Shown here piece after piece: positions 1 to 64,000 of a stretch of DNA of 64,000 bases. The DNA is taken from the NCBI GenBank assembly GCA_938045805.1, contig CALIBL010000053.1, forward strand, positions 1 through 64,000, written 5' to 3'. Position 1 is the first letter of the stretch. Each line of letters opens with the position of its first letter. This DNA comes from an uncultured Rubripirellula sp. GTDB taxonomy: Bacteria; Planctomycetota; Planctomycetia; Pirellulales; Pirellulaceae. Position numbers and translations under genes: made by a program. The notes beneath the pieces were generated by a model that ran no database searches, had not been told where the DNA came from, and was given only the letters and a program-made list of their open reading frames with translations.

Positions 1-1181
1 GAAGGCAGTCCTGGGGAACCTTTCGGAACCGAGATGATCAAGGGAATTCGTGTTGAAGCCCTCCAACCCGTGAATTTCTGCCAGTGCTGTTTCTCCCCAA
101 GATGCCAGCCGTGATCGCTCCAAAGAACCACGATCGTGTTATCACGGTTGGGGCCAGCGTCCAAAGCATCAAGGACCCTACCGAGGTTAGCATCTGCAAA
201 GGCTATCGAAGCCAAGTAGGCACGGATCGCCTCTCTCCACTGGCCATGGCGACGAATGTGATCGAAATAACGATTCGGACCTAGTCTCAAACCCGCCGGT
301 GGTAGGTCACTTAAATCATCGGGGTGATAACCCGGCGGCAACTGAATCGTTTCAATCGGAAATAGGTCAAAGTAATGCTTGGGATTGAACCATGGCTCGT
401 GCGGACGATAGATGCCGCAACCTAAAAAGAAGGGGCGATCATGCGACTGTGTGAGATGTCTCGCGATGTATTTTGCTGTCAGAACGTCCCCACCAAATTC
501 ATCATCCGTCACATCAAACGCATGCCAATCAGTTTCCACATATTGCCACTTCCCTCCCCTGGGAAGCGATTTTGGCCGCAGTCCCCACGGGAAATGTTTC
601 GCAAAAGGGTTTTCAGTTTCTTTTGGTGGAAAGTATTCATCCCATGACTGAGCATCGATGACGTAGTGCAATAACTTCCCCGATCCAGCAGACCAGTAGC
701 CAGCACGCCTAAGGAAATCAGGTAACAAAACGGCATCTGGCATTACCTCGCGCATCGACTGCTCATTTCGATACAGTCCGGTTTGGTTGGGTGGCCTACC
801 GGTAAAAATTGCCGATCGACTTGGATTACAGGCCGGGGCGACACAGTGAGCGTTGGTAAACAGAACACCTCTTTGAGCTAATCGGTCAAGGTTCGGCGTA
901 AGTGATTGAGGATGCCCCCCTAAACAGCCGACCCAATCATTCAAGTCATCCATTGAAATGAATAAGACGTTTGGACGATTCCGCTCTCCACCAGCGATGG
1001 TCTCAGGTGCGCCCACAAAAAAGTAAAACAGGATCAACAAAACCACAAAGCTATTGCGGCCTCGAGCAGTGGAAGAACGACCGACACGTTCCCGCTCGTC
1101 TCGAGACGACGAAGCACTCGGTCGAAGAGAACAAAACCCCAGTGATCCTGTGTCCACGTCGCGTAAGCCTGCCAAAAACAT
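1..1181 (-). CDS. Secreted sulfatase (iduronate-2-sulfatase-like), C-terminus cut by window edge
   Basis: Reading the reverse strand gives an uninterrupted frame of about 393 codons that leaves the window at base 1, so the C-terminal part is missing. It encodes a type I sulfatase, which hydrolyses sulfate esters, probably on sulfated polysaccharide outside the cytoplasm. An Arg-rich stretch and hydrophobic segment (about residues 43-57) resemble a signal peptide. They are followed by RPNVLFISMDDLND with the metal-binding Asp pair, then CNPSR (Cys118), the site converted to formylglycine. Later GIYRPHEPW and WSDHGWHLGEKQHW are typical of the iduronate-2-sulfatase subgroup. The ATG at 1181 leaves a long N-region before the hydrophobic core, so a later non-ATG start is possible. 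It is divergent from the dioxygenase gene, with 112 bases between them. Family call firm; substrate unknown. Confidence 0.9.
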   Translation of the reverse strand, partial: MFLAGLRDVDTGSLGFCSLRPSASSSRDERERVGRSSTARGRNSFVVLLILFYFFVGAPETIAGGERNRPNVLFISMDDLNDWVGCLGGHPQSLTPNLDRLAQRGVLFTNAHCVAPACNPSRSAIFTGRPPNQTGLYRNEQSMREVMPDAVLLPDFLRRAGYWSAGSGKLLHYVIDAQSWDEYFPPKETENPFAKHFPWGLRPKSLPRGGKWQYVETDWHAFDVTDDEFGGDVLTAKYIARHLTQSHDRPFFLGCGIYRPHEPWFNPKHYFDLFPIETIQLPPGYHPDDLSDLPPAGLRLGPNRYFDHIRRHGQWREAIRAYLASIAFADANLGRVLDALDAGPNRDNTIVVLWSDHGWHLGEKQHWQKFTGWRASTRIPLIISVPKGSPGLP

Positions 1182-1293
1182 CTTTCCCACCACCGAAGTC
1201 CGAGGTACAAAGCAAAACATCGCCACGCGACACAATGTATCCTTTCCCGATCACCAATTGTTCTTCCCAAAAACCGAACCAACCTAATCGCGC

Positions 1294-2073
1294 ATGAACC
1301 ATCCGACACCGAAGAGCGCAGAGACGGAAGATGAGGTCACCTCATTTAAAAGGGAAGGATACACCGTGGTCCGTGCTTTCCTCAACGCACAGCAATTGCA
1401 CACTATCCACAAAGCGGTTTCGGAACTGATAGAGAACCGCCTCGATCAATTACCACAAGAACACGTTTTCTACGAAGATGTCACGAATCCTCACTCCCTC
1501 AAACAGATCCAACACGTTGACCGTTATGTTCCGTCACTGCACGAACATTTCCATCACGGGGTGTTCAAATCCCTCGCGGAGCGTTTGCTCGAGCAGAAAG
1601 TGGTCGGCAGGAATTTTCAATACTTCGATAAACCGCCCACAAATAGCCTCCCAACACCACCACATCAGGATGGCTTCTACTTCAAGCTGAACCCGCCGCT
1701 AGCGTTGACGATGTGGTTGGCGTTGGACGAAGTAAACGAAACGAATGGTTGTGTCATGTATCTCCCCCGATCTCATCAAAAAGGACTTCGAACCCACCAA
1801 CAAACCAACACACTTGGTTTTTCGCAGGGAATCCCAGACTATCCAACACCAGACGAGCAATCGCGGGAGGTAGCAATCATCGCCAAACCCGGCGATCTCC
1901 TCGCTCACCATGCGTTAACTATCCATCGCGCTGGCAGCAATCAGTCACGGCACAAAAGTCGCCGCGCCCTAGGGCTCATCTATTACGGTGAGCATGCGGT
2001 AGAAAATCAAACCGAGGCGCAGAATTACAGATCGAGACTGGTCAACCATCTCCGTGAGCAGGGTCGAATCTGA
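1294..2073 (+). CDS. Phytanoyl-CoA dioxygenase (PhyH) family protein
   Basis: A 259-aa cytoplasmic protein (no signal peptide) of the Fe(II)/2-oxoglutarate-dependent PhyH family, which hydroxylates small molecules. The iron ligands are visible: HQD (His124, Asp126) after a Pro-rich lead, and the distal His211 in TIHRAGSN. Arg223/Arg224 in KSRRALGLIY are placed to bind 2-oxoglutarate. Length is normal for the family. It is divergent from the sulfatase on its left and convergent with the PSCyt gene on its right (38-base gap). The substrate cannot be inferred from sequence or neighbours. Confidence 0.88.
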   Translation: MNHPTPKSAETEDEVTSFKREGYTVVRAFLNAQQLHTIHKAVSELIENRLDQLPQEHVFYEDVTNPHSLKQIQHVDRYVPSLHEHFHHGVFKSLAERLLEQKVVGRNFQYFDKPPTNSLPTPPHQDGFYFKLNPPLALTMWLALDEVNETNGCVMYLPRSHQKGLRTHQQTNTLGFSQGIPDYPTPDEQSREVAIIAKPGDLLAHHALTIHRAGSNQSRHKSRRALGLIYYGEHAVENQTEAQNYRSRLVNHLREQGRI

Positions 2074-2111
2074 GCAAAGCACCACGATCTAACGTAAGAA
2101 GCCGGTAGGTT

Positions 2112-4622
2112 TCACAATGACTCGTCAGCGGGTCGACGATACAAAAACGCATCGGAGGTTAACAAAGACACCAGTAAGGCGTTCATACTGCCCCCGCTGT
2201 CCCGGTACGCGCGGTGAGCATTCTGCAGGACATCGCGATCATGAATGGTTTCGTTGCGTCCCATCCAAAACCTAAAAGCATGACGAACGAACACTTGCTC
2301 GACTCTTTGATTCTCCGCCAAACGACCGATCAGCTCCAAAGCATCGGCAACTTCACCATCCAACGCGGGATCCCCCGACTCAATCACTTCACCGCGGGTG
2401 TCCACCGGCTCACCCAACTCACTCTCGCGGTAGAGACCTGCGTGGTTGTACATCTCAAACGGAAGGCCAAGCGGATCCATTTTTTTGTGGCATGTCCAGC
2501 AATAAGCGTCGCGGGTCACCCGCATCCGCTCTCGAAGTGTCTTACCGGGCTCATCGGGCAGCATCGCATCGACGGTGATGGGAACATCGGGAATCCCACC
2601 ACCAAGTAAACGCTCTCGTACCCACCGACCGCGGCGAATTGCGTGATTATCCATTGCATCCGAATGGGACACTAGCCACGTGGGGTGAGTAAGAACACCT
2701 AGACGCTGACCTTCGGGTGCTTCACCTAGTTGTCTCTCCGGCTTCATGCTTCCCGCACCGAAGCTACGTCTGCTGACACGAGCGTAGACCCTTTCGCCCG
2801 CAAGCTCCGCCTCAGCGACCTTATGATTAATGGTCGGCGTTCTTGTTTTCTTCGGTTTCGGAGGGTTCTTTCCCGGGTTTGCCGCTTTCCAAGCTTCAAG
2901 CTCCGCTTTTGCTTTTTCTGCCGCCTCTTTAGCGGCTAAGTTGGCTTCTTTGATCGAAGCGGCTTCCTCGTCGTCGTTTCTTCTTCGCCCAAAATAGACC
3001 TTATCAGAATTGGAGACCACCACCTGTTGCGTCGTCAGAAGTCGCCGAAGAACATCCTGATCGTCTCGTAACACTTCTTCGATCAAACGGTCGGTACTGG
3101 CAGTAGCGTCGAACATCGCACGGTAGTGCGCACCGGTGTTCACACCAGTATCGGCAAGGGCTCGGTTGTCCTTACAGATGTATCCACCTAAGTCATAATC
3201 AAAAAACTCTCTGAAGAATCGAAGCAAACGAGGCTTTCTGATCGCTTCATCGCCCAGAATGCGGGTGAGCTCGCGTTCCACATCTTCACGAGTTCTCATT
3301 TCCCCAGAAACGATTGATGCACGTAACGTTTCATCAGGAGGCAGATAACTCAAGGCATGATTCAGAGCGAGACCCAGTTCCCAGTCCTGCAACTTGACTC
3401 TGCCGCTCGCGTCCGGCTCACCCACCTCCACCAACTCAGGTCGGAAAAGTGCATCACGGTCGAGGAAAATTGCAGACAATCCAAGGATCACTCCGTCTTT
3501 CCTTCCGAGTTGACCAACGGAATCAAGAACAATCTGAACATAAGTGGCCGTCTCATCGACACTCGGGGGCCTGAAGGTAAGGGCCTCAAACAGGTACTCC
3601 ACGGCCTCCGTGATCAACTTTTCGGAGACCTCCTCTTGGCGCTGTCCCTCAGCGTCTCCGAGCAGATGGTAAATCGGTGTGATCGGTCGCTTCACCTGTG
3701 TTCCGTAGACGATGCTAGTCGGTAACCCGCGGAGGTCACCCTTCATTTTGTCAGCAATTGAATCGGGTTCATCAGTGATTTGATAAGCATTCGCTATGCT
3801 CAATGGCCCATAGGCCATGTACTTAATGAGATCCTCGGCCACACCCAAAATCTGCGTCGCCTCGGCGCTGTTCACGGTGTAAAGCTCAGGATAATTTTCG
3901 AATCCGTGATCACGTGCCGTGGAAAGAACGACAGGAACACTTTTAACTGCGGTGGCATACGCGACGGTTCCACCCTGCCACTTAATGATTCGGTCGGTAC
4001 CAAAATAAAGTTTCAACTCTCCACCGTGGTTCGTGGGAACCACATCTCCGCGTGTGCGTTGCCCAGGCTTTTCCGGATCAAAGTCCGGCTCACGGTTGAT
4101 TAGTTCATTGAAGCGGGTGATGTGCTCTTGAGGCGTCACTCGCCAGAGCCTTGCCGGTGATGCGGTCGGGACAAGCCTGATGCCCACGGGAAGTTCGCCA
4201 AATAGCAAATCGTGATCCACGAAATTACCCTTCGCAGGATCGAATGGATCCTTGAATCCACCTTCATCGGACAACTCACTCTGTAGCGATTGGACGATCC
4301 AATCAGAGAACTTAAGCCTTGCGACAACCTCGGGAGGATCGACCTCAGGGGGCGGCATCTCGTTCAGCGTGACCTGCGCCCAAACATTCCGCCAGACGTC
4401 AACGGTCACCTCATCGATGGGCCCCAGTCCTTCAAGGTCCAGCCCTGCCTCGGGGTCCTGACCACTGTGACAATCAACGCAGTGAGAGTTCAAAAAATCC
4501 CGCGCAAAATTTTCCAGTGTAATCCCGTTGGGATGCCCCGGAGTGTAGGTGTCACCGTGTAGATTCGCTGCGTTTAGCACAAAGATCATTAACGCAGCGC
4601 AAGACGTGATCCTCGAACTCAT
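2112..4622 (-). CDS. PSCyt/PSD protein with DUF1592/DUF1588 and two haem-type motifs
   Basis: An 836-aa exported protein with an N-terminal signal segment, then a cytochrome-like motif CVDCH (Cys48, Cys51, His52). The middle is PSD-type and a second CWTCH lies in the DUF1588-type segment ([18 protein letters not shown]). The C-terminal DUF1585-like end has [12 protein letters not shown]. Proteins of this kind are abundant in planctomycetes, are exported, and have no established biochemical role; haem binding is inferred from CxxCH. About two thirds along there is an Ala/Lys/Glu-rich insertion (coiled-coil-like, then Pro/Lys-rich GKNPPKPKK) that looks lineage-specific. The start codon overlaps the stop of the upstream DUF1552 gene by 4 bases, so the two are cotranscribed and probably work together. 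Confidence 0.88.
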
Positions 4623-5971
4623 GCTAAAACTTCTCGCAAAACACCCTCGCCAGAATCAAATTTCTTGGCAAGCTTTTCATTCATATTGAATCGATCACAG
4701 GGCTTACCGGCCACATTGAGCAAGGTTGTATAAAGAGAGTTGATCGGACGCTTACCATCGAGTTGCGTGAAGCAGCCTGTCTTGAAAGCTCCATCCAAGT
4801 TCCCAAGCAACATCACAGGCCAGTTCGCCCCATTGGTGTGTTGCTTATCCGCATTGTTGCTGGTGTAAACAATCAATGTATTATCCATCATCGTTCCATT
4901 ACCCTCAGGAACACTCTCAAGTGCTTTCATGGTACGAACGAGCATTTCACTGTTGTATTGCCGAATCTTGATCCAAATGGGATTTCCTGGTTGAGTCATG
5001 TGGCCAAGATTGTGACCTTGCTGCTCAACTCCGATACCCTTCCACGCACCAAAGATTTCCCCACGACCCGAACCAATCGTGAGGGTGTTCGTGATCCCTG
5101 ACCGAAGTGCTGAAACACCGAGATCCAATAGCACATCGTGCCAATCGGTTTCATACTCTGGATTGGTGTAGCGACTATCCACTTCCGGAGCAAACTGCTT
5201 CAAATGGTCCGAAACGGTCGCGAGTCTCTCACGCAGCCCGTTCACGTCGCGAAAGCCATCGACAAATTGGCCATAACGCTGAACGTCTGCTTGAGGCAAC
5301 CCTTGGCCCTTTGCGGCCGCAAGTTGCTCGATTCGATTCATCACGCTTGAACGGGCTTCGTGCTGCTTACGAATGTCACCGCTCGAAATCCCTCCGTAGA
5401 GCATCTGGTAGAGATGATTAGGATTAGAGTGCATAAAAATTGGCTGCCCGGCCCCGCTCGCGGAAAGCGTGGCGATGGTTGGTTTACTCCGCATGTTCTC
5501 AATTGAATCCATGCCGATGCACAAATGTGGCATCAGAGTTTCTGGCAAAATTTGACTAAGCTCATAATCAATCGTTGATGCACTCGGTGGCACCCCATCA
5601 CCACCTCGGTATCCACCCAACGCGCCAAAAAACGCGCTGTGCGAGGGACTGGTGTGAGTGCCATGTAAACCATTGATTATGTGGAGCCGATCTTTGTAGG
5701 GCTCCAATGCCTGAATGGGCTCGGGCAACTTCCACTGATTTAGCTCACCCGATCGCTTTGCTCCCTCGGGAACACAAGTCCGAGGATCGAATCCTTGGTT
5801 CTGCAAGAAAAAGATCACACGCTTCGGAGTGGTGTTAGCGGGGGTAAATTTAACCTCACCTTTGGGACCAACCGTTGCCGCTGAAAGCAAATTCTCGGTG
5901 GTTAGCGGACTACCCACTGCGGCACCCATGCCACTCACGAGACCTCGGAGTAGATTTCTGCGATTCAGCAC
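4619..5971 (-). CDS. DUF1552 secreted protein
   Basis: A 450-aa protein of the planctomycete DUF1552 family; function not established. I start at the GTG at 5971 because it is preceded by an AAAGGG ribosome-binding site six bases upstream. It also yields an N-terminus beginning [10 protein letters not shown], a twin-arginine export signal. The longer frame needs a TTG at 6001. Family signatures include [38 protein letters not shown] and, near the end, [12 protein letters not shown]. It heads a two-gene operon with the cytochrome-like gene downstream (4-base overlap). The pairing of DUF1552 with a PSCyt/PSD protein is conserved and recurs at 7.7-11.3 kb here. Confidence 0.87.
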
Positions 5972-6001
5972 GACAATCCCTTTCAGATGTTCAGCTGGCA
6001 A

Positions 6002-6356
6002 CGAACCCTGAGGTCACGTTCCTGATGTGTGATCAAATTACTTGAAGTCTTTCTCTGGAGTCTCAGTATTGAAACCGAGTCCCGATTGTTGCGAACTTAG
6101 TCCGCGGTGTTGCGAACTGTTAACTGAGCGTTCGCGGTCAACGAATTCTTAGACCTATCAAATTTAATAGTATACACGAAGAAATCGGGTCAGTCTTACA
6201 CCAATCATGAGCCGTTTGAAGACAGACGATACGAAGTTCCGAGCGGTAGTAGGCCCTAAAATCGTCCTATTCCGTCACGGCAGCCCGTAGCTTTGTTCAG
6301 GCCAAGAAACCGCCTCATCGCGATTCAAAGCGATGAACTCGAAAATTGCCACGAAC
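6002..6356. other. Intergenic region upstream of the DUF1552 gene
   Basis: No convincing coding frame on either strand. On the reverse strand there is a -10-like TATACT (6169-6174) about 200 bases upstream of the DUF1552 start, but no good -35. Two direct repeats lie nearer the gene and are listed separately. Confidence 0.4.
6088..6118. repeat. Two direct copies of GTTGCGAACT, 21 bases apart
   Basis: GTTGCGAACT occurs at 6088-6097 and again at 6109-6118. The start-to-start distance of 21 bases is two helical turns, an arrangement typical of a regulator binding the same DNA face twice. They lie about 120-150 bases upstream of the DUF1552 start codon. A regulatory role is inference only. Confidence 0.4.
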
Positions 6357-7322
6357 CTATTTCGCCGCCTTGAGGGCGTCTACATCACTCTGAAGACGGC
6401 TGAGTTGCTTGAGGAGGAGATCCATCTTTTGGTTCAATGACTCCAGATTCACCTTGTCACCAGCCGAGGCATCCGTCTTTGAACCATCCGAAACCTCGGT
6501 TTCCTCTTGATGCATGAGTTCCATTTTGCCGTCTTTCATCCGAAAGACTCTCACGGAAGCTTTTCCCTTCGATTGACCTTGAACCTTGGTTCCAGCCTTC
6601 ACCCCCTTCATTGCTGCCTCGACTCGCTGCTGTATCTCCTTGCTGAGTTCCTCGACTCCGTTAACGGACATGCCCTCAAAATGAATTTTTGGTAGCGAAT
6701 CGATCCCATCAAATCCGAACTCCGAGAGTTCTACATCTTCCATACCCAACTCACCAAAACCGATGGCGATTGCGGATCGAAACGATTCCCCATCCGGAAT
6801 TTCCTTCATCAAGTTCTGGACCTGCTGACGAACCTCGTCCGGGAGATCGCTCAACGCCTCAGCCAGCGATTCTGAGTCCGGAACGGACTCTGTCGCCTCT
6901 TGGACCATTTTCTTCACCGATTCAGGATCCAACTCCAATGCCTCAATGGAGCCTCCAATGACCGCAATCCCCTTCTCACCATCCCGAATCACCTTTCTAA
7001 ACGTCCGGTCAAGATTCTTGGATGCGTTATCGAGCGAAAACGTGTGCTTGTTGCCATTGATCTCAATGGTTATCTGTCCTGACTGCACCTTGGCTCCCTG
7101 CTTTTCTGCCGCATCGCCACCTGCAGTATCATCCGAGTCAACCTTCCTGCCATCATCAACGTTTGCTATCACCCGAATCGTGGCGTTGGATGAAACAGGA
7201 GCTTTGGCATCCCCTTCATCCGAGCCGGCGACACCGACCTGAGCATCCGTGGCAGTGACCACAACGAAAACAACGAGAAGGATCAAACAGAAGAAACCCA
7301 AACGTAAATTACTTCTCAACAT
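6357..7322 (-). CDS. Secreted protein of unknown function with C-terminal coiled coil
   Basis: A 321-aa protein I do not recognise. It begins with a clear signal peptide (MLRSNLRLGFF, then Leu/Val-rich, cut after about TATDAQ). A short beta-type segment follows (QITIEINGNKHTFSLDN), then an acidic, helix-rich centre built of VP-DSE/EIPDGESF-type phrases. The end is a heptad-like coiled coil (LLLKQLSRLQSDVDAL). No catalytic motif is visible. I use the ATG at 7322; the codon before it is a TTG that would add one residue. It sits alone between the two outward-pointing PSCyt/DUF1552 pairs and may be unrelated to them. The sequence suggests a periplasmic structural or binding protein, not an enzyme. 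Confidence 0.75.
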   Translation of the reverse strand: MLRSNLRLGFFCLILLVVFVVVTATDAQVGVAGSDEGDAKAPVSSNATIRVIANVDDGRKVDSDDTAGGDAAEKQGAKVQSGQITIEINGNKHTFSLDNASKNLDRTFRKVIRDGEKGIAVIGGSIEALELDPESVKKMVQEATESVPDSESLAEALSDLPDEVRQQVQNLMKEIPDGESFRSAIAIGFGELGMEDVELSEFGFDGIDSLPKIHFEGMSVNGVEELSKEIQQRVEAAMKGVKAGTKVQGQSKGKASVRVFRMKDGKMELMHQEETEVSDGSKTDASAGDKVNLESLNQKMDLLLKQLSRLQSDVDALKAAK

Positions 7323-7731
7323 CAAAATGTCTCTCTTGAGAAAAATGGGAGTTGGCAGTCAAACAACTGTATCCGAGTGCTAAATCCTTACACCGCGTAC
7401 AATCCATCGGTAATCGACAAGACGTCACCATCGAGAAAACTACCGAATCACCAATGCTAACAAGGTCGTTTATACTCGCCCTTCTCGTCACAATACAACA
7501 TCACACTCGATTACACTGGAGAATAACGGCAGCGAGTCAAAAGTGGCACCCGCCAATTGGGAAAGCCGCAAAGGCCTAGCAGAGGGCTTATCGGTTCGCC
7601 GCCCGACCAACCCTGATCCCTGCCAGTTGTATCCTCGATTGCTCCTCGCGACGTTTTTTCTCACCCCGTTCTGCCCGACCCCGTTCTGCCCGACCCCAAG
7701 CAAACCACCAACCCAAGCAAACCACCAAAAG
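7323..7731. other. Divergent intergenic region before the second PSCyt gene
   Basis: The frame of the next gene stays open back to 7543. That N-terminal stretch reads as low-complexity (TPFCPTPFCPTPSKPP) and precedes a perfect signal peptide beginning at 7732, so I treat it as untranslated leader. No confident promoter was found. The last 70 bases carry tandem duplications, listed separately. Confidence 0.4.
7664..7730 (+). repeat. Two adjacent short tandem duplications just before a start codon
   Basis: A 15-base unit (CCCCGTTCTGCCCGA) is repeated perfectly at 7664-7678 and 7679-7693. Immediately after it a 17-base unit (CAAGCAAACCACCAACC) at 7697-7713 is repeated at 7714-7730 with its final bases changed. 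The array ends one base before the ATG at 7732. This stretch is C-rich and lacks a Shine-Dalgarno sequence. Such repeats can change copy number by slippage; a role in expression is inference. Confidence 0.6.
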
Positions 7732-9873
7732 ATGCAACTTTGCAAATTGAGAGACGTTGGATTCATTTTGGTGTCCGTTCTCTTTGCCGTTTCTGCGAGC
7801 ACGCCCGAAACTCTGCAAGGCTCGGATCGGCAGGCAGGCGACACGAGTCAGCAATCGAAACTGGTTTCGAAAGCGACCAGCACGCCGACAGCGTTATCAC
7901 CAATGGTCATCGAATTCTTACAGGGCCACTGTGCAGATTGCCATGGCGGGGATCCCGAAGAGATTTCTGGGGACCTCAATCTTGTGAGGGTGATCGATGC
8001 TGGGCAAATCGATCAACTAGAAGATACCGTCTTGATCCTAACCGCCATCGCCGATCACCGAATGCCTCCTGCAGAGATGCCGCTACCTGCGGAGCAAGAA
8101 CTCAGGAGCGTCACAGCATCATTGGATCAGTCGCTGACCAGAGCGATAAACCAAACAGAAAATCCACCCCGGCCAACCGTTCGGCGAATGAATCGATTCC
8201 AATACAACAACGCAGTGGTCGATCTGTTTGAACTCAACTGCACCGTCTTCACTCTGCCCGAAAAGATCATGCGCGAGTACGGTAATTACTTTGACCCTGC
8301 TTCGGGGGTGATGCCAGAGGTCATCACCGTGGGGAATCGCCCTCTAGGAAAGTCACAAATGATCGAGCCTCGCCTCGCCGGTGTGGCCGCTTTCCCTCAA
8401 GACCTAAGGGCTGAGCACGGATACGACAACCAAGTGGATCACTTGAGCATGTCCCCACTGTTAATGGAGTCCTTCCTTCAGTTAGGAACCTCCATCACAC
8501 AAAGCCCCGACTTCAATCCCAGTCGTGTGGGGCGTTGGAATCAACTCTTTTCAGAACCAAGTTCAACGGCGCCCCCAGAGAAGATTCTCAAGGAACGACT
8601 TACGCCATTCATTCGCCATGCATTTCGCGGGAGGTCATCACAGGAAACGGTTAAGCGTTACATCGAATTCGGAAGACAAAGAATAGCAGAGGGTCTCACC
8701 TACACCGAGACGATGAAGCAAATTGCTGCGGCTGTTATCTCCTCACCCAAGTTCTACTACCTCTACACACCGAATCCAGCGAATGAACCCCACTGGACAG
8801 AACGTGAACAACTTCACAACCGTGCATTGGATCTAGCCACTCGCCTCGCGATCTTCCTTTGGGGCAGTATTCCAGATCACCAGTTGCTGGACCTTGCTGA
8901 ATCCGGAACACTCATCAACGCAAAGGTTTTGGATGAGCAAATCAACAGGATGATGAACGATCATAAGTTGAAGAGATTCTGCGACAGTTTTCCCTCACAG
9001 TGGCTGCAACTTGAGCGGTTGATTTCATCAATTCCAAATCCTGATCGCTATCCCGACTTCTATTTTTCGAAGTATCGAAGGAGCATGCACATGATGCTTG
9101 AACCGCTCCTTCTATTTGAAACCGTGTTGATCGAAAATCGTAGCGTCCTTGAATTGATCGACCCCGACTTCACCTACCGAAGCTCGCTACTTGAAAACGC
9201 ATATGGCGAGTTAAAAACCAGCACCTCGGTTAAGCCTGGAGGGGGCGGCCAGGTCACCACGCTCAACTTCCACCGAATCCCAGTAACGGATCGTCGAAGC
9301 GGTGGGGTCATTACCAACACCGCAGTCATGACCATGACCAGCGGTCCGAACCGCACGCAGCCCATTACACGGGGAGCGTGGGTTGCGGGTGTGATCTTTA
9401 ATTCACCCCCCAAACCACCACCCGCTGATGTACCACCGCTCGAAGAAGAGACTGGCGTGGAAACGACGCAGTTATCCCTTCGCGAGCACCTACGGTTGCA
9501 CCGGGAACGCGCCGACTGCAAAGGGTGTCACGAGCAAATTGATCCACTGGGTTTCGCGCTGGAAAATTATGATGCGGTGGGTCGCTGGCGGAGCGAGTAC
9601 TCAAACGGAGCAAAAATCGATGCAAGCGGCCAAATCTACGGTGGCGATCCGTTCAAGACCCCAGTTGAATTCAAGGATTCAATCATCAACGAGAAAGATC
9701 GTTTCGCAAAAGCATTAACCGAACACCTCTTTGCCTTCGCTTTAGCGAGGGAGCTCACGCCTCACGACCGGCAAGCGGTGCATGAAGTTGCCTCGCATGC
9801 CTCAGAGAACAACTACCCGCTTCGAGACTTAATCCGCCTCATCATTCATACAGACAGATTTCAGACACGTTGA
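7732..9873 (+). CDS. PSCyt/PSD protein (DUF1587, DUF1595-like, DUF1592, DUF1588, DUF1585)
   Basis: A 713-aa exported planctomycete protein with the full PSD order. After a signal peptide comes the haem-type motif CADCH (Cys67, Cys70, His71). Next are DUF1587 (RRMNRFQYNNAVVDLF), a DUF1595-like segment (AAAVISSPKFYYLY) and DUF1592 (LATRLAIFLWGSIPDHQLL). DUF1588 follows with CKGCH and DPLGFALENYDAVGRWR, then DUF1585 (FAFALARELTPHDR). The start at 7732 is chosen because it places the signal peptide (RDVGFILVSVLFAVSA) at the N-terminus. A DUF1552 gene follows. The family's reaction is unknown; haem attachment is inferred from two CxxCH motifs. Confidence 0.88.
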   Translation: MQLCKLRDVGFILVSVLFAVSASTPETLQGSDRQAGDTSQQSKLVSKATSTPTALSPMVIEFLQGHCADCHGGDPEEISGDLNLVRVIDAGQIDQLEDTVLILTAIADHRMPPAEMPLPAEQELRSVTASLDQSLTRAINQTENPPRPTVRRMNRFQYNNAVVDLFELNCTVFTLPEKIMREYGNYFDPASGVMPEVITVGNRPLGKSQMIEPRLAGVAAFPQDLRAEHGYDNQVDHLSMSPLLMESFLQLGTSITQSPDFNPSRVGRWNQLFSEPSSTAPPEKILKERLTPFIRHAFRGRSSQETVKRYIEFGRQRIAEGLTYTETMKQIAAAVISSPKFYYLYTPNPANEPHWTEREQLHNRALDLATRLAIFLWGSIPDHQLLDLAESGTLINAKVLDEQINRMMNDHKLKRFCDSFPSQWLQLERLISSIPNPDRYPDFYFSKYRRSMHMMLEPLLLFETVLIENRSVLELIDPDFTYRSSLLENAYGELKTSTSVKPGGGGQVTTLNFHRIPVTDRRSGGVITNTAVMTMTSGPNRTQPITRGAWVAGVIFNSPPKPPPADVPPLEEETGVETTQLSLREHLRLHRERADCKGCHEQIDPLGFALENYDAVGRWRSEYSNGAKIDASGQIYGGDPFKTPVEFKDSIINEKDRFAKALTEHLFAFALARELTPHDRQAVHEVASHASENNYPLRDLIRLIIHTDRFQTR

Positions 9874-9926
9874 TTGGATCGACTGTGCATTACACCCGCC
9901 CCATCAACCTAAGAAACAGACCGACC

Positions 9927-11276
9927 ATGAATCCATTACCCAGTCGCAGAACAGTACTCCGAGGACTCGGTGGAGCAACACTCGCCTTACCGTGGCTTGA
10001 GAGCGTCAGCGGTACAGAACAACCCAACAAACGTGTTCTACGCATGGTGCAATTTTACGTTCCAATCGGCGTCGTCCGACGCGGATTTTTTCCCGGCGAG
10101 GCAGACCATGTAATTCCCAAGGGAAATCTCGGGAATGTGATGGCTTCTCTTGGCGAACAGAATCCGAACTTCAGTGACCGTTCACTTGATGAATTAACAC
10201 CAACCATGGAACCGCTCGCTACTCTTCAGGACAAAATCACGCTTATCACTGGAATGGATCGAACGTTCCAAGCTGGCACTGACGTCCACGCGCAATGCGC
10301 TTCATGCTATCTCAGCAGTGCAAGGCCATACGAAATTGAAGGCACGGCATGGCCGCTGGACCGAACGCTCGATCATCTCGTCGCTGACCAGATTGGTACG
10401 AACACACCTTTCAAAACACTCGAATTCAGTTGCAACAGTCACCGCGACAATAAGGAATCCATCTACTTCGACAACATATCGTGGTACGGAACTGGCCACC
10501 TCGCACCATCCATCCGTGATCCTCAGAAGATGTATCGTCGATTGTTCTCAACCAGCAATTCTGAGTCTCAGCAGGACATTACCAGTCTCGCACTTGCTGA
10601 TGCCAATGAACTGAAAAGAGACCTTAGTTACCACGATCAAGCGAGGTTCGAGGAGTATTTTGAATCGATTCGTACAATTGAGATGCAGATCGCAAAGCTT
10701 GACCGACTTCGCGCAAACCTCAATCAGGTTGAAATGGAAGAACCAACCGAGTCGCACCTACCCCGCGGAGAGTACATTCGCCTGATGGGGGACCTGCTCG
10801 TTGTGGCATTGCAGTCAGGACTAACCAATGTTGCGACCTTCATGGTCGGACCAGAGCGATGGGACACTCCTTATCTCTATGAATCATTGTTTGACAAACC
10901 AAGAAGCCACCATCAGATGTCACACAATCAAACAAAAATGATTGATGACTTACTTCGAGTGGATCGCTTCCACATGGAACAATTCGCTTACATCGCGAAT
11001 CGACTGGCAACGATTACCATGCCTGGGGGGGACAGCCTACTGGACGAAACCCTGTTGACCTATGGTTCGGGACTCGGTGACGGTTCGACGCATCAATACA
11101 ACGACCTGCCGATCATTGTCGCCGGAGGTGGCCAACGGATGCGACTCAAGCGACATATCAATCTGCCTGAAGGTACACCGCTGGCAAATCTATGGCTAAC
11201 CCAGGCCCAACTTTGTGGACTACCGATGAATCAATTTGCGGACAGCACGGGATCGATTTCGCAGTTGATTGCTTAA
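9927..11276 (+). CDS. DUF1552 secreted protein (second copy)
   Basis: A 449-aa DUF1552 protein. The ATG at 9927 gives an N-terminus with a twin-arginine export signal (PSRRTVLRGLGGATLALPWL). The frame extends upstream only to a TTG that overlaps the previous stop, which is less likely. Family features include YVPIGVVRRGFFPG, the central ITGMDRTFQAGTDVHAQC and the late TYGSGLGDGSTHQYNDLP. It follows the PSCyt/PSD gene by 53 bases on the same strand and is probably cotranscribed, the same pairing as at 2.1-6.0 kb but in the other gene order. Function unknown. Confidence 0.88.
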   Translation: MNPLPSRRTVLRGLGGATLALPWLESVSGTEQPNKRVLRMVQFYVPIGVVRRGFFPGEADHVIPKGNLGNVMASLGEQNPNFSDRSLDELTPTMEPLATLQDKITLITGMDRTFQAGTDVHAQCASCYLSSARPYEIEGTAWPLDRTLDHLVADQIGTNTPFKTLEFSCNSHRDNKESIYFDNISWYGTGHLAPSIRDPQKMYRRLFSTSNSESQQDITSLALADANELKRDLSYHDQARFEEYFESIRTIEMQIAKLDRLRANLNQVEMEEPTESHLPRGEYIRLMGDLLVVALQSGLTNVATFMVGPERWDTPYLYESLFDKPRSHHQMSHNQTKMIDDLLRVDRFHMEQFAYIANRLATITMPGGDSLLDETLLTYGSGLGDGSTHQYNDLPIIVAGGGQRMRLKRHINLPEGTPLANLWLTQAQLCGLPMNQFADSTGSISQLIA

Positions 11277-11597
11277 CGGCAACCAAATAACCATTACGAT
11301 CCGGATATCCGTGCCTAACGATCCAATCGTTCTTGAATGGCTTGTTTCTTAACAGCACATGCAGGCCGTTTCTACCATTGCATTCGTTGTGATGCTGACC
11401 AGAACGCGTCGTGACGACGAAAAATCGCTCGTGTCAGCGTCAAATATTAAAAAAACTCGGTGGCCTGTCGCAACAACGCACAATCGCAACCTAGAGTTCC
11501 TTCGACCCGTAGACCATCGACACAGTGATTCGGTGGTACGCGTGACCCCCGAGGCTTTTTTTGCACTCCATAAAAAGCGACAAAGGGGAACCAACGT
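11277..11597 (+). other. Intergenic region before the TadG-like gene
   Basis: Short overlapping frames exist on both strands (up to about 100 codons) but none has a signal sequence, family motif or ribosome-binding site. I see nothing coding here. An AAGGGG ribosome-binding site lies nine bases before the ATG at 11598. Confidence 0.4.
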
Positions 11598-12779
11598 ATG
11601 GCTCCACCGAGTCGATCCCAAAATCTCATAATCCTCGTTAACGTTTCGATGAAGATGGTTCAATCGTATTCAACATTTGGTACTTCCAAACAACCAACTC
11701 CTCGAGTAACCGTACGCTTCAAGCGCTCTGGTAATCTTCCAATCCTGATCGCCGTCCTCCTAGTACCAATTGTTGGGATGTTGGCCTTATCGGTTGACGT
11801 CGGATACTCGATGCGCAAACACGATGAGTTACAAAGGGCTGCCGACCTTGCCGCTCTCGCTGGGGCGCGTCAATTGGTGCCAAATGTGGATGGGGACCAA
11901 GACCTCGACGGGGTTCGCGAGAAAATCCAAGAGACCGCCCAAAACCGTTTATCCGATCTCGACAGTTTTACCGTACTGAAAGAAGACATCACGATCGGGC
12001 GTTACGACACGGCAACGGCTTACACCAACTTCACGATCAAGAACAACGGTATTTTTGACACGGTTCGAGTTACACTCAGACGTGATGAATCAGCAAACAA
12101 CCCTCTTCCACTATTTTTTGGCGGCATCTTTGGAATTGTCGAAAGTGAAGCGATGGCAACCGCCACCGCAGTTGTACAGCGTCCAATTGCGATTCGGCCT
12201 GGAGCAGACATTTTGCCGTTCGCTATTCCCGCTGATCTTTGGATGAATGAAAACACAGAGACGCCGCTTAAACTGCGAGGCGACGGGAAAATTATCAACG
12301 CCAAGGGGCAGGTGCTCTCAAAGGACTGGGGAACTATTGACTTCGGTACACGCCGGAATGAGGCGGCAAACCTGAACTATCAGGTTCTCAATGGACTGCA
12401 CGAGTCCCATATGACCGAGCTATACCGTGATGGACGGATCCAAATTCGCTCCTCCATTGACAGTAGGCAAGAGATTTGGGTCCGAGCAAAACCCGGTCTA
12501 CCTGAAGAGCTGAATGAGACCATTCCGTTGATTGAACAGAAGGCAAGGTTGATTCCCCTATTCACGCAAAGTTTTGGGACTGGTCGAGAGCTGGAATATA
12601 AAATTGTGAACTGGGTGGTCGTGGCGCTCAAGCGCGTTCCGAATCAGAACGGACACGACATGATGCTGGAAGTCCAACCATCCTATCTCTACGATGGCCT
12701 ACTTCGCCCCTCCCAGGATCTCTGTGCGGAGGAGGGATTGATTGTTGGTGCATTCACCTCGCCGGTGCTAATTGACTAA
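11598..12779 (+). CDS. TadG-like (Flp pilus-assembly type) membrane-anchored protein
   Basis: A 393-aa protein with the TadE/TadG-type N-terminus: a basic stretch (RFKRSGN), one hydrophobic helix (about residues 47-70), then the hallmark VDVGYSMRKHDELQRAADLAALAGAR. The rest is extracytoplasmic and not recognisable. In Tad systems such proteins are minor pilins or surface-assembly factors. No other tad/flp gene (ATPase, prepilin peptidase, CpaB) lies nearby, so this is an orphan, as is common in planctomycetes. AAGGGG upstream of 11598 supports this start, though ATGs about 18-20 codons later are possible. Confidence 0.75.
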   Translation: MAPPSRSQNLIILVNVSMKMVQSYSTFGTSKQPTPRVTVRFKRSGNLPILIAVLLVPIVGMLALSVDVGYSMRKHDELQRAADLAALAGARQLVPNVDGDQDLDGVREKIQETAQNRLSDLDSFTVLKEDITIGRYDTATAYTNFTIKNNGIFDTVRVTLRRDESANNPLPLFFGGIFGIVESEAMATATAVVQRPIAIRPGADILPFAIPADLWMNENTETPLKLRGDGKIINAKGQVLSKDWGTIDFGTRRNEAANLNYQVLNGLHESHMTELYRDGRIQIRSSIDSRQEIWVRAKPGLPEELNETIPLIEQKARLIPLFTQSFGTGRELEYKIVNWVVVALKRVPNQNGHDMMLEVQPSYLYDGLLRPSQDLCAEEGLIVGAFTSPVLID

Positions 12780-12923
12780 CGGTGCTAATTCTTTAATAAG
12801 AAGCACTAGTCAAACCTCTTGCGAACTCAAACCTCGCTATTAAATATCACGGCAAAGAGATAGAGTGAGAGTATTCTTGCATGCCTTGCACATGCGACAC
12901 TGTCTTGCCAACAAGTTTTGCAC

Positions 12924-13481
12924 ATGAAACGCCACACCTCTCTCCTACTCCTCTCATCGTATTTTGCAGTGCTCCTCGGTTGTGGCCTTAGCTCCAATGG
13001 GCCCTCCTCCGCATATGGAGGCCGCGGTTCTCTGCAGATCGGTGACCCTGCCCCAGCCCTTTCGATTGGAGACTGGTTCCAGGGCGACGCGGTCGAGAAA
13101 ATTGAGTCTGGAAGGGTCTACGTCATTGAGTTTTGGGCCACATGGTGCGGACCGTGCTTGATGAATATGCCTCACATGTCTGACTTGCAGGAACGGTATA
13201 AAAATGAGGTTACCTTCATCGGTGTAACGGATGAGTCGGCTGAAAAAGTTAAAGCATTTTTGGCCACTGAATCCACCTCCGGAGCACCATGGTCCTCAGA
13301 GATCAAATATCGACTGGGAACTGATCTGAACGAAGCGATGTACATCAATTACATGGCTGCAGCCAATCAAATGGGCATCCCAACCGCCTTCATCATCGGC
13401 AAAGGCGGAAACATCGATTGGATTGGACACCCCGCAGACCTCGATGCCCCTCTCGCCGAGGCAGTTCAAACTGGCAAGTAG
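12924..13481 (+). CDS. TlpA/ResA-like thioredoxin lipoprotein
   Basis: A 185-aa thioredoxin-fold protein, probably a membrane-anchored thiol-disulfide oxidoreductase acting outside the cytoplasm. The N-terminus is a lipoprotein signal with lipobox LLGC (Cys20). The active site FWATWCGPC carries the redox pair Cys75 and Cys78. The cis-Pro loop is GIPTAFIIGKGGNIDWIGHP. Relatives act in cytochrome-c maturation or in reducing periplasmic disulfides, which fits a cell with many exported CxxCH proteins, but the partner is not known. I use the ATG at 12924; the frame opens at a TTG six bases earlier. Confidence 0.88.
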   Translation: MKRHTSLLLLSSYFAVLLGCGLSSNGPSSAYGGRGSLQIGDPAPALSIGDWFQGDAVEKIESGRVYVIEFWATWCGPCLMNMPHMSDLQERYKNEVTFIGVTDESAEKVKAFLATESTSGAPWSSEIKYRLGTDLNEAMYINYMAAANQMGIPTAFIIGKGGNIDWIGHPADLDAPLAEAVQTGK

Positions 13482-13716
13482 GATTGCATTGTTTGAGCGG
13501 ATCTGGATGCACATTCCGATTTGCCATTTGCGTGATTTCATCTGCTTTTGTCTAATTTGTCCGTGCAAGTGACAAAGACGTGGTGTTTGTCTCCGGGATC
13601 ATTCCACCAACGCCACCGAGCAATCCAGCGGTGAAGGGTCCGCCCATCTTTCGGTGAGGAGGACGCACCCATACATATTTGGCAAGACACAGAAACTGAC
13701 ATCGGCGAAACACGCT

Positions 13717-15141
13717 ATGCAACTGCCCATCATCGGCGATAAACCTTCCACAGCCACTCCAACATCCCCGTTGCAATCAGACGATGAGTGCCGCGGTAAT
13801 TACGCGGTTATCAGCTTGGGTTGTCCAAAGAATCTAGTGGACACCGAACAGATGCTCGGACGCTTGGACGAAGATGGATACCGGATGGTGGACTCAGTCG
13901 ACTCAGCTGACTTTGTTGTCGTCAACACCTGCGGTTTTATCGATTCTGCTCGGGATGAATCTCTCGAAGCAATCGACGAGATGCTCGAACTAAAGCGATT
14001 GGGAAAGATCCGAAACGTTGTCGTCACCGGGTGTCTTGCCGAACGCCAGCAGGGAAAGCTATTAGAAAGTCGTCCAGAAATCGATGCGATGGTCGGCGTC
14101 TTTGGCCGCAACGAAATCGTTTCAGTCATTGAAAACCTCCGGACGGGCATCGAGGAGCAGCAAAAGGTATTTCGTCCGGCGGCGGTACAACCACTGTCCG
14201 ACGCGAAACGGCGAGCCGTCACTCCACGACATTTCGCCTACCTAAAGATCAGCGAAGGATGTGACCGACTGTGCACCTTCTGCGCGATCCCGAAGATGCG
14301 AGGAAAGCACTACAGCAAGCCTATCGAACAGGTTGTAGAAGAAGCAAAGCAATTGGGCAAAAGTGGTGTACGTGAAGTGGTGATTGTTGCGCAGGACACC
14401 ACCTATTACGGCAAAGATCTATATGGTGAACCGAGACTCGCAGACTTATTGATCGAGTTAGATCAAATTGAATCGATCGACTGGATTCGCCTGATGTATT
14501 TCTATCCGATGTACATTGATGACAAGCTAATCGACACTTTGGCCTCCTCCAAGAAAATTCTCCCTTACATTGACATGCCCCTGCAGCACGCAAGCGACCG
14601 AATGCTAAAGAGGATGTCAAGAAAGACGACCCGATCGAGTCAGGAACAAATCCTTCGTGATCTGCGGGAACGGATCCCAAATTTGGTCATGAGAACGACG
14701 ATGATCACGGGGTTTCCCGGTGAAACGGATCAGGACTTTGCTGAGCTTGCAGAGTTTGTGGCGGAGCAAAGATTTGAGCACCTTGGCGTTTTCACTTACT
14801 CCGTCGAGGAAGATACTCCCGCCGCAAAACTCCCCGATCGTGTAGCGTCAGAAGTGGCCAATGAGCGATACGAACAATTAATGGCGATCCAGCAGCAAGT
14901 TGCATTCGATTGGCTTGAGGGTCGTATTGGTACCAGCGAACCAATCCTGATCGATTCGCCGCTGCCTGATCAGCCAGGCGTTTGGATCGGTCGATCTAGG
15001 AGTGAGGCACCTGACATCGATGGTGTGGTAATCGTTTCAGGTTTTGATGACGAGACAGAAGTCGCTGTTGGTGACATGATTCAATGCGAAATCGTTGCGG
15101 CAGATGGTTATGACCTCATTGCTGCACCGGTCGCTGGCTAA
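13717..15141 (+). CDS. rimO: Ribosomal protein uS12 methylthiotransferase RimO
   Basis: A radical-SAM enzyme that adds a methylthio group to an Asp of ribosomal protein S12. From the ATG at 13717 it is 474 aa. The UPF0004 domain holds the three cluster cysteines in LGCPKNLVD (Cys36), NTCGFID (Cys72) and TGCLAER (Cys106). The radical-SAM cluster motif is CDRLCTFC (Cys182, 186, 189). A TRAM domain ends the protein (about residues 400-470). CPKNLVD and [11 protein letters not shown] favour RimO over MiaB. The frame opens at a GTG at 13654 within GGTGAGGAGG, so a 21-residue longer form cannot be excluded. It appears to be transcribed alone. Confidence 0.93.
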
Positions 15142-15444
15142 AAACCTAAAGCAACTATCTATCCCTCCTGAGCATCGCAATCGCGACGAACTGGGAACGA
15201 GTGAAAATCCCACTCAACTCACGAAATTCGTTACTCCGGCGCGCAGTAGATTCTAATCGCAGGCTCTGGACATATACCGAACTCGGCAGCCCGTGCGGAT
15301 ACGCAGGCGTTGATAGCAAAGCAGCAGCCAGCCTGTCTCAGCTGATGCTTCACGTTTCTGGAGCGTGGTGGGTAAAACTTCTCACGAAATGCTTGTAACG
15401 CGCGCCTACCCCCAATTCTTCCACGCATTTTCTTAGGTAAACTA
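15142..15444 (+). other. Intergenic region between rimO and pgsA
   Basis: No coding frame with support, no tRNA-like cloverleaf and no clear terminator were seen. An AGG seven bases before the ATG at 15445 may serve as the pgsA ribosome-binding site. Confidence 0.35.
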
Positions 15445-16119
15445 ATGGCCAACGGTTCTTTTGGTTTTGATCTCACTCAACCCTCGATCCCATCTGGTAG
15501 CTCCAAAGCGAATTTTGAAATCCCGCGCAGCATGGCAAATCAGAACTCTGTGTCGATTTACAACGTCCCGAATGCATTAACTTCAATGCGTTTCGGACTG
15601 GCAATTGCAGTCATGGCTCTAATACCGACGGGGCACTATTTGGCTGCGTTGGTGATTTTCGTGATTGCAGCTTCTACCGACTGGATGGATGGCTACTGGG
15701 CTCGAAAGTATGGACAAGTCACCAAACTTGGTCGCATTTTCGATCCCTTTGTTGACAAGATCATTATCTGTGGAACTTTTATTGCGTTGGTCGCAATCCC
15801 TAATTCACCCGTGGCATCGTGGATGGCAACCGTCATCGTTGGCAGAGAATTACTCGTAACAAGTCTCCGTGGCATGATTGAAGGTGCAGGCGGAGATTTC
15901 TCAGCCAACCAGCTCGGAAAATGGAAGATGGTGCTGCAATGCGGAGCTGTGATTAGCCTGCTAGCTGCTTTGATTGAGCCCGAGGTAGCGATTTTAGATC
16001 AGATCGGTCTAGCATTCCTATGGAGCGCCATCGCCTTAACGGTCTACTCTGGGATCGATTATTCACGGGCAGCAGCAAAAATCATGAGCAGCGCCGCAAC
16101 CGAGACCGACAGTAAATAG
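15445..16119 (+). CDS. pgsA: CDP-diacylglycerol--glycerol-3-phosphate 3-phosphatidyltransferase
   Basis: A 224-aa integral membrane enzyme that makes phosphatidylglycerophosphate, the committed step to phosphatidylglycerol and cardiolipin. The CDP-alcohol phosphotransferase signature is complete: D-G-x2-A-R-x8-G-x3-D-x3-D, read as DGYWARKYGQVTKLGRIFD then PFVD. Several hydrophobic helices surround it. YNVPNALTSMRF at the domain start is typical of PgsA. An internal ATG at 15532 would place this motif at the usual distance from the N-terminus, so the first 29 residues may not be real. I keep 15445 for its better ribosome-binding site. The CPBP gene follows after two bases, so they form an operon. 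Confidence 0.9.
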   Translation: MANGSFGFDLTQPSIPSGSSKANFEIPRSMANQNSVSIYNVPNALTSMRFGLAIAVMALIPTGHYLAALVIFVIAASTDWMDGYWARKYGQVTKLGRIFDPFVDKIIICGTFIALVAIPNSPVASWMATVIVGRELLVTSLRGMIEGAGGDFSANQLGKWKMVLQCGAVISLLAALIEPEVAILDQIGLAFLWSAIALTVYSGIDYSRAAAKIMSSAATETDSK

Positions 16120-16121
16120 GC

Positions 16122-17114
16122 ATGACAGAGATTTTTCACCTGCTCATTCAATCCCTAATGTTCGCGATCCTCGTGAGCGGGTTGGTGGGATGGTGGAGAG
16201 TCATACGTTTTTGGCGCCGCGGCACCTCAATTGTGGGCGAACAAGCCGCTAATTTCCCGAAAACCAGTTCGACGCTCAGCATCCTCGAGCGTCTCTTGCC
16301 TGCAGCGTCCCAGAAAAGACCGTTCTGGACACCCGCCGAATTCCTACTAGCCTTCGGCCTCCATCTCGTCTTGCTGATCGGCCTGTCTAGTCTTTTCATC
16401 CAAGATTCAACGCAATCCACAAACGCTCAATCAGATAGCGTTAGTCACTCACAGGCCGCTCAAAATCAACCGGACGATCCGCAAATCGATCCCGTCAATG
16501 AGCTGAAGTCGGAGAGTTCAAGCGACCCGATAACTTCGTTATTGATTCAACTCGCCGCCACTAGCCTTGCTATCTTAGCCATGCTGGGATGGCTCACCAT
16601 CTTTCAACGCGATGCATTTCGACGGGTCGGTTTCACTTTGCAACTGGAGCATTTCAAAATCGCTCTTCTTAGCACGCCCTTGATCCTATCAGTGGTCATG
16701 CTTCTCAGCCTGCTCGCCTCTGCATTCATCCAATACGAGCATCCGGTACTCACGTCGCTATTTGAGAACAAGTCTGCCCTGTTTTGTCTGCTCACCTTTT
16801 TGGTCACAGCAATTGCCACGCCGGTTTATGAAGAATTCCTTTTCCGTGGACTACTGCAAGGTTCATTGCAAGCAATCGCAAATCCGGCATTAATGGATGA
16901 AACATGGAGCCCGACAGCTAGCTGGCCGGTTTTCGTCACAAGTCTTCTGTTTGCTGCCATGCATTCTGGCCAAGGGGCGGCTCCGATCCCGATTTTTGCG
17001 CTTTCGGTGGGCCTCGGTTATCTTTACCGCCAAACCGGATCTCTTTCGGCGCCAATCTTGGTTCACGTCATCCTAAACAGCATCACGCTGCTGGATGCAT
17101 TCACAAAACCCTGA
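16122..17114 (+). CDS. CPBP-family intramembrane metalloprotease
   Basis: A 330-aa multi-pass protein of the CAAX protease / bacteriocin-processing (CPBP, Abi) family. The catalytic motifs are present in order: YEEFLFRG (the EExxxR motif), FAAMHSG (His) and HVILNS (His/Asn). An N-terminal membrane helix and a polar loop (about residues 95-130) precede the core helices. Known members cleave prenylated proteins or peptides or act in self-immunity; the substrate here is unknown. The two-base spacing from pgsA shows cotranscription, but a functional link to phospholipid synthesis is only suggested by position. Confidence 0.88.
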   Translation: MTEIFHLLIQSLMFAILVSGLVGWWRVIRFWRRGTSIVGEQAANFPKTSSTLSILERLLPAASQKRPFWTPAEFLLAFGLHLVLLIGLSSLFIQDSTQSTNAQSDSVSHSQAAQNQPDDPQIDPVNELKSESSSDPITSLLIQLAATSLAILAMLGWLTIFQRDAFRRVGFTLQLEHFKIALLSTPLILSVVMLLSLLASAFIQYEHPVLTSLFENKSALFCLLTFLVTAIATPVYEEFLFRGLLQGSLQAIANPALMDETWSPTASWPVFVTSLLFAAMHSGQGAAPIPIFALSVGLGYLYRQTGSLSAPILVHVILNSITLLDAFTKP

Positions 17115-17260
17115 TTTCCCCTTCTAACGAAGCTTTTGGTCACTGACATAACTTTCACGATGCCAACGAGAGTTTTGTTACAATTCTGACACCCAAAACG
17201 GTCACAATCGCAGACCACGCGATTCACATTGGTCCGGAAATCATTGATGGAAATGACGAG

Positions 17261-18637
17261 ATGCTGAACCTTACATCAAAAGCGATTGCACATACCTGCA
17301 ACGGTGCAACACGGCGAGATTTTCTACAAATCGGTGCTCTGGGAGCCGCGGGTATCACGCTACCTCAACTGATGGCGGCTGAGGCTTCCCGCGGGGTTGA
17401 TCCTCACCATGAGAAAAAGTCATGCATCATGATTTTCAATCTCGGTGCTCCGAGTCAACTCGACACATTTGACATGAAACCCAATGCACCCGCGGAAGTT
17501 CGAGGTCCCTTCAAGGCAATTAGCACAAAAGGTGATTTCCAGATATCCGAGATCCTTCCAAAACACGCGGAGATTGCTGATAAGTTTTCAATCGTCCGTT
17601 CATGCTATCACACCGCAGCGGCCGTCCATGACGCCGGTTGGCAGATGCTACAGACGGGCCGGCAGTTCACCGGCGGTGTCAACTACCCACATGCTGGCGC
17701 CGTCCTACAGTACATGCGTGGGCGACGGACTGATTTACCAGCTCATGTCGTCTTGCCAGAAACAATGGGGCGTGGCGGAGGTAACCTGCCCAACGGACAG
17801 GCCGGGGGTTTTCTCGGCAAAGCCTATGACCCTTTCGCGCTAATGGCCGATCCGAGCAAGGAGAATTTCAAGGTACCTGACCTCTTACCACCCAACACGC
17901 TAGGTGACGTCAGGATTGATCGACGTCGTCGCATGAGACAGTCCATCGAAGAGAACCTGAAAGCGTTCGAGCAGACCGAGTCAGCCGCGATGCTCGATCA
18001 AAACTTTGAATCGGCTTATCGGCTCATGAATAGCCAGCAGGCTCGTGAGGCATTTGATCTTACCAAGGAGCCGACAGCCGTTCGCGAGCGGTACGGCATG
18101 AATCGATTTGGCCAGTGCTGCCTTCTCTCACGTCGCTTAATTGAAGCGGGCGTTCGTTTTGTTACGGTCAACACTTTTCTAACCGTCTTCAACGAACTGA
18201 CGTGGGATATTCACGGCAGCAAACCGTTTACCACGATTGAGGGCATGAAAAACATTGTGGCTCCGATGTACGACCAAGGATACTCAGCCTTGATATCAGA
18301 CCTCGATGAGCGAGGAATGCTCGAGGACACAATGGTGTGCGGTCTCGCGGAGTTTGGCCGAACACCAAAAGTGAATCCAGCGGGTGGGCGAGATCACTGG
18401 CCGCAGTGCTTCTCGTGCACCTTTGCCGGCGGCGGTGTTCAGGGCGGAAGAGCGATTGGAGCAAGCGATCCAATTGGCGCCGTTCCAGCAGATCGCCCTA
18501 CAAACCCTGGGGAAATTGTGGCGACTATTTTCAAGAGTCTTGGCCTCGACCTGCACGCAGAGTTGCCCGGTCCAGCCGGCCGCCCCTTCCCACTGGTCGA
18601 TTTCGGTGTTCGTGAGATCACCGAACTATTCAGCTGA
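17261..18637 (+). CDS. DUF1501 secreted protein (alkaline-phosphatase-like fold family)
   Basis: A 458-aa planctomycete DUF1501 protein, distantly related to the alkaline phosphatase/sulfatase superfamily; its reaction is unproven. A twin-arginine signal is visible (ATRRDFLQIGALGAAGITLP). Characteristic segments are MIFNLGAPSQLDTFDMKP, the central HDAGWQMLQTGRQF, and the late AEFGRTPKVNPAGGRDHWP. The ATG at 17261 follows GGAAATGACGAG. It is first of three same-strand genes (DUF1501, DUF1549/1553, cytochrome-WD40), a set repeatedly found together in planctomycetes, suggesting a common extracytoplasmic process. Confidence 0.9.
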   Translation: MLNLTSKAIAHTCNGATRRDFLQIGALGAAGITLPQLMAAEASRGVDPHHEKKSCIMIFNLGAPSQLDTFDMKPNAPAEVRGPFKAISTKGDFQISEILPKHAEIADKFSIVRSCYHTAAAVHDAGWQMLQTGRQFTGGVNYPHAGAVLQYMRGRRTDLPAHVVLPETMGRGGGNLPNGQAGGFLGKAYDPFALMADPSKENFKVPDLLPPNTLGDVRIDRRRRMRQSIEENLKAFEQTESAAMLDQNFESAYRLMNSQQAREAFDLTKEPTAVRERYGMNRFGQCCLLSRRLIEAGVRFVTVNTFLTVFNELTWDIHGSKPFTTIEGMKNIVAPMYDQGYSALISDLDERGMLEDTMVCGLAEFGRTPKVNPAGGRDHWPQCFSCTFAGGGVQGGRAIGASDPIGAVPADRPTNPGEIVATIFKSLGLDLHAELPGPAGRPFPLVDFGVREITELFS

Positions 18638-18762
18638 GAGGCTTCACTGGAAACTGTTTTTTCTGCGTCCCAACGACGCGTCCCTCTTTTCTGCAACACT
18701 GATTCACGGTCAATCGTTTTAATCAAGAATCATCGCATCCTACCCCGTCGCCATCATCGACC

Positions 18763-21252
18763 ATGCCCACACGACTCCTACTCCTCCTGCTCGCCCTCCT
18801 AATCCATCCACAACTTCGTTTGCAAGCAGAAAGACAGATTGTCATCCTGCCCGGCAAAATCGAATTGGCGGACGATCGAGCAGCACAAACTTTCTCGGTC
18901 TATGAAACCTCTGAGTCAGGTGAGATTGGACGAGTTTTGAATAGCAGTGAATTTAGCGTTTCGCTGCAAGATCATTCCCTAGTGAGCATCAGAGATAATA
19001 TTGTCTACCCACTCAAGAACGGTGAAACCTCTCTTGAAGTTGCAGCAAAAGATGGCGCACGGGTAGCCGCCACAGTCAGCGTTTCGAACATGGAAACGGC
19101 CAAAGCGATCAGCTTCCGCCACGACGTTGAGCCGCTTCTGACCAAATTAAACTGCAATTCCGGTGCCTGCCATGGCGCATTGGCCGGAAAAGGTGGCTTC
19201 CGACTTTCACTGCGTGGCTACGACCCCGAATTCGACCATCGAACCATCACACGTGAGTCACTCGGTCGGCGTGTTGAGTACGCTGACCCCGCCAAAAGCC
19301 TTTTGCTAACGAAACCAACCGGAGCCTTACCACACAAGGGCGGATTGAGACTTGAAACTGCGAGCCCTGATTATCAAACCCTTTCGACGTGGATCACATC
19401 CGGTGGGCCACCTCCCAGTTCTGATGACTCGACTCTTACGGGTATCACCGTTGAACCCAGCGATTCGACTCTTAGACCGCAAGATCTCAGCAAGCTTTTG
19501 GTCACCGCTCACTATGACAATGGTCAAACGAGGGATGTCACGCGTTGGGCTAAATTCACGTCCACTGATGATTCAATCGCCAGTGTCGATGAGGCTGGTA
19601 ATGTGACCGTTGTTGATAGTGGCCAAGGCGCCATCTTGGTGTGGTTCAGCAGCAAAGTGAATCTGGCGCGCATCACGGTTCCTTACCCCAATCAACTCTC
19701 GCCCGAAGTTTTCACCAATGCACCTCAACGAAACCTGATCGACGATGAAAACCTCAAGCAACTCGAAAAACTCAATCTTCCACCCTCCCCAAGGTGTGAC
19801 GACGCTACCTTTCTCCGACGCGCTACAATCGACACCATCGGTCGACTACCGACCACGGAGGAACGTCAAACCTACTTTGACAAGCCAGAACAAGATCGAC
19901 GAGACTGGCTCATCGACCACCTACTAGCGAGCGACGATTACGTTGACTATTGGACCTACAAATGGTGCGACCTGCTTCTGATCAATGGAACCAAGTTACG
20001 GCCAGTCGCGGTCAAAACGTACTATCAGTGGGTTCGAGATGCAGTGGCCAACCGAACACCATGGGATCAATTCGTTAGGAAGATTCTGACTGCTACCGGT
20101 GGCAGTGATCAGAACGGAGCCACTAACTTTTATGCATTGCATCAGAGTCCCGAAGAGATGACCGAGAATGCGAGTCAAGCCTTCCTTGGTCTCTCCATTG
20201 GCTGCGCTAAATGCCACAATCATCCGTTGGAAAAATGGACCAACGATCAATACTACGCGATGGCTAATCTTTTCTCTCGAGTCAGAGCCAAAGGCTGGGG
20301 CGGCGATGGTCGTAACGGCGATGGGATTCGAACCCTTTTTGTGTCAACAACAGGAGAACTAATCCAGCCGAATCGAGGGAAGCCGCAACCTCCAGCACCA
20401 CTCGATGCGGAGCCGATTGCATTCAGCAACACCTCTGACCGCCGTGAAGTGCTTGCGGACTGGATGACCGCGCCAGAGAACCCCTACTTTGCACGAGCGA
20501 TAACCAACCGCATCTGGGCAAACTACTTCGGCCGCGGCTTGGTTGAACAAGTCGACGACCTGAGACTGAGTAATCCCGCGACCAACGAACCGCTCCTCGA
20601 TGCAACCGCACGCTTCATCACCTCAGCCGAGTTCGATCTACCGCAGCTGATGAAACTCATCCTCCAAAGTGAAACCTACCAGCGCAGCAGTGTCGCGGCA
20701 CCCGAAAATGCCAACGAGAATAAATATCACAGCAGGTATTACCCAAGACGAATGATGGCAGAGGTACTTCTCGACTCGATTGACCAAACTTTGGGCACCA
20801 CGACCAAATTCGATGAGATTGCTTTTCCCGGAGCAGATACCCAAAAGACCGAGTTCTATACCGAAGGAACTCGCGCGATCCAACTGTACGATGCCGCTGT
20901 GAAATCCTACTTCCTCAAAACATTCGGTCGCAACCCTCGCGAAATCACATGCGAATGTGAACGAAGCGATGATCCGAGTATGGTCCAAGTTCTTCATCTC
21001 TCTAACGGTGACACACTCAATCCGAAGCTCGCAAGCGAAACAAACCTGATTGCAAAGATGCTCGAGAAGGCTTCCACCGATGAGGAAATTATCACGCAGT
21101 TGTTCCTTGCCGCACTCTCACGAGAACCGTCCTCAAGCGAGCTGGAAAGTTTGAAAGCGATCGTCTTAGAGTATGGAGACGATCGTCGCACCGCGTTGCA
21201 AGATGTGGCTTGGAGCATTTTGACGAGCGCGGAGTTTACGTTCAATCATTAG
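18763..21252 (+). CDS. PSCyt2/PSD1 protein (DUF1549/DUF1553) with bacterial Ig-like domain
   Basis: An 829-aa exported protein. After a Leu-rich signal peptide there is a haem-type motif of the spacing CNSGACH (Cys131, Cys136, His137), standard for this family although not CxxCH. A BIG2-like Ig domain follows (about residues 226-305; DNGQTRDVTRWAKF, SIASVDEAGNVT). Then DUF1549 (FLRRATIDTIGRLPTTEER) contains CAKCH (Cys481, Cys484, His485), and DUF1553 (DWMTAPENPYFARAITNRIW) ends the protein. The family is planctomycete/verrucomicrobial and of unknown biochemistry. It lies 125 bases after DUF1501 and 68 bases before the WD40 gene and is probably cotranscribed with both. Confidence 0.9.
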   Translation: MPTRLLLLLLALLIHPQLRLQAERQIVILPGKIELADDRAAQTFSVYETSESGEIGRVLNSSEFSVSLQDHSLVSIRDNIVYPLKNGETSLEVAAKDGARVAATVSVSNMETAKAISFRHDVEPLLTKLNCNSGACHGALAGKGGFRLSLRGYDPEFDHRTITRESLGRRVEYADPAKSLLLTKPTGALPHKGGLRLETASPDYQTLSTWITSGGPPPSSDDSTLTGITVEPSDSTLRPQDLSKLLVTAHYDNGQTRDVTRWAKFTSTDDSIASVDEAGNVTVVDSGQGAILVWFSSKVNLARITVPYPNQLSPEVFTNAPQRNLIDDENLKQLEKLNLPPSPRCDDATFLRRATIDTIGRLPTTEERQTYFDKPEQDRRDWLIDHLLASDDYVDYWTYKWCDLLLINGTKLRPVAVKTYYQWVRDAVANRTPWDQFVRKILTATGGSDQNGATNFYALHQSPEEMTENASQAFLGLSIGCAKCHNHPLEKWTNDQYYAMANLFSRVRAKGWGGDGRNGDGIRTLFVSTTGELIQPNRGKPQPPAPLDAEPIAFSNTSDRREVLADWMTAPENPYFARAITNRIWANYFGRGLVEQVDDLRLSNPATNEPLLDATARFITSAEFDLPQLMKLILQSETYQRSSVAAPENANENKYHSRYYPRRMMAEVLLDSIDQTLGTTTKFDEIAFPGADTQKTEFYTEGTRAIQLYDAAVKSYFLKTFGRNPREITCECERSDDPSMVQVLHLSNGDTLNPKLASETNLIAKMLEKASTDEEIITQLFLAALSREPSSSELESLKAIVLEYGDDRRTALQDVAWSILTSAEFTFNH

Positions 21253-21320
21253 CAAAAAACTAAGTTTCGTTCGCAGTACCTTCCTTCGCACAGCTGACTT
21301 CTAAATCGAAAATCATTTTT

Positions 21321-24164
21321 ATGAATCATCAGCCTCAAAGAAACGCCCTGTCAAAATGGTCATGGTTCACAGGCCTCAGCCTGATGACTCTCATAGTGAC
21401 CTTGAATTCAAGCCTACCCGCTGCTGAACAAGTCAACTACGAAAACGACGTATTGCCAGTGCTTAACCGTTACTGTGTGGGATGTCACACGGAGGACGCC
21501 TCGGAGGGCGGATATGTGATGGAGACACACCGCCAATTACTCCAAGGCGGTGAACACGGACCGGCCATTACCCCCGGCGTCCCAGAGAGCAGCCGACTGC
21601 TACTAATGCTGCAAGGAAAACTGAATCCCACCATGCCACCCGATGGTGAACCGCGCCCCTCGGAGCCAGAGATTGAAACGCTTGTGAAATGGATCGAGCA
21701 GGGTGCAAGCGGACCTGACGGAACAAAAATCCTCAAGCAAGATCCGATCACCCCCAAACTCGTCAGAAACAGAGAAATCTCGCTACCCATTACCGCAGTC
21801 GCCAAGAACGATGTTGGCAATATTGTCGCGATGGGACGTTACGGCGAGATCACCATCACGGATCAATCAGAAAGTGTCTTAACCAAAATCACAGATGATC
21901 TGCATAAGATCAATTCATTGCGATTGAGCAGGGATGGCAAGCGAATCCTTGTCGCTTCGGGACGCACCGGTGCCTACGGCCTCGCCGCGATCTATTCAGC
22001 CGAAACCGGAAAGCAATTGATCGAACTACTCGGTCACCGCGATGTCCTCTACTGCGCGATTTTCTCCCCCGATGAATCGATCATCGCAACCGCTGGATAC
22101 GATCGAGAGATCATCCTCTGGGACTCGAAAACTGGTGAAGCGATCCGACGATTAACTGGACATAACGGTGCAATCTTTAGTCTCGCCTTCACAGCCGATG
22201 GTCGCCACCTCGTTAGTGCATGTGCGGATGAAACACTAAAAATTTGGGACGTTGCTACCGGCCAGAGGCTCGACACGCTTGGACAACCGGAGGGAGAAGT
22301 CCTCGCCCTTCTTGTCTCAAGCGACGGCCGATTTGTGATCGCCGGAGGCGCGGACAACCGTGTTCGTGTTTGGGAACTCGGGGTCGATGGCGCGGTTGAA
22401 CACAATCCATTGGTGGCAACTCGGTATGTGGACGATTCCGCGATCACGCACATGGAGTTTACCGATGACGACAAAGCGGTGGCGATCGTTACCGCCGCGG
22501 GTAATGTCAAGATGTTGGACACCAGCAATTGGTCTTTATTTGCCACCCTCAGCTCCATCGAGGATACCGCTACCTCGATCTGTGCGGACCACGAGAAGCG
22601 GGAACTGCTGATTTGCATGATGAATGGTGACACTTGCCGTCGGGCAATTCCTCATGCACCATCTGACAGTCAGAGTGTTGTGGATGTCGACGATCAGAAA
22701 CTCTACCTCAACCTCGGTTCTGCTTCCTCAGTGAAAGAGAAGGACTTGAAGGTGGAAACGGTGTCGGTTTCAAGTTCAGCGTCCAAGACAAACGACACAA
22801 ACTCAACGTCAAGCCGATCCTTTAATGCGGTTGCTCGGAATGTTGAAATCACCGGGGCGATATCGGAGGATAACGAAGTGGATCTCTATCGCTGGATGGC
22901 GAAGAAAAATGAGCAGTGGGCGATCGATGTCGATGCGAGCAAAGATAGTCCCCTCGATCCCATCGTTACCATTCTTGACCAAGATCTCAATCCGGTTCTC
23001 AGGACTCGGCTTCAGGCAACTCGCGAGTCTTACTTCACATTTCGTGGTAAAGACAGTATGCAAGTTGGTGACTTCCGGTTATTCAATTGGGAAGAGATGC
23101 ACCTGAACGACTACCTCTACTCCTCAGGCGAAGTCACCCGTCTTTGGCTTTACCCCCGAGGACCAGACTCGGGATACAACGTTTATCCGAATGAAGGACA
23201 GCGATGGACCTACTTTGGCACTTCGCACACCACCCACGCACTTGGTGAGCCAGCCTATGTTGTCCGCCCGTTGTCGAGCCAGGAAATACCGCCGGACAAT
23301 GGATTACCGACGTTCAACATCTATTATGAAAATGACGATGATCCGCATCGCGTGGCGGGAAAAAACAGCCGACTCTTGTTTTCCGCCCCCGGCGATGGAC
23401 AGTATTTTGTTCAGGTAACTGATACACGAGGCATGGGAGGAGACTCGTACGAATACCAAGTTAAAATTCGACCAACTGATCCGAGTTTTGTCCCGAGTGT
23501 GAGTAAAGCGAATGGAAAAATACATCGCGGAACCGGTCGAGAATTCACGGTACGTGTCGATCGGATGGATGGATTTGATGGAGAAGTAACGTTCGATATT
23601 CCAGATCTGCCAGCACAATTTGTGACGAATCTACCGCTCACGATTGAAGCGGGTCAAAGATTCGCAACAGGGTGCCTATGGTTACCAATCCAAGCAGAGG
23701 CATGGGAGGGAACGATTGCACCAGAATTGATTGCTTCGGCCAACATTCTTGGCAAAAAAGTGGAGAGATCTCTGGGCTCAGTTGGTGAACTAACACTAGC
23801 AGAAGAACCCAACGCGATACCTACCGTTCATCCGATCGATCGAGAGGTGGCAACCAACGAGCGATGGACACTTCAGGTTAGACGAGGCCAAACGGTCACA
23901 GCTCGAGTCATGGTGACACGAAAGGAAGGATTCAATGCAGAGATCAGCTTTGGGAAAGAAGACGCAGGGCGTAATAGCACACATGGTGTCTACGTTGACA
24001 ACATCGGACTCAACGGTCTGCTCGTTCGACAGAACGAGTCAGTCCGTGAATTCTTCATCACCGCGGACCCGATCGCGGCATTAGGAAAACGAGATTTTCA
24101 CTTACGTGCCTCAACTGACGGTGGCGTCACCAGTCATCCGATCATTCTTGAGGTGCTACCGTGA
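21321..24164 (+). CDS. Exported PSCyt1 cytochrome-like protein with WD40 propeller
   Basis: A 947-aa secreted protein. A signal peptide is followed by a PSCyt1-type cytochrome motif CVGCH (Cys52, Cys55, His56) with the companion segment MPPDGEPRPSEPEIETLVKWIEQG. Next come WD40 repeats (about residues 165-430) with clear units such as LLGHRDVLYCAIFSPDESI and LTGHNGAIFSLAFTADGRH, each ending in a W-D or W-E pair. The C-terminal half is beta-rich, with PPC-like segments (AVARNVEITGAISEDNEVDLYRW, cut short here). This fusion is frequent next to DUF1501 and DUF1549/1553 genes. The propeller probably serves protein or glycan contacts; haem binding is inferred. Confidence 0.88.
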   Translation: MNHQPQRNALSKWSWFTGLSLMTLIVTLNSSLPAAEQVNYENDVLPVLNRYCVGCHTEDASEGGYVMETHRQLLQGGEHGPAITPGVPESSRLLLMLQGKLNPTMPPDGEPRPSEPEIETLVKWIEQGASGPDGTKILKQDPITPKLVRNREISLPITAVAKNDVGNIVAMGRYGEITITDQSESVLTKITDDLHKINSLRLSRDGKRILVASGRTGAYGLAAIYSAETGKQLIELLGHRDVLYCAIFSPDESIIATAGYDREIILWDSKTGEAIRRLTGHNGAIFSLAFTADGRHLVSACADETLKIWDVATGQRLDTLGQPEGEVLALLVSSDGRFVIAGGADNRVRVWELGVDGAVEHNPLVATRYVDDSAITHMEFTDDDKAVAIVTAAGNVKMLDTSNWSLFATLSSIEDTATSICADHEKRELLICMMNGDTCRRAIPHAPSDSQSVVDVDDQKLYLNLGSASSVKEKDLKVETVSVSSSASKTNDTNSTSSRSFNAVARNVEITGAISEDNEVDLYRWMAKKNEQWAIDVDASKDSPLDPIVTILDQDLNPVLRTRLQATRESYFTFRGKDSMQVGDFRLFNWEEMHLNDYLYSSGEVTRLWLYPRGPDSGYNVYPNEGQRWTYFGTSHTTHALGEPAYVVRPLSSQEIPPDNGLPTFNIYYENDDDPHRVAGKNSRLLFSAPGDGQYFVQVTDTRGMGGDSYEYQVKIRPTDPSFVPSVSKANGKIHRGTGREFTVRVDRMDGFDGEVTFDIPDLPAQFVTNLPLTIEAGQRFATGCLWLPIQAEAWEGTIAPELIASANILGKKVERSLGSVGELTLAEEPNAIPTVHPIDREVATNERWTLQVRRGQTVTARVMVTRKEGFNAEISFGKEDAGRNSTHGVYVDNIGLNGLLVRQNESVREFFITADPIAALGKRDFHLRASTDGGVTSHPIILEVLP

Positions 24165-24171
24165 TTCTCAC

Positions 24172-24191
24172 AAAGGGGTCTGACCCATTTT
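24172..24191. terminator. Palindrome between convergent genes, possible terminator
   Basis: GGGTC (24176-24180) and GACCC (24182-24186) form a near-perfect palindrome flanked by AAA on the left and TTTT on the right. It fills the 30-base gap between the convergent WD40 and ThuA genes. As RNA it would give a short GGGU/ACCC hairpin. It could be a weak bidirectional terminator or a REP-like remnant; the stem is short. Confidence 0.35.
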
Positions 24192-24194
24192 CCG

Positions 24195-25220
24195 CTAAGG
24201 CTTAAGAATTGGTGTATCGAAGCCTTGGATGTCACCGGGCCTTGCATCGGTAATCGAGGGTTGGAAGCTGAAGGTCGTCGGATTGTATCCTCCGATAAAT
24301 GAAACGTCAGAATCAGCGTCGATCGCATCCTCAAGGCCCATGCACCACAAAGTAGCGTTGACGATCAGGCGGCGAACTCCCTCGCTGAGAATATCCTCCG
24401 AAGCGCCCTGCGTACTGCAGAACACTCGTCCTTCGGGGCCACCACGGTAGCGATACGTTCGCACCCACGCAGCGGGCTGAGGCGGCTTATCAGCCACCGG
24501 CGCGGAGCCAACCTCCATGCCTTCCAAGACTTGATTGGTTGCAAGGATCGTTGAATTGGGCATCGGTCGGGCCGAGTAAGCACCGGCCATCGCATGCATC
24601 TCGCCCACACCTCGCAGAACCGGGTGATCCTGATTTTCGGGAACAGGATGCATCGCGGTTGCAAACTGATGGTTACGACCATAATGACCCGCTCCAAGCT
24701 TGGGATTCCAAGTTTCCCCTAGAACCTGACGCCCAAATCCACCTACAAAGTCTTCCGAATTGTGGTTGAAGTTGAGGAAGGCATATTCACCTTTGATACC
24801 GTTAAATGCGTGCGTCGTTGTCCGCAGGCCGAGCACCGGTCCGCCACGTTTAAGGTACGATTCAAATTTTGCCAGCCACTGGTCGCTGGGGTTGATAAAC
24901 CGCATGAACAGAAAAAGCATGTCAGCGTCATCGATCACTTCGATACCCGGTATCAGACTCGAACCGGGTTTGATTACGCCATCCTCGGTCTGCCCAAAAA
25001 GTACTGTGCATTTGAAACCGTAACGTTTTGCCAGAATCCTAGCGATCGCTGGGCATGTCTCCTCACCTCGATATTCGTGATCCGATGCAATAAAGAGAAT
25101 GTGCTTACCCTTACCAACACCTTCCCCGCCTTCGTAAACCACATGCTCCGCAGCAGAAGCCGCTTTCGCAAAGCCGCAGCAGAACACACCAACCATTAAC
25201 AGGGCCATAGAACGAGACAT
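24195..25220 (-). CDS. Secreted ThuA-domain protein
   Basis: A 341-aa protein of the ThuA (trehalose-utilisation, glutamine-amidotransferase-like fold) family, common in planctomycete sugar-degradation regions. I place the start at the ATG at 25220, giving a clean signal peptide (SMALLMVGVFCCGFAKAASA); the longer frame to 25343 adds an unlikely 41 residues. Family features are HILFIASDHEYRGEE, the central RGGPVLGLRTTTHAFNG, and RVFCSTQGASEDILSEGVRR near the end. ThuA proteins lack the amidotransferase nucleophile and their reaction is not settled. It is convergent with the WD40 gene and transcribed alone. Confidence 0.85.
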   Translation of the reverse strand: MSRSMALLMVGVFCCGFAKAASAAEHVVYEGGEGVGKGKHILFIASDHEYRGEETCPAIARILAKRYGFKCTVLFGQTEDGVIKPGSSLIPGIEVIDDADMLFLFMRFINPSDQWLAKFESYLKRGGPVLGLRTTTHAFNGIKGEYAFLNFNHNSEDFVGGFGRQVLGETWNPKLGAGHYGRNHQFATAMHPVPENQDHPVLRGVGEMHAMAGAYSARPMPNSTILATNQVLEGMEVGSAPVADKPPQPAAWVRTYRYRGGPEGRVFCSTQGASEDILSEGVRRLIVNATLWCMGLEDAIDADSDVSFIGGYNPTTFSFQPSITDARPGDIQGFDTPILKP

Positions 25221-25411
25221 ACTTACTCCATGAAGAACAAACACAAAGGTTGACCTGCCGACAATCTTTTTCAACAAGCAAAAATCAATGCAAGAGCATA
25301 CACCTGCGTACAACGAAGATGTTTCCGCGATCGCAAAAACCACCCTAAAGAGGCAGAAAAGGTCAGTCTAAGACACCTGAATTGGGGGCGATGCGATCTA
25401 GATCATCCTAT

Positions 25412-25440
25412 TTGACACATTATTTTCAGATTTCTAGAAA
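25412..25440 (+). promoter_or_regulatory. Sigma-70-type promoter in front of the candidate RNA
   Basis: A perfect -35 hexamer TTGACA (25412-25417) is followed, after exactly 17 bases, by the -10-like TAGAAA (25435-25440, four of six matches). Transcription would begin near 25447, about 23 bases before the long inverted repeat. No coding frame follows, which supports an RNA gene. Confidence 0.5.
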
Positions 25441-25446
25441 TGAATG

Positions 25447-25617
25447 CAAATGTGTTTCGCTTATCTCTGAAAGGCCTACCGCGCCGAATGGGGCAGGTGG
25501 CTTCCGCTTGCATTGATAACTCCGAGTCGGGGGGTACGGTGGCGTGGCGGGGAGGAGAGGTCCCGCCAACTTCACCAGCTTGAGAGAGAGGAGTATCCGC
25601 GGTAGGCCTTTTATTTA
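25447..25617 (+). ncRNA. Candidate structured non-coding RNA (about 150-170 nt)
   Basis: A perfect 14-bp inverted repeat closes this element: AAAGGCCTACCGCG at 25470-25483 pairs with 25598-25611, directly followed by a T-rich tail (CCTTTTATTT) like an intrinsic terminator. Inside I can fold three more helices. A hairpin pairs GCAGGTGG (25493-25500) with CCGCTTGC (25504-25511). A stem pairs GAT-ACTCC (25515-25523, one bulged A) with GGAGTATC (25590-25597), stacked against the closing helix. An apical GGCGGG/CCCGCC hairpin (25546-25551 with 25562-25567) is reached through GGTG/CACC (25538-25541 with 25573-25576). The interior is G-rich and non-coding. A sigma-70-type promoter lies upstream. It does not match 4.5S/SRP RNA, tmRNA or RNase P as I remember them. 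A 6S-type RNA, another regulatory RNA or a cis-acting leader of the porin are alternatives. Confidence 0.6.
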
Positions 25618-25988
25618 GCCATACCGCGACTCTGCTGCGTCCGGGCAGGCTCGGCTACAAAACCGTCTTCAGCCCTTTGATACACCGTCTAGCAGACACA
25701 GTGACAAGGACATGCACAGCAATCTAAAGTCCTTGCTGCGCTGATTCAGTACCGCTGAGAACCCATTATCCGTTTTGGTATTCTCAGCCGATTCTCTACG
25801 ACGAAGACTTTCCCGAATTCGTCCGCTTTTCGCGAAAAAGTCGACCCCACTCAAGTTCCAAGACAGAACTTCTCACGCTCTGCCATTGAGTTTGACGATC
25901 TTTCCAATTAGTGGCGCGGATCTACACGCGCCAACAGTCTGTTTCATGTGGCCCGTAAAGAGCGCTGAACTGCTTTCCAGAGATTCAT
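25618..25988 (+). other. Leader region upstream of the porin gene
   Basis: No supported gene. A hairpin is visible: GCTGAGAA (25754-25761) pairs with TTCTCAGC (25781-25788) across a 19-base loop, about 200 bases before the porin start. It could be part of a structured 5' leader. AGAGA just before the ATG at 25989 is a weak ribosome-binding site. Confidence 0.35.
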
Positions 25989-27323
25989 ATGCCCCACCTC
26001 AACAAAACGATAGCATTTCATCGCTTCGCACTGACACTCCTGTTGAGCATTCTCCCGCTATCGCTCCAAGCACAAGCGACAGATCAATGCGATCACATCA
26101 ACGACGAAGCCTGTGACGCATTACTCAGCGCTGAGCTAAATAATGTAAGCAATAAAGACTGGTTCAACGCTTTACGTCTTCCGAGGTTTTCTTTGTTGGA
26201 CGATCTAGCGGAAAAGGGAATTCTTTTCGAGGGGAACCTGACCAGTTTTTATCAAGGTAACGTTGCCGGTGGAGCACAAAACAAATTCCAGTTCTCTGGC
26301 CACGGGGACTATGCGGCTAACATGAACCTGGAAAAACTTGGTTTTGGTAGAGGTCAGTTTTTGAAGATTCGCGCCGAGCATCGTTTTGGTGATCCAATTA
26401 CTCAAGCCTCGGGAGCTCTACTTCCACCGAACATTTCACCCGAAACGCCAGTCCGGAACTCAGACGAACTCTACATCACCAACTTCCTGTTCATTCAAGC
26501 GCTCTCAGAGAACTTTGCCCTTTACTTCGGTAAGGTTGACTCACTGGGTGAGATGTCTGGATCTTTAACAAGTGGACGAGGACTCAATCAGTTCTCAAAC
26601 CTCGTTCTTGTTAGTAATCCGATTGGAATGCGAAGTATCGCCTATTCCACACTCGGTGCTGGTTTTTCAGTGATGCAGGATGGCGAGAAAATCTTTAACT
26701 TCTTGGCACTCAACGCACATGACACGGTTGAATCCACGGGACTGAGTGAACTGTACGCCAAGGGTGTCGCTCTGATCCCTGAGGTAACCCTGCCAACCCG
26801 ATTCGGTGGCAAACGCGGCAAGCACTCATTCATGGGGATCTGGAGTACTAGGGAGTTTGCAGAGCTGGCTCAGTCGCCCCTTTTCTTATTCCCCAGTGTG
26901 CCGATCCAAAAACGCGAAGGAACATGGGTTTTGAGTTACGAGGCAGAGCAATTCCTCGCCACTAGCGATTCATCAGATCGTATTGGATGGGGAATCTTTG
27001 GACGCGCTGCGATAGCAGATCAGAGGACCAATCCGATCCGCTACCTCTTTACCCTCGGAGTTGCCGGGAATAACCTCGCTCGAGGTCGAGAACAGGATCG
27101 TTTTGGGGTCGGCTACTTCTATTACGGCGTCAGCCATGATCTACGTCCCGCGTTTACCAACCTACTGGGCGGAATACAAAATGGGCAAGGTGTTGAGCTG
27201 TTCTACAACTTCTCCCTCAATAAGCAGACAGCATTAACCTTTGATGCGCAGATCCTACGTTCCCCATTAAAGAAGTACGATACCGCGTGCCTGATCGGTA
27301 CTCGGTTAAACTTCTCTTTCTAA
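25989..27323 (+). CDS. OprB-like carbohydrate-selective porin
   Basis: A 444-aa outer-membrane beta-barrel protein. A signal peptide (FALTLLLSILPLSLQAQA) is followed by a barrel rich in alternating aromatic/hydrophobic strands that ends on phenylalanine (LNFSF), the usual barrel-assembly signal. NLTSFYQGNVAGG, YFGKVDS, and the late GVELFYNFSLNKQTALTFDA resemble OprB-family sugar porins. It would admit sugars or oligosaccharides across the outer membrane, consistent with neighbouring sulfatases and esterases. It is preceded by a 370-base leader and the candidate RNA. Family assignment is good; substrate is unknown. Confidence 0.78.
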   Translation: MPHLNKTIAFHRFALTLLLSILPLSLQAQATDQCDHINDEACDALLSAELNNVSNKDWFNALRLPRFSLLDDLAEKGILFEGNLTSFYQGNVAGGAQNKFQFSGHGDYAANMNLEKLGFGRGQFLKIRAEHRFGDPITQASGALLPPNISPETPVRNSDELYITNFLFIQALSENFALYFGKVDSLGEMSGSLTSGRGLNQFSNLVLVSNPIGMRSIAYSTLGAGFSVMQDGEKIFNFLALNAHDTVESTGLSELYAKGVALIPEVTLPTRFGGKRGKHSFMGIWSTREFAELAQSPLFLFPSVPIQKREGTWVLSYEAEQFLATSDSSDRIGWGIFGRAAIADQRTNPIRYLFTLGVAGNNLARGREQDRFGVGYFYYGVSHDLRPAFTNLLGGIQNGQGVELFYNFSLNKQTALTFDAQILRSPLKKYDTACLIGTRLNFSF

Positions 27324-27544
27324 AGGACTAAGGGAATCTCTGGCATGTCTGGATCGGAGTGAGATACTGTCGTGATCATAGGACGACCGTTTTGCCAAAA
27401 GTGCTTGATTCAGCAGCACGGTTCGACGGATCTCTTATCTCCTCCACAGGCAGACGCAATATCGCTAAAATTTTTCGAGTCGATTCACGCTGCGCGCTGA
27501 TTTCTACGAGCGATCCCAAACGGCGATTTTTTTTGTACCCCGCC

Positions 27545-29191
27545 ATGAAAACTCACTACTGTCGATACGCCATGACCGACCAAGCGAATTTCTCACTCCG
27601 AATCCCCTTTGTGATCTTTGTCAATTTGTTCTTGATGGTGACAGGGAACCCAACGGGCCAAGCACAAACAGACGCCCCACCTCGATTCGACCGCAGTGAG
27701 GTCGTTTCAGATGTGTTTGAGCCATCAATACCGCGTCCAGAGCAGGACCAAAGAGTGAGGGATCGACTTTCCGCCATGCAAGTGCAACAGGGCCAGCGTC
27801 CGAATATTCTTTGGATCGTGGTCGATGATATGGGCTACGGCGATCCGGGTTGTTACGGAGGCGGCGCAGTGGTCGGTGCGTCGACACCCCATATGGATCG
27901 GCTTGCCGCTGATGGGCTCAAACTCACCTCCTGTTACGCACAACAAACCTGCACACCAACGCGGTCCGCGATTCTCACCGGTCGCCTCCCCGTTCGTACC
28001 GGTTTGACTCGCCCAATTCTCGCCGGAGACAAGATCACAAAAAATCCGTGGGCCGATGAAATCAGTCTGCCCTCACTGCTGAGTGATACGGGCTACTTCA
28101 CCATGCTGACGGGAAAATGGCACGTGGGTGAATCTGAGGGAATGAGACCTCACGACATCGGTTTTGATGAGTACTTTGGATATTACCCTGCACAAAAAGA
28201 GATCACCCAGCGAGTAGACACTCGACGCTACCCCGGACTGACGCTCAATCCAGAACGACTCAGCATTTACGAGGCGGTGGGACCAGCGGATGCGCTCATT
28301 CATGGCTACAAAGGCGGCAAAACCGAGGAACTATCCAGAATCGAATCAATTGAAGATATGGCTCGAGCGGACGCAAGGCTTGTTGATCACACAGTTGAAA
28401 AGATCAAGCAACTTGCGAAAGACAAGAGGCCGTTCTTCATCGAGCACTGCTTCATGAAAGTTCATGCGGACAACTTCGCGCATCCCGACTTTGCGGGTAA
28501 GAGCGAGGCAAAATACCCCTACCGCGACGCCCTGCATGAAGTTGATTTCCACATCGGAACGATGATCCGAACGCTTCAGTCTGCGGGGATTGAAAAGAAC
28601 ACCTTTGTATTTGTCACCTCGGACAACGGTCCGCAAATGGATGCTTGGCCGGATGCAGGATACACGCCATTCCGCGGAGCCAAAGGGACGACATTTGAAG
28701 GCGGTGTTCGAGTTCCGGGAATCGCCTATTGGCCAGGAATGATTGACCCAGGCAGAACCAGTGATCAACTGTTTGATCTCATGGACCTCTTCGGTGTCAC
28801 TATGAACCTAGCCGGTGTTACACCCGACAAGTTACCGAGTGATCGCTACTATGATTTTATTGACCAAACGTCTTTCTTGTTGGATCGAGAAGGTGATTCA
28901 AAACGCGAGTCGGTCTATTTTTGGTGGGGCAACCAACTGATGGCAACCCGCTCGAAGGAATACAAAGCTCACGTGAAAGTCATCTTACCGCAAGCCACTC
29001 ATAAGTACATTGACCTCGCACTGGTCCATGATGTCGGGCTCGCTCCGTGGTACTTCAACCTTTATCTCGACCCGAAAGAAGAAATGTCGGTTGGGCATCG
29101 ACTCGATCCATGGATGGCGACCGTAGCGGGAAAGCTAAAATCACATGCAGCCACCTTTAAGCGTTTCCCACCAAAAAATATTGGTCTATAG
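27545..29191 (+). CDS. Secreted arylsulfatase-type sulfatase
   Basis: A 548-aa type I sulfatase. I choose the ATG at 27545 (a further one is at 27572) because both put the hydrophobic export segment (IPFVIFVNLFLMVTG) near the N-terminus; the frame opens earlier at 27359 without support. After a 45-residue polar linker comes NILWIVVDDMGYGDPGC with the metal Asp pair (Asp94, Asp95). The formylglycine site CTPTR (Cys136) and GKWHVGE follow. Late motifs are VFVTSDNGPQMD and FRGAKGTTFEGGVRVP. It probably desulfates a polysaccharide or glycan outside the cytoplasm. The esterase gene follows after 62 bases and may be cotranscribed. Confidence 0.92.
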   Translation: MKTHYCRYAMTDQANFSLRIPFVIFVNLFLMVTGNPTGQAQTDAPPRFDRSEVVSDVFEPSIPRPEQDQRVRDRLSAMQVQQGQRPNILWIVVDDMGYGDPGCYGGGAVVGASTPHMDRLAADGLKLTSCYAQQTCTPTRSAILTGRLPVRTGLTRPILAGDKITKNPWADEISLPSLLSDTGYFTMLTGKWHVGESEGMRPHDIGFDEYFGYYPAQKEITQRVDTRRYPGLTLNPERLSIYEAVGPADALIHGYKGGKTEELSRIESIEDMARADARLVDHTVEKIKQLAKDKRPFFIEHCFMKVHADNFAHPDFAGKSEAKYPYRDALHEVDFHIGTMIRTLQSAGIEKNTFVFVTSDNGPQMDAWPDAGYTPFRGAKGTTFEGGVRVPGIAYWPGMIDPGRTSDQLFDLMDLFGVTMNLAGVTPDKLPSDRYYDFIDQTSFLLDREGDSKRESVYFWWGNQLMATRSKEYKAHVKVILPQATHKYIDLALVHDVGLAPWYFNLYLDPKEEMSVGHRLDPWMATVAGKLKSHAATFKRFPPKNIGL

Positions 29192-29253
29192 CGTACACGT
29201 TGCTCAATCGCCTGATTCTGCTGACTTGAATACACCCCAAAACTGTTTCCAAA

Positions 29254-30366
29254 ATGCATCCCATAATCATTCGTAAGCATCTTGTCTTTCTGTTTTTGCT
29301 CGCAGGCGTGCTTCGACTCAATGCAGAGCCCCCGACACGTTTATTTGACGCCGCCGGAGCACCCCCCTTCACCGTCCTAGAACCGGGGCAAAGTCCTCCG
29401 CTAGATGCCTACGAAAACTTTGTGATCGGTCCCGAATACAGGGCTGCGCGTGAAAATCGAGTCACCACTGAAATTCCACGTGGGCTGGTTAAACAGTTCA
29501 CCATCGACTCAACGGAAACAAAAATTTTCAATCCGGGAATCGCCCGAAAAGAATTTGGCAAGGTAGACCCCAACAATCCAAATACACTGATTGTGGAGAC
29601 CCATGAAATTGACTACCAGCGTCAGATCACGGTCTACGTCCCAAAGCAATTGAAATCAGATCATCCGTCCCCCTTCATGGTGATGCATGACGGTCCCAAA
29701 GGTAAACCGAATCAGCTTCTACCGAACATTCTCGACAACCTGATCGCTGAAGAACGCATACCACCCATTGTGCTGATCCAGATCGCGAACGGCGGCGGTG
29801 ACGCCCAAGGGCATCAGCGAGGGCGCGAGTATGACAACATGTCGGGACTGTTTGCGGAATACATTGAAACGGAAGTATTGCCTCGGGTTGAGAAAAAATT
29901 CGATCTCGAGTTAACCAAGGATCCCGAGGGAAGAGCCGCGATGGGCTCCAGTTCAGGAGGCTCCGCGTCCCTGATCATGGCATGGTTCCGTCCCGACCTC
30001 TACCGTCGTGTTCTCACCACCTCCGGCACATTCGTCAATCAAGCGTGGCCGTACGATCCACAGTTTCCTGGCGGTGCGTGGGAGTTCCATCGGACGCTCA
30101 TTCCAGACGAATCAAAAAAACCGATTCGACTTTTCATTTCGGTGGGCGATCGTGACTTATTGAATCCAAACGTCATGCGTGACAACATGCACGACTGGGT
30201 TGAGGCCAATCATCGCATGGCAAAGGTCTTAAAAGATAAAGGGTATGAGTACCAATATCTTTTCTGCCGAAACTCAGCTCACGGCATACGCAATGCGAAA
30301 GAGCAATTCCTCCCGCACGCCATTGAGTGGGTCTGGGACGGTTATGGAACTCGATCCATCAAATAG
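29254..30366 (+). CDS. Secreted esterase (enterochelin-esterase/esterase-D-like)
   Basis: A 370-aa alpha/beta-hydrolase with signal peptide (HLVFLFLLAGVLRLNA). The nucleophile elbow GSSSGG places Ser233; Asp299/Asp301 in SVGDRDL and His343 in NSAHGI complete a catalytic triad. YQRQITVYVPKQL begins the hydrolase domain, and an N-terminal region of about 110 residues precedes it. Relatives remove acyl groups (acetyl, feruloyl) from polysaccharides or hydrolyse siderophores. Its position directly after a sulfatase favours polysaccharide de-esterification, an inference. It ends 23 bases before a strong hairpin. Confidence 0.85.
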   Translation: MHPIIIRKHLVFLFLLAGVLRLNAEPPTRLFDAAGAPPFTVLEPGQSPPLDAYENFVIGPEYRAARENRVTTEIPRGLVKQFTIDSTETKIFNPGIARKEFGKVDPNNPNTLIVETHEIDYQRQITVYVPKQLKSDHPSPFMVMHDGPKGKPNQLLPNILDNLIAEERIPPIVLIQIANGGGDAQGHQRGREYDNMSGLFAEYIETEVLPRVEKKFDLELTKDPEGRAAMGSSSGGSASLIMAWFRPDLYRRVLTTSGTFVNQAWPYDPQFPGGAWEFHRTLIPDESKKPIRLFISVGDRDLLNPNVMRDNMHDWVEANHRMAKVLKDKGYEYQYLFCRNSAHGIRNAKEQFLPHAIEWVWDGYGTRSIK

Positions 30367-30388
30367 TAGAATCGACAAGTACCTCACT

Positions 30389-30419
30389 CTGCTCAGTCAA
30401 CAATCGGTTGCCTGAGCAG
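30389..30419. terminator. Strong hairpin between convergent genes (probable bidirectional terminator)
   Basis: CTGCTCAG (30389-30396) pairs with CTGAGCAG (30412-30419). After one mismatch, CAAC (30398-30401) pairs with GTTG (30407-30410), leaving a five-base loop. The 12-bp stem lies in the 70-base gap between the esterase (forward) and the PQQ-repeat gene (reverse). No T-tract follows on either strand, so efficiency is uncertain. Confidence 0.5.
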
Positions 30420-30436
30420 TCCGAAATTGACGACCC

Positions 30437-31720
30437 CTAATTTCGAATCGCCCACAACGCGTCGAAGGTGCGAAGGTAAATGGTGCCGTTTGAAACCACC
30501 GGAGATGATGACATCGATTCCCCCAACTTGTTCTGCGAAACCATCTCGAATTCTCTACCGGTCTTCAGAACACTCACCGTTCCATCACGAGCGGTAAGAT
30601 AAAGATACCCATCGGCCAAAATTGGCGACGCTCGGTGTCGATGGCTGTGGGTCCGCTCCATATAAATCTCTGCGCCAGTTTCTTGATCCAAGACCAACAT
30701 GAACCCATTCTCGCGGCAGAGATAAACTAGACCGCCATCGATAATCGGTGACGGGACATCGGGAGTGTTCATCTCACGCACCCACTTCACTGCTGAACTG
30801 CCTGTTAAGTCACCTTTACTGTCAGATGAGATTGCGAAAACAGGGCCATTCTTTGCAGTGGGACAGATGACGATTCCCTTTGCCGCAGCGGGTGATGCGA
30901 CGAAACGCAAGGTCGGGTGATACTGAGCGCCCTGTGGATTCAATCCACCCAAGCGCCACCTCTCTTTCCCAGAATCCAAATCATATGCGATGGTGTAATC
31001 TCCACCATGTGTCAGCAGATACGCGGTTTCCCCATCGTCGTAAAGAATCGGTGAGGAGTAAGAGTGCTCATTCTCTTTGGATGCACCGGTCACCCGATCG
31101 CTTCGCCAGACTTCCTTTCCGCTAACGGCGTCGATCGCAGCCACAACTGCTTCCTGTGTTGCCGGATTACCATCGCCATGAATCAACTGAAGAAACAAAC
31201 GCCCATCGTGATACACCGGCGTTGAGGACATCCCGAATTGGATATTAAATTTTCCGAAGCGATCCTGCAAATTAAAGCTCCAAACCGAATCTCCGCTTAC
31301 GGTGAAGCAAGCGAAGTCCCCCGTGCCCATCAATGACCATACATGCACCCCGTCAGTCATGGGGGAAGGAGAGGCGGAGTTACCTTCATCCCCTCGAGCA
31401 TTCTGATTTCCCTCACCAATCTTGCGACGCCACTGCTCTTTGCCATCGGTACCAAAACAGAGCAGCAGCAAATCAGATTCGTCGACACTGGTCAGAAAGA
31501 TTTGATCCCCCCATACCACAGGGGTCGCGCCGCTTGGACCGGGAAGTGGTGTTCGCCATGCAACATTCTCTTCGGGTGACCAACTTGTGGGCAGCCCTTT
31601 CTCATCCGAGATACCATTGCTTCGCGGCCCCCTCCAAGAACCCCAGTTTTCCGCATGGATCAATGATGCGTGCCCACAAGTCAATAAAACAATGACCAAA
31701 ACATATGGCATCCGAAGCAT
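30437..31720 (-). CDS. Secreted PQQ-type beta-propeller protein
   Basis: A 427-aa exported protein made of PQQ-like (quinoprotein alcohol dehydrogenase-type) blades. The ATG at 31720 is preferred over the one at 31759 because GAGAGG lies six bases upstream and the signal peptide (PYVLVIVLLTCGHASLIHA) then starts correctly. The mature start WGSWRGPRSNGISDEKGLP and repeated phrases such as SGKEVWRSD, SGKERWRLGG and YLYLTARDGTVSVL are typical of the planctomycete group. No PQQ ligands are evident, so it more likely binds or scaffolds than acts as a dehydrogenase. It is transcribed alone, convergent with the esterase. Confidence 0.85.
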   Translation of the reverse strand: MLRMPYVLVIVLLTCGHASLIHAENWGSWRGPRSNGISDEKGLPTSWSPEENVAWRTPLPGPSGATPVVWGDQIFLTSVDESDLLLLCFGTDGKEQWRRKIGEGNQNARGDEGNSASPSPMTDGVHVWSLMGTGDFACFTVSGDSVWSFNLQDRFGKFNIQFGMSSTPVYHDGRLFLQLIHGDGNPATQEAVVAAIDAVSGKEVWRSDRVTGASKENEHSYSSPILYDDGETAYLLTHGGDYTIAYDLDSGKERWRLGGLNPQGAQYHPTLRFVASPAAAKGIVICPTAKNGPVFAISSDSKGDLTGSSAVKWVREMNTPDVPSPIIDGGLVYLCRENGFMLVLDQETGAEIYMERTHSHRHRASPILADGYLYLTARDGTVSVLKTGREFEMVSQNKLGESMSSSPVVSNGTIYLRTFDALWAIRN

Positions 31721-31891
31721 TCTGGACCTCTCCACTGGTTTACTAATCAAATCGTACATCGCCAGACTCCGTCGAGCCTCACGGCTGGTATAAGACCAGT
31801 TTCATGAGCATTACCATCTAGCAATCTTCGCATAACCTACCATGTTGCGCTGCGGTCTTTGAAACGCCGCGTTAATTTCTAACGAAACGGT

Positions 31892-32479
31892 TCATTTGTC
31901 CCACGTCGATCGAATCAAAGCGACCTTTCGCCTCACCGATTCTTCCACACAGCCTAAACGTGAGGCAATTTCTTTATTCGTGTAGCCAGCTAATTTCCAA
32001 ATGGCGACTTTCTTCAGATCGTCCCGAAGAGCCGCAAGGGACTCTCCCACGGTCAGATCGAATTGCTCAAGGAACTCAGGATTTGGATCAGGTACGTCAT
32101 TGAAGGCACCCTCGCTATCAACCCCAAACGCAGAATGCCCACGAACCTTTCCCCCACCACGTTTCTCTCGGTTCTGATAACGGCGTTGGTCAATCAATTT
32201 CTGGTCGGCAATGAACATCAACATGTGCCATAAACCATCTCGATTATCTAGCCGATCCAGCCTCCCTTCATCTAAAGCTCGAAAGACCTCCGCAAAAGCC
32301 ACGCTAGCAAGATCCTCTTCATCGGCGGCCCTTCGTTCACCGCCATGAAGTCGCTTTCGAATCGAGAAAACGAGACGCTGGTAATAACGATTCCACAATT
32401 CTTGTCGACTCTGTTCACTCCCGAGTTTTGCTCCATCGATCCACTGCGTCACCGACTGTGCAGCGTCGGAATCTTCCAT
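31892..32479 (-). CDS. ECF-type RNA polymerase sigma factor
   Basis: A 195-aa sigma-70 family protein of the planctomycete ECF type. Region 2 is seen in WNRYYQRLVFSIRKRL and EEDLASVAFAEVFRAL. Region 4 has a helix-turn-helix at AIWKLAGYTNKEIASRLG, then CVEESVRRKVALIRSTW. There is no anti-sigma gene beside it. Instead it is divergent, with 75 bases between, from a membrane Ser/Thr kinase, a pairing seen in planctomycetes where the kinase is thought to control the sigma factor. The target genes are unknown; the shared intergenic palindrome is a candidate site of autoregulation. Confidence 0.88.
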   Translation of the reverse strand: MEDSDAAQSVTQWIDGAKLGSEQSRQELWNRYYQRLVFSIRKRLHGGERRAADEEDLASVAFAEVFRALDEGRLDRLDNRDGLWHMLMFIADQKLIDQRRYQNREKRGGGKVRGHSAFGVDSEGAFNDVPDPNPEFLEQFDLTVGESLAALRDDLKKVAIWKLAGYTNKEIASRLGCVEESVRRKVALIRSTWDK

Positions 32480-32512
32480 GTGTTGCCTCCCGCCACTGGT
32501 ACAACCTATTAG

Positions 32513-32552
32513 GCCGAGCCGACAAGACCTCGGCTCCCCCCGTTAGTATAAT
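32513..32552. promoter_or_regulatory. Palindrome and perfect TATAAT between sigma and kinase genes
   Basis: GCCGAG (32513-32518) and CTCGGC (32529-32534) form an inverted repeat with a 10-base spacer. A perfect TATAAT lies at 32547-32552, only two bases before the ATG at 32555. If this is a -10 box, transcription would begin at or after that ATG. That would mean a leaderless transcript or use of the GTG at 32594, which has AAGGGGA upstream. Confidence 0.4.
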
Positions 32553-32554
32553 CG

Positions 32555-34426
32555 ATGCATCGGGAAACAACACGCGAAGGGGAAGCTATAGCCGTGAGAT
32601 CCTATCCAATCGACGATCAGGTCGATCTGCTGTGCGACCGCTTTGAAGAAGCATTATCTCACGACGACATCCAGGTTGCACAGCACTTTCAAATCACCTT
32701 GGGACAGGTCTCTACTGAAAAACGGCCCAACCTCCTTTTTTGGTTGCTCTCGATTTATCTCCAACATCTTGATCAGGAGGACACGGTCGAACGAATCGAG
32801 CTCGAATCCATAGGCCTCCAATCACCAAGCCCCGATGCATCTGGAGTAGATAACTCCACCTACCGTGAAGTGATTGCGGATGCCCTCGACGCACGACACA
32901 GTCATCGCTTGGGACTACCCTTTGTCCCCGGTTTTCATATCCAGTCGCTCGCCGCCTCGGGCGGTCAAGGCGAAGTCTATAGAGCCATTCAGCGGCAAAC
33001 AGAGCAGATAGTCGCCATCAAGTTTCTTTCGCGCGAACGACTGCAATTCCTCACAAGACACGATGCCGAACGAGTACTTCGTTTACTCCAAGATGAGATT
33101 CGCACCACGGCGAAACTACAGCACCCCAATATCGTCAAAGTCTATGATGCTGGTGTTTGTGACTCAGGAGTCTTTTTTGTGATGCAGTGGGTCCAAGGTG
33201 GGACGCTACGCGATGCGACAAACCTTTCTCCGAACAGAATCTGCCGATTAATGGCGGATCTAACCTCGGCACTCCAACATGCCCACAACCAAGGTGTCTA
33301 TCACCTTGATATCAAACCACAGAACATTTTGATTGATCAAATCAGCGGGCAAGCGCTTCTCGCCGACTTTGGCCTCGCGAATCTGTCTGCTGCTGCCGAC
33401 ACACTCAATCCAGTGATTGCAGGAACGCCCGGATACATGGCCCCCGAGCAAATCGCGGGAGTCGCCTTGGACCAACGAACAGATCTCTACGCGTTGGGTG
33501 TGTCGTTCTATGAGAAGCTGACTGGCAAGCGATTTAGCTCGGAATCGACAGCGAATCCAACCAACTCATCGCATCGGACTAGCCAAAGTGAAGACTCGAA
33601 GGATTCTGGGAATTCAGTCCACCTCGGCAAGGTAGATGCCACAGATCAAGAACTTCTGAGCATCTGCCTACGTTGCACAAGCGTGTCACCAGACGATCGA
33701 TACCAATCTTGTCTAGAACTGTCTGAGGCACTGAAACGTTACGTCACCACGTCAGATGGGTTCCGTATCGCTGAGATAGGAACTCGTACCATCAGAATGA
33801 GCCCATTCCTTTTATTCCTCAATGGCATGGTTTGGTTACAGATTCAAGCGGGCTGGGCGGAACGTATCCAGACCGAAGTGTTGATCTGGGTAACCATGTT
33901 CGCGATGTACCCAATGGTTTTTGTAGTCCTTGGTACACTGAGCAAATTGGATCGTCATTCCCCAGAACATCTGGCCCTTGAGAGTCTGTGGTCGATTTGG
34001 GTTGGAAAATGCGTCGCAGCGTTAGCAATCGCAGGTTCCTTGCGGCTGTTCTTCACCACACTCTCAACAACAATCAGCGAGCCAGATCTATCAGCTGGTC
34101 AATCCGCTATCCTCCTAGCCTATCCAATGTTCTCTGCGCTGACGGGATTTCTGATGATCTCCCTCGCACCGCGTTACTGGAGACCACTCTATCCGTTGGG
34201 GATCGTCTCCTGTCTACATTCATTCGTGATACTTGGAGCCACGCTACTGGGTACCACACTAGCACCCCTTCTCTATGGGCTGGCAGCGTACGCACTTGCT
34301 TTGATTTGGGGCTTTCACCTCAAGCGACTAATCCCCAAAATGCCAAATTCTCACGGCACCGAGATCCCTTCCACCGTTTTCGTCAATCCGACGCGCACAC
34401 TTCAATCGCAAGAAACTGCTGAATAA
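32555..34426 (+). CDS. Membrane-anchored Ser/Thr protein kinase with HLD in place of HRD
   Basis: A 623-aa Hanks-type kinase. A non-catalytic N-terminal region (about 1-125) leads to the Gly loop (ASGGQGEVY, 134-142), VAIK (Lys156), Glu181, and YHLDIKPQN. In that last motif the usual Arg of HRD is Leu251, while Asp252, Lys254 and Asn257 are kept. DFG (271-273) and GTPGYMAPEQ are intact, so it should be active but of the 'non-RD' type, normally not dependent on activation-loop phosphorylation. After a polar linker there are about four to five membrane helices (residues 410-590). Divergent from the ECF sigma gene. Start uncertain: the GTG at 32594 is an alternative. Confidence 0.88.
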   Translation: MHRETTREGEAIAVRSYPIDDQVDLLCDRFEEALSHDDIQVAQHFQITLGQVSTEKRPNLLFWLLSIYLQHLDQEDTVERIELESIGLQSPSPDASGVDNSTYREVIADALDARHSHRLGLPFVPGFHIQSLAASGGQGEVYRAIQRQTEQIVAIKFLSRERLQFLTRHDAERVLRLLQDEIRTTAKLQHPNIVKVYDAGVCDSGVFFVMQWVQGGTLRDATNLSPNRICRLMADLTSALQHAHNQGVYHLDIKPQNILIDQISGQALLADFGLANLSAAADTLNPVIAGTPGYMAPEQIAGVALDQRTDLYALGVSFYEKLTGKRFSSESTANPTNSSHRTSQSEDSKDSGNSVHLGKVDATDQELLSICLRCTSVSPDDRYQSCLELSEALKRYVTTSDGFRIAEIGTRTIRMSPFLLFLNGMVWLQIQAGWAERIQTEVLIWVTMFAMYPMVFVVLGTLSKLDRHSPEHLALESLWSIWVGKCVAALAIAGSLRLFFTTLSTTISEPDLSAGQSAILLAYPMFSALTGFLMISLAPRYWRPLYPLGIVSCLHSFVILGATLLGTTLAPLLYGLAAYALALIWGFHLKRLIPKMPNSHGTEIPSTVFVNPTRTLQSQETAE

Positions 34427-34516
34427 ATCTTAGATTCCGTATGGGAAATTCTCTCTGTTGTCGGTTTTCTTCAAAGAGGAACGCTGATAACACCCGAGAT
34501 AGCCGAGGAATTTCTG

Positions 34517-35830
34517 ATGTCTCACCCAACGGTTGAACGCCCCCTTTCGACGCACGAGCAGGGTTTCCTTGATTTGAGTAACGACGCCAGACAGCAGGTC
34601 GTCAGTGGCATCATGTTTCTCGAGGGAAGAGCATCCATCGAGATGATCCGTCAAAGTCTCATTGAATTTGTTGATAAAAACCAGCAATTTCGTTGTTACA
34701 TCTCCGATGAATCCGCCCCCCGCTGGATCAACCACCACGCGTTTGACATAAAAAACCACCTCGAACCGATCGAACTCACCGCGGGCGACAAAGATTCCAT
34801 TCTCACGCTAGCAGCAAACCGAGCCGCCGTGGGCGTTCCGCGCAATCTTCCTCCTTGGCGAATTTCTCTCGTTCGATATCTCGATGTCAGCGACCAGAGA
34901 ACCCGTTTCGCCCTAGTCATCACCGCCCACCATTGCCTACTCGATGGTCTACAGGGGCTAAAGCTGGTTGATCATCTCACGATGCAAAAGAAGCAACAAA
35001 AGCCGAGACGAATTGATGGCCAAATTACGCCGCCAACCAATCACGTAAAATCCAAACTTGCTACGCTCTATGCCTTGGGACGTGATTGCCTACGACTTCC
35101 AACGAAAGCGTTCCGCGGTCTCTCCAATTCTCCAACTTCAAATCGAGAATCGTTCTCAATCACCCTGTCAAGGCAAGGTCTAGACCACAAAAGAAAGATC
35201 CTTGGGTGTGGTTTCCAAGAATTAATTCTGGGCATCGTTGGAGACGCACTTAGTCGGTACAGTCTCGAATGCAAACGAGTCGGGACCGTTCGCGCTCTGC
35301 TTCCGGTGGGACGCCCCGAATCGCCAGAGAACACCTTCACCTCAAATCGTCATGACGTTGGTTTTATCGACCTCTCGTCTCCCGCGGATACGACCCAGAA
35401 CTCACTGCAGAAGATGGTGCAACGGATCAGAAACCAAATCGCACGGATTCGCAAAGAGCAAACTCATGGTGTGTTCAAAACGATTCTGAATCTTGGTAGC
35501 CGACTTCCTAAGCCCGCACGCAAGTACTTTTTCTCCCTCTATGCCAACCGAGCGGATGTTCTGATTAGCCTGATACCCGCTGGCCGTAAACGACGGAGTC
35601 TGCAAGCGGCAACGGTCGGCAGCGTCTTCGCCCAGCCAGCCATTCCGCCCGGACACGGACTCTCTGTTGGAATCGTCACCTACGCAGAAAAGGTCACCTT
35701 AGCGCTTCAGTTTGATCCAAGCGTCTTTCAAAACCCCAAAAGCTTAGTGCGAATGATTGAGGAGAAGGCTAACCAGTGGAGTAGGCCGAACTCAGTTCAA
35801 TCAATACCCCACTCAATCGGAATCGCTTGA
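34517..35830 (+). CDS. Wax ester synthase / diacylglycerol acyltransferase (WS/DGAT)-family protein
   Basis: A 437-aa condensation-domain-like acyltransferase. The catalytic motif HHxxxDG is complete as HHCLLDG (138-144), preceded by LPPWRISLVR, where PPWR matches a conserved block. Later, AGRKRR and PAIPPGHGLSVGIVTY correspond to the C-terminal conserved region of the family. Members esterify fatty acyl-CoA to fatty alcohols or diacylglycerol to make storage lipids, though some act on other acceptors. GAGGA seven bases before the ATG at 34517 supports the start. It follows the kinase by 90 bases on the same strand and may be cotranscribed. Its stop overlaps the convergent gene by 34 bases. 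Substrate not proven. Confidence 0.78.
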   Translation: MSHPTVERPLSTHEQGFLDLSNDARQQVVSGIMFLEGRASIEMIRQSLIEFVDKNQQFRCYISDESAPRWINHHAFDIKNHLEPIELTAGDKDSILTLAANRAAVGVPRNLPPWRISLVRYLDVSDQRTRFALVITAHHCLLDGLQGLKLVDHLTMQKKQQKPRRIDGQITPPTNHVKSKLATLYALGRDCLRLPTKAFRGLSNSPTSNRESFSITLSRQGLDHKRKILGCGFQELILGIVGDALSRYSLECKRVGTVRALLPVGRPESPENTFTSNRHDVGFIDLSSPADTTQNSLQKMVQRIRNQIARIRKEQTHGVFKTILNLGSRLPKPARKYFFSLYANRADVLISLIPAGRKRRSLQAATVGSVFAQPAIPPGHGLSVGIVTYAEKVTLALQFDPSVFQNPKSLVRMIEEKANQWSRPNSVQSIPHSIGIA

Positions 35831-36327
35831 CGAACTCTTCGAATTCTGGCTCGAACCGAGCCGGCATCCTCCCGTTCGCCAAGATAAATCGCATCGATGG
35901 CCTCTGGAACGTAGCACGGCCACTGCTTAGCCAAGGTAACCATTCCCGAATATCCCCAAGCTCGAACGAACTTATTCTCGCTCTGAATACAACCATTACA
36001 AAATCTCGCAACCGACTCATGCACTTCTTCGGGAACCGTCAGTCGTTCTAGCAACTGGAGTAGATGGAGTTGAGCTTGCCAAGACTTTGTCGTGTTCAAT
36101 TGCCGAAATAACAAGTTTTGATCTTCAGCCGCCAGTGGGCGGCCCGTCTCCAACCCATGCTTAAGCATCCACGTCGAAGCAACCTCCAACTCAGGATCAC
36201 CAATACACTGAATCCAGACTCGGGCGATGCCATCATTCGCGCGCACCGACTCGTACAATGACGTCAGTGCTTCTACACTCCCTGCGTCAAGCCCCGCTAT
36301 AACAGCCCTGAATTCATCGATTTTCAC
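35797..36327 (-). CDS. Small alpha-helical protein of unknown function
   Basis: A 176-aa protein (180 aa if the GTG at 36339 is used) that I do not recognise. It is helix-rich with HEAT-like phrases (STWMLKHGLETG, LHLLQLLERLTVPEEV, FVRAWGYSGMVTLAKQ), no signal peptide and no membrane segment. I prefer the GTG at 36327, which has GTGGGG six bases upstream. It lies about 135 bases downstream of the last ABC gene on the same strand, so it could be the last gene of that operon. Its 3' end overlaps the acyltransferase by 34 bases on the opposite strand. Confidence 0.6.
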   Translation of the reverse strand: MKIDEFRAVIAGLDAGSVEALTSLYESVRANDGIARVWIQCIGDPELEVASTWMLKHGLETGRPLAAEDQNLLFRQLNTTKSWQAQLHLLQLLERLTVPEEVHESVARFCNGCIQSENKFVRAWGYSGMVTLAKQWPCYVPEAIDAIYLGEREDAGSVRARIRRVRQAIPIEWGID

Positions 36328-36462
36328 TGCAAACCCCACTCAAATACCCGCCACTTCTTTTGGCGTTCATCCCCACGCATCGCTCAAAAGCCAGCTTATT
36401 TCATACGAATTCGGAAGGTATGACGCCATGTACCATCCGCGAAATATCGCCAACCGTAGGCT

Positions 36463-37230
36463 TTAACCTTCCTGCTGCGTCGGGTATTCGCTCAGGCTGA
36501 CCTTTGCAAGCGAAGCGACCAAAAGAACAACAGTCATCGTTACCAACACGCTAAGGTGGACGATTGTTGGCTCGCTACCAAAGACTCGCTCCGCGGCGCT
36601 ACGCGCATTCTCCCAATCCATCCAATTGGAGAGCAATCCTCTAAGCCGATAATTGATCGTCAACTTATTGGCCACCGCTGGCACAAACGAAAGCCCATAC
36701 TCAACAGCACCGGTGTAGAACACCGCGGTAACAATTGTTCGTCGGTAGAAAAGTAGTCCAATCAATAGATACAAGGATGCGTGCGCTAACGCCGACAATC
36801 CGCTCAATACGCACATGACGAACCAAAGACGAAGACCACCCGCATCCCCCATCAACACAACACTCAACGTGGATGAAACAACCGTTGCGGAAAACGACCA
36901 GACTACGGCAGTGAGATACTTACCGAGAATCACTTCTCGCCTACCGCTGGGCCGCAAAGCTAAATAACTCCAGGTTTGCCCCTCGATCTCCGTACTGACC
37001 ACGGGTGTCGCCCATAGCAACAAACCGAGCAGACACACCACCTCAGGTACTAAAAAGTAAAGCATGATGCCCCATGCTTCCGCCGAGTTCTGTGGAACCT
37101 CGTTCAATCTCAGCGTGCCAACCAATGCCACAGGAAATAGTACGAGCAACAGCCAAATTCCAATGCGTCCCGCAGTCAGAGAGCGAGCCAGTTCAAATTT
37201 GACCACACTCAGGATGATTCGCAGCATCAT
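36463..37230 (-). CDS. ABC-2-type exporter permease
   Basis: A 255-aa membrane protein with six predicted helices and an ABC-2 permease organisation (EIEGQTWSYLALRPSGRREVILGKYL is the conserved cytoplasmic segment, in parts). Its ATG overlaps the stop of the ATPase gene by 4 bases, so the two form one transporter. It is the last of four consecutive ABC genes in the operon. The exported substrate is unknown. Confidence 0.83.
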   Translation of the reverse strand: MMLRIILSVVKFELARSLTAGRIGIWLLLVLFPVALVGTLRLNEVPQNSAEAWGIMLYFLVPEVVCLLGLLLWATPVVSTEIEGQTWSYLALRPSGRREVILGKYLTAVVWSFSATVVSSTLSVVLMGDAGGLRLWFVMCVLSGLSALAHASLYLLIGLLFYRRTIVTAVFYTGAVEYGLSFVPAVANKLTINYRLRGLLSNWMDWENARSAAERVFGSEPTIVHLSVLVTMTVVLLVASLAKVSLSEYPTQQEG

Positions 37231-38162
37231 GCTAAATCCCCCCGGTGGTACCGAAGAAGGGACTCAAAGATTGCGGACAGATTACTTTGCGACGCCTGTA
37301 ACTGCTCAATATGTAGCGAATACTTTTCAATCCAATGAGGCAGCATTTCGTAGAATGCAGACGGATCGCGTAGCGCTAGGCGAAGTCGCTTATCACGACC
37401 ATCTAATTGTACTGCTTCCACCCACGGTTGCTCTGCTAACACTGCTACAAGAGGTGCCAACCCGACCCCAACGACCGTCACCTCCTGTGGCGCCTCGGTC
37501 ACAAATTCCTCCAATTCATCGCTGGTTCCCGAAGCTAGCAGTCGCCCTCCGAAGATCAATAAAAACGATGATGTGATCGATTCAATCTCGTGTAACACAT
37601 GACTCGCAAACACCAAGCACTTTCCAGCATCAACCCAGTCGCTGAGCAGCTCACTCATCTGCTGTCTCCCGACAGGATCAAGTCCGTTATAGGGTTCATC
37701 AAGAATCACAAGATCGGGTCGATGTGCGATGGCTTGAGCAATCTTAGCCCGCTGCCGCATCCCCAATGAATACTCGCCCATCGGACGATCCATTCGGCTT
37801 TTCATCCCCACCGTATCGAGACTCTCCACAGCCAAATCTTCGCACTCAGTTGCGTCGAAACCATAGAGTGAAACCAGATAGGTTACCCACTGCCGGGCCG
37901 AAACATTCGGGTACAGCACATCGGTTGCGGGACACAATCCAATACGACGTAATAGTCGGCGATTCTTCCAGGGATCTTCCCCAAAGACTCTCACCTCCCC
38001 CAGGGTTGGTCGCAATTGGCCCGTGAGTAGATTGATCAGTGTCGTTTTCCCTGAACCATTTGGTCCAACGAGTCCATACGCACCCGACTCTAACTCAATC
38101 TTCAAGTCATTCACGCCAATGACGTCACCGTAAAGTTTCGTCACCTGATTCAATTCGATCAT
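37227..38162 (-). CDS. ABC-2-type exporter ATPase
   Basis: A 311-aa nucleotide-binding subunit. Walker A is GPNGSGKT (33-40), the signature is YSLGMRQRAKIAQAI, Walker B is LVILDEPYNGLDP, and the H-loop is in VFASHVLHEIE. A C-terminal extension of about 90 residues is typical of CcmA/NatA-type exporters. It starts three bases after the stop of the preceding permease and overlaps the following permease by four, showing tight cotranscription. Confidence 0.9.
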   Translation of the reverse strand: MIELNQVTKLYGDVIGVNDLKIELESGAYGLVGPNGSGKTTLINLLTGQLRPTLGEVRVFGEDPWKNRRLLRRIGLCPATDVLYPNVSARQWVTYLVSLYGFDATECEDLAVESLDTVGMKSRMDRPMGEYSLGMRQRAKIAQAIAHRPDLVILDEPYNGLDPVGRQQMSELLSDWVDAGKCLVFASHVLHEIESITSSFLLIFGGRLLASGTSDELEEFVTEAPQEVTVVGVGLAPLVAVLAEQPWVEAVQLDGRDKRLRLALRDPSAFYEMLPHWIEKYSLHIEQLQASQSNLSAIFESLLRYHRGDLA

Positions 38163-38165
38163 GGA

Positions 38166-39131
38166 TTAGATACTCAGCAAGGCGATAAGACGTCGACGGA
38201 TAAGAAAAATACCAAGGAAGGTAACGCCTGATAAAAGTATCAACGTAGGAAGAACACTCCCCGCGGTCGGATCAAGACCGAAGACCCAAGCCTCAACTTT
38301 TCCCAAAGCGTGATACGGAGAAAGAAGACGCCACCGATCGTAATCCACGTCGAACGATCCCCTACTGCCGCGCCGAAACTCCGTCCCCATGAAAGTTAAA
38401 ATTTGATAGGCAACAAAACCCAAGATCCAAGTTGCAAACCAAGAAAAAGATGCATACCGGCTTTCGCTGGTGTATGCCGAGTAGCACATCGCCAGAATGG
38501 TTGTGGGCACGAGTAGGACGATCGATGCCGCAGCGATGCGCACCGGTATGTCCCAAGTCTGATGGACCACAGAAAGATTCGGTGAAAGCATCACGCCGAT
38601 CAGGTAGAGAGTCAAAGCGGGTACGGTCACGATCATGGCAAGAAAAAACCAAACAACCATCGCCTTACCCATCATGTAATGAAGGGCGTGTAATGGTCTC
38701 GAAAAATAGAGCAAGTACGCTCGGCTCCGCAGGTCATAAGATATCAGCATCGGCGCGATCAAACCCACCAGAAGTACCATCGCACTAAGTTGTGGATACC
38801 TGAAAAACGCCATGATCAGTAGCGTCCACACCTCGTGCCTCGCTCCATCTCGATCCGTCATCAACTGGACGGCAAGATCCGGACGCTGAAGAGGTCCACC
38901 TACCAGGTTAATCACCACCTGAAGCATCTCCGGTTCAGTGGACGAATACTCGAAAGCGAAAATCCCAAGTGCCGGTACAAAAATTGGTAACCAAGCAAGC
39001 ATGAGCATGAGTCTCAGCCATCGTCGCCGCCAAACTAAGGCGACACCGCTACTTGCAATGTATAGCGGTCGAGTCCATCCCTTGGTCCGGACCCCGTCCC
39101 AAGTTCGATATCCCAAATCATGAATTGCCAT
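38166..39131 (-). CDS. ABC-2-type exporter permease (first pair)
   Basis: A 321-aa membrane protein with about six helices. DLRSRAYLLYFSRPLHALHYMMGK (in parts) is the conserved ABC-2 cytoplasmic segment. The start is four bases after the ATPase stop at 39136. It is longer than the second permease and not closely similar to it, so the two pairs are probably distinct transporters or halves of one heteromeric exporter. Confidence 0.83.
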   Translation of the reverse strand: MAIHDLGYRTWDGVRTKGWTRPLYIASSGVALVWRRRWLRLMLMLAWLPIFVPALGIFAFEYSSTEPEMLQVVINLVGGPLQRPDLAVQLMTDRDGARHEVWTLLIMAFFRYPQLSAMVLLVGLIAPMLISYDLRSRAYLLYFSRPLHALHYMMGKAMVVWFFLAMIVTVPALTLYLIGVMLSPNLSVVHQTWDIPVRIAAASIVLLVPTTILAMCYSAYTSESRYASFSWFATWILGFVAYQILTFMGTEFRRGSRGSFDVDYDRWRLLSPYHALGKVEAWVFGLDPTAGSVLPTLILLSGVTFLGIFLIRRRLIALLSI

Positions 39132-39135
39132 CGCG

Positions 39136-40053
39136 CTAGATCGCCTCCGCCGCTGATGCGGTTTCGATGAAAATCTTGTCCAGCGAGTTCATTGCGGGAA
39201 CCAATCGCCTAATCTTTGTCTCGGATGCTACCGCAAGCTTCCAAATCACATCGACCCTATCCTCTGCCACCGGTGAGATTCGTAAAGATCCGTCCGCGTC
39301 GGTCACCACGTTGAACCCAGACTCCTGTAGTCGAGAGACCAATTCCGTGGCATCACCAACGACACTCACATGCACGGTCGGATGAGCTGGGCGACTTAGA
39401 CGCTCAAGGGTGTCAGTTACCTTCACCTCTCCGTCAACCATGATGACCACCGAATCGCAGATCGTCTTCACGTCGGGGAGAATATGGGTGGAGAGCAAGA
39501 TTGATTTGCCGTACCGAACATTGAGGGTCTTGATGCGTCTCAGCATCGATTCTCGCTGTCCAGGATCCAAGCCCGTGGTTGGTTCATCTAGAATTAATAG
39601 CGGTGGATCATGGACGAGAGCCTGCGCGAACTTTAGTTTCTGCCGCATCCCCGTGGAATAACCTTCGACACCTCGATAACGCTCCTCGCCGAACTCGCAA
39701 AAATCACAAATTTCATGCGCTCGCCGCAGACCCTCAACTTTTGGCAATCCCGCTAAGTTCGCCATCAATGCAACTGACTCAATACCACTCAGCCCAGCGA
39801 TGTAGCAATCATCCTCCGGTAGATACCCGATCGACTCTCGAATCGACCGAACTTCATTGGGCCACCTTCTACAAAGAATCGACCCGTGCCCCGAGCCCGC
39901 CTGCACCAACCCCAACAATGCCTTGATCAGCGTACTCTTTCCCGAGCCATTGGGGCCGAGTAGTCCAGTAATCCCACTTGGAATGGAAAGCGATATTCCT
40001 TTCAGAACTTGGACCGCACCATAGCTTTTGGCCAAATCTGCTATTTCGATCAC
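39136..40053 (-). CDS. ABC-2-type exporter ATPase (first pair)
   Basis: A 305-aa ATPase heading the operon, starting at a GTG. Walker A is GPNGSGKST (33-41), the signature YSTGMRQKLKFAQAL, Walker B LLILDEPTTGLDP and H-loop LLSTHILPDVK. A C-terminal accessory region follows (STVHVSVVGDATELV-like, about 210-305). A 10-bp palindrome, GGAGATCTCC, lies just upstream and overlaps the expected ribosome-binding region. Confidence 0.9.
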   Translation of the reverse strand: MIEIADLAKSYGAVQVLKGISLSIPSGITGLLGPNGSGKSTLIKALLGLVQAGSGHGSILCRRWPNEVRSIRESIGYLPEDDCYIAGLSGIESVALMANLAGLPKVEGLRRAHEICDFCEFGEERYRGVEGYSTGMRQKLKFAQALVHDPPLLILDEPTTGLDPGQRESMLRRIKTLNVRYGKSILLSTHILPDVKTICDSVVIMVDGEVKVTDTLERLSRPAHPTVHVSVVGDATELVSRLQESGFNVVTDADGSLRISPVAEDRVDVIWKLAVASETKIRRLVPAMNSLDKIFIETASAAEAI

Positions 40054-40058
40054 GTTTG

Positions 40059-40190
40059 TCAGGGGAGATCTCCGTTTGATGAAGCTTGGTCGGCGCGTTG
40101 ACTGTATTGTCTAATCTTTTCATCTCCCTTTGCAACCGCACCAGAATTTTCTTTGCAGCATCCTACTCGCAAAATTTGATCTCCCCCTGA
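40059..40190 (-). promoter_or_regulatory. Pair of inverted repeats upstream of the ABC operon
   Basis: TCAGGGGAGATC (40059-40070) is matched in inverted orientation by GATCTCCCCCTGA (40178-40190), with one extra C. The proximal copy is part of the palindrome GGAGATCTCC (40064-40073), 10 bases before the GTG start of the first ATPase. Such paired sites suggest an operator with looping, or pairing in a leader RNA; both are inference. Confidence 0.4.
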
Positions 40191-40227
40191 ACCGAAGAGA
40201 AAACGGTCTCAAGTGGGGTGGCACCAG

Positions 40228-40249
40228 AAAAGCATGTGCGTCTGCACAT
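40228..40249 (-). terminator. Intrinsic terminator of the M61-UbiA-methyltransferase operon
   Basis: On the reverse strand ATGTGC and GCACAT (40234-40249) form a six-bp stem with a four-base loop, followed after GC by TTTT (40228-40231). It lies 24 bases past the stop of the methyltransferase gene. The stem is short, but the position and T-tract fit a terminator. Confidence 0.5.
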
Positions 40250-40272
40250 CCCTAGAACAAACCGTGCAATGA

Positions 40273-40941
40273 TTACTTTAGACGATACAAACTCGACCGA
40301 ATCAGACCGTAATTTGAAGAACGATCAGCGATCAATGTGACTGGCAGCCCTCGAAAAACTTCATCAAAATTCTGGACCTGACGATTTTGCAGACCGGTCT
40401 GCCACCGAAAGAAAAGATGCATCAAACCGAGATAGAATACTCCCCGAAAACGTCTCCAACCCTTAGCCGGCAATTGAAACTCAACAAAGTGGATCACACC
40501 GCCCGGTCTTATCCATCGCATAATCTGCGGTAACAACACGCTGATCTCATCTGGCGTAAAACAGTCGAGGAAGAAAACCGTGCTGACTCCATCGAAACAC
40601 GCTTCGGGAAAATCTAATTCACGGACGTCACGGCAAACCCAATCAACGCAAAACTGATCGCCGACCTTTCTAACTTCGTTCGCTTGAAGCTTTAACATCT
40701 CAACGCTTAGGTCAACGCTCACCACCGAACAACGGGGTTGGGCAATGACAAATTGCTTCAGAAATCTTCCATCTCCATCGCCAAGCAACAGCATTTTCCT
40801 GCAGTTGGGAACCTCAGATAACAAGCTAACGCGTGCTCTCTGCAAGGCACCTCTGAACAGTGTCCACTCTAGAAACCGATAGACCTTAGCTATCCGATCG
40901 TACCCCCGAACCGTCGGCAATTCTTTCTCACGCTCCATCAT
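40273..40941 (-). CDS. Class I SAM-dependent methyltransferase
   Basis: A 222-aa cytoplasmic methyltransferase. Motif I reads LLLGDGDGRFL, the acidic end of strand 2 is VVSVDLSVEML, and motif II/III follow as GVSTVFFLDCF and IRPGGVIHFVEF. The start at 40941 overlaps the stop of the UbiA-like gene in an ATGA junction; the longer frame would overlap by 61 bases. VRGYDRIAKVYRFLEW at the N-terminus is seen in methyltransferases acting on quinones or lipids. Coupled to a UbiA-like gene, a lipid or prenylated aromatic substrate is a reasonable guess. Confidence 0.82.
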   Translation of the reverse strand: MMEREKELPTVRGYDRIAKVYRFLEWTLFRGALQRARVSLLSEVPNCRKMLLLGDGDGRFLKQFVIAQPRCSVVSVDLSVEMLKLQANEVRKVGDQFCVDWVCRDVRELDFPEACFDGVSTVFFLDCFTPDEISVLLPQIMRWIRPGGVIHFVEFQLPAKGWRRFRGVFYLGLMHLFFRWQTGLQNRQVQNFDEVFRGLPVTLIADRSSNYGLIRSSLYRLK

Positions 40942-41930
40942 GAACACCAAAACAAAGCGACGACAGGCGGAAACCATAACGCTGCTTCCGCTAGGCAACT
41001 CCCGATGTGCTCAGAGCGGATAAGGACAGGCACGGCAACCGGCTCGCGAGCCGAACCAAGCAGCCAATGATTTGCTCGGCAGAAAGTGTCATCACCACCC
41101 ACAAGGTACGTGTTAATCAACAATAGGACGCTGGAGGAGAAGAATGCGATGCGGAATGAATCTGGTATATCGAGGTAACTGATCAGCAATACCGCGAAAC
41201 CAAAATGGAGCACCATGACGATCGTTAGGACACTGAACACGCTCAACCGTTGATCGCGTCGTTGTTGGAGAACTTGGAACTGGTCAAATTGACTCTCAAA
41301 CCAAGCGACCGAAACACTGTTCAACGAAAAAAGGGTCCCAAGACAAACCAGAATCCAATACATTCTTGAGCTCACTGAGGGACCGGTTAGTTCCGTTAGG
41401 CACACACCCAAAGAAAAAAGGCATCCAACTGCTATGCCCTTCCATTGGTTCGTTGATTTGCGCCCTTCCCCACCAAACACCCAGCAATAGACGATAACCA
41501 GTGCTAATAGACAGATCCCCATTGCTACCTGCGACCTATCAAAACGAAGCGGGACAATGACGGTAAGCGATCCAATCACCATCACCAAGAACGCCAACAG
41601 AGCTTTACGGTTGCGGTAGTGAAAATGGTGCCGAGACCAGTGTGGACGTGCAAGATCAATCGCCTCTCCGTCCCTTAGCCTATCAATTGTGTATGTCGCC
41701 CACACTGAAAGGCTGATTGTCAATGGTGCCCATAGACTAAATCCCGCCGAACCAATATCCCTATGCACCAAACAGGACCATGCCAACGCAATAAAAAACA
41801 CATCCAATGAACAAAGATGCGCCGTCTGCAAGGCCCTCAACGCGACGCTCATCAGATGTCCACTCGCTCGCAAACCCACCCTAAACCCCGACAATCCCAC
41901 TGGAAGCGACAGTAACTCGTTCGCGTTCAC
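40938..41930 (-). CDS. UbiA-like integral membrane protein (divergent prenyltransferase)
   Basis: A 330-aa protein with about nine membrane helices. TYTIDRLRDG followed by a His-rich stretch (RPHWSRHHFHYRNR) sits where UbiA prenyltransferases carry their first Asp-rich Mg-prenyl-diphosphate motif, and similar planctomycete proteins share this pattern. The second Asp-rich motif is not clear, so activity is uncertain. It begins with a GTG three bases after the M61 stop and ends in a 4-base overlap with the methyltransferase, so all three genes form one operon. Confidence 0.6.
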   Translation of the reverse strand: MNANELLSLPVGLSGFRVGLRASGHLMSVALRALQTAHLCSLDVFFIALAWSCLVHRDIGSAGFSLWAPLTISLSVWATYTIDRLRDGEAIDLARPHWSRHHFHYRNRKALLAFLVMVIGSLTVIVPLRFDRSQVAMGICLLALVIVYCWVFGGEGRKSTNQWKGIAVGCLFSLGVCLTELTGPSVSSRMYWILVCLGTLFSLNSVSVAWFESQFDQFQVLQQRRDQRLSVFSVLTIVMVLHFGFAVLLISYLDIPDSFRIAFFSSSVLLLINTYLVGGDDTFCRANHWLLGSAREPVAVPVLIRSEHIGSCLAEAALWFPPVVALFWCS

Positions 41931-41933
41931 GCA

Positions 41934-43868
41934 TCAATTCGAAACGACAAGTGGAGTAAGAATCTGATCCAGAAGGTTTTTTTTATTGGCTCGGCTCAGA
42001 GCGTAGAGTCGCGTCCCACCGGTATACGATAGGGCGACTTCGTTAACGCGTATCCCATCGCTGACCGAGAGCCGTAGCTCTTGACCATCTTCGGTGCGTG
42101 AGATGGCCTCCTCCATTACCTCAACACTCCAAACCCGATCACCCACACTTAGAATTTTGTCACCCAAAATAAGTCCACAGCGATCCGCCTCGCCACCAAG
42201 ACGAACACGCGTGATGGTCCCGTCACTCGACGTAATCAATCCGATGGAATCAAGAAAATCGGCGCCGCCGCGAAAGCGGAAGGTGCCGGACGGTATCCGA
42301 CTAGGCTCATTTGAAACCTCAAAACGATAGCCAAGACGAGACGCCATCTCGTAATCGAATTCCTCTTGAAGCGATTCGATTCGTCGCCGGATCAGCCCAT
42401 TCCAGTCGTACTTAGCTAGGCTTTCGAGCAACGCCACAATCTCTTCACGCTGATATCCCTTAGGAGAAATCAAGGTTTCGTCGGCTTTAAAGAAGATGCG
42501 GCAAAAATCATCAAGCGACTTATTGTCTCCGCTCCGCTGCCGAATCAATGCATCCACTTCAAGCCAGAACAGCATTCCCTCCATGTAGTAATCCTGACTC
42601 CGACGAAGTTCACCCCAACGGTCGCTACCCTGTCTTAGGATATGCGATGCTGCTCCAGTATCCGCGAGCGTTCGCCATCGACGCCCATCCTGATGCACCG
42701 CGTTCCTCAGCTCAACGGATAATCTCGCCTCAAACTCCTCAACGTTCATCAACCCGCACCGAGCCTCGATCAATTCTCCGAGGTACTGCGTCAAACCCTC
42801 GTAGACCCACAACAACTCAGTATCCTTTGGCGAATGAAAATCGGCCCTCACCATACCTTGCGGACGTCGATACTTTCCGCACCACGCGTGCAGGTATTCA
42901 TGCGGGACCAACAATCGATCCCACCCTTTCAACGAATTGAGATTCCCGAGCGAACGACTCGATAAGACGTTGAAAGTTGACCGACTGTGTTCGAGACCAT
43001 TCTTCGGAAGTTCGTCACTCACGCCCAGTAGGATGTCAAATCGATCAAACGGATGGCTACCCATCAGGAGACTGGTTTGATGTACCATCTCCCGATACTT
43101 TTCAATGATCGACCGATCGACCGACCCGGAATCGGCGTCATCAGTAAAGATGTGCAACGAATGCGGTGGAGTAAGATCAGACCCGTCCGCGAGAGTCACT
43201 TCTTCATAGTAGGCACCAATCATGATGGGACTGTCGAAAAGCGTCCGCAGCGATGCCTTCTGACTTGTGACCGTTGAAGCAGATTGCTCGGACACATCAA
43301 ATCTTAGCGCGGATGCTGCCTGCCAACCCGATGGCAACTTCAGTGAGGTAGCAACCACTGGCTGATCAATATCACACCCTTCGGGATACAACATTAGACA
43401 GCTTGGGCTTAGCACGCCGATCGCTCGCGCAAAGAAACAATCATGACCAAAAGACGTCGTGGTTGGCTGATTCACAATGTATCTCAACTGCACCCTGAGA
43501 TGCTGCACCCCCGCCGGTACCTCAACTTCGATACGATACACCTCGCCAGCGGTGCGTTTCCATTCAAGTGGATTCCCTTCTTGATCCTGCACCGACAAAC
43601 CGGCAACATTCGCAATCGGGCCGCCTGGACCATGCGATCCGGGAACCCATTTGGGATACCACATCGGGATCATCTGCCTCTCCGACGACAGCCCGATTTG
43701 GATCACACTTGTCGCATCAATAAAACCACGCTGTGGCCTTTGGCAGTCAATCTCCAAACTCCACGCAGCTTCCTCGGCCGCTCTAACCAGCCCCACCGAT
43801 GGGGACAAGCAGTAAACGACCATAGAAACTGCAAAAAGTCGAATCGAAAATTTGCTGCGCGCGTCCAT
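41934..43868 (-). CDS. M61-family (glycyl aminopeptidase-like) metallopeptidase with PDZ domain
   Basis: A 644-aa exported peptidase. The zinc site is HEYLH (His323, Glu324, His327) with the third ligand Glu357 in WVYEGLTQY. GLEHSRST upstream is the typical M61 substrate-groove motif. The N-terminal beta domain includes PMWYPKWVPGSHGPGG, and a PDZ domain lies near residues 555-625 (RLGGEADRCGLILGDKILSVG, in parts). AAGGA six bases before the ATG at 43868 confirms the start, and a signal peptide follows. Family members act as aminopeptidases on Gly/Ala N-termini. First gene of the operon. Confidence 0.9.
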   Translation of the reverse strand: MDARSKFSIRLFAVSMVVYCLSPSVGLVRAAEEAAWSLEIDCQRPQRGFIDATSVIQIGLSSERQMIPMWYPKWVPGSHGPGGPIANVAGLSVQDQEGNPLEWKRTAGEVYRIEVEVPAGVQHLRVQLRYIVNQPTTTSFGHDCFFARAIGVLSPSCLMLYPEGCDIDQPVVATSLKLPSGWQAASALRFDVSEQSASTVTSQKASLRTLFDSPIMIGAYYEEVTLADGSDLTPPHSLHIFTDDADSGSVDRSIIEKYREMVHQTSLLMGSHPFDRFDILLGVSDELPKNGLEHSRSTFNVLSSRSLGNLNSLKGWDRLLVPHEYLHAWCGKYRRPQGMVRADFHSPKDTELLWVYEGLTQYLGELIEARCGLMNVEEFEARLSVELRNAVHQDGRRWRTLADTGAASHILRQGSDRWGELRRSQDYYMEGMLFWLEVDALIRQRSGDNKSLDDFCRIFFKADETLISPKGYQREEIVALLESLAKYDWNGLIRRRIESLQEEFDYEMASRLGYRFEVSNEPSRIPSGTFRFRGGADFLDSIGLITSSDGTITRVRLGGEADRCGLILGDKILSVGDRVWSVEVMEEAISRTEDGQELRLSVSDGIRVNEVALSYTGGTRLYALSRANKKNLLDQILTPLVVSN

Positions 43869-43957
43869 GAAGTTCCTTCATTAAGGTGATGGTTTCTAAA
43901 CCATAACGGCTGGTGTGATTCTCAATGGCTCATGCCAGTATCTATAAGCCATTCTTT

Positions 43958-45001
43958 TTACGAAGATGTGATTCGATCCGCCAGCGCGATGATGTCACTT
44001 TCGTTGTCGAGCACACCTGGGTTTCTTATTTCCATCCGATGAAGATGTGTTGGTCCACGTTTTTCCAGCGCCCTAAAATAATACTTATCGTAGTACCCAA
44101 GCATCACTCGGCAAAAGTTCGTCCAATCGCCTTTTTCTGCACTATCAATCGCTTCTCGATAGCGTAGCCCACCCAAGCGTTTCTTAATACGTGAGGCGGC
44201 GTCGATCATCGCTCCAACATCCCGAGAACCGTAATCTTGTAGTAAGAACTCGATTCGCCTCTGGACCTCCACGTCAATGAAAATCATCGGAGCAAGGGTT
44301 AGCTGCTGCCAAAGTTCCTCTGGGATAACGACTCGACCGATCACCTGACTCTCCCCCTCAAACCAAATGACCTGGTCCCTATTCATCCCGTGCCACTTCA
44401 AGATCAGTTCATTCTGAAATTGCTCCGTGGTAGGCTGCGTCCGATCTGCATAACCGCCAAAAACGCTCCCGCGGTGATGCGCTAATCCCTCCAGATCGAT
44501 CACTTGCTGACCGGACCGGGCCAGATCGCTTAAGATCCTTGTCTTGCCGGCACCAGTGGGTCCTGCCAGCACGACCAAACGTGCCGAGCAGGAGAGATAG
44601 TTTAAGCCCACGCGACGAAAAGCCTTATAACCACCTTCGAGCAGATCAAAGTCGACTCCCAACTGCCCGCCAAGCCATTTCATTGCGCGGCTACGCATCC
44701 CACCACGCCAGCAATGAATGATCGCTCCACTGGGAGAGCCCCCATTTTTCCTGACTTGGCCAACGGCTCGCTCCAAATCACCCGCTAACGACTCTAACTT
44801 CGCCTTTGCAATTTCCAACCCTAAAGAGATCGCCTGCTCCTGACCACACTGCTTGTACGTCGTACCAACAAGAGATCGCTCGTGATCAGTAAACAACGGA
44901 ACGTTAATCGCCCCTGGAATATGACCCTGAGCGAACTCACTTGGTGAACGAACATCAATGACGATGCGATTAGGCTCCCTAAGACAGTCTTCGACACTCA
45001 T
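43958..45001 (-). CDS. mnmH: tRNA 2-selenouridine synthase (SelU/MnmH)
   Basis: A 347-aa enzyme (391 aa if the GTG at 45136 is used) that converts 2-thiouridine at the tRNA wobble position to 2-selenouridine via a geranylated intermediate. The rhodanese domain opens with VIDVRSPSEFAQGHIPGA and holds the catalytic Cys97 in HCWRGGMRSR. The P-loop domain has GPTGAGKT (147-154), DLEGLAHHRGSVFGG and WFEGESQVIG. I prefer the ATG at 45001 because the rhodanese fold begins directly there, as in E. coli YbbB (364 aa). No selD is in this window, so the selenium donor must be encoded elsewhere. Confidence 0.92.
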   Translation of the reverse strand: MSVEDCLREPNRIVIDVRSPSEFAQGHIPGAINVPLFTDHERSLVGTTYKQCGQEQAISLGLEIAKAKLESLAGDLERAVGQVRKNGGSPSGAIIHCWRGGMRSRAMKWLGGQLGVDFDLLEGGYKAFRRVGLNYLSCSARLVVLAGPTGAGKTRILSDLARSGQQVIDLEGLAHHRGSVFGGYADRTQPTTEQFQNELILKWHGMNRDQVIWFEGESQVIGRVVIPEELWQQLTLAPMIFIDVEVQRRIEFLLQDYGSRDVGAMIDAASRIKKRLGGLRYREAIDSAEKGDWTNFCRVMLGYYDKYYFRALEKRGPTHLHRMEIRNPGVLDNESDIIALADRITSS

Positions 45002-45201
45002 AACGTCGCTTGGACCTGTCCGAAGAAATCGATAAACGGACGCTAGGTCGACATTAGTGAGGCGCGAAGCTGCCAACGAATAACCTTTGGAACACAGAAA
45101 GTAAAGTACGCCGCGAACCAAACTGGTTAGCGACACGCAAATACAGCGGTCTCACTACGAGAGCGATTATTAGCAATTACAGTTTTCAGTTTTAAAGTGA
45201 G

Positions 45202-46449
45202 TTAATTCAGCCGAATCGCCGAAAACACACCGAAGGGACCATTGAAGACCGAACCGGCCCTTAGAAACAACAACAAATCTAGTATATCCCTACCCGCTTC
45301 ATCTTCTAGGTACTTCTGGGCAATACCGTCGGCCGAGATACGGTTCCAATCGAGATTGATCGGTGGATCGTCGAGAAACTTGGCAACGCTAAAACCTTTA
45401 CCATCGGGTGACCCAGGAAGGACATATTGCAATACGCTAGACTGCACCAACCTCGAGCCATCGAGTAAACCGCGAAGATGTTGAATCACGGCTAGCCAAA
45501 CATCTATCTGCTCGTCTGACAGGGGCATCCCAAACAAATCGGTCTGTTTTGAATTCGGTAGCCATTCGTGGTCGTCGTCTGTCTCTGCCCTGATGTGCCG
45601 CCACGTTTCAGCATTTAAACGGCACACCTCCAATAGATGCAACCGAAAGCGATGGAGTCGTATTGGATCAATCAGCGTCACCTGCGTTTCCGCATCAACC
45701 GGCTGCGAAGTCGCCTCTGTCTTGACCCGAGGAAACAATCTTCCCGCAGAATTTTGATCGAACCACCACGATGTGTCATAAGCGTGAAAAAGATCCACTA
45801 AACCTGCCAACAAATGACAATACGCACGAAGCCACGCAACATCGCCGCGATCGAACTTCACTAGTAACTCAGGATTATCGTCTGGAAGCGGTAATCCCCG
45901 AGCCCGCGCGAATTCCATCACTTGCCGAAGACCCAGTTTGCCAGTACCTCCTGTCCCGAACCTCAACTCGATCATCGCTAAACGCATTGGAGCTTTCACT
46001 TGATCGTCAGTAATGCCAGCCAAGGTCTTTTCAGTGTGAAGCAGGTTCGCCCTAAACTGATCAAGCAACCTCAGAAACGACTGATAGTCAATTTCGGTCG
46101 GATCGGGATTCTGTGTGACAGGTAAACGAAGAAACATGCCGTTAGCATCATCAGGATTTAGTCCATATTGATAGAGACCACCGGCTAACGTCTCCACGGC
46201 CCGTAAGAACCGTACAACTCCCAGTTGCAGCCGCGCACGATCATCTTCTGGATGCTTCTTCAGGGAGAGTGTCAAAAGGAGTTCGCTTTTACCGAGACCG
46301 TCTTCCTTCGACGCAAGCTCCGCCGCCTCATACACCGATGCGTCAGTGGTCTCAGCAGCAACTCCCACATGGATCAACGCACCACAACCGCTAGGTAGCA
46401 GCAACCAAAACCACAGCGGAATGTAACTGCGCGATAAAACACGATTCAC
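45202..46449 (-). CDS. Secreted protein of unknown function
   Basis: A 415-aa protein I cannot assign. The GTG at 46449 is preceded by GGAAAAGG and begins a good signal peptide (YIPLWFWLLLPSGCGALIHV); the frame extends to 46515 with less support. The mature part is alpha-helical with TPR-like phrases early on (YEAAELASKEDGLGKSELLL, LKKHPEDDRARLQLGVVRFL, each in parts). A conserved-looking DPIRLHRFRLHLLEVCRL and VSPEDQ-free acidic loops follow. No catalytic motif is visible. It lies between mnmH and a hydrolase gene on the same strand with gaps over 80 bases. Confidence 0.68.
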   Translation of the reverse strand: MNRVLSRSYIPLWFWLLLPSGCGALIHVGVAAETTDASVYEAAELASKEDGLGKSELLLTLSLKKHPEDDRARLQLGVVRFLRAVETLAGGLYQYGLNPDDANGMFLRLPVTQNPDPTEIDYQSFLRLLDQFRANLLHTEKTLAGITDDQVKAPMRLAMIELRFGTGGTGKLGLRQVMEFARARGLPLPDDNPELLVKFDRGDVAWLRAYCHLLAGLVDLFHAYDTSWWFDQNSAGRLFPRVKTEATSQPVDAETQVTLIDPIRLHRFRLHLLEVCRLNAETWRHIRAETDDDHEWLPNSKQTDLFGMPLSDEQIDVWLAVIQHLRGLLDGSRLVQSSVLQYVLPGSPDGKGFSVAKFLDDPPINLDWNRISADGIAQKYLEDEAGRDILDLLLFLRAGSVFNGPFGVFSAIRLN

Positions 46450-46603
46450 TGCACCACCTTTTCCTTCAGTTAAAAAGCGATTCGCTCGATTCGCCCATTT
46501 GGAATCCATGCTCAAACTGAGTCTTCATCACCAAGGTCGCCTTCACCGCAAGACGCACGGATTACAAAAACAGCTCATATCCAGCGTGGTCACTCTCGAA
46601 GCA

Positions 46604-48442
46604 TCAATCCACCAATTCAATGAGCTTCAGAAACTGTTGCCCTTCCAACGATACTAGTGAAATGGGCTGTCGAGTCTCAAGATCCACCAATGTTACTTCG
46701 AATGTCGCTATTTTCTCCCACTCCATCACGGAACCATCGTCACTACGGAAGTCCTTGCGTGAAAACACCAGCTCTTGTAATCCGTTTCCCTTTAATGCAC
46801 GGGAAACCACGAAGTCGCCCTGTGCGTTTCGACGGTCAAGAAACTTACCAGACACGTTCAGTCTCAAAGCCAATGTCCGATCTTTGCAATCGATAGTCAT
46901 CCGAAGTCGGCTATCCGTCCCTTTCTTAAGGTAAGGACTCTGGAACCTGTAGGTTTTCAGACTTCGTCCATCACGACTCGACCAGTCCCTAATCCAGTTC
47001 TCATTCCCATCAAGAAGCACCGACTGTTTTGCCAAGGATTTTGAATTAGACAACTCAAGTTTATCCGGCATTAACACCAGCTCCCTTGAATTGATTCCCA
47101 CGACCGCCGTCTCGCCTCTTTCCAGCGGCACTGCCGAGGACAACGAATAGCGAAGGTGAGCGAAAGCGTAAGTGGGTAGCCCTGCATGAACCGGTACGGC
47201 AGCGGTATAAGCATTGCCTGATTGACCTACATCCGCAGATTCCCAAAACCGTGTCCTTGAATTCGGGTCATGACTAAAGAAAACCTCGACCGATGCAAGC
47301 TCATCTGGAAGATCAGGCTGAACCGAGAACATGGCGACTCCGTCTTCGATTTGAACCTCAGTCCGTGGTTTCTTTGCAATCGCTTTCCCCGTTCCCTTTA
47401 GGTAATGGTCGAACCACAGATTAAGTGCAACCCACTGCTCAGGTCCCGGACCATGATTCTGATGCTGATTGCTCGTCACTCGCCACTCATCATGCGGCAA
47501 AAGAGCCATCGACTGTTCGATACGTTCAAAGGTCGAATGAAAATCATTGGAAGACGTGATGAAGATCACCGGAATCTTAACGTGTGGCCAATAAGCACTC
47601 GCATCCATCGTTTTCGAATACAGGTCAACGTCATCACCAAGCTGATGCTTTAAGCTACTGCCCTCTATCCCCCCTGGGAAATCAATATGTTTGAAGCCAC
47701 TTCCACCAACAAACGGTGCGACCGCTTTCAGTCTGGAGTCGATGGAGGTCAATGCTGTCACCATCCCACCCATGGAATACCCCGAAAACCCGATTCGTTC
47801 CGAGTCAACCTCCGGTTGCTGTGTAAGAAATGTGATCGCTCGACGCCCCGCCAAAGCTAAAAGAAACCAATTTGAATTTCGCGGGCTTACAATCGGATCG
47901 ATCGAATATTCATCGGGTTTCAAATTCATCTTCCACCCTTGACGTTTTGCCTTGGGATAAAAGTTTGGCCCCTGGGTTGGATCGACTTTGCCCCAGTCCG
48001 TATTAACGTCGATTCCATCCTCCAGCGGTCTGCCTAGCCAGTTGATATCGACCGTGGCGTAACCTTGCTTGGCAAAGTAGACCCCGCGACGACGTTCAGC
48101 GCGCTGACCACCACCGTGCGACCACACGAATGCAGGATGCGGTCCACCCGTGTCAGGAAAGCAGTAATAGGCAGCGATCCTCGCTTCTTGACCCTTGAAA
48201 ACGCCGACCGAGAACGTCACATAACGCGAAGTTACCCCGCCCTCTTTCCACTCACGAATGACCTCGACCCGAAGCGGGTCGGACTCCGCGTCATACCCCT
48301 TCCAGAGTTCAATCGCTGACTGCGGAACGTCTTGTGGAAGTTGGTATTCAATCAACGAGTCCTCGGCATTGCAGAATCCACCGCACCAGATCGTCCAAGC
48401 GAAGCTGAGTCCCACCGCAACAACACGCATAGCTACTTTCAT
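46604..48442 (-). CDS. Secreted alpha/beta hydrolase (acetylxylan-esterase/dienelactone-hydrolase-like)
   Basis: A 612-aa exported hydrolase. GGAG seven bases before the ATG at 48442 and the signal peptide (VAMRVVAVGLSFAWTIWCGG) fix the start. PAFVWSHGGGQRAE is the oxyanion region and GYSMGG (Ser223) the nucleophile elbow; His of the triad is probably in NQHQNHGPG. The C-terminal 220 residues are beta-rich and may bind carbohydrate. The family includes acetyl xylan esterases and related deacylases. It is divergent from a sulfatase gene, consistent with a shared role in polysaccharide breakdown. Confidence 0.83.
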   Translation of the reverse strand: MKVAMRVVAVGLSFAWTIWCGGFCNAEDSLIEYQLPQDVPQSAIELWKGYDAESDPLRVEVIREWKEGGVTSRYVTFSVGVFKGQEARIAAYYCFPDTGGPHPAFVWSHGGGQRAERRRGVYFAKQGYATVDINWLGRPLEDGIDVNTDWGKVDPTQGPNFYPKAKRQGWKMNLKPDEYSIDPIVSPRNSNWFLLALAGRRAITFLTQQPEVDSERIGFSGYSMGGMVTALTSIDSRLKAVAPFVGGSGFKHIDFPGGIEGSSLKHQLGDDVDLYSKTMDASAYWPHVKIPVIFITSSNDFHSTFERIEQSMALLPHDEWRVTSNQHQNHGPGPEQWVALNLWFDHYLKGTGKAIAKKPRTEVQIEDGVAMFSVQPDLPDELASVEVFFSHDPNSRTRFWESADVGQSGNAYTAAVPVHAGLPTYAFAHLRYSLSSAVPLERGETAVVGINSRELVLMPDKLELSNSKSLAKQSVLLDGNENWIRDWSSRDGRSLKTYRFQSPYLKKGTDSRLRMTIDCKDRTLALRLNVSGKFLDRRNAQGDFVVSRALKGNGLQELVFSRKDFRSDDGSVMEWEKIATFEVTLVDLETRQPISLVSLEGQQFLKLIELVD

Positions 48443-48683
48443 GAACGCGCTCCAATCACCACTCATCACAAATAAAAACCAATGCTACGGAAACCTAGAT
48501 CAAGCGTCATTCTAACGCGTTGCACCCATAGGTGTATCGTGTACGATCCAAAAGCCACCTTGTAACTAACCCAGCCCGAAGCTCCAAACCTACCGAGTCG
48601 AGCAGATGAGTCCCTGCAATGACGTGGTGTTACAATGCAGCATCCGCCCATTACGCTCTCAACTCAGAACACAACTGTCGATC

Positions 48684-50342
48684 ATGAAAACCGCTTTTTC
48701 ATTGACAATCCCCACCGTCGCTATCGCATTGATTACGACATCCCTCTTCTTCTGGACTGACTCCTCTCCCACCTACGCTGAAACACGTCCGAACATCGTC
48801 GTCATCGTTGCGGACGATCTGGGCTATGGCGACGTAAAATCTTTTGGAAAAAATCTTTGCAAGATCTCAACACCTAATATGGATCGTGTCGCCCAACAGG
48901 GGATCCGATTCACCAACGCCTACTCCATCGCATCGGTGTGCATCCCCTCACGTGTCAGCATGATGACCGGGCAATACGCTTTCCGGTTTCCGCCTGCAGA
49001 ACGGGGTGGTCCCTGGGGATTCGTCGGCCTGCAGTTTCCGCCTGACCAACCAACCCTCGCATCGGTCTTAAAGGAGAGTGGCTACTCAACCGGTTACGTC
49101 GGCAAATGGCATCTCGGAACCAGGATGACTACCACGCAGGGACTCACGCAAGACATCAACACCGTGGACTATGCGAAGCCCCTTCTGACCGGCCCGAAAG
49201 ATTACGGATTCGCTCAGAGCTTTATCCTGCCCGGTTCGCTCGACATGTATCCGTACGCCTTCATTCGAAACCATCGATGGGTCGGAGACGTGAGTACGGT
49301 GAAAGGTTGGTCCGCCTTTGCTCGAATGGGACCAGCAGCCCACGACTTCCGCGACAAAGACGTGCTAAAAGTAATCGGAGACGAATCGATCGCGTTTATC
49401 AACGACCAAGATCAAACACCCTACTTTCTCTTTGTTGGGCTAACGGCACCACATACACCGGTCAGTCCTGCCGACGAATTCTTAGGTCGCAGCGAGATCG
49501 GGGTCTACGGTGACTTCGTGATGAATACCGATGCAGTCATCGGAAGAATCGCCAATGCTATCGACCAAACCACGTCCCAACGCAACACTCTGTTGATCGT
49601 CACCTCCGATCATGGTCCAGCCTCGTATGCAGGTCCAAAACGTCAAGCCACCGCCTCACAAATGAGCCATTTAGAAGAACTGGGACACCATGCGGCCGGC
49701 GGATTGCGCGGCTATAAGTTTTCTTCCTTTGAAGGGGCGTTCCGAGTTCCTTTTATGGCAAGATGGCCAGAAAAACTCCCGTCTGATACCACATCCAATC
49801 AAATGATAGGCCTAGTCGATCTCTTCGCTTCGATCACTCACGCTGCAGGAATCGAATCTCAGCTACCATCGACCGCCCACGATTCATTCAGCTTCCTCAC
49901 ACCGTTTATTGGCCACGCCCAGCAGGGCAAGCGGCACTCACAGCGCGGATCGATTTTCCTCCAGGGCAGTCGAGGTCACGCCTATCGAAGCGGACCATGG
50001 AAATTGATGTTATGCCCCGGCAGCGGAGCTTCCGGTCGATGGGGCAACACTCCTGCATCGGACACTGCGTGGAAGGATGCCCTAGAAATCTATGGCAAAA
50101 ACCCCACCGCCCACAATGAACTTTACCAGTACCCTTTTGTGCAGCTCTACAACCTTGATACGGACCCAGCTGAGTCAAATAACCTCGCAAAAGACCAACC
50201 CGAGCGAGTCCACCGAATGATTAACGAAATGAAACAGCTGATCACAAACGGGCACAGTCACGGCGATTCTCAGCCGCACACAGAATCAAGGCAAATCCCT
50301 CTATTTCGCTACGTCCCGCGTTCGCTCAATCTCAATCGCTAA
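48684..50342 (+). CDS. Secreted arylsulfatase-type sulfatase
   Basis: A 552-aa type I sulfatase. The ATG at 48684 gives a signal peptide (TAFSLTIPTVAIALITTS). NIVVIVADDLGYGD carries the metal Asp pair, CIPSR (Cys86) is the formylglycine site, and GKWHLGTR and VTSDHGPAS follow in order. Length is normal. Activity needs a formylglycine-generating or anaerobic sulfatase-maturating enzyme encoded elsewhere. It is divergent from the hydrolase and convergent with the MoxR operon, with only 21 bases to its last stop. Confidence 0.92.
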   Translation: MKTAFSLTIPTVAIALITTSLFFWTDSSPTYAETRPNIVVIVADDLGYGDVKSFGKNLCKISTPNMDRVAQQGIRFTNAYSIASVCIPSRVSMMTGQYAFRFPPAERGGPWGFVGLQFPPDQPTLASVLKESGYSTGYVGKWHLGTRMTTTQGLTQDINTVDYAKPLLTGPKDYGFAQSFILPGSLDMYPYAFIRNHRWVGDVSTVKGWSAFARMGPAAHDFRDKDVLKVIGDESIAFINDQDQTPYFLFVGLTAPHTPVSPADEFLGRSEIGVYGDFVMNTDAVIGRIANAIDQTTSQRNTLLIVTSDHGPASYAGPKRQATASQMSHLEELGHHAAGGLRGYKFSSFEGAFRVPFMARWPEKLPSDTTSNQMIGLVDLFASITHAAGIESQLPSTAHDSFSFLTPFIGHAQQGKRHSQRGSIFLQGSRGHAYRSGPWKLMLCPGSGASGRWGNTPASDTAWKDALEIYGKNPTAHNELYQYPFVQLYNLDTDPAESNNLAKDQPERVHRMINEMKQLITNGHSHGDSQPHTESRQIPLFRYVPRSLNLNR

Positions 50343-50363
50343 AAACTTATAACTGCACCTAGA

Positions 50364-53300
50364 TCAAACTGCAGACGATTTTTCTGCTGATCGCGTGACC
50401 CATCTCTTAACCACCGTGTTTAGACCTCCATCCTCACTGTGGCTTTCATCGTTAGCATCACGGTGGCCACTGGCGAAGTGGTGTCGCTGCAAATGCTCAA
50501 TGTCATCCTTCAATTCCGCAAGTTCACTACTGCTCCACCGTATTCGATCATTGGTCTGTAGTCGGGTGAGATAGAGCGTCGCAGCCGTGGCAGATGTCAA
50601 TTCAGGTAGATCCATCGCCACACTTGCTTCACGCGGATCACCTTTTTGACGTTTGCGTTGGCGGTACCAAAAGCCCGTGATCAGTAGAAACGCCAAAGCG
50701 GTGCCACCTGCGACCCACTCATTGACGCGACTTACTGCAAACACAGCTCGGCTTCCTTCAAGTTCAACGAGATCATAATCAACATATTGAAAACGACTCA
50801 CGCCCCTCACAGTGGGCATCAAATCGTCTGTCATCACATCTTGACCACTACTCTGTTTGGTTTGGCCAGGAACGTCCGCAATTGCCCGAAACCCAACTTC
50901 GCTAACCTCCGGAAACTGAAACTCCGTAGGTCGCGCTACAGTCAACTCAGCTTGACGATTAAACTTGACCGTCCACCTTCGAAGCGTTCCGAGCCGAAAT
51001 TTTCCATCGGCGTCGGGATCCAAGTTCGGCAGACTCTTCTCGTAATAGCTATATCGATTAGACGTGGTCGAATCCTGTTCGTTTTCTGACTGGTGCCGAT
51101 GAGCCTGACTAACATCAAAAGGCTCGGTCATCACTTGCATTGCATCGAACGTATAACCATCGAGGGCGTTGCTAAACGGAGTCAATAAATCTTGAAGCTC
51201 TGGAATCACTCCCGTCCCTCTTGCGACCACTTCCAACGTCACCTCTTGGTCCCCCTCTCCTTGAATCATTGGACGGGCATCAAGCGTTTGCTCGATCACC
51301 AAATCGCCAACGGGTCGCGCGACGGGCTCTACCCCAGCGTCCACCAGTACCGTGTTTGAGACAATCGGTAAAACAATGGGACCCGACGAATCATTGAAAT
51401 GCATGTCCATCTGAATCTCGGGCAGCCGATCAACACTTGCATCAACCGCTTGTAGAACCAAATACGCCATCGGCTTCTCTTGCCAGCCCGATTGGCCATT
51501 GATCCGAATGGGAACCGCAGGATTCATCGGTTGAAAAAAGCCGATCCCAAGCAATTCAACCTTACCATTGAATGAGGATTCGATACTCTTTCGCAATCTT
51601 TCTTGATAATTGATAGTGGTCCACTGCCCCGCGTTAAATTCCGTGTACGAATCCATCAGGTACCGTGCAAAACCACCGGCGGACTGATCGATGGATGCAG
51701 TATGTTGAAGGGTGAGGGTCGCCCCAAAAGGCTTGGTTCCAACACGGTCACTCCCATCAACTGCAAGCCTAAGATGAATCTCCTGCTGCACCAGTTCATC
51801 GTACAGATCAAGTGTTCGCCGGATTGGCGCTCCGGCGGGGTGGTCGCCAACCACGCGTGCCGCTGCCTGTAGCATCCGCGGCTTTACTTCAGGATTGGCC
51901 TGCGGCAGATTGCTGATGATCCCACGGGCAAATTCCCCAAGATGATAGCTAGCCTGTTCCTGATCCATCTCAAGGATGTCCTCCCGAATTCGATCAATCT
52001 GGTCCGCATTCTCAAGACCTTCGGTCATTAAGTCTTCCAAGGTCAGCGCACCGAGATCGCTCGCACCTAGAGCCAAGCTAAACCAAACATCGTAAATCTG
52101 CATACTCGCGCGCACACGGCCCTCCGAAAGTGCCTTGCGGTAGAGCCCCGCCGCATCCCCGAACGCCCCGAACACGAGTTGACGTGCGGCATCATAAGCC
52201 GCCGCATCCTGCTCCCTTTCCCCTCGGAACTGCATCCGATCAAAGGTGAGTGCAGCTTTTAAAGTTGCATGTTGCCATGCCTCCTGTTCGTTCTGACTAT
52301 TTTTCACCGCGGTGGCTGCCAATGCAGTGGCAAGGTCGTAGCCTTCCTCAACAATCTTGCGTACTTCCGAGTCACTCCGCTCGAACCCAGCGTCTTTCTG
52401 CGCCTCACGACTTCTCCAATCCCCGCTCAGACCCTGCCGCATGGTTGAGGCTAGCGCCGCAGCAACGGGTGCACGGATACTTTCGACAGGTCCGAGAATG
52501 CGTTCGATCGATTCGCGTTCAAATGCTTGCGTTGTCCCGTAGCATGCCTGCAAAGCCGTCACGACACCCGGCAACTCTCGACCATCCACTCCAATCCCAT
52601 CAAGAAGCCCCATCATCTCAGCGAGTCGATCCAAGTTTCGATTCTGCCAACCCCGTGTCACCGGCGCCGATGGCCGCTGTCGTCGACTGTAGGCATACAT
52701 CCAAGATGTCGTACTGGCATTAGGCTGCGCCATTCGCGCCCGCATCCGCTGAACCCAAAGATTGAGAAATCGGGTCGCTAGCTCCCCGCTCATCGCAGGC
52801 TGGCGTTGAATGCCCTGCTCCAGTAGTTCTAGGGCCAAATCCGTCTCATCAGCAATGAGCGCCACCCCAATAAATGCATTGAATGCACGACCAGCCAGAC
52901 TCGGCTCGATTCGTTCCCGCCACTGCTCGTCAGGCATCGAACGCAGAAGGAGAATTGCAACTTCGGAAACGCCATTTTTGGCTGCCTGCTCTTGGATCGC
53001 TTTCTCTGCGCGAGACAGAAGGCCGATGGTGAGCATCCGTAGCGGGATGTTGAGCTGATCACCCTGCACACCCTCTCTCGCCAAAAGCGTATCGACGGCC
53101 TCCTTCATGGTAAGAATTGCTTGCGCACGATTCGCCTCCGGAAGTTTCTCATCTTCAAGCCTTAATGCTTTCAACGCCACCGCTTGGAGACCGACCGGAG
53201 CAAGCGTCGGATGCTCAAAAAGATCTCGCAACCAATCCAAGCCAGGACCCGGTGGCACTTGTGGTAGCAGATCAACGGCACGGCCTAAACTATCCGCACG

Positions 53301-54509
53301 CAGTGCGGCATCAGCACTCTCCAATAATGCCACCTCACCAAATAGCTGCCATGCGGTTTCTAAAAGTCTCTCAGCTTCGATACCTGATGCCTCAGCGGAA
53401 CGTGCCAACTGATACTCTGCGTGACCCTTCATCACCGATGCATTTCCGTCCGCGCGAGCCGAATCCAGTGTTGGCATGAACTCATATGCTTCAATCGGCA
53501 ACCCCGCTGCAAGCAACAAGCGAACAGTTCGGTCACGGTGCGTCTGGTCCTTGGTACCAAACCAAGTGGTTCCCTCACGAAATTGTTCGATCAATGGTTG
53601 CGTGCTCGTCTTAGCCGCCGCCTTCTTGAGAAGCCCGGCCAAAGCATCAACCTGCCAGTCCGTCAACTCTGTGGGTGCGGCTTCAGAAAGCCCCAGAACA
53701 TCCTCGGGTATCAACTCCGACTCAGCGTGATTCGTTCCCTGGACCAATGCCCCATAGAGTCCCTCTGCTTCACGCCCGGCACGCAACACCAACAAAGCTC
53801 GAACTGCATTCCAATCAGCGGCCATCGCGTGACGATGAAACCACTGAAGAATCTCTTGGTCGTTAGCGTCCTCTGCTGGCAGCGATTCTGAAACCAATCC
53901 GATCTTCCCCCTCGCATCCAACACCGCTTCAGGTCGCCGAACAAAATTCACCGTCCGAATCAAACGCATCAGTTGCCGTGTGCGTCCCGTGGAACTCGAA
54001 CCCGATTCCTCCAAGAGGCTACTTGGGATCTGGATACCTAAATCTTGATAGTACGAGAGCAACGCGACCCGCTGCGACTCTGGCAGTGTCTTTAACCTTT
54101 TGACGATCTCTTTGATCTCCGGATCAATCTCCTCACCCCCAACCGTTGTTGTGCTGTTTGAGGGGTTAGCTGGAACCCCATTCACCGATGTCACAGTACC
54201 AGCCGCATTAGAAGTACCCGTGGTAGCCTTCTCCTGGGTAATACTGATCGCATTTCCAATCGCCGTCCGTCCCGCTGGCGAGACGAGTCGGATAGCCGGA
54301 CGACTCGCAGCAGCCTTGCTCGTTTGCGCCTCGGCCGTCCGACCGAAGAACGGTACAAAAAACGACATGTAGAGCAAAGCAATCAAGCCTTGACGTTGTG
54401 CCATCTGGCTAAAGCGTGTCATCAAGACGAATGGATCAATGTTTTTTTTGGACATGACTATTTTTGAAACGACTTTCAAAACGGATAAACACTCGCTAAC
54501 ACGATTCAT
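50364..54509 (-). CDS. Very large membrane-anchored protein ending the MoxR-VWA operon
   Basis: A 1381-aa protein of unknown function. A basic N-terminus and hydrophobic segment (IALLYMSFFVPFFGRTAEAQ) act as signal or anchor. About 900 residues of Ala/Leu/Glu-rich helical repeats follow, TPR-like in texture, then a beta-rich region. One membrane helix (WVAGGTALAFLLITGFWYRQ) and a charged cytoplasmic tail of about 100 residues end the protein. This topology resembles an enlarged BatD/BatE-like partner, but no family motif is clear. It starts 30 bases after the preceding gene. The ATG at 54509 is chosen; 54455 is an alternative that gives a shorter N-region. Confidence 0.8.
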   Translation of the reverse strand: MNRVSECLSVLKVVSKIVMSKKNIDPFVLMTRFSQMAQRQGLIALLYMSFFVPFFGRTAEAQTSKAAASRPAIRLVSPAGRTAIGNAISITQEKATTGTSNAAGTVTSVNGVPANPSNSTTTVGGEEIDPEIKEIVKRLKTLPESQRVALLSYYQDLGIQIPSSLLEESGSSSTGRTRQLMRLIRTVNFVRRPEAVLDARGKIGLVSESLPAEDANDQEILQWFHRHAMAADWNAVRALLVLRAGREAEGLYGALVQGTNHAESELIPEDVLGLSEAAPTELTDWQVDALAGLLKKAAAKTSTQPLIEQFREGTTWFGTKDQTHRDRTVRLLLAAGLPIEAYEFMPTLDSARADGNASVMKGHAEYQLARSAEASGIEAERLLETAWQLFGEVALLESADAALRADSLGRAVDLLPQVPPGPGLDWLRDLFEHPTLAPVGLQAVALKALRLEDEKLPEANRAQAILTMKEAVDTLLAREGVQGDQLNIPLRMLTIGLLSRAEKAIQEQAAKNGVSEVAILLLRSMPDEQWRERIEPSLAGRAFNAFIGVALIADETDLALELLEQGIQRQPAMSGELATRFLNLWVQRMRARMAQPNASTTSWMYAYSRRQRPSAPVTRGWQNRNLDRLAEMMGLLDGIGVDGRELPGVVTALQACYGTTQAFERESIERILGPVESIRAPVAAALASTMRQGLSGDWRSREAQKDAGFERSDSEVRKIVEEGYDLATALAATAVKNSQNEQEAWQHATLKAALTFDRMQFRGEREQDAAAYDAARQLVFGAFGDAAGLYRKALSEGRVRASMQIYDVWFSLALGASDLGALTLEDLMTEGLENADQIDRIREDILEMDQEQASYHLGEFARGIISNLPQANPEVKPRMLQAAARVVGDHPAGAPIRRTLDLYDELVQQEIHLRLAVDGSDRVGTKPFGATLTLQHTASIDQSAGGFARYLMDSYTEFNAGQWTTINYQERLRKSIESSFNGKVELLGIGFFQPMNPAVPIRINGQSGWQEKPMAYLVLQAVDASVDRLPEIQMDMHFNDSSGPIVLPIVSNTVLVDAGVEPVARPVGDLVIEQTLDARPMIQGEGDQEVTLEVVARGTGVIPELQDLLTPFSNALDGYTFDAMQVMTEPFDVSQAHRHQSENEQDSTTSNRYSYYEKSLPNLDPDADGKFRLGTLRRWTVKFNRQAELTVARPTEFQFPEVSEVGFRAIADVPGQTKQSSGQDVMTDDLMPTVRGVSRFQYVDYDLVELEGSRAVFAVSRVNEWVAGGTALAFLLITGFWYRQRKRQKGDPREASVAMDLPELTSATAATLYLTRLQTNDRIRWSSSELAELKDDIEHLQRHHFASGHRDANDESHSEDGGLNTVVKRWVTRSAEKSSAV

Positions 54510-54539
54510 CAAACTTAAAACTTACCAACAAGCGCGACA

Positions 54540-55637
54540 TTACCAACCCGAGCCAAAGGGGCCTGGGATACCGGCACCTTCACCCGGAGGTCCGTCCTGC
54601 AGCGGACCACGTCCAGGTCCACGCCCAGGGCGATCACCTGGTTGCCCGTCCCCAGGTCGCCTCGCCATGGGCGCTTGGCGAGGGAGCGGGATTCCTTCCA
54701 ACTGTTCCGAGCTTGATTTTTCAAGATTCAATACTTGCTCCAAATTCCTCTGCATGCGTTCGGCTCGGGATAGTTCACTCTCCACCGAATCAGCTCGATC
54801 AGCCATCGCAACTTCCGTTGCCGACCTAGGCGACTGCGTGGAAGCACCCTTCACCGTCCCTCCGCGATCCTCAATGGCTAACTCTCTTTCTGCAAGATAA
54901 CGAAAGTGTTGTCGCGCCGAGTTTGACACGGGACGCCAAAGCTCAGGTGAACGCCCCTCCTCACGCAACAGTCTTGCTCCAACGTACTGAGCGGACGCTA
55001 GTTCTTCACGGATCACATCCGATGATAACCGTGTTCGTTCCTCTGCTCCGAACCACCCGTTTGAAGCGTTGGTCGTTCGTGTCGGCGTCTCGAAATCACG
55101 TTCAAACTCCGCGCCTCGCAAGTCCAACAGAGCTTGAAGCTGATCAATCCCATTGAAAACCAACCCGCTTCGCACCATCCCGCGAGCCTCTGCCCACCGC
55201 AGTGACTCAAGCAGATCTTGATCACTAAAAGCGACGAGTTCGCCATCCCCAAGTCTTGAACCGATGGATTCAATGAGGAGCTTGCTTGCCTCACTGTATG
55301 CCAAGGTGACTTTCGACCACTCCTCGGCCGCCTCCATGTAAAGCATTTCCTGCCGACTCTCCGCGTCACTGACCGCGACTGCAAGAGGATGCTCAGGCTG
55401 GCTTTGCCAATCGACACCTTCGATAAACGCCCGCTTCCTCGCCTCAATCACTTGGAGTTGGGATTGATAGGCGAGTTCCTGCTTCTCGACCGCAGAAACT
55501 GATCTCGTATTGGCAAGCGAGATCTTCTCCCCCACACGATCACGAGCCAACCAGACCTGTCCGGGCCCGTAATGGAAGGTCAACGCAAACGCAGGGCACA
55601 GCAGCCAGCACAGCCAAAGCAGGGATTTTTTTTTCAT
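54540..55637 (-). CDS. Secreted or membrane-tethered coiled-coil protein with Gly/Pro-rich tail
   Basis: A 365-aa protein I do not recognise. Its ATG shares one base with the stop of the VWA gene (TGATG), which decides the start. A signal peptide (SLLWLCWLLCPAFALTFHYG) is followed by a mostly helical, Glu/Arg-rich body with likely coiled coils (SVESELSRAERMQRNLEQVL). A C-terminal tail of about 45 residues is built of Gly, Pro, Arg and Asp (GDRPGRGPGRGPL). The position corresponds to accessory genes of Bat operons, but no similarity is evident. Confidence 0.75.
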   Translation of the reverse strand: MKKKSLLWLCWLLCPAFALTFHYGPGQVWLARDRVGEKISLANTRSVSAVEKQELAYQSQLQVIEARKRAFIEGVDWQSQPEHPLAVAVSDAESRQEMLYMEAAEEWSKVTLAYSEASKLLIESIGSRLGDGELVAFSDQDLLESLRWAEARGMVRSGLVFNGIDQLQALLDLRGAEFERDFETPTRTTNASNGWFGAEERTRLSSDVIREELASAQYVGARLLREEGRSPELWRPVSNSARQHFRYLAERELAIEDRGGTVKGASTQSPRSATEVAMADRADSVESELSRAERMQRNLEQVLNLEKSSSEQLEGIPLPRQAPMARRPGDGQPGDRPGRGPGRGPLQDGPPGEGAGIPGPFGSGW

Positions 55638-56635
55638 CACGCGTCCCCCAGCAGCATTTTGTCCCGAACACGAGAGATCCCGAACCAATCCAGCAGAGGA
55701 ACCAGGCTCGCGAGTATCAACGAGGTCGTTAACACTAGGCCAAGCGCAAAGTCCCGAATCTCCACTCGCTCTCCGATACGAGGTTGCACGACCGCCAATC
55801 GATCCAATAGCTGCGTAGGTAGGTGTTGTGTGTTGGCATCAAAATACGTACCACGAAGTTGCTCTGCGAGATTTCTTAACGAACCAGCATCCTGCTTGGA
55901 GGGATGACCGGCGACCGTCGTTGCGGCACTCGTTTTCCCCACTCCAATCACCAAGGCTTCAGCGATGGAATTGGGAACGGCGCGAATGGGATTTGTATCA
56001 CGACTGTCACCATCGCTCACAACCAACAATAGTGTCGAGGACTCGGGCCACCGCCGGGCATATTCAACCGCGTCAGAAACACTTGATGCCAACCTTGTCT
56101 CACCCTGCTCAAATGCCGCAAAGATCGGTAGGCCATCAAAAAGATTACTCACCACTGACTTATCGAATGTCTCCTCGAGAATCGGGACGGCCCGCGTGTA
56201 AACGGCAAAAACGGTCACCCTCGTCTTCTCAGCATCCACGCGGTCCAAGATCCCACGCAACACCTCTCCGGCGCGGACCATCCGCTGCTGTGGCTCATCC
56301 GTTGTCGAAAACTGCGGTCCTGAGTCCGATACAAACATACTTGGCGATGCATCAAGACAAATCAGGACGTGTTTGGAGGCATCTGGGTCCGGTTGCACCT
56401 CACCAATTAATGGCGGAACGAGCAGTAACACCACCAACCCCCAAACACAGCCCGATAGACAGATAACACGAAGAGCCGGCGCGATCCTGACCAAGGTGGT
56501 CGGACGGTTTTCTTCATTAAAAAGGAGATGCCCCAATCGCTTGACACGCGTCGCCTGAATTCGCTCGGTCAAAGTCCCGACCACGACGACAACTAAAGCA
56601 GCAACTGTTGCGACAGTCTCCGGACGATCTACCAT
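55637..56635 (-). CDS. VWA-domain membrane protein (BatB-like)
   Basis: A 332-aa protein with two N-terminal helices, a von Willebrand factor A domain and a C-terminal helix. The MIDAS metal site DxSxS is present as DASPS (95-99), with Thr/Asp partners expected in GETRLASSV and VVSDGDSRD. It overlaps the preceding VWA gene by seven bases. In Bacteroides-type Bat operons two such proteins stand side by side and are thought to form a periplasmic complex; that role is inferred here. Confidence 0.86.
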   Translation of the reverse strand: MVDRPETVATVAALVVVVVGTLTERIQATRVKRLGHLLFNEENRPTTLVRIAPALRVICLSGCVWGLVVLLLVPPLIGEVQPDPDASKHVLICLDASPSMFVSDSGPQFSTTDEPQQRMVRAGEVLRGILDRVDAEKTRVTVFAVYTRAVPILEETFDKSVVSNLFDGLPIFAAFEQGETRLASSVSDAVEYARRWPESSTLLLVVSDGDSRDTNPIRAVPNSIAEALVIGVGKTSAATTVAGHPSKQDAGSLRNLAEQLRGTYFDANTQHLPTQLLDRLAVVQPRIGERVEIRDFALGLVLTTSLILASLVPLLDWFGISRVRDKMLLGDA

Positions 56636-57672
56636 GGCGTGAACCTCAACTTAAAGAGGCTCGATAGCCACACCGCCAAAAATAGCAACGCGATCGCCAC
56701 AAACGGCTCGAAATAATCCACCGGCACCGACGCGACCGATACGAACTTTGCGGGTTGCATCCGATCAATGTGGTCGAAGATCAATTTCAGACCGTCAGTA
56801 TTCGTCGCTAAAAACGCTTGACCACCTGTCTCCTCAGCAATGGTCGAAACCGCGTCCGGAATGGTATCGCTACCGATATGGATGTGATACATCGTGATCC
56901 CCGCCTGATTCAGTCGATCCGTGATTTCAGAGATCGCATCGGCACCATTTAGATCGCCACTCGCACCATCTGACACCAAGACGAGCAATCGGTCGCTGTG
57001 ACTGCCGGCGGAGCCGCCCGAATTGCTTCCCATCGCAACAGTAGCAGCGAACAACTGCCGCCGCGCCCGATCCATTCGCCACTGCTGATTGCTCACCAAC
57101 GAGTCCTCATCCCCATCTAACCTCGCACCTTCTCTCTCCATATTGTCCGCGCAGTACTTCAGAGCGGCGCCAATCATGGTGCCTCCCATTCCGCGAGGCT
57201 GATTCCGTGGGTTAGCGAAGACCAGAGCGTTTCTCAGGGACTGCAAATCCTTTGTCAACGGTATCCACCGCAGCGGCCATGATCCGAAGAGCGTCAAGCC
57301 GATCGCGTCACCCTCCCGCGCGAGAGTAAATGATTCGATCGCGCTTGCAGCGCTTTCGTAGCGATTCATCTCGCCCATCCCCGCCCCCATGCTGCCCGAG
57401 ACGTCCATGCAGATGGTAATGTGCGTCGCGACCCGCTCACCGTCTGGTACCCGTAGGATCTGTGGGCGAGCATTGAGAATGATCGCAACCGCCAAAATGA
57501 AACTTGGTAGCAAATCTAAACTTCGCAGAACCCACGTCCTCGCGTTTCGAGGTGCAGCTGCGAGGCCATCGAATGGCATCGAAATCTTTGTCCCCTTGCG
57601 CGTTAAGCACCACCAAACAAACAATGTTGGCAAACAAAGAAATAATAATCGCATCGGGTAAACAAATGTCAT
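56629..57672 (-). CDS. VWA-domain membrane protein (BatA-like)
   Basis: A 347-aa protein with the BatA layout: two N-terminal membrane helices, a VWA domain with MIDAS DVSGS (90-94) and LVSDGASGDLNG, and a C-terminal helix (FEPFVAIALLFLAVWLSSLF). The segment LTKDLQSLRNAL and the MGGTMIGAALKYC Thr loop also fit. The start overlaps the stop of the BatD-position gene by four bases and the end overlaps the BatB-like gene by seven. Confidence 0.88.
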   Translation of the reverse strand: MTFVYPMRLLFLCLPTLFVWWCLTRKGTKISMPFDGLAAAPRNARTWVLRSLDLLPSFILAVAIILNARPQILRVPDGERVATHITICMDVSGSMGAGMGEMNRYESAASAIESFTLAREGDAIGLTLFGSWPLRWIPLTKDLQSLRNALVFANPRNQPRGMGGTMIGAALKYCADNMEREGARLDGDEDSLVSNQQWRMDRARRQLFAATVAMGSNSGGSAGSHSDRLLVLVSDGASGDLNGADAISEITDRLNQAGITMYHIHIGSDTIPDAVSTIAEETGGQAFLATNTDGLKLIFDHIDRMQPAKFVSVASVPVDYFEPFVAIALLFLAVWLSSLFKLRFTPW

Positions 57673-58733
57673 TCGCTTCCCCCGTCGATTGGATGCGTTA
57701 GTTGCCGATCGCTTTGGGACCCCGCTGCCTGTTCATCACCAACGGGCGATGACTGGGATCGTTCGTCAACAGACGCTGAAACGCCTAACGCACCCAAAAC
57801 CTTCTTGTATTCCGAATGCTCATCGACCGCCAAATCGGTATCACCTGAATGAAGCAGTCGCTCAAGTCTGATGAGTTGCTCCCCAACACCCGGCTCGCGT
57901 CTAAGTCTGGGTATCGCGGAAATCAAAGAACGAGGTAGGTCACGCCCCTCCGCGAGACACAAACACAACAACAACTCCAATTCCGCCTTCTCATCCGAGT
58001 TAAGCGTCCTCAAGGCGGAAACGTGCACCAACTTCTCGACGCGTTCCCGTGGGGACGGTAGGGCTGGTCGGGTATCGGGCTCACTGACTATCGCCGGCTT
58101 CTTTCGCGCTAGAAAAACGACTACCGGAATTAAACTCCATAGAGCAACGATGACGGTAGCCCAACGACGGTAACCCGCATTGGTGAACAACTCTGGATCA
58201 TCAAGTTCGTAGAGGTCCGCACCGCGGCTCGCAGGTAGATCAGAAACAATCTGTACCCAAAATTCCTCTTTCCCTTCGCCCCGATCTGCTAGCGATTGAC
58301 CATCAATAGTGAGTAGCGTCGCGAGGTTATAGATTCCCGCCTCGGTTCCAAAGAACCGCACCAGGTATCTGTAATGACTTTTATCATTGGAAGTAGTCGT
58401 TTGGGCCGTCCTTTCACCACGATCAACAACCTCGCCACCGGCAACTCCGAGATTCTCAAGTCTCGCTAAAACAGGTCCATCAATTGGCTGATCTGATCGC
58501 ACCACGATTGACTCACTAGGATGCGTGAACTCCAACTCGGCTCCGAGACCCCGTCGAACCACCAAAGACGCCTCGATCGACTCCGTCGATGTCGAAGATG
58601 CTGCTGATTGAAATTCTGAACCAACACTTCTAGCCGCCAAAATTGTCACGCCGGCCGTAAAAACACCCAACGCGGTGAACCGGAAAAGGCCTCTCGAAAT
58701 AAAGGAAAATACACCAACACACGACTGGATCAT
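57669..58733 (-). CDS. Single-pass membrane protein in BatD position, function unknown
   Basis: A 354-aa protein with a signal segment, a beta-rich extracytoplasmic domain, one membrane helix (WATVIVALWSLIPVVVFLAR) and a cytoplasmic helical tail. That order matches the small domain proteins encoded between DUF58 and VWA genes in MoxR operons, but sequence similarity is not obvious. Both ends overlap neighbouring genes by four bases. Confidence 0.78.
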   Translation of the reverse strand: MIQSCVGVFSFISRGLFRFTALGVFTAGVTILAARSVGSEFQSAASSTSTESIEASLVVRRGLGAELEFTHPSESIVVRSDQPIDGPVLARLENLGVAGGEVVDRGERTAQTTTSNDKSHYRYLVRFFGTEAGIYNLATLLTIDGQSLADRGEGKEEFWVQIVSDLPASRGADLYELDDPELFTNAGYRRWATVIVALWSLIPVVVFLARKKPAIVSEPDTRPALPSPRERVEKLVHVSALRTLNSDEKAELELLLCLCLAEGRDLPRSLISAIPRLRREPGVGEQLIRLERLLHSGDTDLAVDEHSEYKKVLGALGVSASVDERSQSSPVGDEQAAGSQSDRQLTHPIDGGSE

Positions 58734-59620
58734 TGGCGACCTCGCATCTGAACCGACCGCGTTAGCAGAAAATGACGCAAGCGGCTCACCACGGGCTGAT
58801 CGGTTGCTAGCCGCAGATAGCTAACATCCGCACCGGCGAATTCACGCTCCAGATGATCCCGTTCCGACCATCGATCTCGATCCGCCCCCAAGAATCGATG
58901 CGAGCCCTCCGATTCTGCCCCCATGAAATAGCCAGCTCGCAATTGTCCACGCTCGGCAGGATCCTCCAAATGGATCACAATCACATCGTGCTTCGGCCCA
59001 ACTTTTCCGATTGCTGAACGGAGACGCGAATCGTAGAGATCACTGATCACCACCAGAACACTCCGCTGCCTCAGCTTGACCGCAAGTGCGTCAATCCGCT
59101 CACTCAGCTCAGTTGTTTCGCCCATACGTCGCCGCCGCAATGGATCTAGCTGTCTCCAAAGATCGTCCGGAACCAAACTCGGGTTCGCATCGCCAATGAA
59201 GTCGTGATACCGACTTCCACCACTCAGGACACAAACCGGACTAAGCCGACGTAACGCCACCAACCCCAAGGCTCCCGCGACCCACACGGCCACTGCATGC
59301 TTGCTCAGCCTGATAGAAGAAGCTTGCATTGACGCTGACGTATCAACCACCAAAAACATCGGGATACGTTTCAGGGTTTCATGCACCTTCACATAGGCTA
59401 CGGGCATCCTAGCGGTCACTTTCCAATCAATCTGCCGGACAGAATCGCCCGGCTCGTAAGGCCGCGAATGAACGTACTCCATCCCACTTCCGACAAAGAT
59501 GGATTCATCGCTACCAAATCCAATGTCATCCGCAACGCGCCGGAGAAGCAATTCAAAATTATTCTGCGTCAGAATCTCCGGTGACGGAAGTTCATCCACT
59601 TGGTCTATTGATCTGCCCAC
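58730..59620 (-). CDS. DUF58 protein
   Basis: A 296-aa cytoplasmic protein of the DUF58 family, which nearly always accompanies MoxR ATPases. The signature YEPGDSVRQIDWKVTARM is intact, followed by a VWA-like core starting LVVDTSASMQAS. It begins at a GTG with an excellent GGAGGG site, 13 bases after the MoxR stop. DUF58 proteins are presumed substrates or partners of MoxR; no reaction is known. Confidence 0.92.
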   Translation of the reverse strand: MGRSIDQVDELPSPEILTQNNFELLLRRVADDIGFGSDESIFVGSGMEYVHSRPYEPGDSVRQIDWKVTARMPVAYVKVHETLKRIPMFLVVDTSASMQASSIRLSKHAVAVWVAGALGLVALRRLSPVCVLSGGSRYHDFIGDANPSLVPDDLWRQLDPLRRRRMGETTELSERIDALAVKLRQRSVLVVISDLYDSRLRSAIGKVGPKHDVIVIHLEDPAERGQLRAGYFMGAESEGSHRFLGADRDRWSERDHLEREFAGADVSYLRLATDQPVVSRLRHFLLTRSVQMRGRQ

Positions 59621-59633
59621 GAGTCCCTCCCAC

Positions 59634-60683
59634 CTAGAAGATCGAACCGACCAAATCGTCCAGTAGACCGCGTCCAGTTACGCCATCAGCGATCGCCTCA
59701 TAACTGAGTCTGATCCGGTGAAGGATGACATCCTCAGCAAGACAGAACAAATCCTCCGGAATCACATAGTCTCTGCCGTAAAGGTACGCTCGGGCGCGAG
59801 AGGCCTGCACCAAACTTAGGATCGCGCGCGGACTACACCCAAGGACCAACTGAGGATGATTTCGGGTGGAATGAATCAATTTTACGCAATCGTTGATAAA
59901 TACCTCGCTGACGTGTACCGCCTGCACCGCATCCATTGCTTCGGTCAAACTTGAAACCGTCAGAGGCTTGTGATCCGTAATCGCATCAAACATGGACTGT
60001 GGAACCGCCCCGTCTCCCTGTCTTTTAAGTTTCAATTTGAGAGTCCGACGCACCACCTCCATCTCCTCGTCTCGATTGGGATAGCGAAGACGATGGCACA
60101 TCATGAAGCGATCCAATTGCGCTTCGGGAAGCTCAAAGGTACCCGCCTGCTCGACCGGGTTCTGGGTTGCGATAACCAAAAATGGAGCCGGTAGATCATG
60201 TGTCTCCTCTCCAATGGAAACTTTCCGCTCCTGCATCGCTTCTAGGAGTGCCGACTGAACTTTCGGCGACGCCCGATTGATCTCATCCGCCAGTAGCAGG
60301 TTGGTGAAAACCGGACCCTTGTGGATACGAAACTCCCCTGATTTCTGATCCAGCACCTCCGCACCGAGGATGTCAGAAGGAAGCAAATCAATGGTGAATT
60401 GCACTCGCTTAAACTCTAAGCTAATCGCCTTCCCAACCGATTGAACCAAGAGCGTTTTTGCAATCCCGGGAACTCCCTCAAGCAAGAGGTGCCCGCCAGT
60501 GAGAAGGGCGATAAGAACTCGCTCCACCACCTCACGCTGCCCCACAACCGTCTGACTGACCTGCTCCACCACAGCCCGTCCAAATTCCGATTGCAGTTCG
60601 TCGAGCAGGGCGTTATCAACCGTCCCATCCGCCTGATCATTCACCATCTCAACGCCGCTCATCCTATTCACCGTTACACTCAT
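59634..60683 (-). CDS. MoxR-family AAA+ ATPase
   Basis: A 349-aa AAA+ chaperone-like ATPase. Walker A is GVPGIAKT (70-77), Walker B LLADEIN (Asp133, Glu134), sensor 1 is in VIATQNPVEQ, and the Arg finger region follows in LPEAQLDRF. MoxR proteins assemble or activate VWA-containing complexes, and here five downstream genes (DUF58, BatD-position, VWA, VWA and two more) overlap or nearly touch. The start has several close ATGs; the first is used. Confidence 0.93.
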   Translation of the reverse strand: MSVTVNRMSGVEMVNDQADGTVDNALLDELQSEFGRAVVEQVSQTVVGQREVVERVLIALLTGGHLLLEGVPGIAKTLLVQSVGKAISLEFKRVQFTIDLLPSDILGAEVLDQKSGEFRIHKGPVFTNLLLADEINRASPKVQSALLEAMQERKVSIGEETHDLPAPFLVIATQNPVEQAGTFELPEAQLDRFMMCHRLRYPNRDEEMEVVRRTLKLKLKRQGDGAVPQSMFDAITDHKPLTVSSLTEAMDAVQAVHVSEVFINDCVKLIHSTRNHPQLVLGCSPRAILSLVQASRARAYLYGRDYVIPEDLFCLAEDVILHRIRLSYEAIADGVTGRGLLDDLVGSIF

Positions 60684-60746
60684 CTCTCGTCGAATCGAAA
60701 AGCGAACAGAACAACGTTCGCCACGCTTACCTCTCCAAAAGCTTCT

Positions 60747-62060
60747 TTACCGACTTGGCTCCGCAAGCAGTGTGTTGATTGCCTCACCAAGCCGTTCACT
60801 TCGAATCCCAGTTCCTCGCACCGCGCCCTGCCGGTCAACTATTACGGTGACCCCAGGAACCCGCACGCCGTACCCCATCCCCGTCAAACCTGACTCTCGA
60901 GGAAGGATTTTCTCTTCAGGTTCAACCGGCAAAACCGCCGTCTCGCTAGCATCGGATTTCGCATTCTCAGGTGTCTCAATCTCAGCAATAACTGGGGGGC
61001 AATCGAGCGTTACCGGCATCACCAACTGTAATTTCTCAACTCTCTGCCTAACGGTTGCCCAGTCAGATTCGTGGTCGCAGACGACAATAAACCCGACGCC
61101 CTGATTCGCGTATTCCTTCGCCACATCGTTAAATTCTGTGAGTGAACGCTCGGTGAACTGAAAAGAAGGCTGTGAAAAATGAATCACACGAATCATCCCG
61201 CCAAGGTCTTCCTCGAGAAACGAGTGCGGATCGAATAAGTCCGCAGGATCCTCGTTGTTGTCACTCGCAGTAACATTATCAGCCGTGTCATCACTATTAA
61301 TAGGGGCACCATTCTCAAGCTCAACATCCTGCCCACTAAAAAGCCACCGCTTCACTGACAGGGGTAATGCCGTTTTACCGACACGGTCCATCCAAGGTGT
61401 CATCTGCTGAGACCCACGATAAAACCACTCTCGGTTCAAACTTGCGAGCTGCATTACCGGCGAAGCACTCGCCGACTCACCCACTAACTTTCTTACCACA
61501 TCTCCGACATGAGTAGGTGTGATACCCGCTGCCCGAACCACACCTTCGCGGTCAATCACTACATAGGTCGGAAACGCCGTGATGCCGTAAAGTTTCGCCG
61601 TGTCACCGCTGTCCAAGGCGACTGGATAATTGATTTGTTTTGCCGCAACCATCTGCGGCGCCTTGTCCCAACCTGACGTTGCCGAGTGCATACCCACAAA
61701 AACAAGATCATCGGTGAACTCGTTCACTAATGAAATGTTTTTAGGAATCGCAGCAACACACGGGCCACACCATGTGGCCCAAAAATCCAATACAACCACC
61801 TTTCCACGACATTCAGAAAGGTCAACACTCTCATCGATCCACTGCGTCGTCGACCATGCTACCGCAGGCTTTCCCTCCCACTTCTCTCTCACGCCCATCT
61901 TTGGCGAGAAGTACCAATCGTCCGGAAATTCTGCTGCATTTAATTCGCTTGTGATAAACGCTGTCTGCATCAGCACACACAGTTGCAACACGACAAGTCT
62001 GCACACCACGCGTAACGGCAACGAAGGCCGAACTATGGCTCTGACAGTCATTTCGGTCAT
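60747..62060 (-). CDS. Two-domain TlpA-like thioredoxin, second domain degenerate
   Basis: A 437-aa exported protein. After the signal peptide (VCRLVVLQLCVLMQTAFITS) comes a TlpA/ResA domain with FWATWCGPC (Cys98, Cys101) and cis-Pro AFPTYVVIDREG. After a linker a second thioredoxin-like domain begins MIRVIHFSQPSFQFTE, where a CxxC should stand but is absent; its own cis-Pro loop ends VPGVTVIVDRQGAVRG. The ATG at 62060 is preferred over the first in the frame. It precedes the MoxR operon by 63 bases and may be cotranscribed. Redox substrate unknown. Confidence 0.85.
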   Translation of the reverse strand: MTEMTVRAIVRPSLPLRVVCRLVVLQLCVLMQTAFITSELNAAEFPDDWYFSPKMGVREKWEGKPAVAWSTTQWIDESVDLSECRGKVVVLDFWATWCGPCVAAIPKNISLVNEFTDDLVFVGMHSATSGWDKAPQMVAAKQINYPVALDSGDTAKLYGITAFPTYVVIDREGVVRAAGITPTHVGDVVRKLVGESASASPVMQLASLNREWFYRGSQQMTPWMDRVGKTALPLSVKRWLFSGQDVELENGAPINSDDTADNVTASDNNEDPADLFDPHSFLEEDLGGMIRVIHFSQPSFQFTERSLTEFNDVAKEYANQGVGFIVVCDHESDWATVRQRVEKLQLVMPVTLDCPPVIAEIETPENAKSDASETAVLPVEPEEKILPRESGLTGMGYGVRVPGVTVIVDRQGAVRGTGIRSERLGEAINTLLAEPSR

Positions 62061-62354
62061 CACGTTCACACCCTTTTGTCGGTCGGATTTTGCTTCGCCC
62101 ATTCCTTCTACGAGCAAATCAAATCTTAACAGACCGGTAGGTATCCGTTACTGAGAATCACCATAAACCTTGGCCCGTTTTCCCTAATTACCATGCAGAC
62201 CATAATGTTCACCCCTCGCTCCAAAGCGTCCCAACAGAGCAATCAGTGCCGTTAGCCAATAAAACCAAAGTCACCGCGTGGGGAAGCCACTGCAGTGGGG
62301 CAATCGGTTAAACTGGCGTACTTTAAACAATCATCCATCACAAAGGATCGGATC

Positions 62355-62912
62355 ATGGCTGATCGAATCATCATGCGTACAGGCGAATGTTTAATTGCCG
62401 GTGGACCCCCGTTTACCGCAGCAGAACCCGAAGTGGTCATTGGTGAGCTCAATGGACCCGTAGGAACCGCCATTGCAACACTGACCGGCAACCAATCGGC
62501 GGGACACTCGAAAGTCTTCGCAATTTTGGACACCGATATTCAGGTCCGACCCGTGACCCTCATGGTCAGTAAAGTAACGGTGAAAAGCTCCGCATACACG
62601 AACATCCTAATGGGGACCTGCCAAGCCGCAATCGCTAACGGAGTACTTGACGCCGTACGAGAAGGTTATCTCCCCAAGGATCGAGCAAATGATCTAGGCA
62701 TCATTTGCTCCGTTTGGCTGAACCCTGGTGCAGCCACCGACGAGAACCTCGACCACGAAGCCTTATTTGATATTCATCGCCGCGCGATGAAACAGTCGAT
62801 TCGTAAGGCAATGGAAAATGAGCCTTCCATTGATTGGTTATTAGAAAATCAGGACAAAGTAACCCATAAGTATTATCAGCGGGCGCTGGACGCCAAAAAA
62901 TCACAGGGCTAA
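62355..62912 (+). CDS. Formaldehyde-activating enzyme (Fae) family protein lacking the catalytic His
   Basis: A 185-aa protein clearly of the Fae family. GECLIAG, VIGELNGPVGTAIATL, VRPVTLMVSKVTVKS, GVLDAVREGYLPKDRANDLG and SIRKAMENEP each have a counterpart in Methylorubrum Fae. Fae condenses formaldehyde with tetrahydromethanopterin in C1 metabolism. In my alignment by eye the catalytic His17 of Fae (AHIDLIIG) corresponds to Glu in AEPEVVIG, so the standard reaction may not occur. AAAGGA upstream of the ATG at 62355 gives a firm start. No other tetrahydromethanopterin gene is nearby. Confidence 0.85.
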   Translation: MADRIIMRTGECLIAGGPPFTAAEPEVVIGELNGPVGTAIATLTGNQSAGHSKVFAILDTDIQVRPVTLMVSKVTVKSSAYTNILMGTCQAAIANGVLDAVREGYLPKDRANDLGIICSVWLNPGAATDENLDHEALFDIHRRAMKQSIRKAMENEPSIDWLLENQDKVTHKYYQRALDAKKSQG

Positions 62913-63174
62913 ACCGAGCCACGCCGATGAGGATCACCGAAACAAAATCCCTTACCGGTTCTGATTGCAGCGCCGGTAGCGATCCGAAATTCCTTAGAGA
63001 TCCTAAGATGCTGACGTCAAGCCACCGCTGCTGTTTTTGGTACCCGCATCACGTTGCTGTTAAATGATCTGCCACATCAACTGTCGCGTCGTCCTTACCG
63101 TGACTGTTCACACGTGAAATCCGCGACGACCAAATCTTTTGACCATATCATCTCGCCGCGAGAGCAAAACTTTC

Positions 63175-64000
63175 ATGGACGCAATTACCAAGACACACAA
63201 CGCTTTTTCGGTGGAGTCAATGTCAGGCAAGCAAATCATGTCTTGTTTAGTCGTGTCGCTGCTCCTTGGTCTCGGGGCAACGAATGTATTTGCTCAGGAA
63301 GCAGCGAATCCGAATGCCGGTAATCAAACGAAGCAAGCCAATTCCCCCAACCAGCAACTACAACGACTTCTCAAGCGTTTCCCGGCCGCTGACATCAATC
63401 GCGACGGAAAACTAACTTGGAATGAGGTAAACACCTACCGCAATCGCATCACCGGTAACGCCAACGGTAACCCTGGCATTCAGACGACGTTCAAGGTGAA
63501 TGAAGGCTGGAGTAAACCAGAGTTTCCGGCTGAAGCGATGAGCAACCAGAGCCCAGAAGAAATCTTAAAAGTCTGGAAGAAGGTCTCCGGGTCAGAGGTC
63601 ATCCCGTCCTATGAACCACCAACGGATGGCTCAATTCGCCTTCTGGGAATCGGTCATAGTTTCATGGCTCCGGGATATAAAACGCTGCCATTAATCGTTC
63701 GTGCAGAAGGCCGCGAACAACCACTCCATACGCACATCGGAGGAGGCATTACAGGTAGCGCACGTTACAAATGGGAACAGGAAAATGGAATCTTTGATTT
63801 CAATGGGCGGCCTTATCCAAAGATCCTATCAGCAATCGCCAATTCTTCGTGGGACGCAATGCTCTTTGGACCCTACTACAACGATCGCCCCGAATACTTC
63901 TCGTGCTGGATGGATTTCTGCCTCGAGCATCACCCGAAAATGAAGTTCTACATCTCCGACGCTTGGCCGCAATTATCACAGTTTGAAACCCAACCCACAT
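63175..64000 (+). CDS. Secreted EF-hand protein, SGNH-like, C-terminus cut by window edge
   Basis: An open frame of 275 codons running off the right edge. The signal peptide core is MSCLVVSLLLGLGATNVFA; in-frame ATGs at 63175, 63220 and 63238 are all possible and I list the longest. A single EF-hand loop follows (DINRDGKLTWNE), then RLLGIGHSFMAPGYKTLP. That segment resembles the first block of SGNH/GDSL-type hydrolases, with Ser in GHSF, and HTHIGGGITGS may be a later block. Secreted EF-hand enzymes are common in planctomycetes. The missing end leaves the family open. Confidence 0.72.
   Translation, partial: MDAITKTHNAFSVESMSGKQIMSCLVVSLLLGLGATNVFAQEAANPNAGNQTKQANSPNQQLQRLLKRFPAADINRDGKLTWNEVNTYRNRITGNANGNPGIQTTFKVNEGWSKPEFPAEAMSNQSPEEILKVWKKVSGSEVIPSYEPPTDGSIRLLGIGHSFMAPGYKTLPLIVRAEGREQPLHTHIGGGITGSARYKWEQENGIFDFNGRPYPKILSAIANSSWDAMLFGPYYNDRPEYFSCWMDFCLEHHPKMKFYISDAWPQLSQFETQPT

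Follow-up and report, generated by a model that had tools for sequence, protein, structure and literature searches.

Introduction

Few of the papers on small or noncoding RNAs in the open literature that we searched are about planctomycetes by title. For 6S RNA, one source cites its absence from P. staleyi and R. baltica, and states that no homologue was found in Thermogutta terrifontis (PMC5673643). Here, we analyzed a 64-kb stretch of Rubripirellula DNA (hereafter the window), in which an earlier note, made from the letters alone, had described a promoter-driven, highly structured RNA. Among described classes, orphan bacterial small RNAs (sRNAs) with an intrinsic terminator resemble this element in combining a promoter-like site, a structured body and a terminator-like intergenic end; they differ from it in that their terminator is a short 3' hairpin, whereas the terminator-like stem of the element closes the whole RNA. 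6S RNA (RF00013) belongs to the same length class and has a closed outer stem and a promoter-like site as well, but no 6S model matches the element, which has no central bubble in its predicted single-sequence fold and, by eye, none of the conserved sequence blocks of Pirellulales 6S RNAs. Finally, REP-like or other long-stem palindromic repeats of Pirellulaceae (L087-L089) consist of a long stem closing a short element, as is the case here, but the element is unrepeated in its own genome as far as searched, has another sequence, and encloses a longer interior. Our best reading, held tentatively and at somewhat less than even probability, is that of a lineage-specific, stand-alone, self-terminated orphan sRNA gene. 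Transcription of the element would make it an example, within Planctomycetes, of an sRNA confined to one genus or species.

A perfect 14-bp stem closes the element

The arms AAAGGCCTACCGCG (25470-25483) and CGCGGTAGGCCTTT (25598-25611), found by repeat search and recovered in the fold, form a perfect 14-bp stem on the + strand, exactly where the earlier note had placed it, with 114 nt between the arms and 142 nt in the element as a whole. In 292,697 bp of the same genome, this stem is the only perfect separated-arm repeat of at least 14 bp (span at most 260). Within the window it is also the sole such repeat of at least 12 bp (span up to 260), and elsewhere in the genome, over a further 228,697 bp, there are two separated-arm repeats of 12 bp and none of 14 bp. 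The structure is real as sequence, and it probably exceeds chance expectation.

We considered it distinctly unlikely that this is a chance or decaying structure without function: shuffling the entire 64-kb window did yield a repeat this long in 3 of 40 trials, conservation was not detected and the interior is marginal (both below), but shuffling the intergenic region alone yielded one in only 1 of 3000, and the stem coincides with a T-tail, a promoter-like site and a divergent gene context. As a side observation, an 11-bp inverted repeat, ATCAATGCAAG/CTTGCATTGAT (25284-25294 and 25507-25517), joins the region upstream of thuA with the element, and may be due to chance.

Predicted fold and its stability

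In the minimum free energy (MFE) fold, the closing stem lengthens to 16 pairs (25468-25613). Of the three or more further helices that had been proposed inside it, an 8-bp hairpin, GCAGGTGG-CTT-CCGCTTGC (25493-25511, + strand), and a long irregular arm (25515-25597, + strand) are predicted, while a third, a 2-bp hairpin at 25484-25492, is negligible. The base of the long arm (25515-25523/25590-25597) adjoins the closing stem on its 3' side, in agreement with the second stem described there before, and its apical loop (25553-25560) is purine-rich.

The 152-nt piece 25466-25617, whose exact bounds were picked after the fact, folds at -75.4 kcal/mol (z -4.8), with none of 1000 dinucleotide shuffles equally stable. 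A longer piece of 174 nt gave z -3.2 on the + strand (0/200 shuffles) and z -2.5 on the minus strand (3/200), while the 114-nt interior without the closing stem is marginal on the + strand (z -1.9, 37/1000 shuffles) and gave z -1.0 on the minus strand (155/1000). The stability excess of the 152-nt piece comes mostly from the closing stem, and the + strand of the element is more stably folded than the - strand. G+C content is also raised in the element, to 0.63, compared with 0.39-0.41 just upstream and 0.55 and 0.49 downstream.

We then placed these values against the surroundings. A fixed grid over the window, with 12 shuffles per window and positions that did not meet the boundaries of the element, reached z <= -3 in 16 of 1704 strand-windows, with none at the element among the best 25 listed. 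Among 620 intergenic 150-nt strand-windows from the 292,697 bp, the element has the lowest energy and is about fourth-best by locus in z, a ranking that is noisy at 30 shuffles each; three other intergenic loci (on L092, L090 and L094) have an equal or better z.

Promoter-like site, tail and flanking genes

Upstream of the closing stem, at a distance of 29 nt and on the + strand, there is indeed the promoter-like site TTGACA (25412-25417)/17/TAGAAA (25435-25440) that had been noted. It matches 10 of 12 consensus positions, although its -10 hexamer is weak and lacks the conserved last T; our promoter tool did not list the site because it demands this T. The -10 lies within a perfect 12-bp palindrome, ATTTCTAGAAAT (25430-25441). 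A site as good arose in 50 of 2000 shuffles (2.5%) of the AT-rich 90 nt upstream, and nine sites of this kind (at least 10/12 matches, with at least 4 per hexamer) occur on both strands of the 292,697 bp, five of them intergenic. A second perfect 12-bp palindrome, TTTTCGCGAAAA (25827-25838), lies in the same intergenic region, and the two palindromes are possible operators.

The 3' arm is followed by TATTTAG, with TTT within the stem before it, so that the tail, described earlier as T-rich, is moderately so. Stem and tail together form a possible intrinsic terminator, which our terminator scan could not list because it limits loops to 3-8 nt. A terminator with arms 114 nt apart is unusual. With ends placed by the promoter-like site and the tail, the putative transcript would span 25447-25617 on the + strand (~165-171 nt). 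As to the claim that nothing here codes for protein, no ORF of at least 50 aa overlaps the element, and an 83-codon stop-to-stop frame that spans it on the minus strand has no start giving 50 aa.

The element lies between a divergent ThuA-like gene (24195-25223, minus strand; PF06283 at 30.4 bits, which falls short of the 33.4 required by Pfam) and an OprB-type porin gene (25989-27323, + strand; PF04966), which opens a run that also holds a sulfatase and an esterase. Since these flanking genes diverge, neither needs a + strand terminator at the element, judging from gene order. That this is the largest intergenic region could not be established; when ORFs of at least 200 aa alone are counted, there are longer gaps at 12780-13653 and 31760-32554.

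With the porin gene next downstream on the same strand and the sulfatase and esterase genes behind it, the element might instead work as an attenuator, or another structured 5' leader, for the oprB operon; depending on a signal, transcription from the same promoter would end at the stem or run on into oprB. Attenuators usually have this arrangement, with a terminator-like element in front of a gene. However, 377 nt separate the stem from the start of oprB, and a separate promoter-like site (9/12) lies between them at 25701, where 0.6 such sites are expected by chance in the region. No antiterminator came to light, short of a systematic search, and neither blastn nor the covariance model described below saw a copy ahead of other genes in the genomes searched. 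We consider such a leader rather unlikely.

Search for relatives

We searched for relatives in the element's own genome and in overlapping genome sets from its genus (22 genomes) and family (241) and from samples of its order (396) and phylum (392), and found no convincing second member in any of them. Using blastn at E<=0.001, only 1 of 40 relatives matched, namely the genome itself; at E<=1, 9 of the 22 genus genomes matched, self included, with a best non-self E of 0.027 over 24 nt. For the order and phylum sets, with 2 candidates scored per genome, blastn at E<=0.01 matched 4/396 and 6/392 genomes including self, over 27-44 query positions. All non-self matches are short (19-44 query positions, best E 0.0014). 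Phages and plasmids gave no blastn match, and two pattern scans of viral contigs found none.

We also searched with a covariance model (R1), for which the single sequence was entered twice. At E<=10, this model picked out nothing but the element itself across the 22 genus genomes, and it found nothing in the 228,697 bp of own-genome stretches. In the 241 family genomes, searched with stricter filters and at most 12 candidates scored in each listed genome, it found the element and three matches, in genomes G123 (E 5e-4), G125 (0.026) and G233 (0.08). All three (L087-L089) are long-stem palindromes, and the G233 locus contains three such palindromes. They have the long stem in common with the element, and G123 is also moderately similar on the 5' side, but the stems of G123 and G125 differ from that of the element in sequence. 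Because an E of 5e-4 per genome corresponds to ~0.12 over 241 genomes, we took these matches to be palindromic repeats rather than homologues, although the G123 match may be a distant relative. Applied to the 22 short-match loci, R1 gave six weak matches (best E 0.012), and the three shown are stem-only or single hairpins.

These palindromes bear on a further possibility, that the element is a palindrome at the DNA level, left over from a REP-like or miniature inverted-repeat element, and has no RNA function. Its long perfect terminal repeats and its fold as DNA (z -3.3) are in keeping with this, as are the palindromic best matches in the family. Such elements would be expected in several copies, and the lack of further copies in the own genome, by blastn (E<=1) and R1, beyond one 24-nt blastn match (E 0.45), argues against a REP or MITE. 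Furthermore, no direct repeat flanks the stem directly, so that a target-site duplication is not evident by eye, and the G123 and G125 stems are unlike that of the element. We regard a DNA-level element as unlikely.

The earlier note had named a lack of conservation in relatives as an outcome that would speak against its reading, and by sequence comparison the element indeed appears unconserved as far as this is testable. This absence is not decisive, because both of the genomes that are closest by a flanking gene have contigs that break off before reaching the element. In G007, where OprB is 85% identical, the contigs end 6 nt ahead of oprB and within thuA; in G004, where ThuA is 80% identical, the contig extends for ~190 nt beyond the start of thuA and does not reach the element, and this stretch shows no alignment with the window (score 17, against a mean of 22 for shuffled sequence). 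Besides G004, nine congeners have a ThuA at least 76% identical. By inspection of stop-to-stop frames, seven of them carry a different long same-strand frame of 350-417 codons upstream of ThuA; of the remaining two, one locus ends at a contig end (L053, G006) and the other has shorter frames (L048, G020).

Comparison with known RNA classes

In line with the earlier note, the element matched no Rfam family: there was no + strand match in the whole window at the gathering threshold, nor in 25380-25700 at E<=10, RF00013 included. On the minus strand, a CUCC-rich motif gave weak matches to the sRNAs CcsR1 (RF02791, E 6.3) and ar14 (RF02344, E 8.3), whose scores of 10.7 and 11.1 are at chance level against cut-offs of 65.3 and 58.8.

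The suggestion of a 6S-type RNA found no support. RF00013 matched 9 of 80 relatives (at most 28 candidates scored per genome), 2 of them above the cut-off, and none of the 22 Rubripirellula genomes (control 4/14). We built a covariance model (R2) from the nine Pirellulales 6S sequences, which contain conserved blocks and have a mean column identity of 69%. R2 found nothing in the 22 genus genomes, with 106 candidates scored per genome and no positive control. With filters off, R2 reached at most 4 bits in 25300-25800, in short or heavily gapped matches with E of at least 0.036 for 501 bases; within the element it scored 3.5 bits on the minus strand and 1.5 bits on the plus strand. By these tests, 6S RNA was rejected. 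A diverged 6S RNA inhibiting RNA polymerase would fit the 6S-like size, closing stem and promoter, as well as the fact that no 6S RNA was found elsewhere in the 22 congeners; against it, besides the scores, none of the conserved blocks is seen in the element by eye, and the MFE fold of the single sequence predicts, rather than a central bubble, a one-sided bulge that has a 5' branch and 0 nt on its 3' side. We hold this to be very improbable.

The layout of an outer stem, a short hairpin and a long arm adjoining the 3' arm also resembles the msr-msd of a retron ncRNA with its a1/a2 arms. However, RVT_1 (PF00078) was not found in the own genome, which is 94% complete (0/1; control 3/14), and no reverse transcriptase was found in the 15 neighboring ORFs scanned; since the genome thus lacks a detected reverse transcriptase domain, a retron is scarcely credible. 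A CsrA-titrating sRNA was considered as well, and the element shows no excess of GGA (3, against 3.8 expected in shuffles).

A candidate stand-alone sRNA gene

The anatomy best fits the promoter-driven structured RNA of the earlier note, ended by a terminator, and no Rfam family matches the element, while neither of the identities proposed there, a 6S-type RNA or a new class, is supported, the latter for want of a convincing second member in the sets searched. Our preference for an sRNA gene is based on the uniqueness of the 14-bp repeat in 292,697 bp together with the z of the exact piece, on the promoter-like site upstream, which is one of nine of its kind in that sample, five of them intergenic, and on the diverging flanks, raised G+C content and better folding of the + strand. 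Against it stand the lack of a convincing relative, the other long frame upstream of ThuA in 7/9 congeners, the marginal interior, the three intergenic loci with equal or better z, the poor -10, the frequency of equally good sites in shuffles, the unusual arm distance, the absence of a GGA excess, and the pairing results described below.

Transcription, the transcript ends and the mode of action are inferred. Transcription of such a gene would start near 25447, from the TTGACA/TAGAAA site, and stop near 25617, at the closing stem and a U-rich tail. The product, ~165-171 nt long, would be closed and very stable, and would carry a 5' tail of ~20 nt, mostly unpaired, as well as the purine-rich apical loop. 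Its most likely use would be regulation in trans through this tail or the purine loop, by mRNA pairing or protein binding. We think it improbable, to about the same degree as a chance structure, that this single-copy element (as searched in the own genome) is a new structured RNA unlike any Rfam family, confined to this Rubripirellula lineage, with its own terminator stem and a putative role as regulator or protein scaffold.

For possible targets, we ranked the pairing of three segments of the element over 37 gene starts in the window, a crude test using chosen starts of the 41 ORFs of at least 200 aa, a few of them shifted or left out. OprB and ThuA ranked 23 and 29 for the 5' tail, 27 and 20 for the apical hairpin, and 9 and 10 for the first loop, so neither neighbor is favored, and for the 5' tail neither is among the best partners. 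Energies computed for full-length duplexes carry no meaning for such pairing. With no relative and no target, the element opens no long-standing question by itself.

Other structured loci and 6S RNA candidates beside larE

Two further intergenic regions of the same genome stood out. One (L092:19590-19900, on contig C2) is strongly structured, reaching z -7.6 in 150-nt windows of the minus strand and z -3.3 for the 311-nt + strand fold. A TTGACC-16-TAGAAT site precedes it, and immediately downstream comes a frame that begins MTTKTVFTTGEAAKICKVSQQTIIRCFDNG and that we take to be helix-turn-helix-like. The other (L090:3300-3560, contig C53, 67300-67560) has z -4.05 for 261 nt. Neither has an Rfam match at the gathering threshold.

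The 6S RNA candidates of nine Pirellulales genomes (L076-L084; RF00013, 2/9 above cut-off), with conserved blocks in common, may matter more than the orphan element. No paper in the open literature that we searched contains both '6S RNA' and 'larE' as whole words. In seven of the nine loci, a LarE-like gene lies downstream on the same strand, and NCBIfam confirmed the identity of LarE for the 2 proteins scanned.
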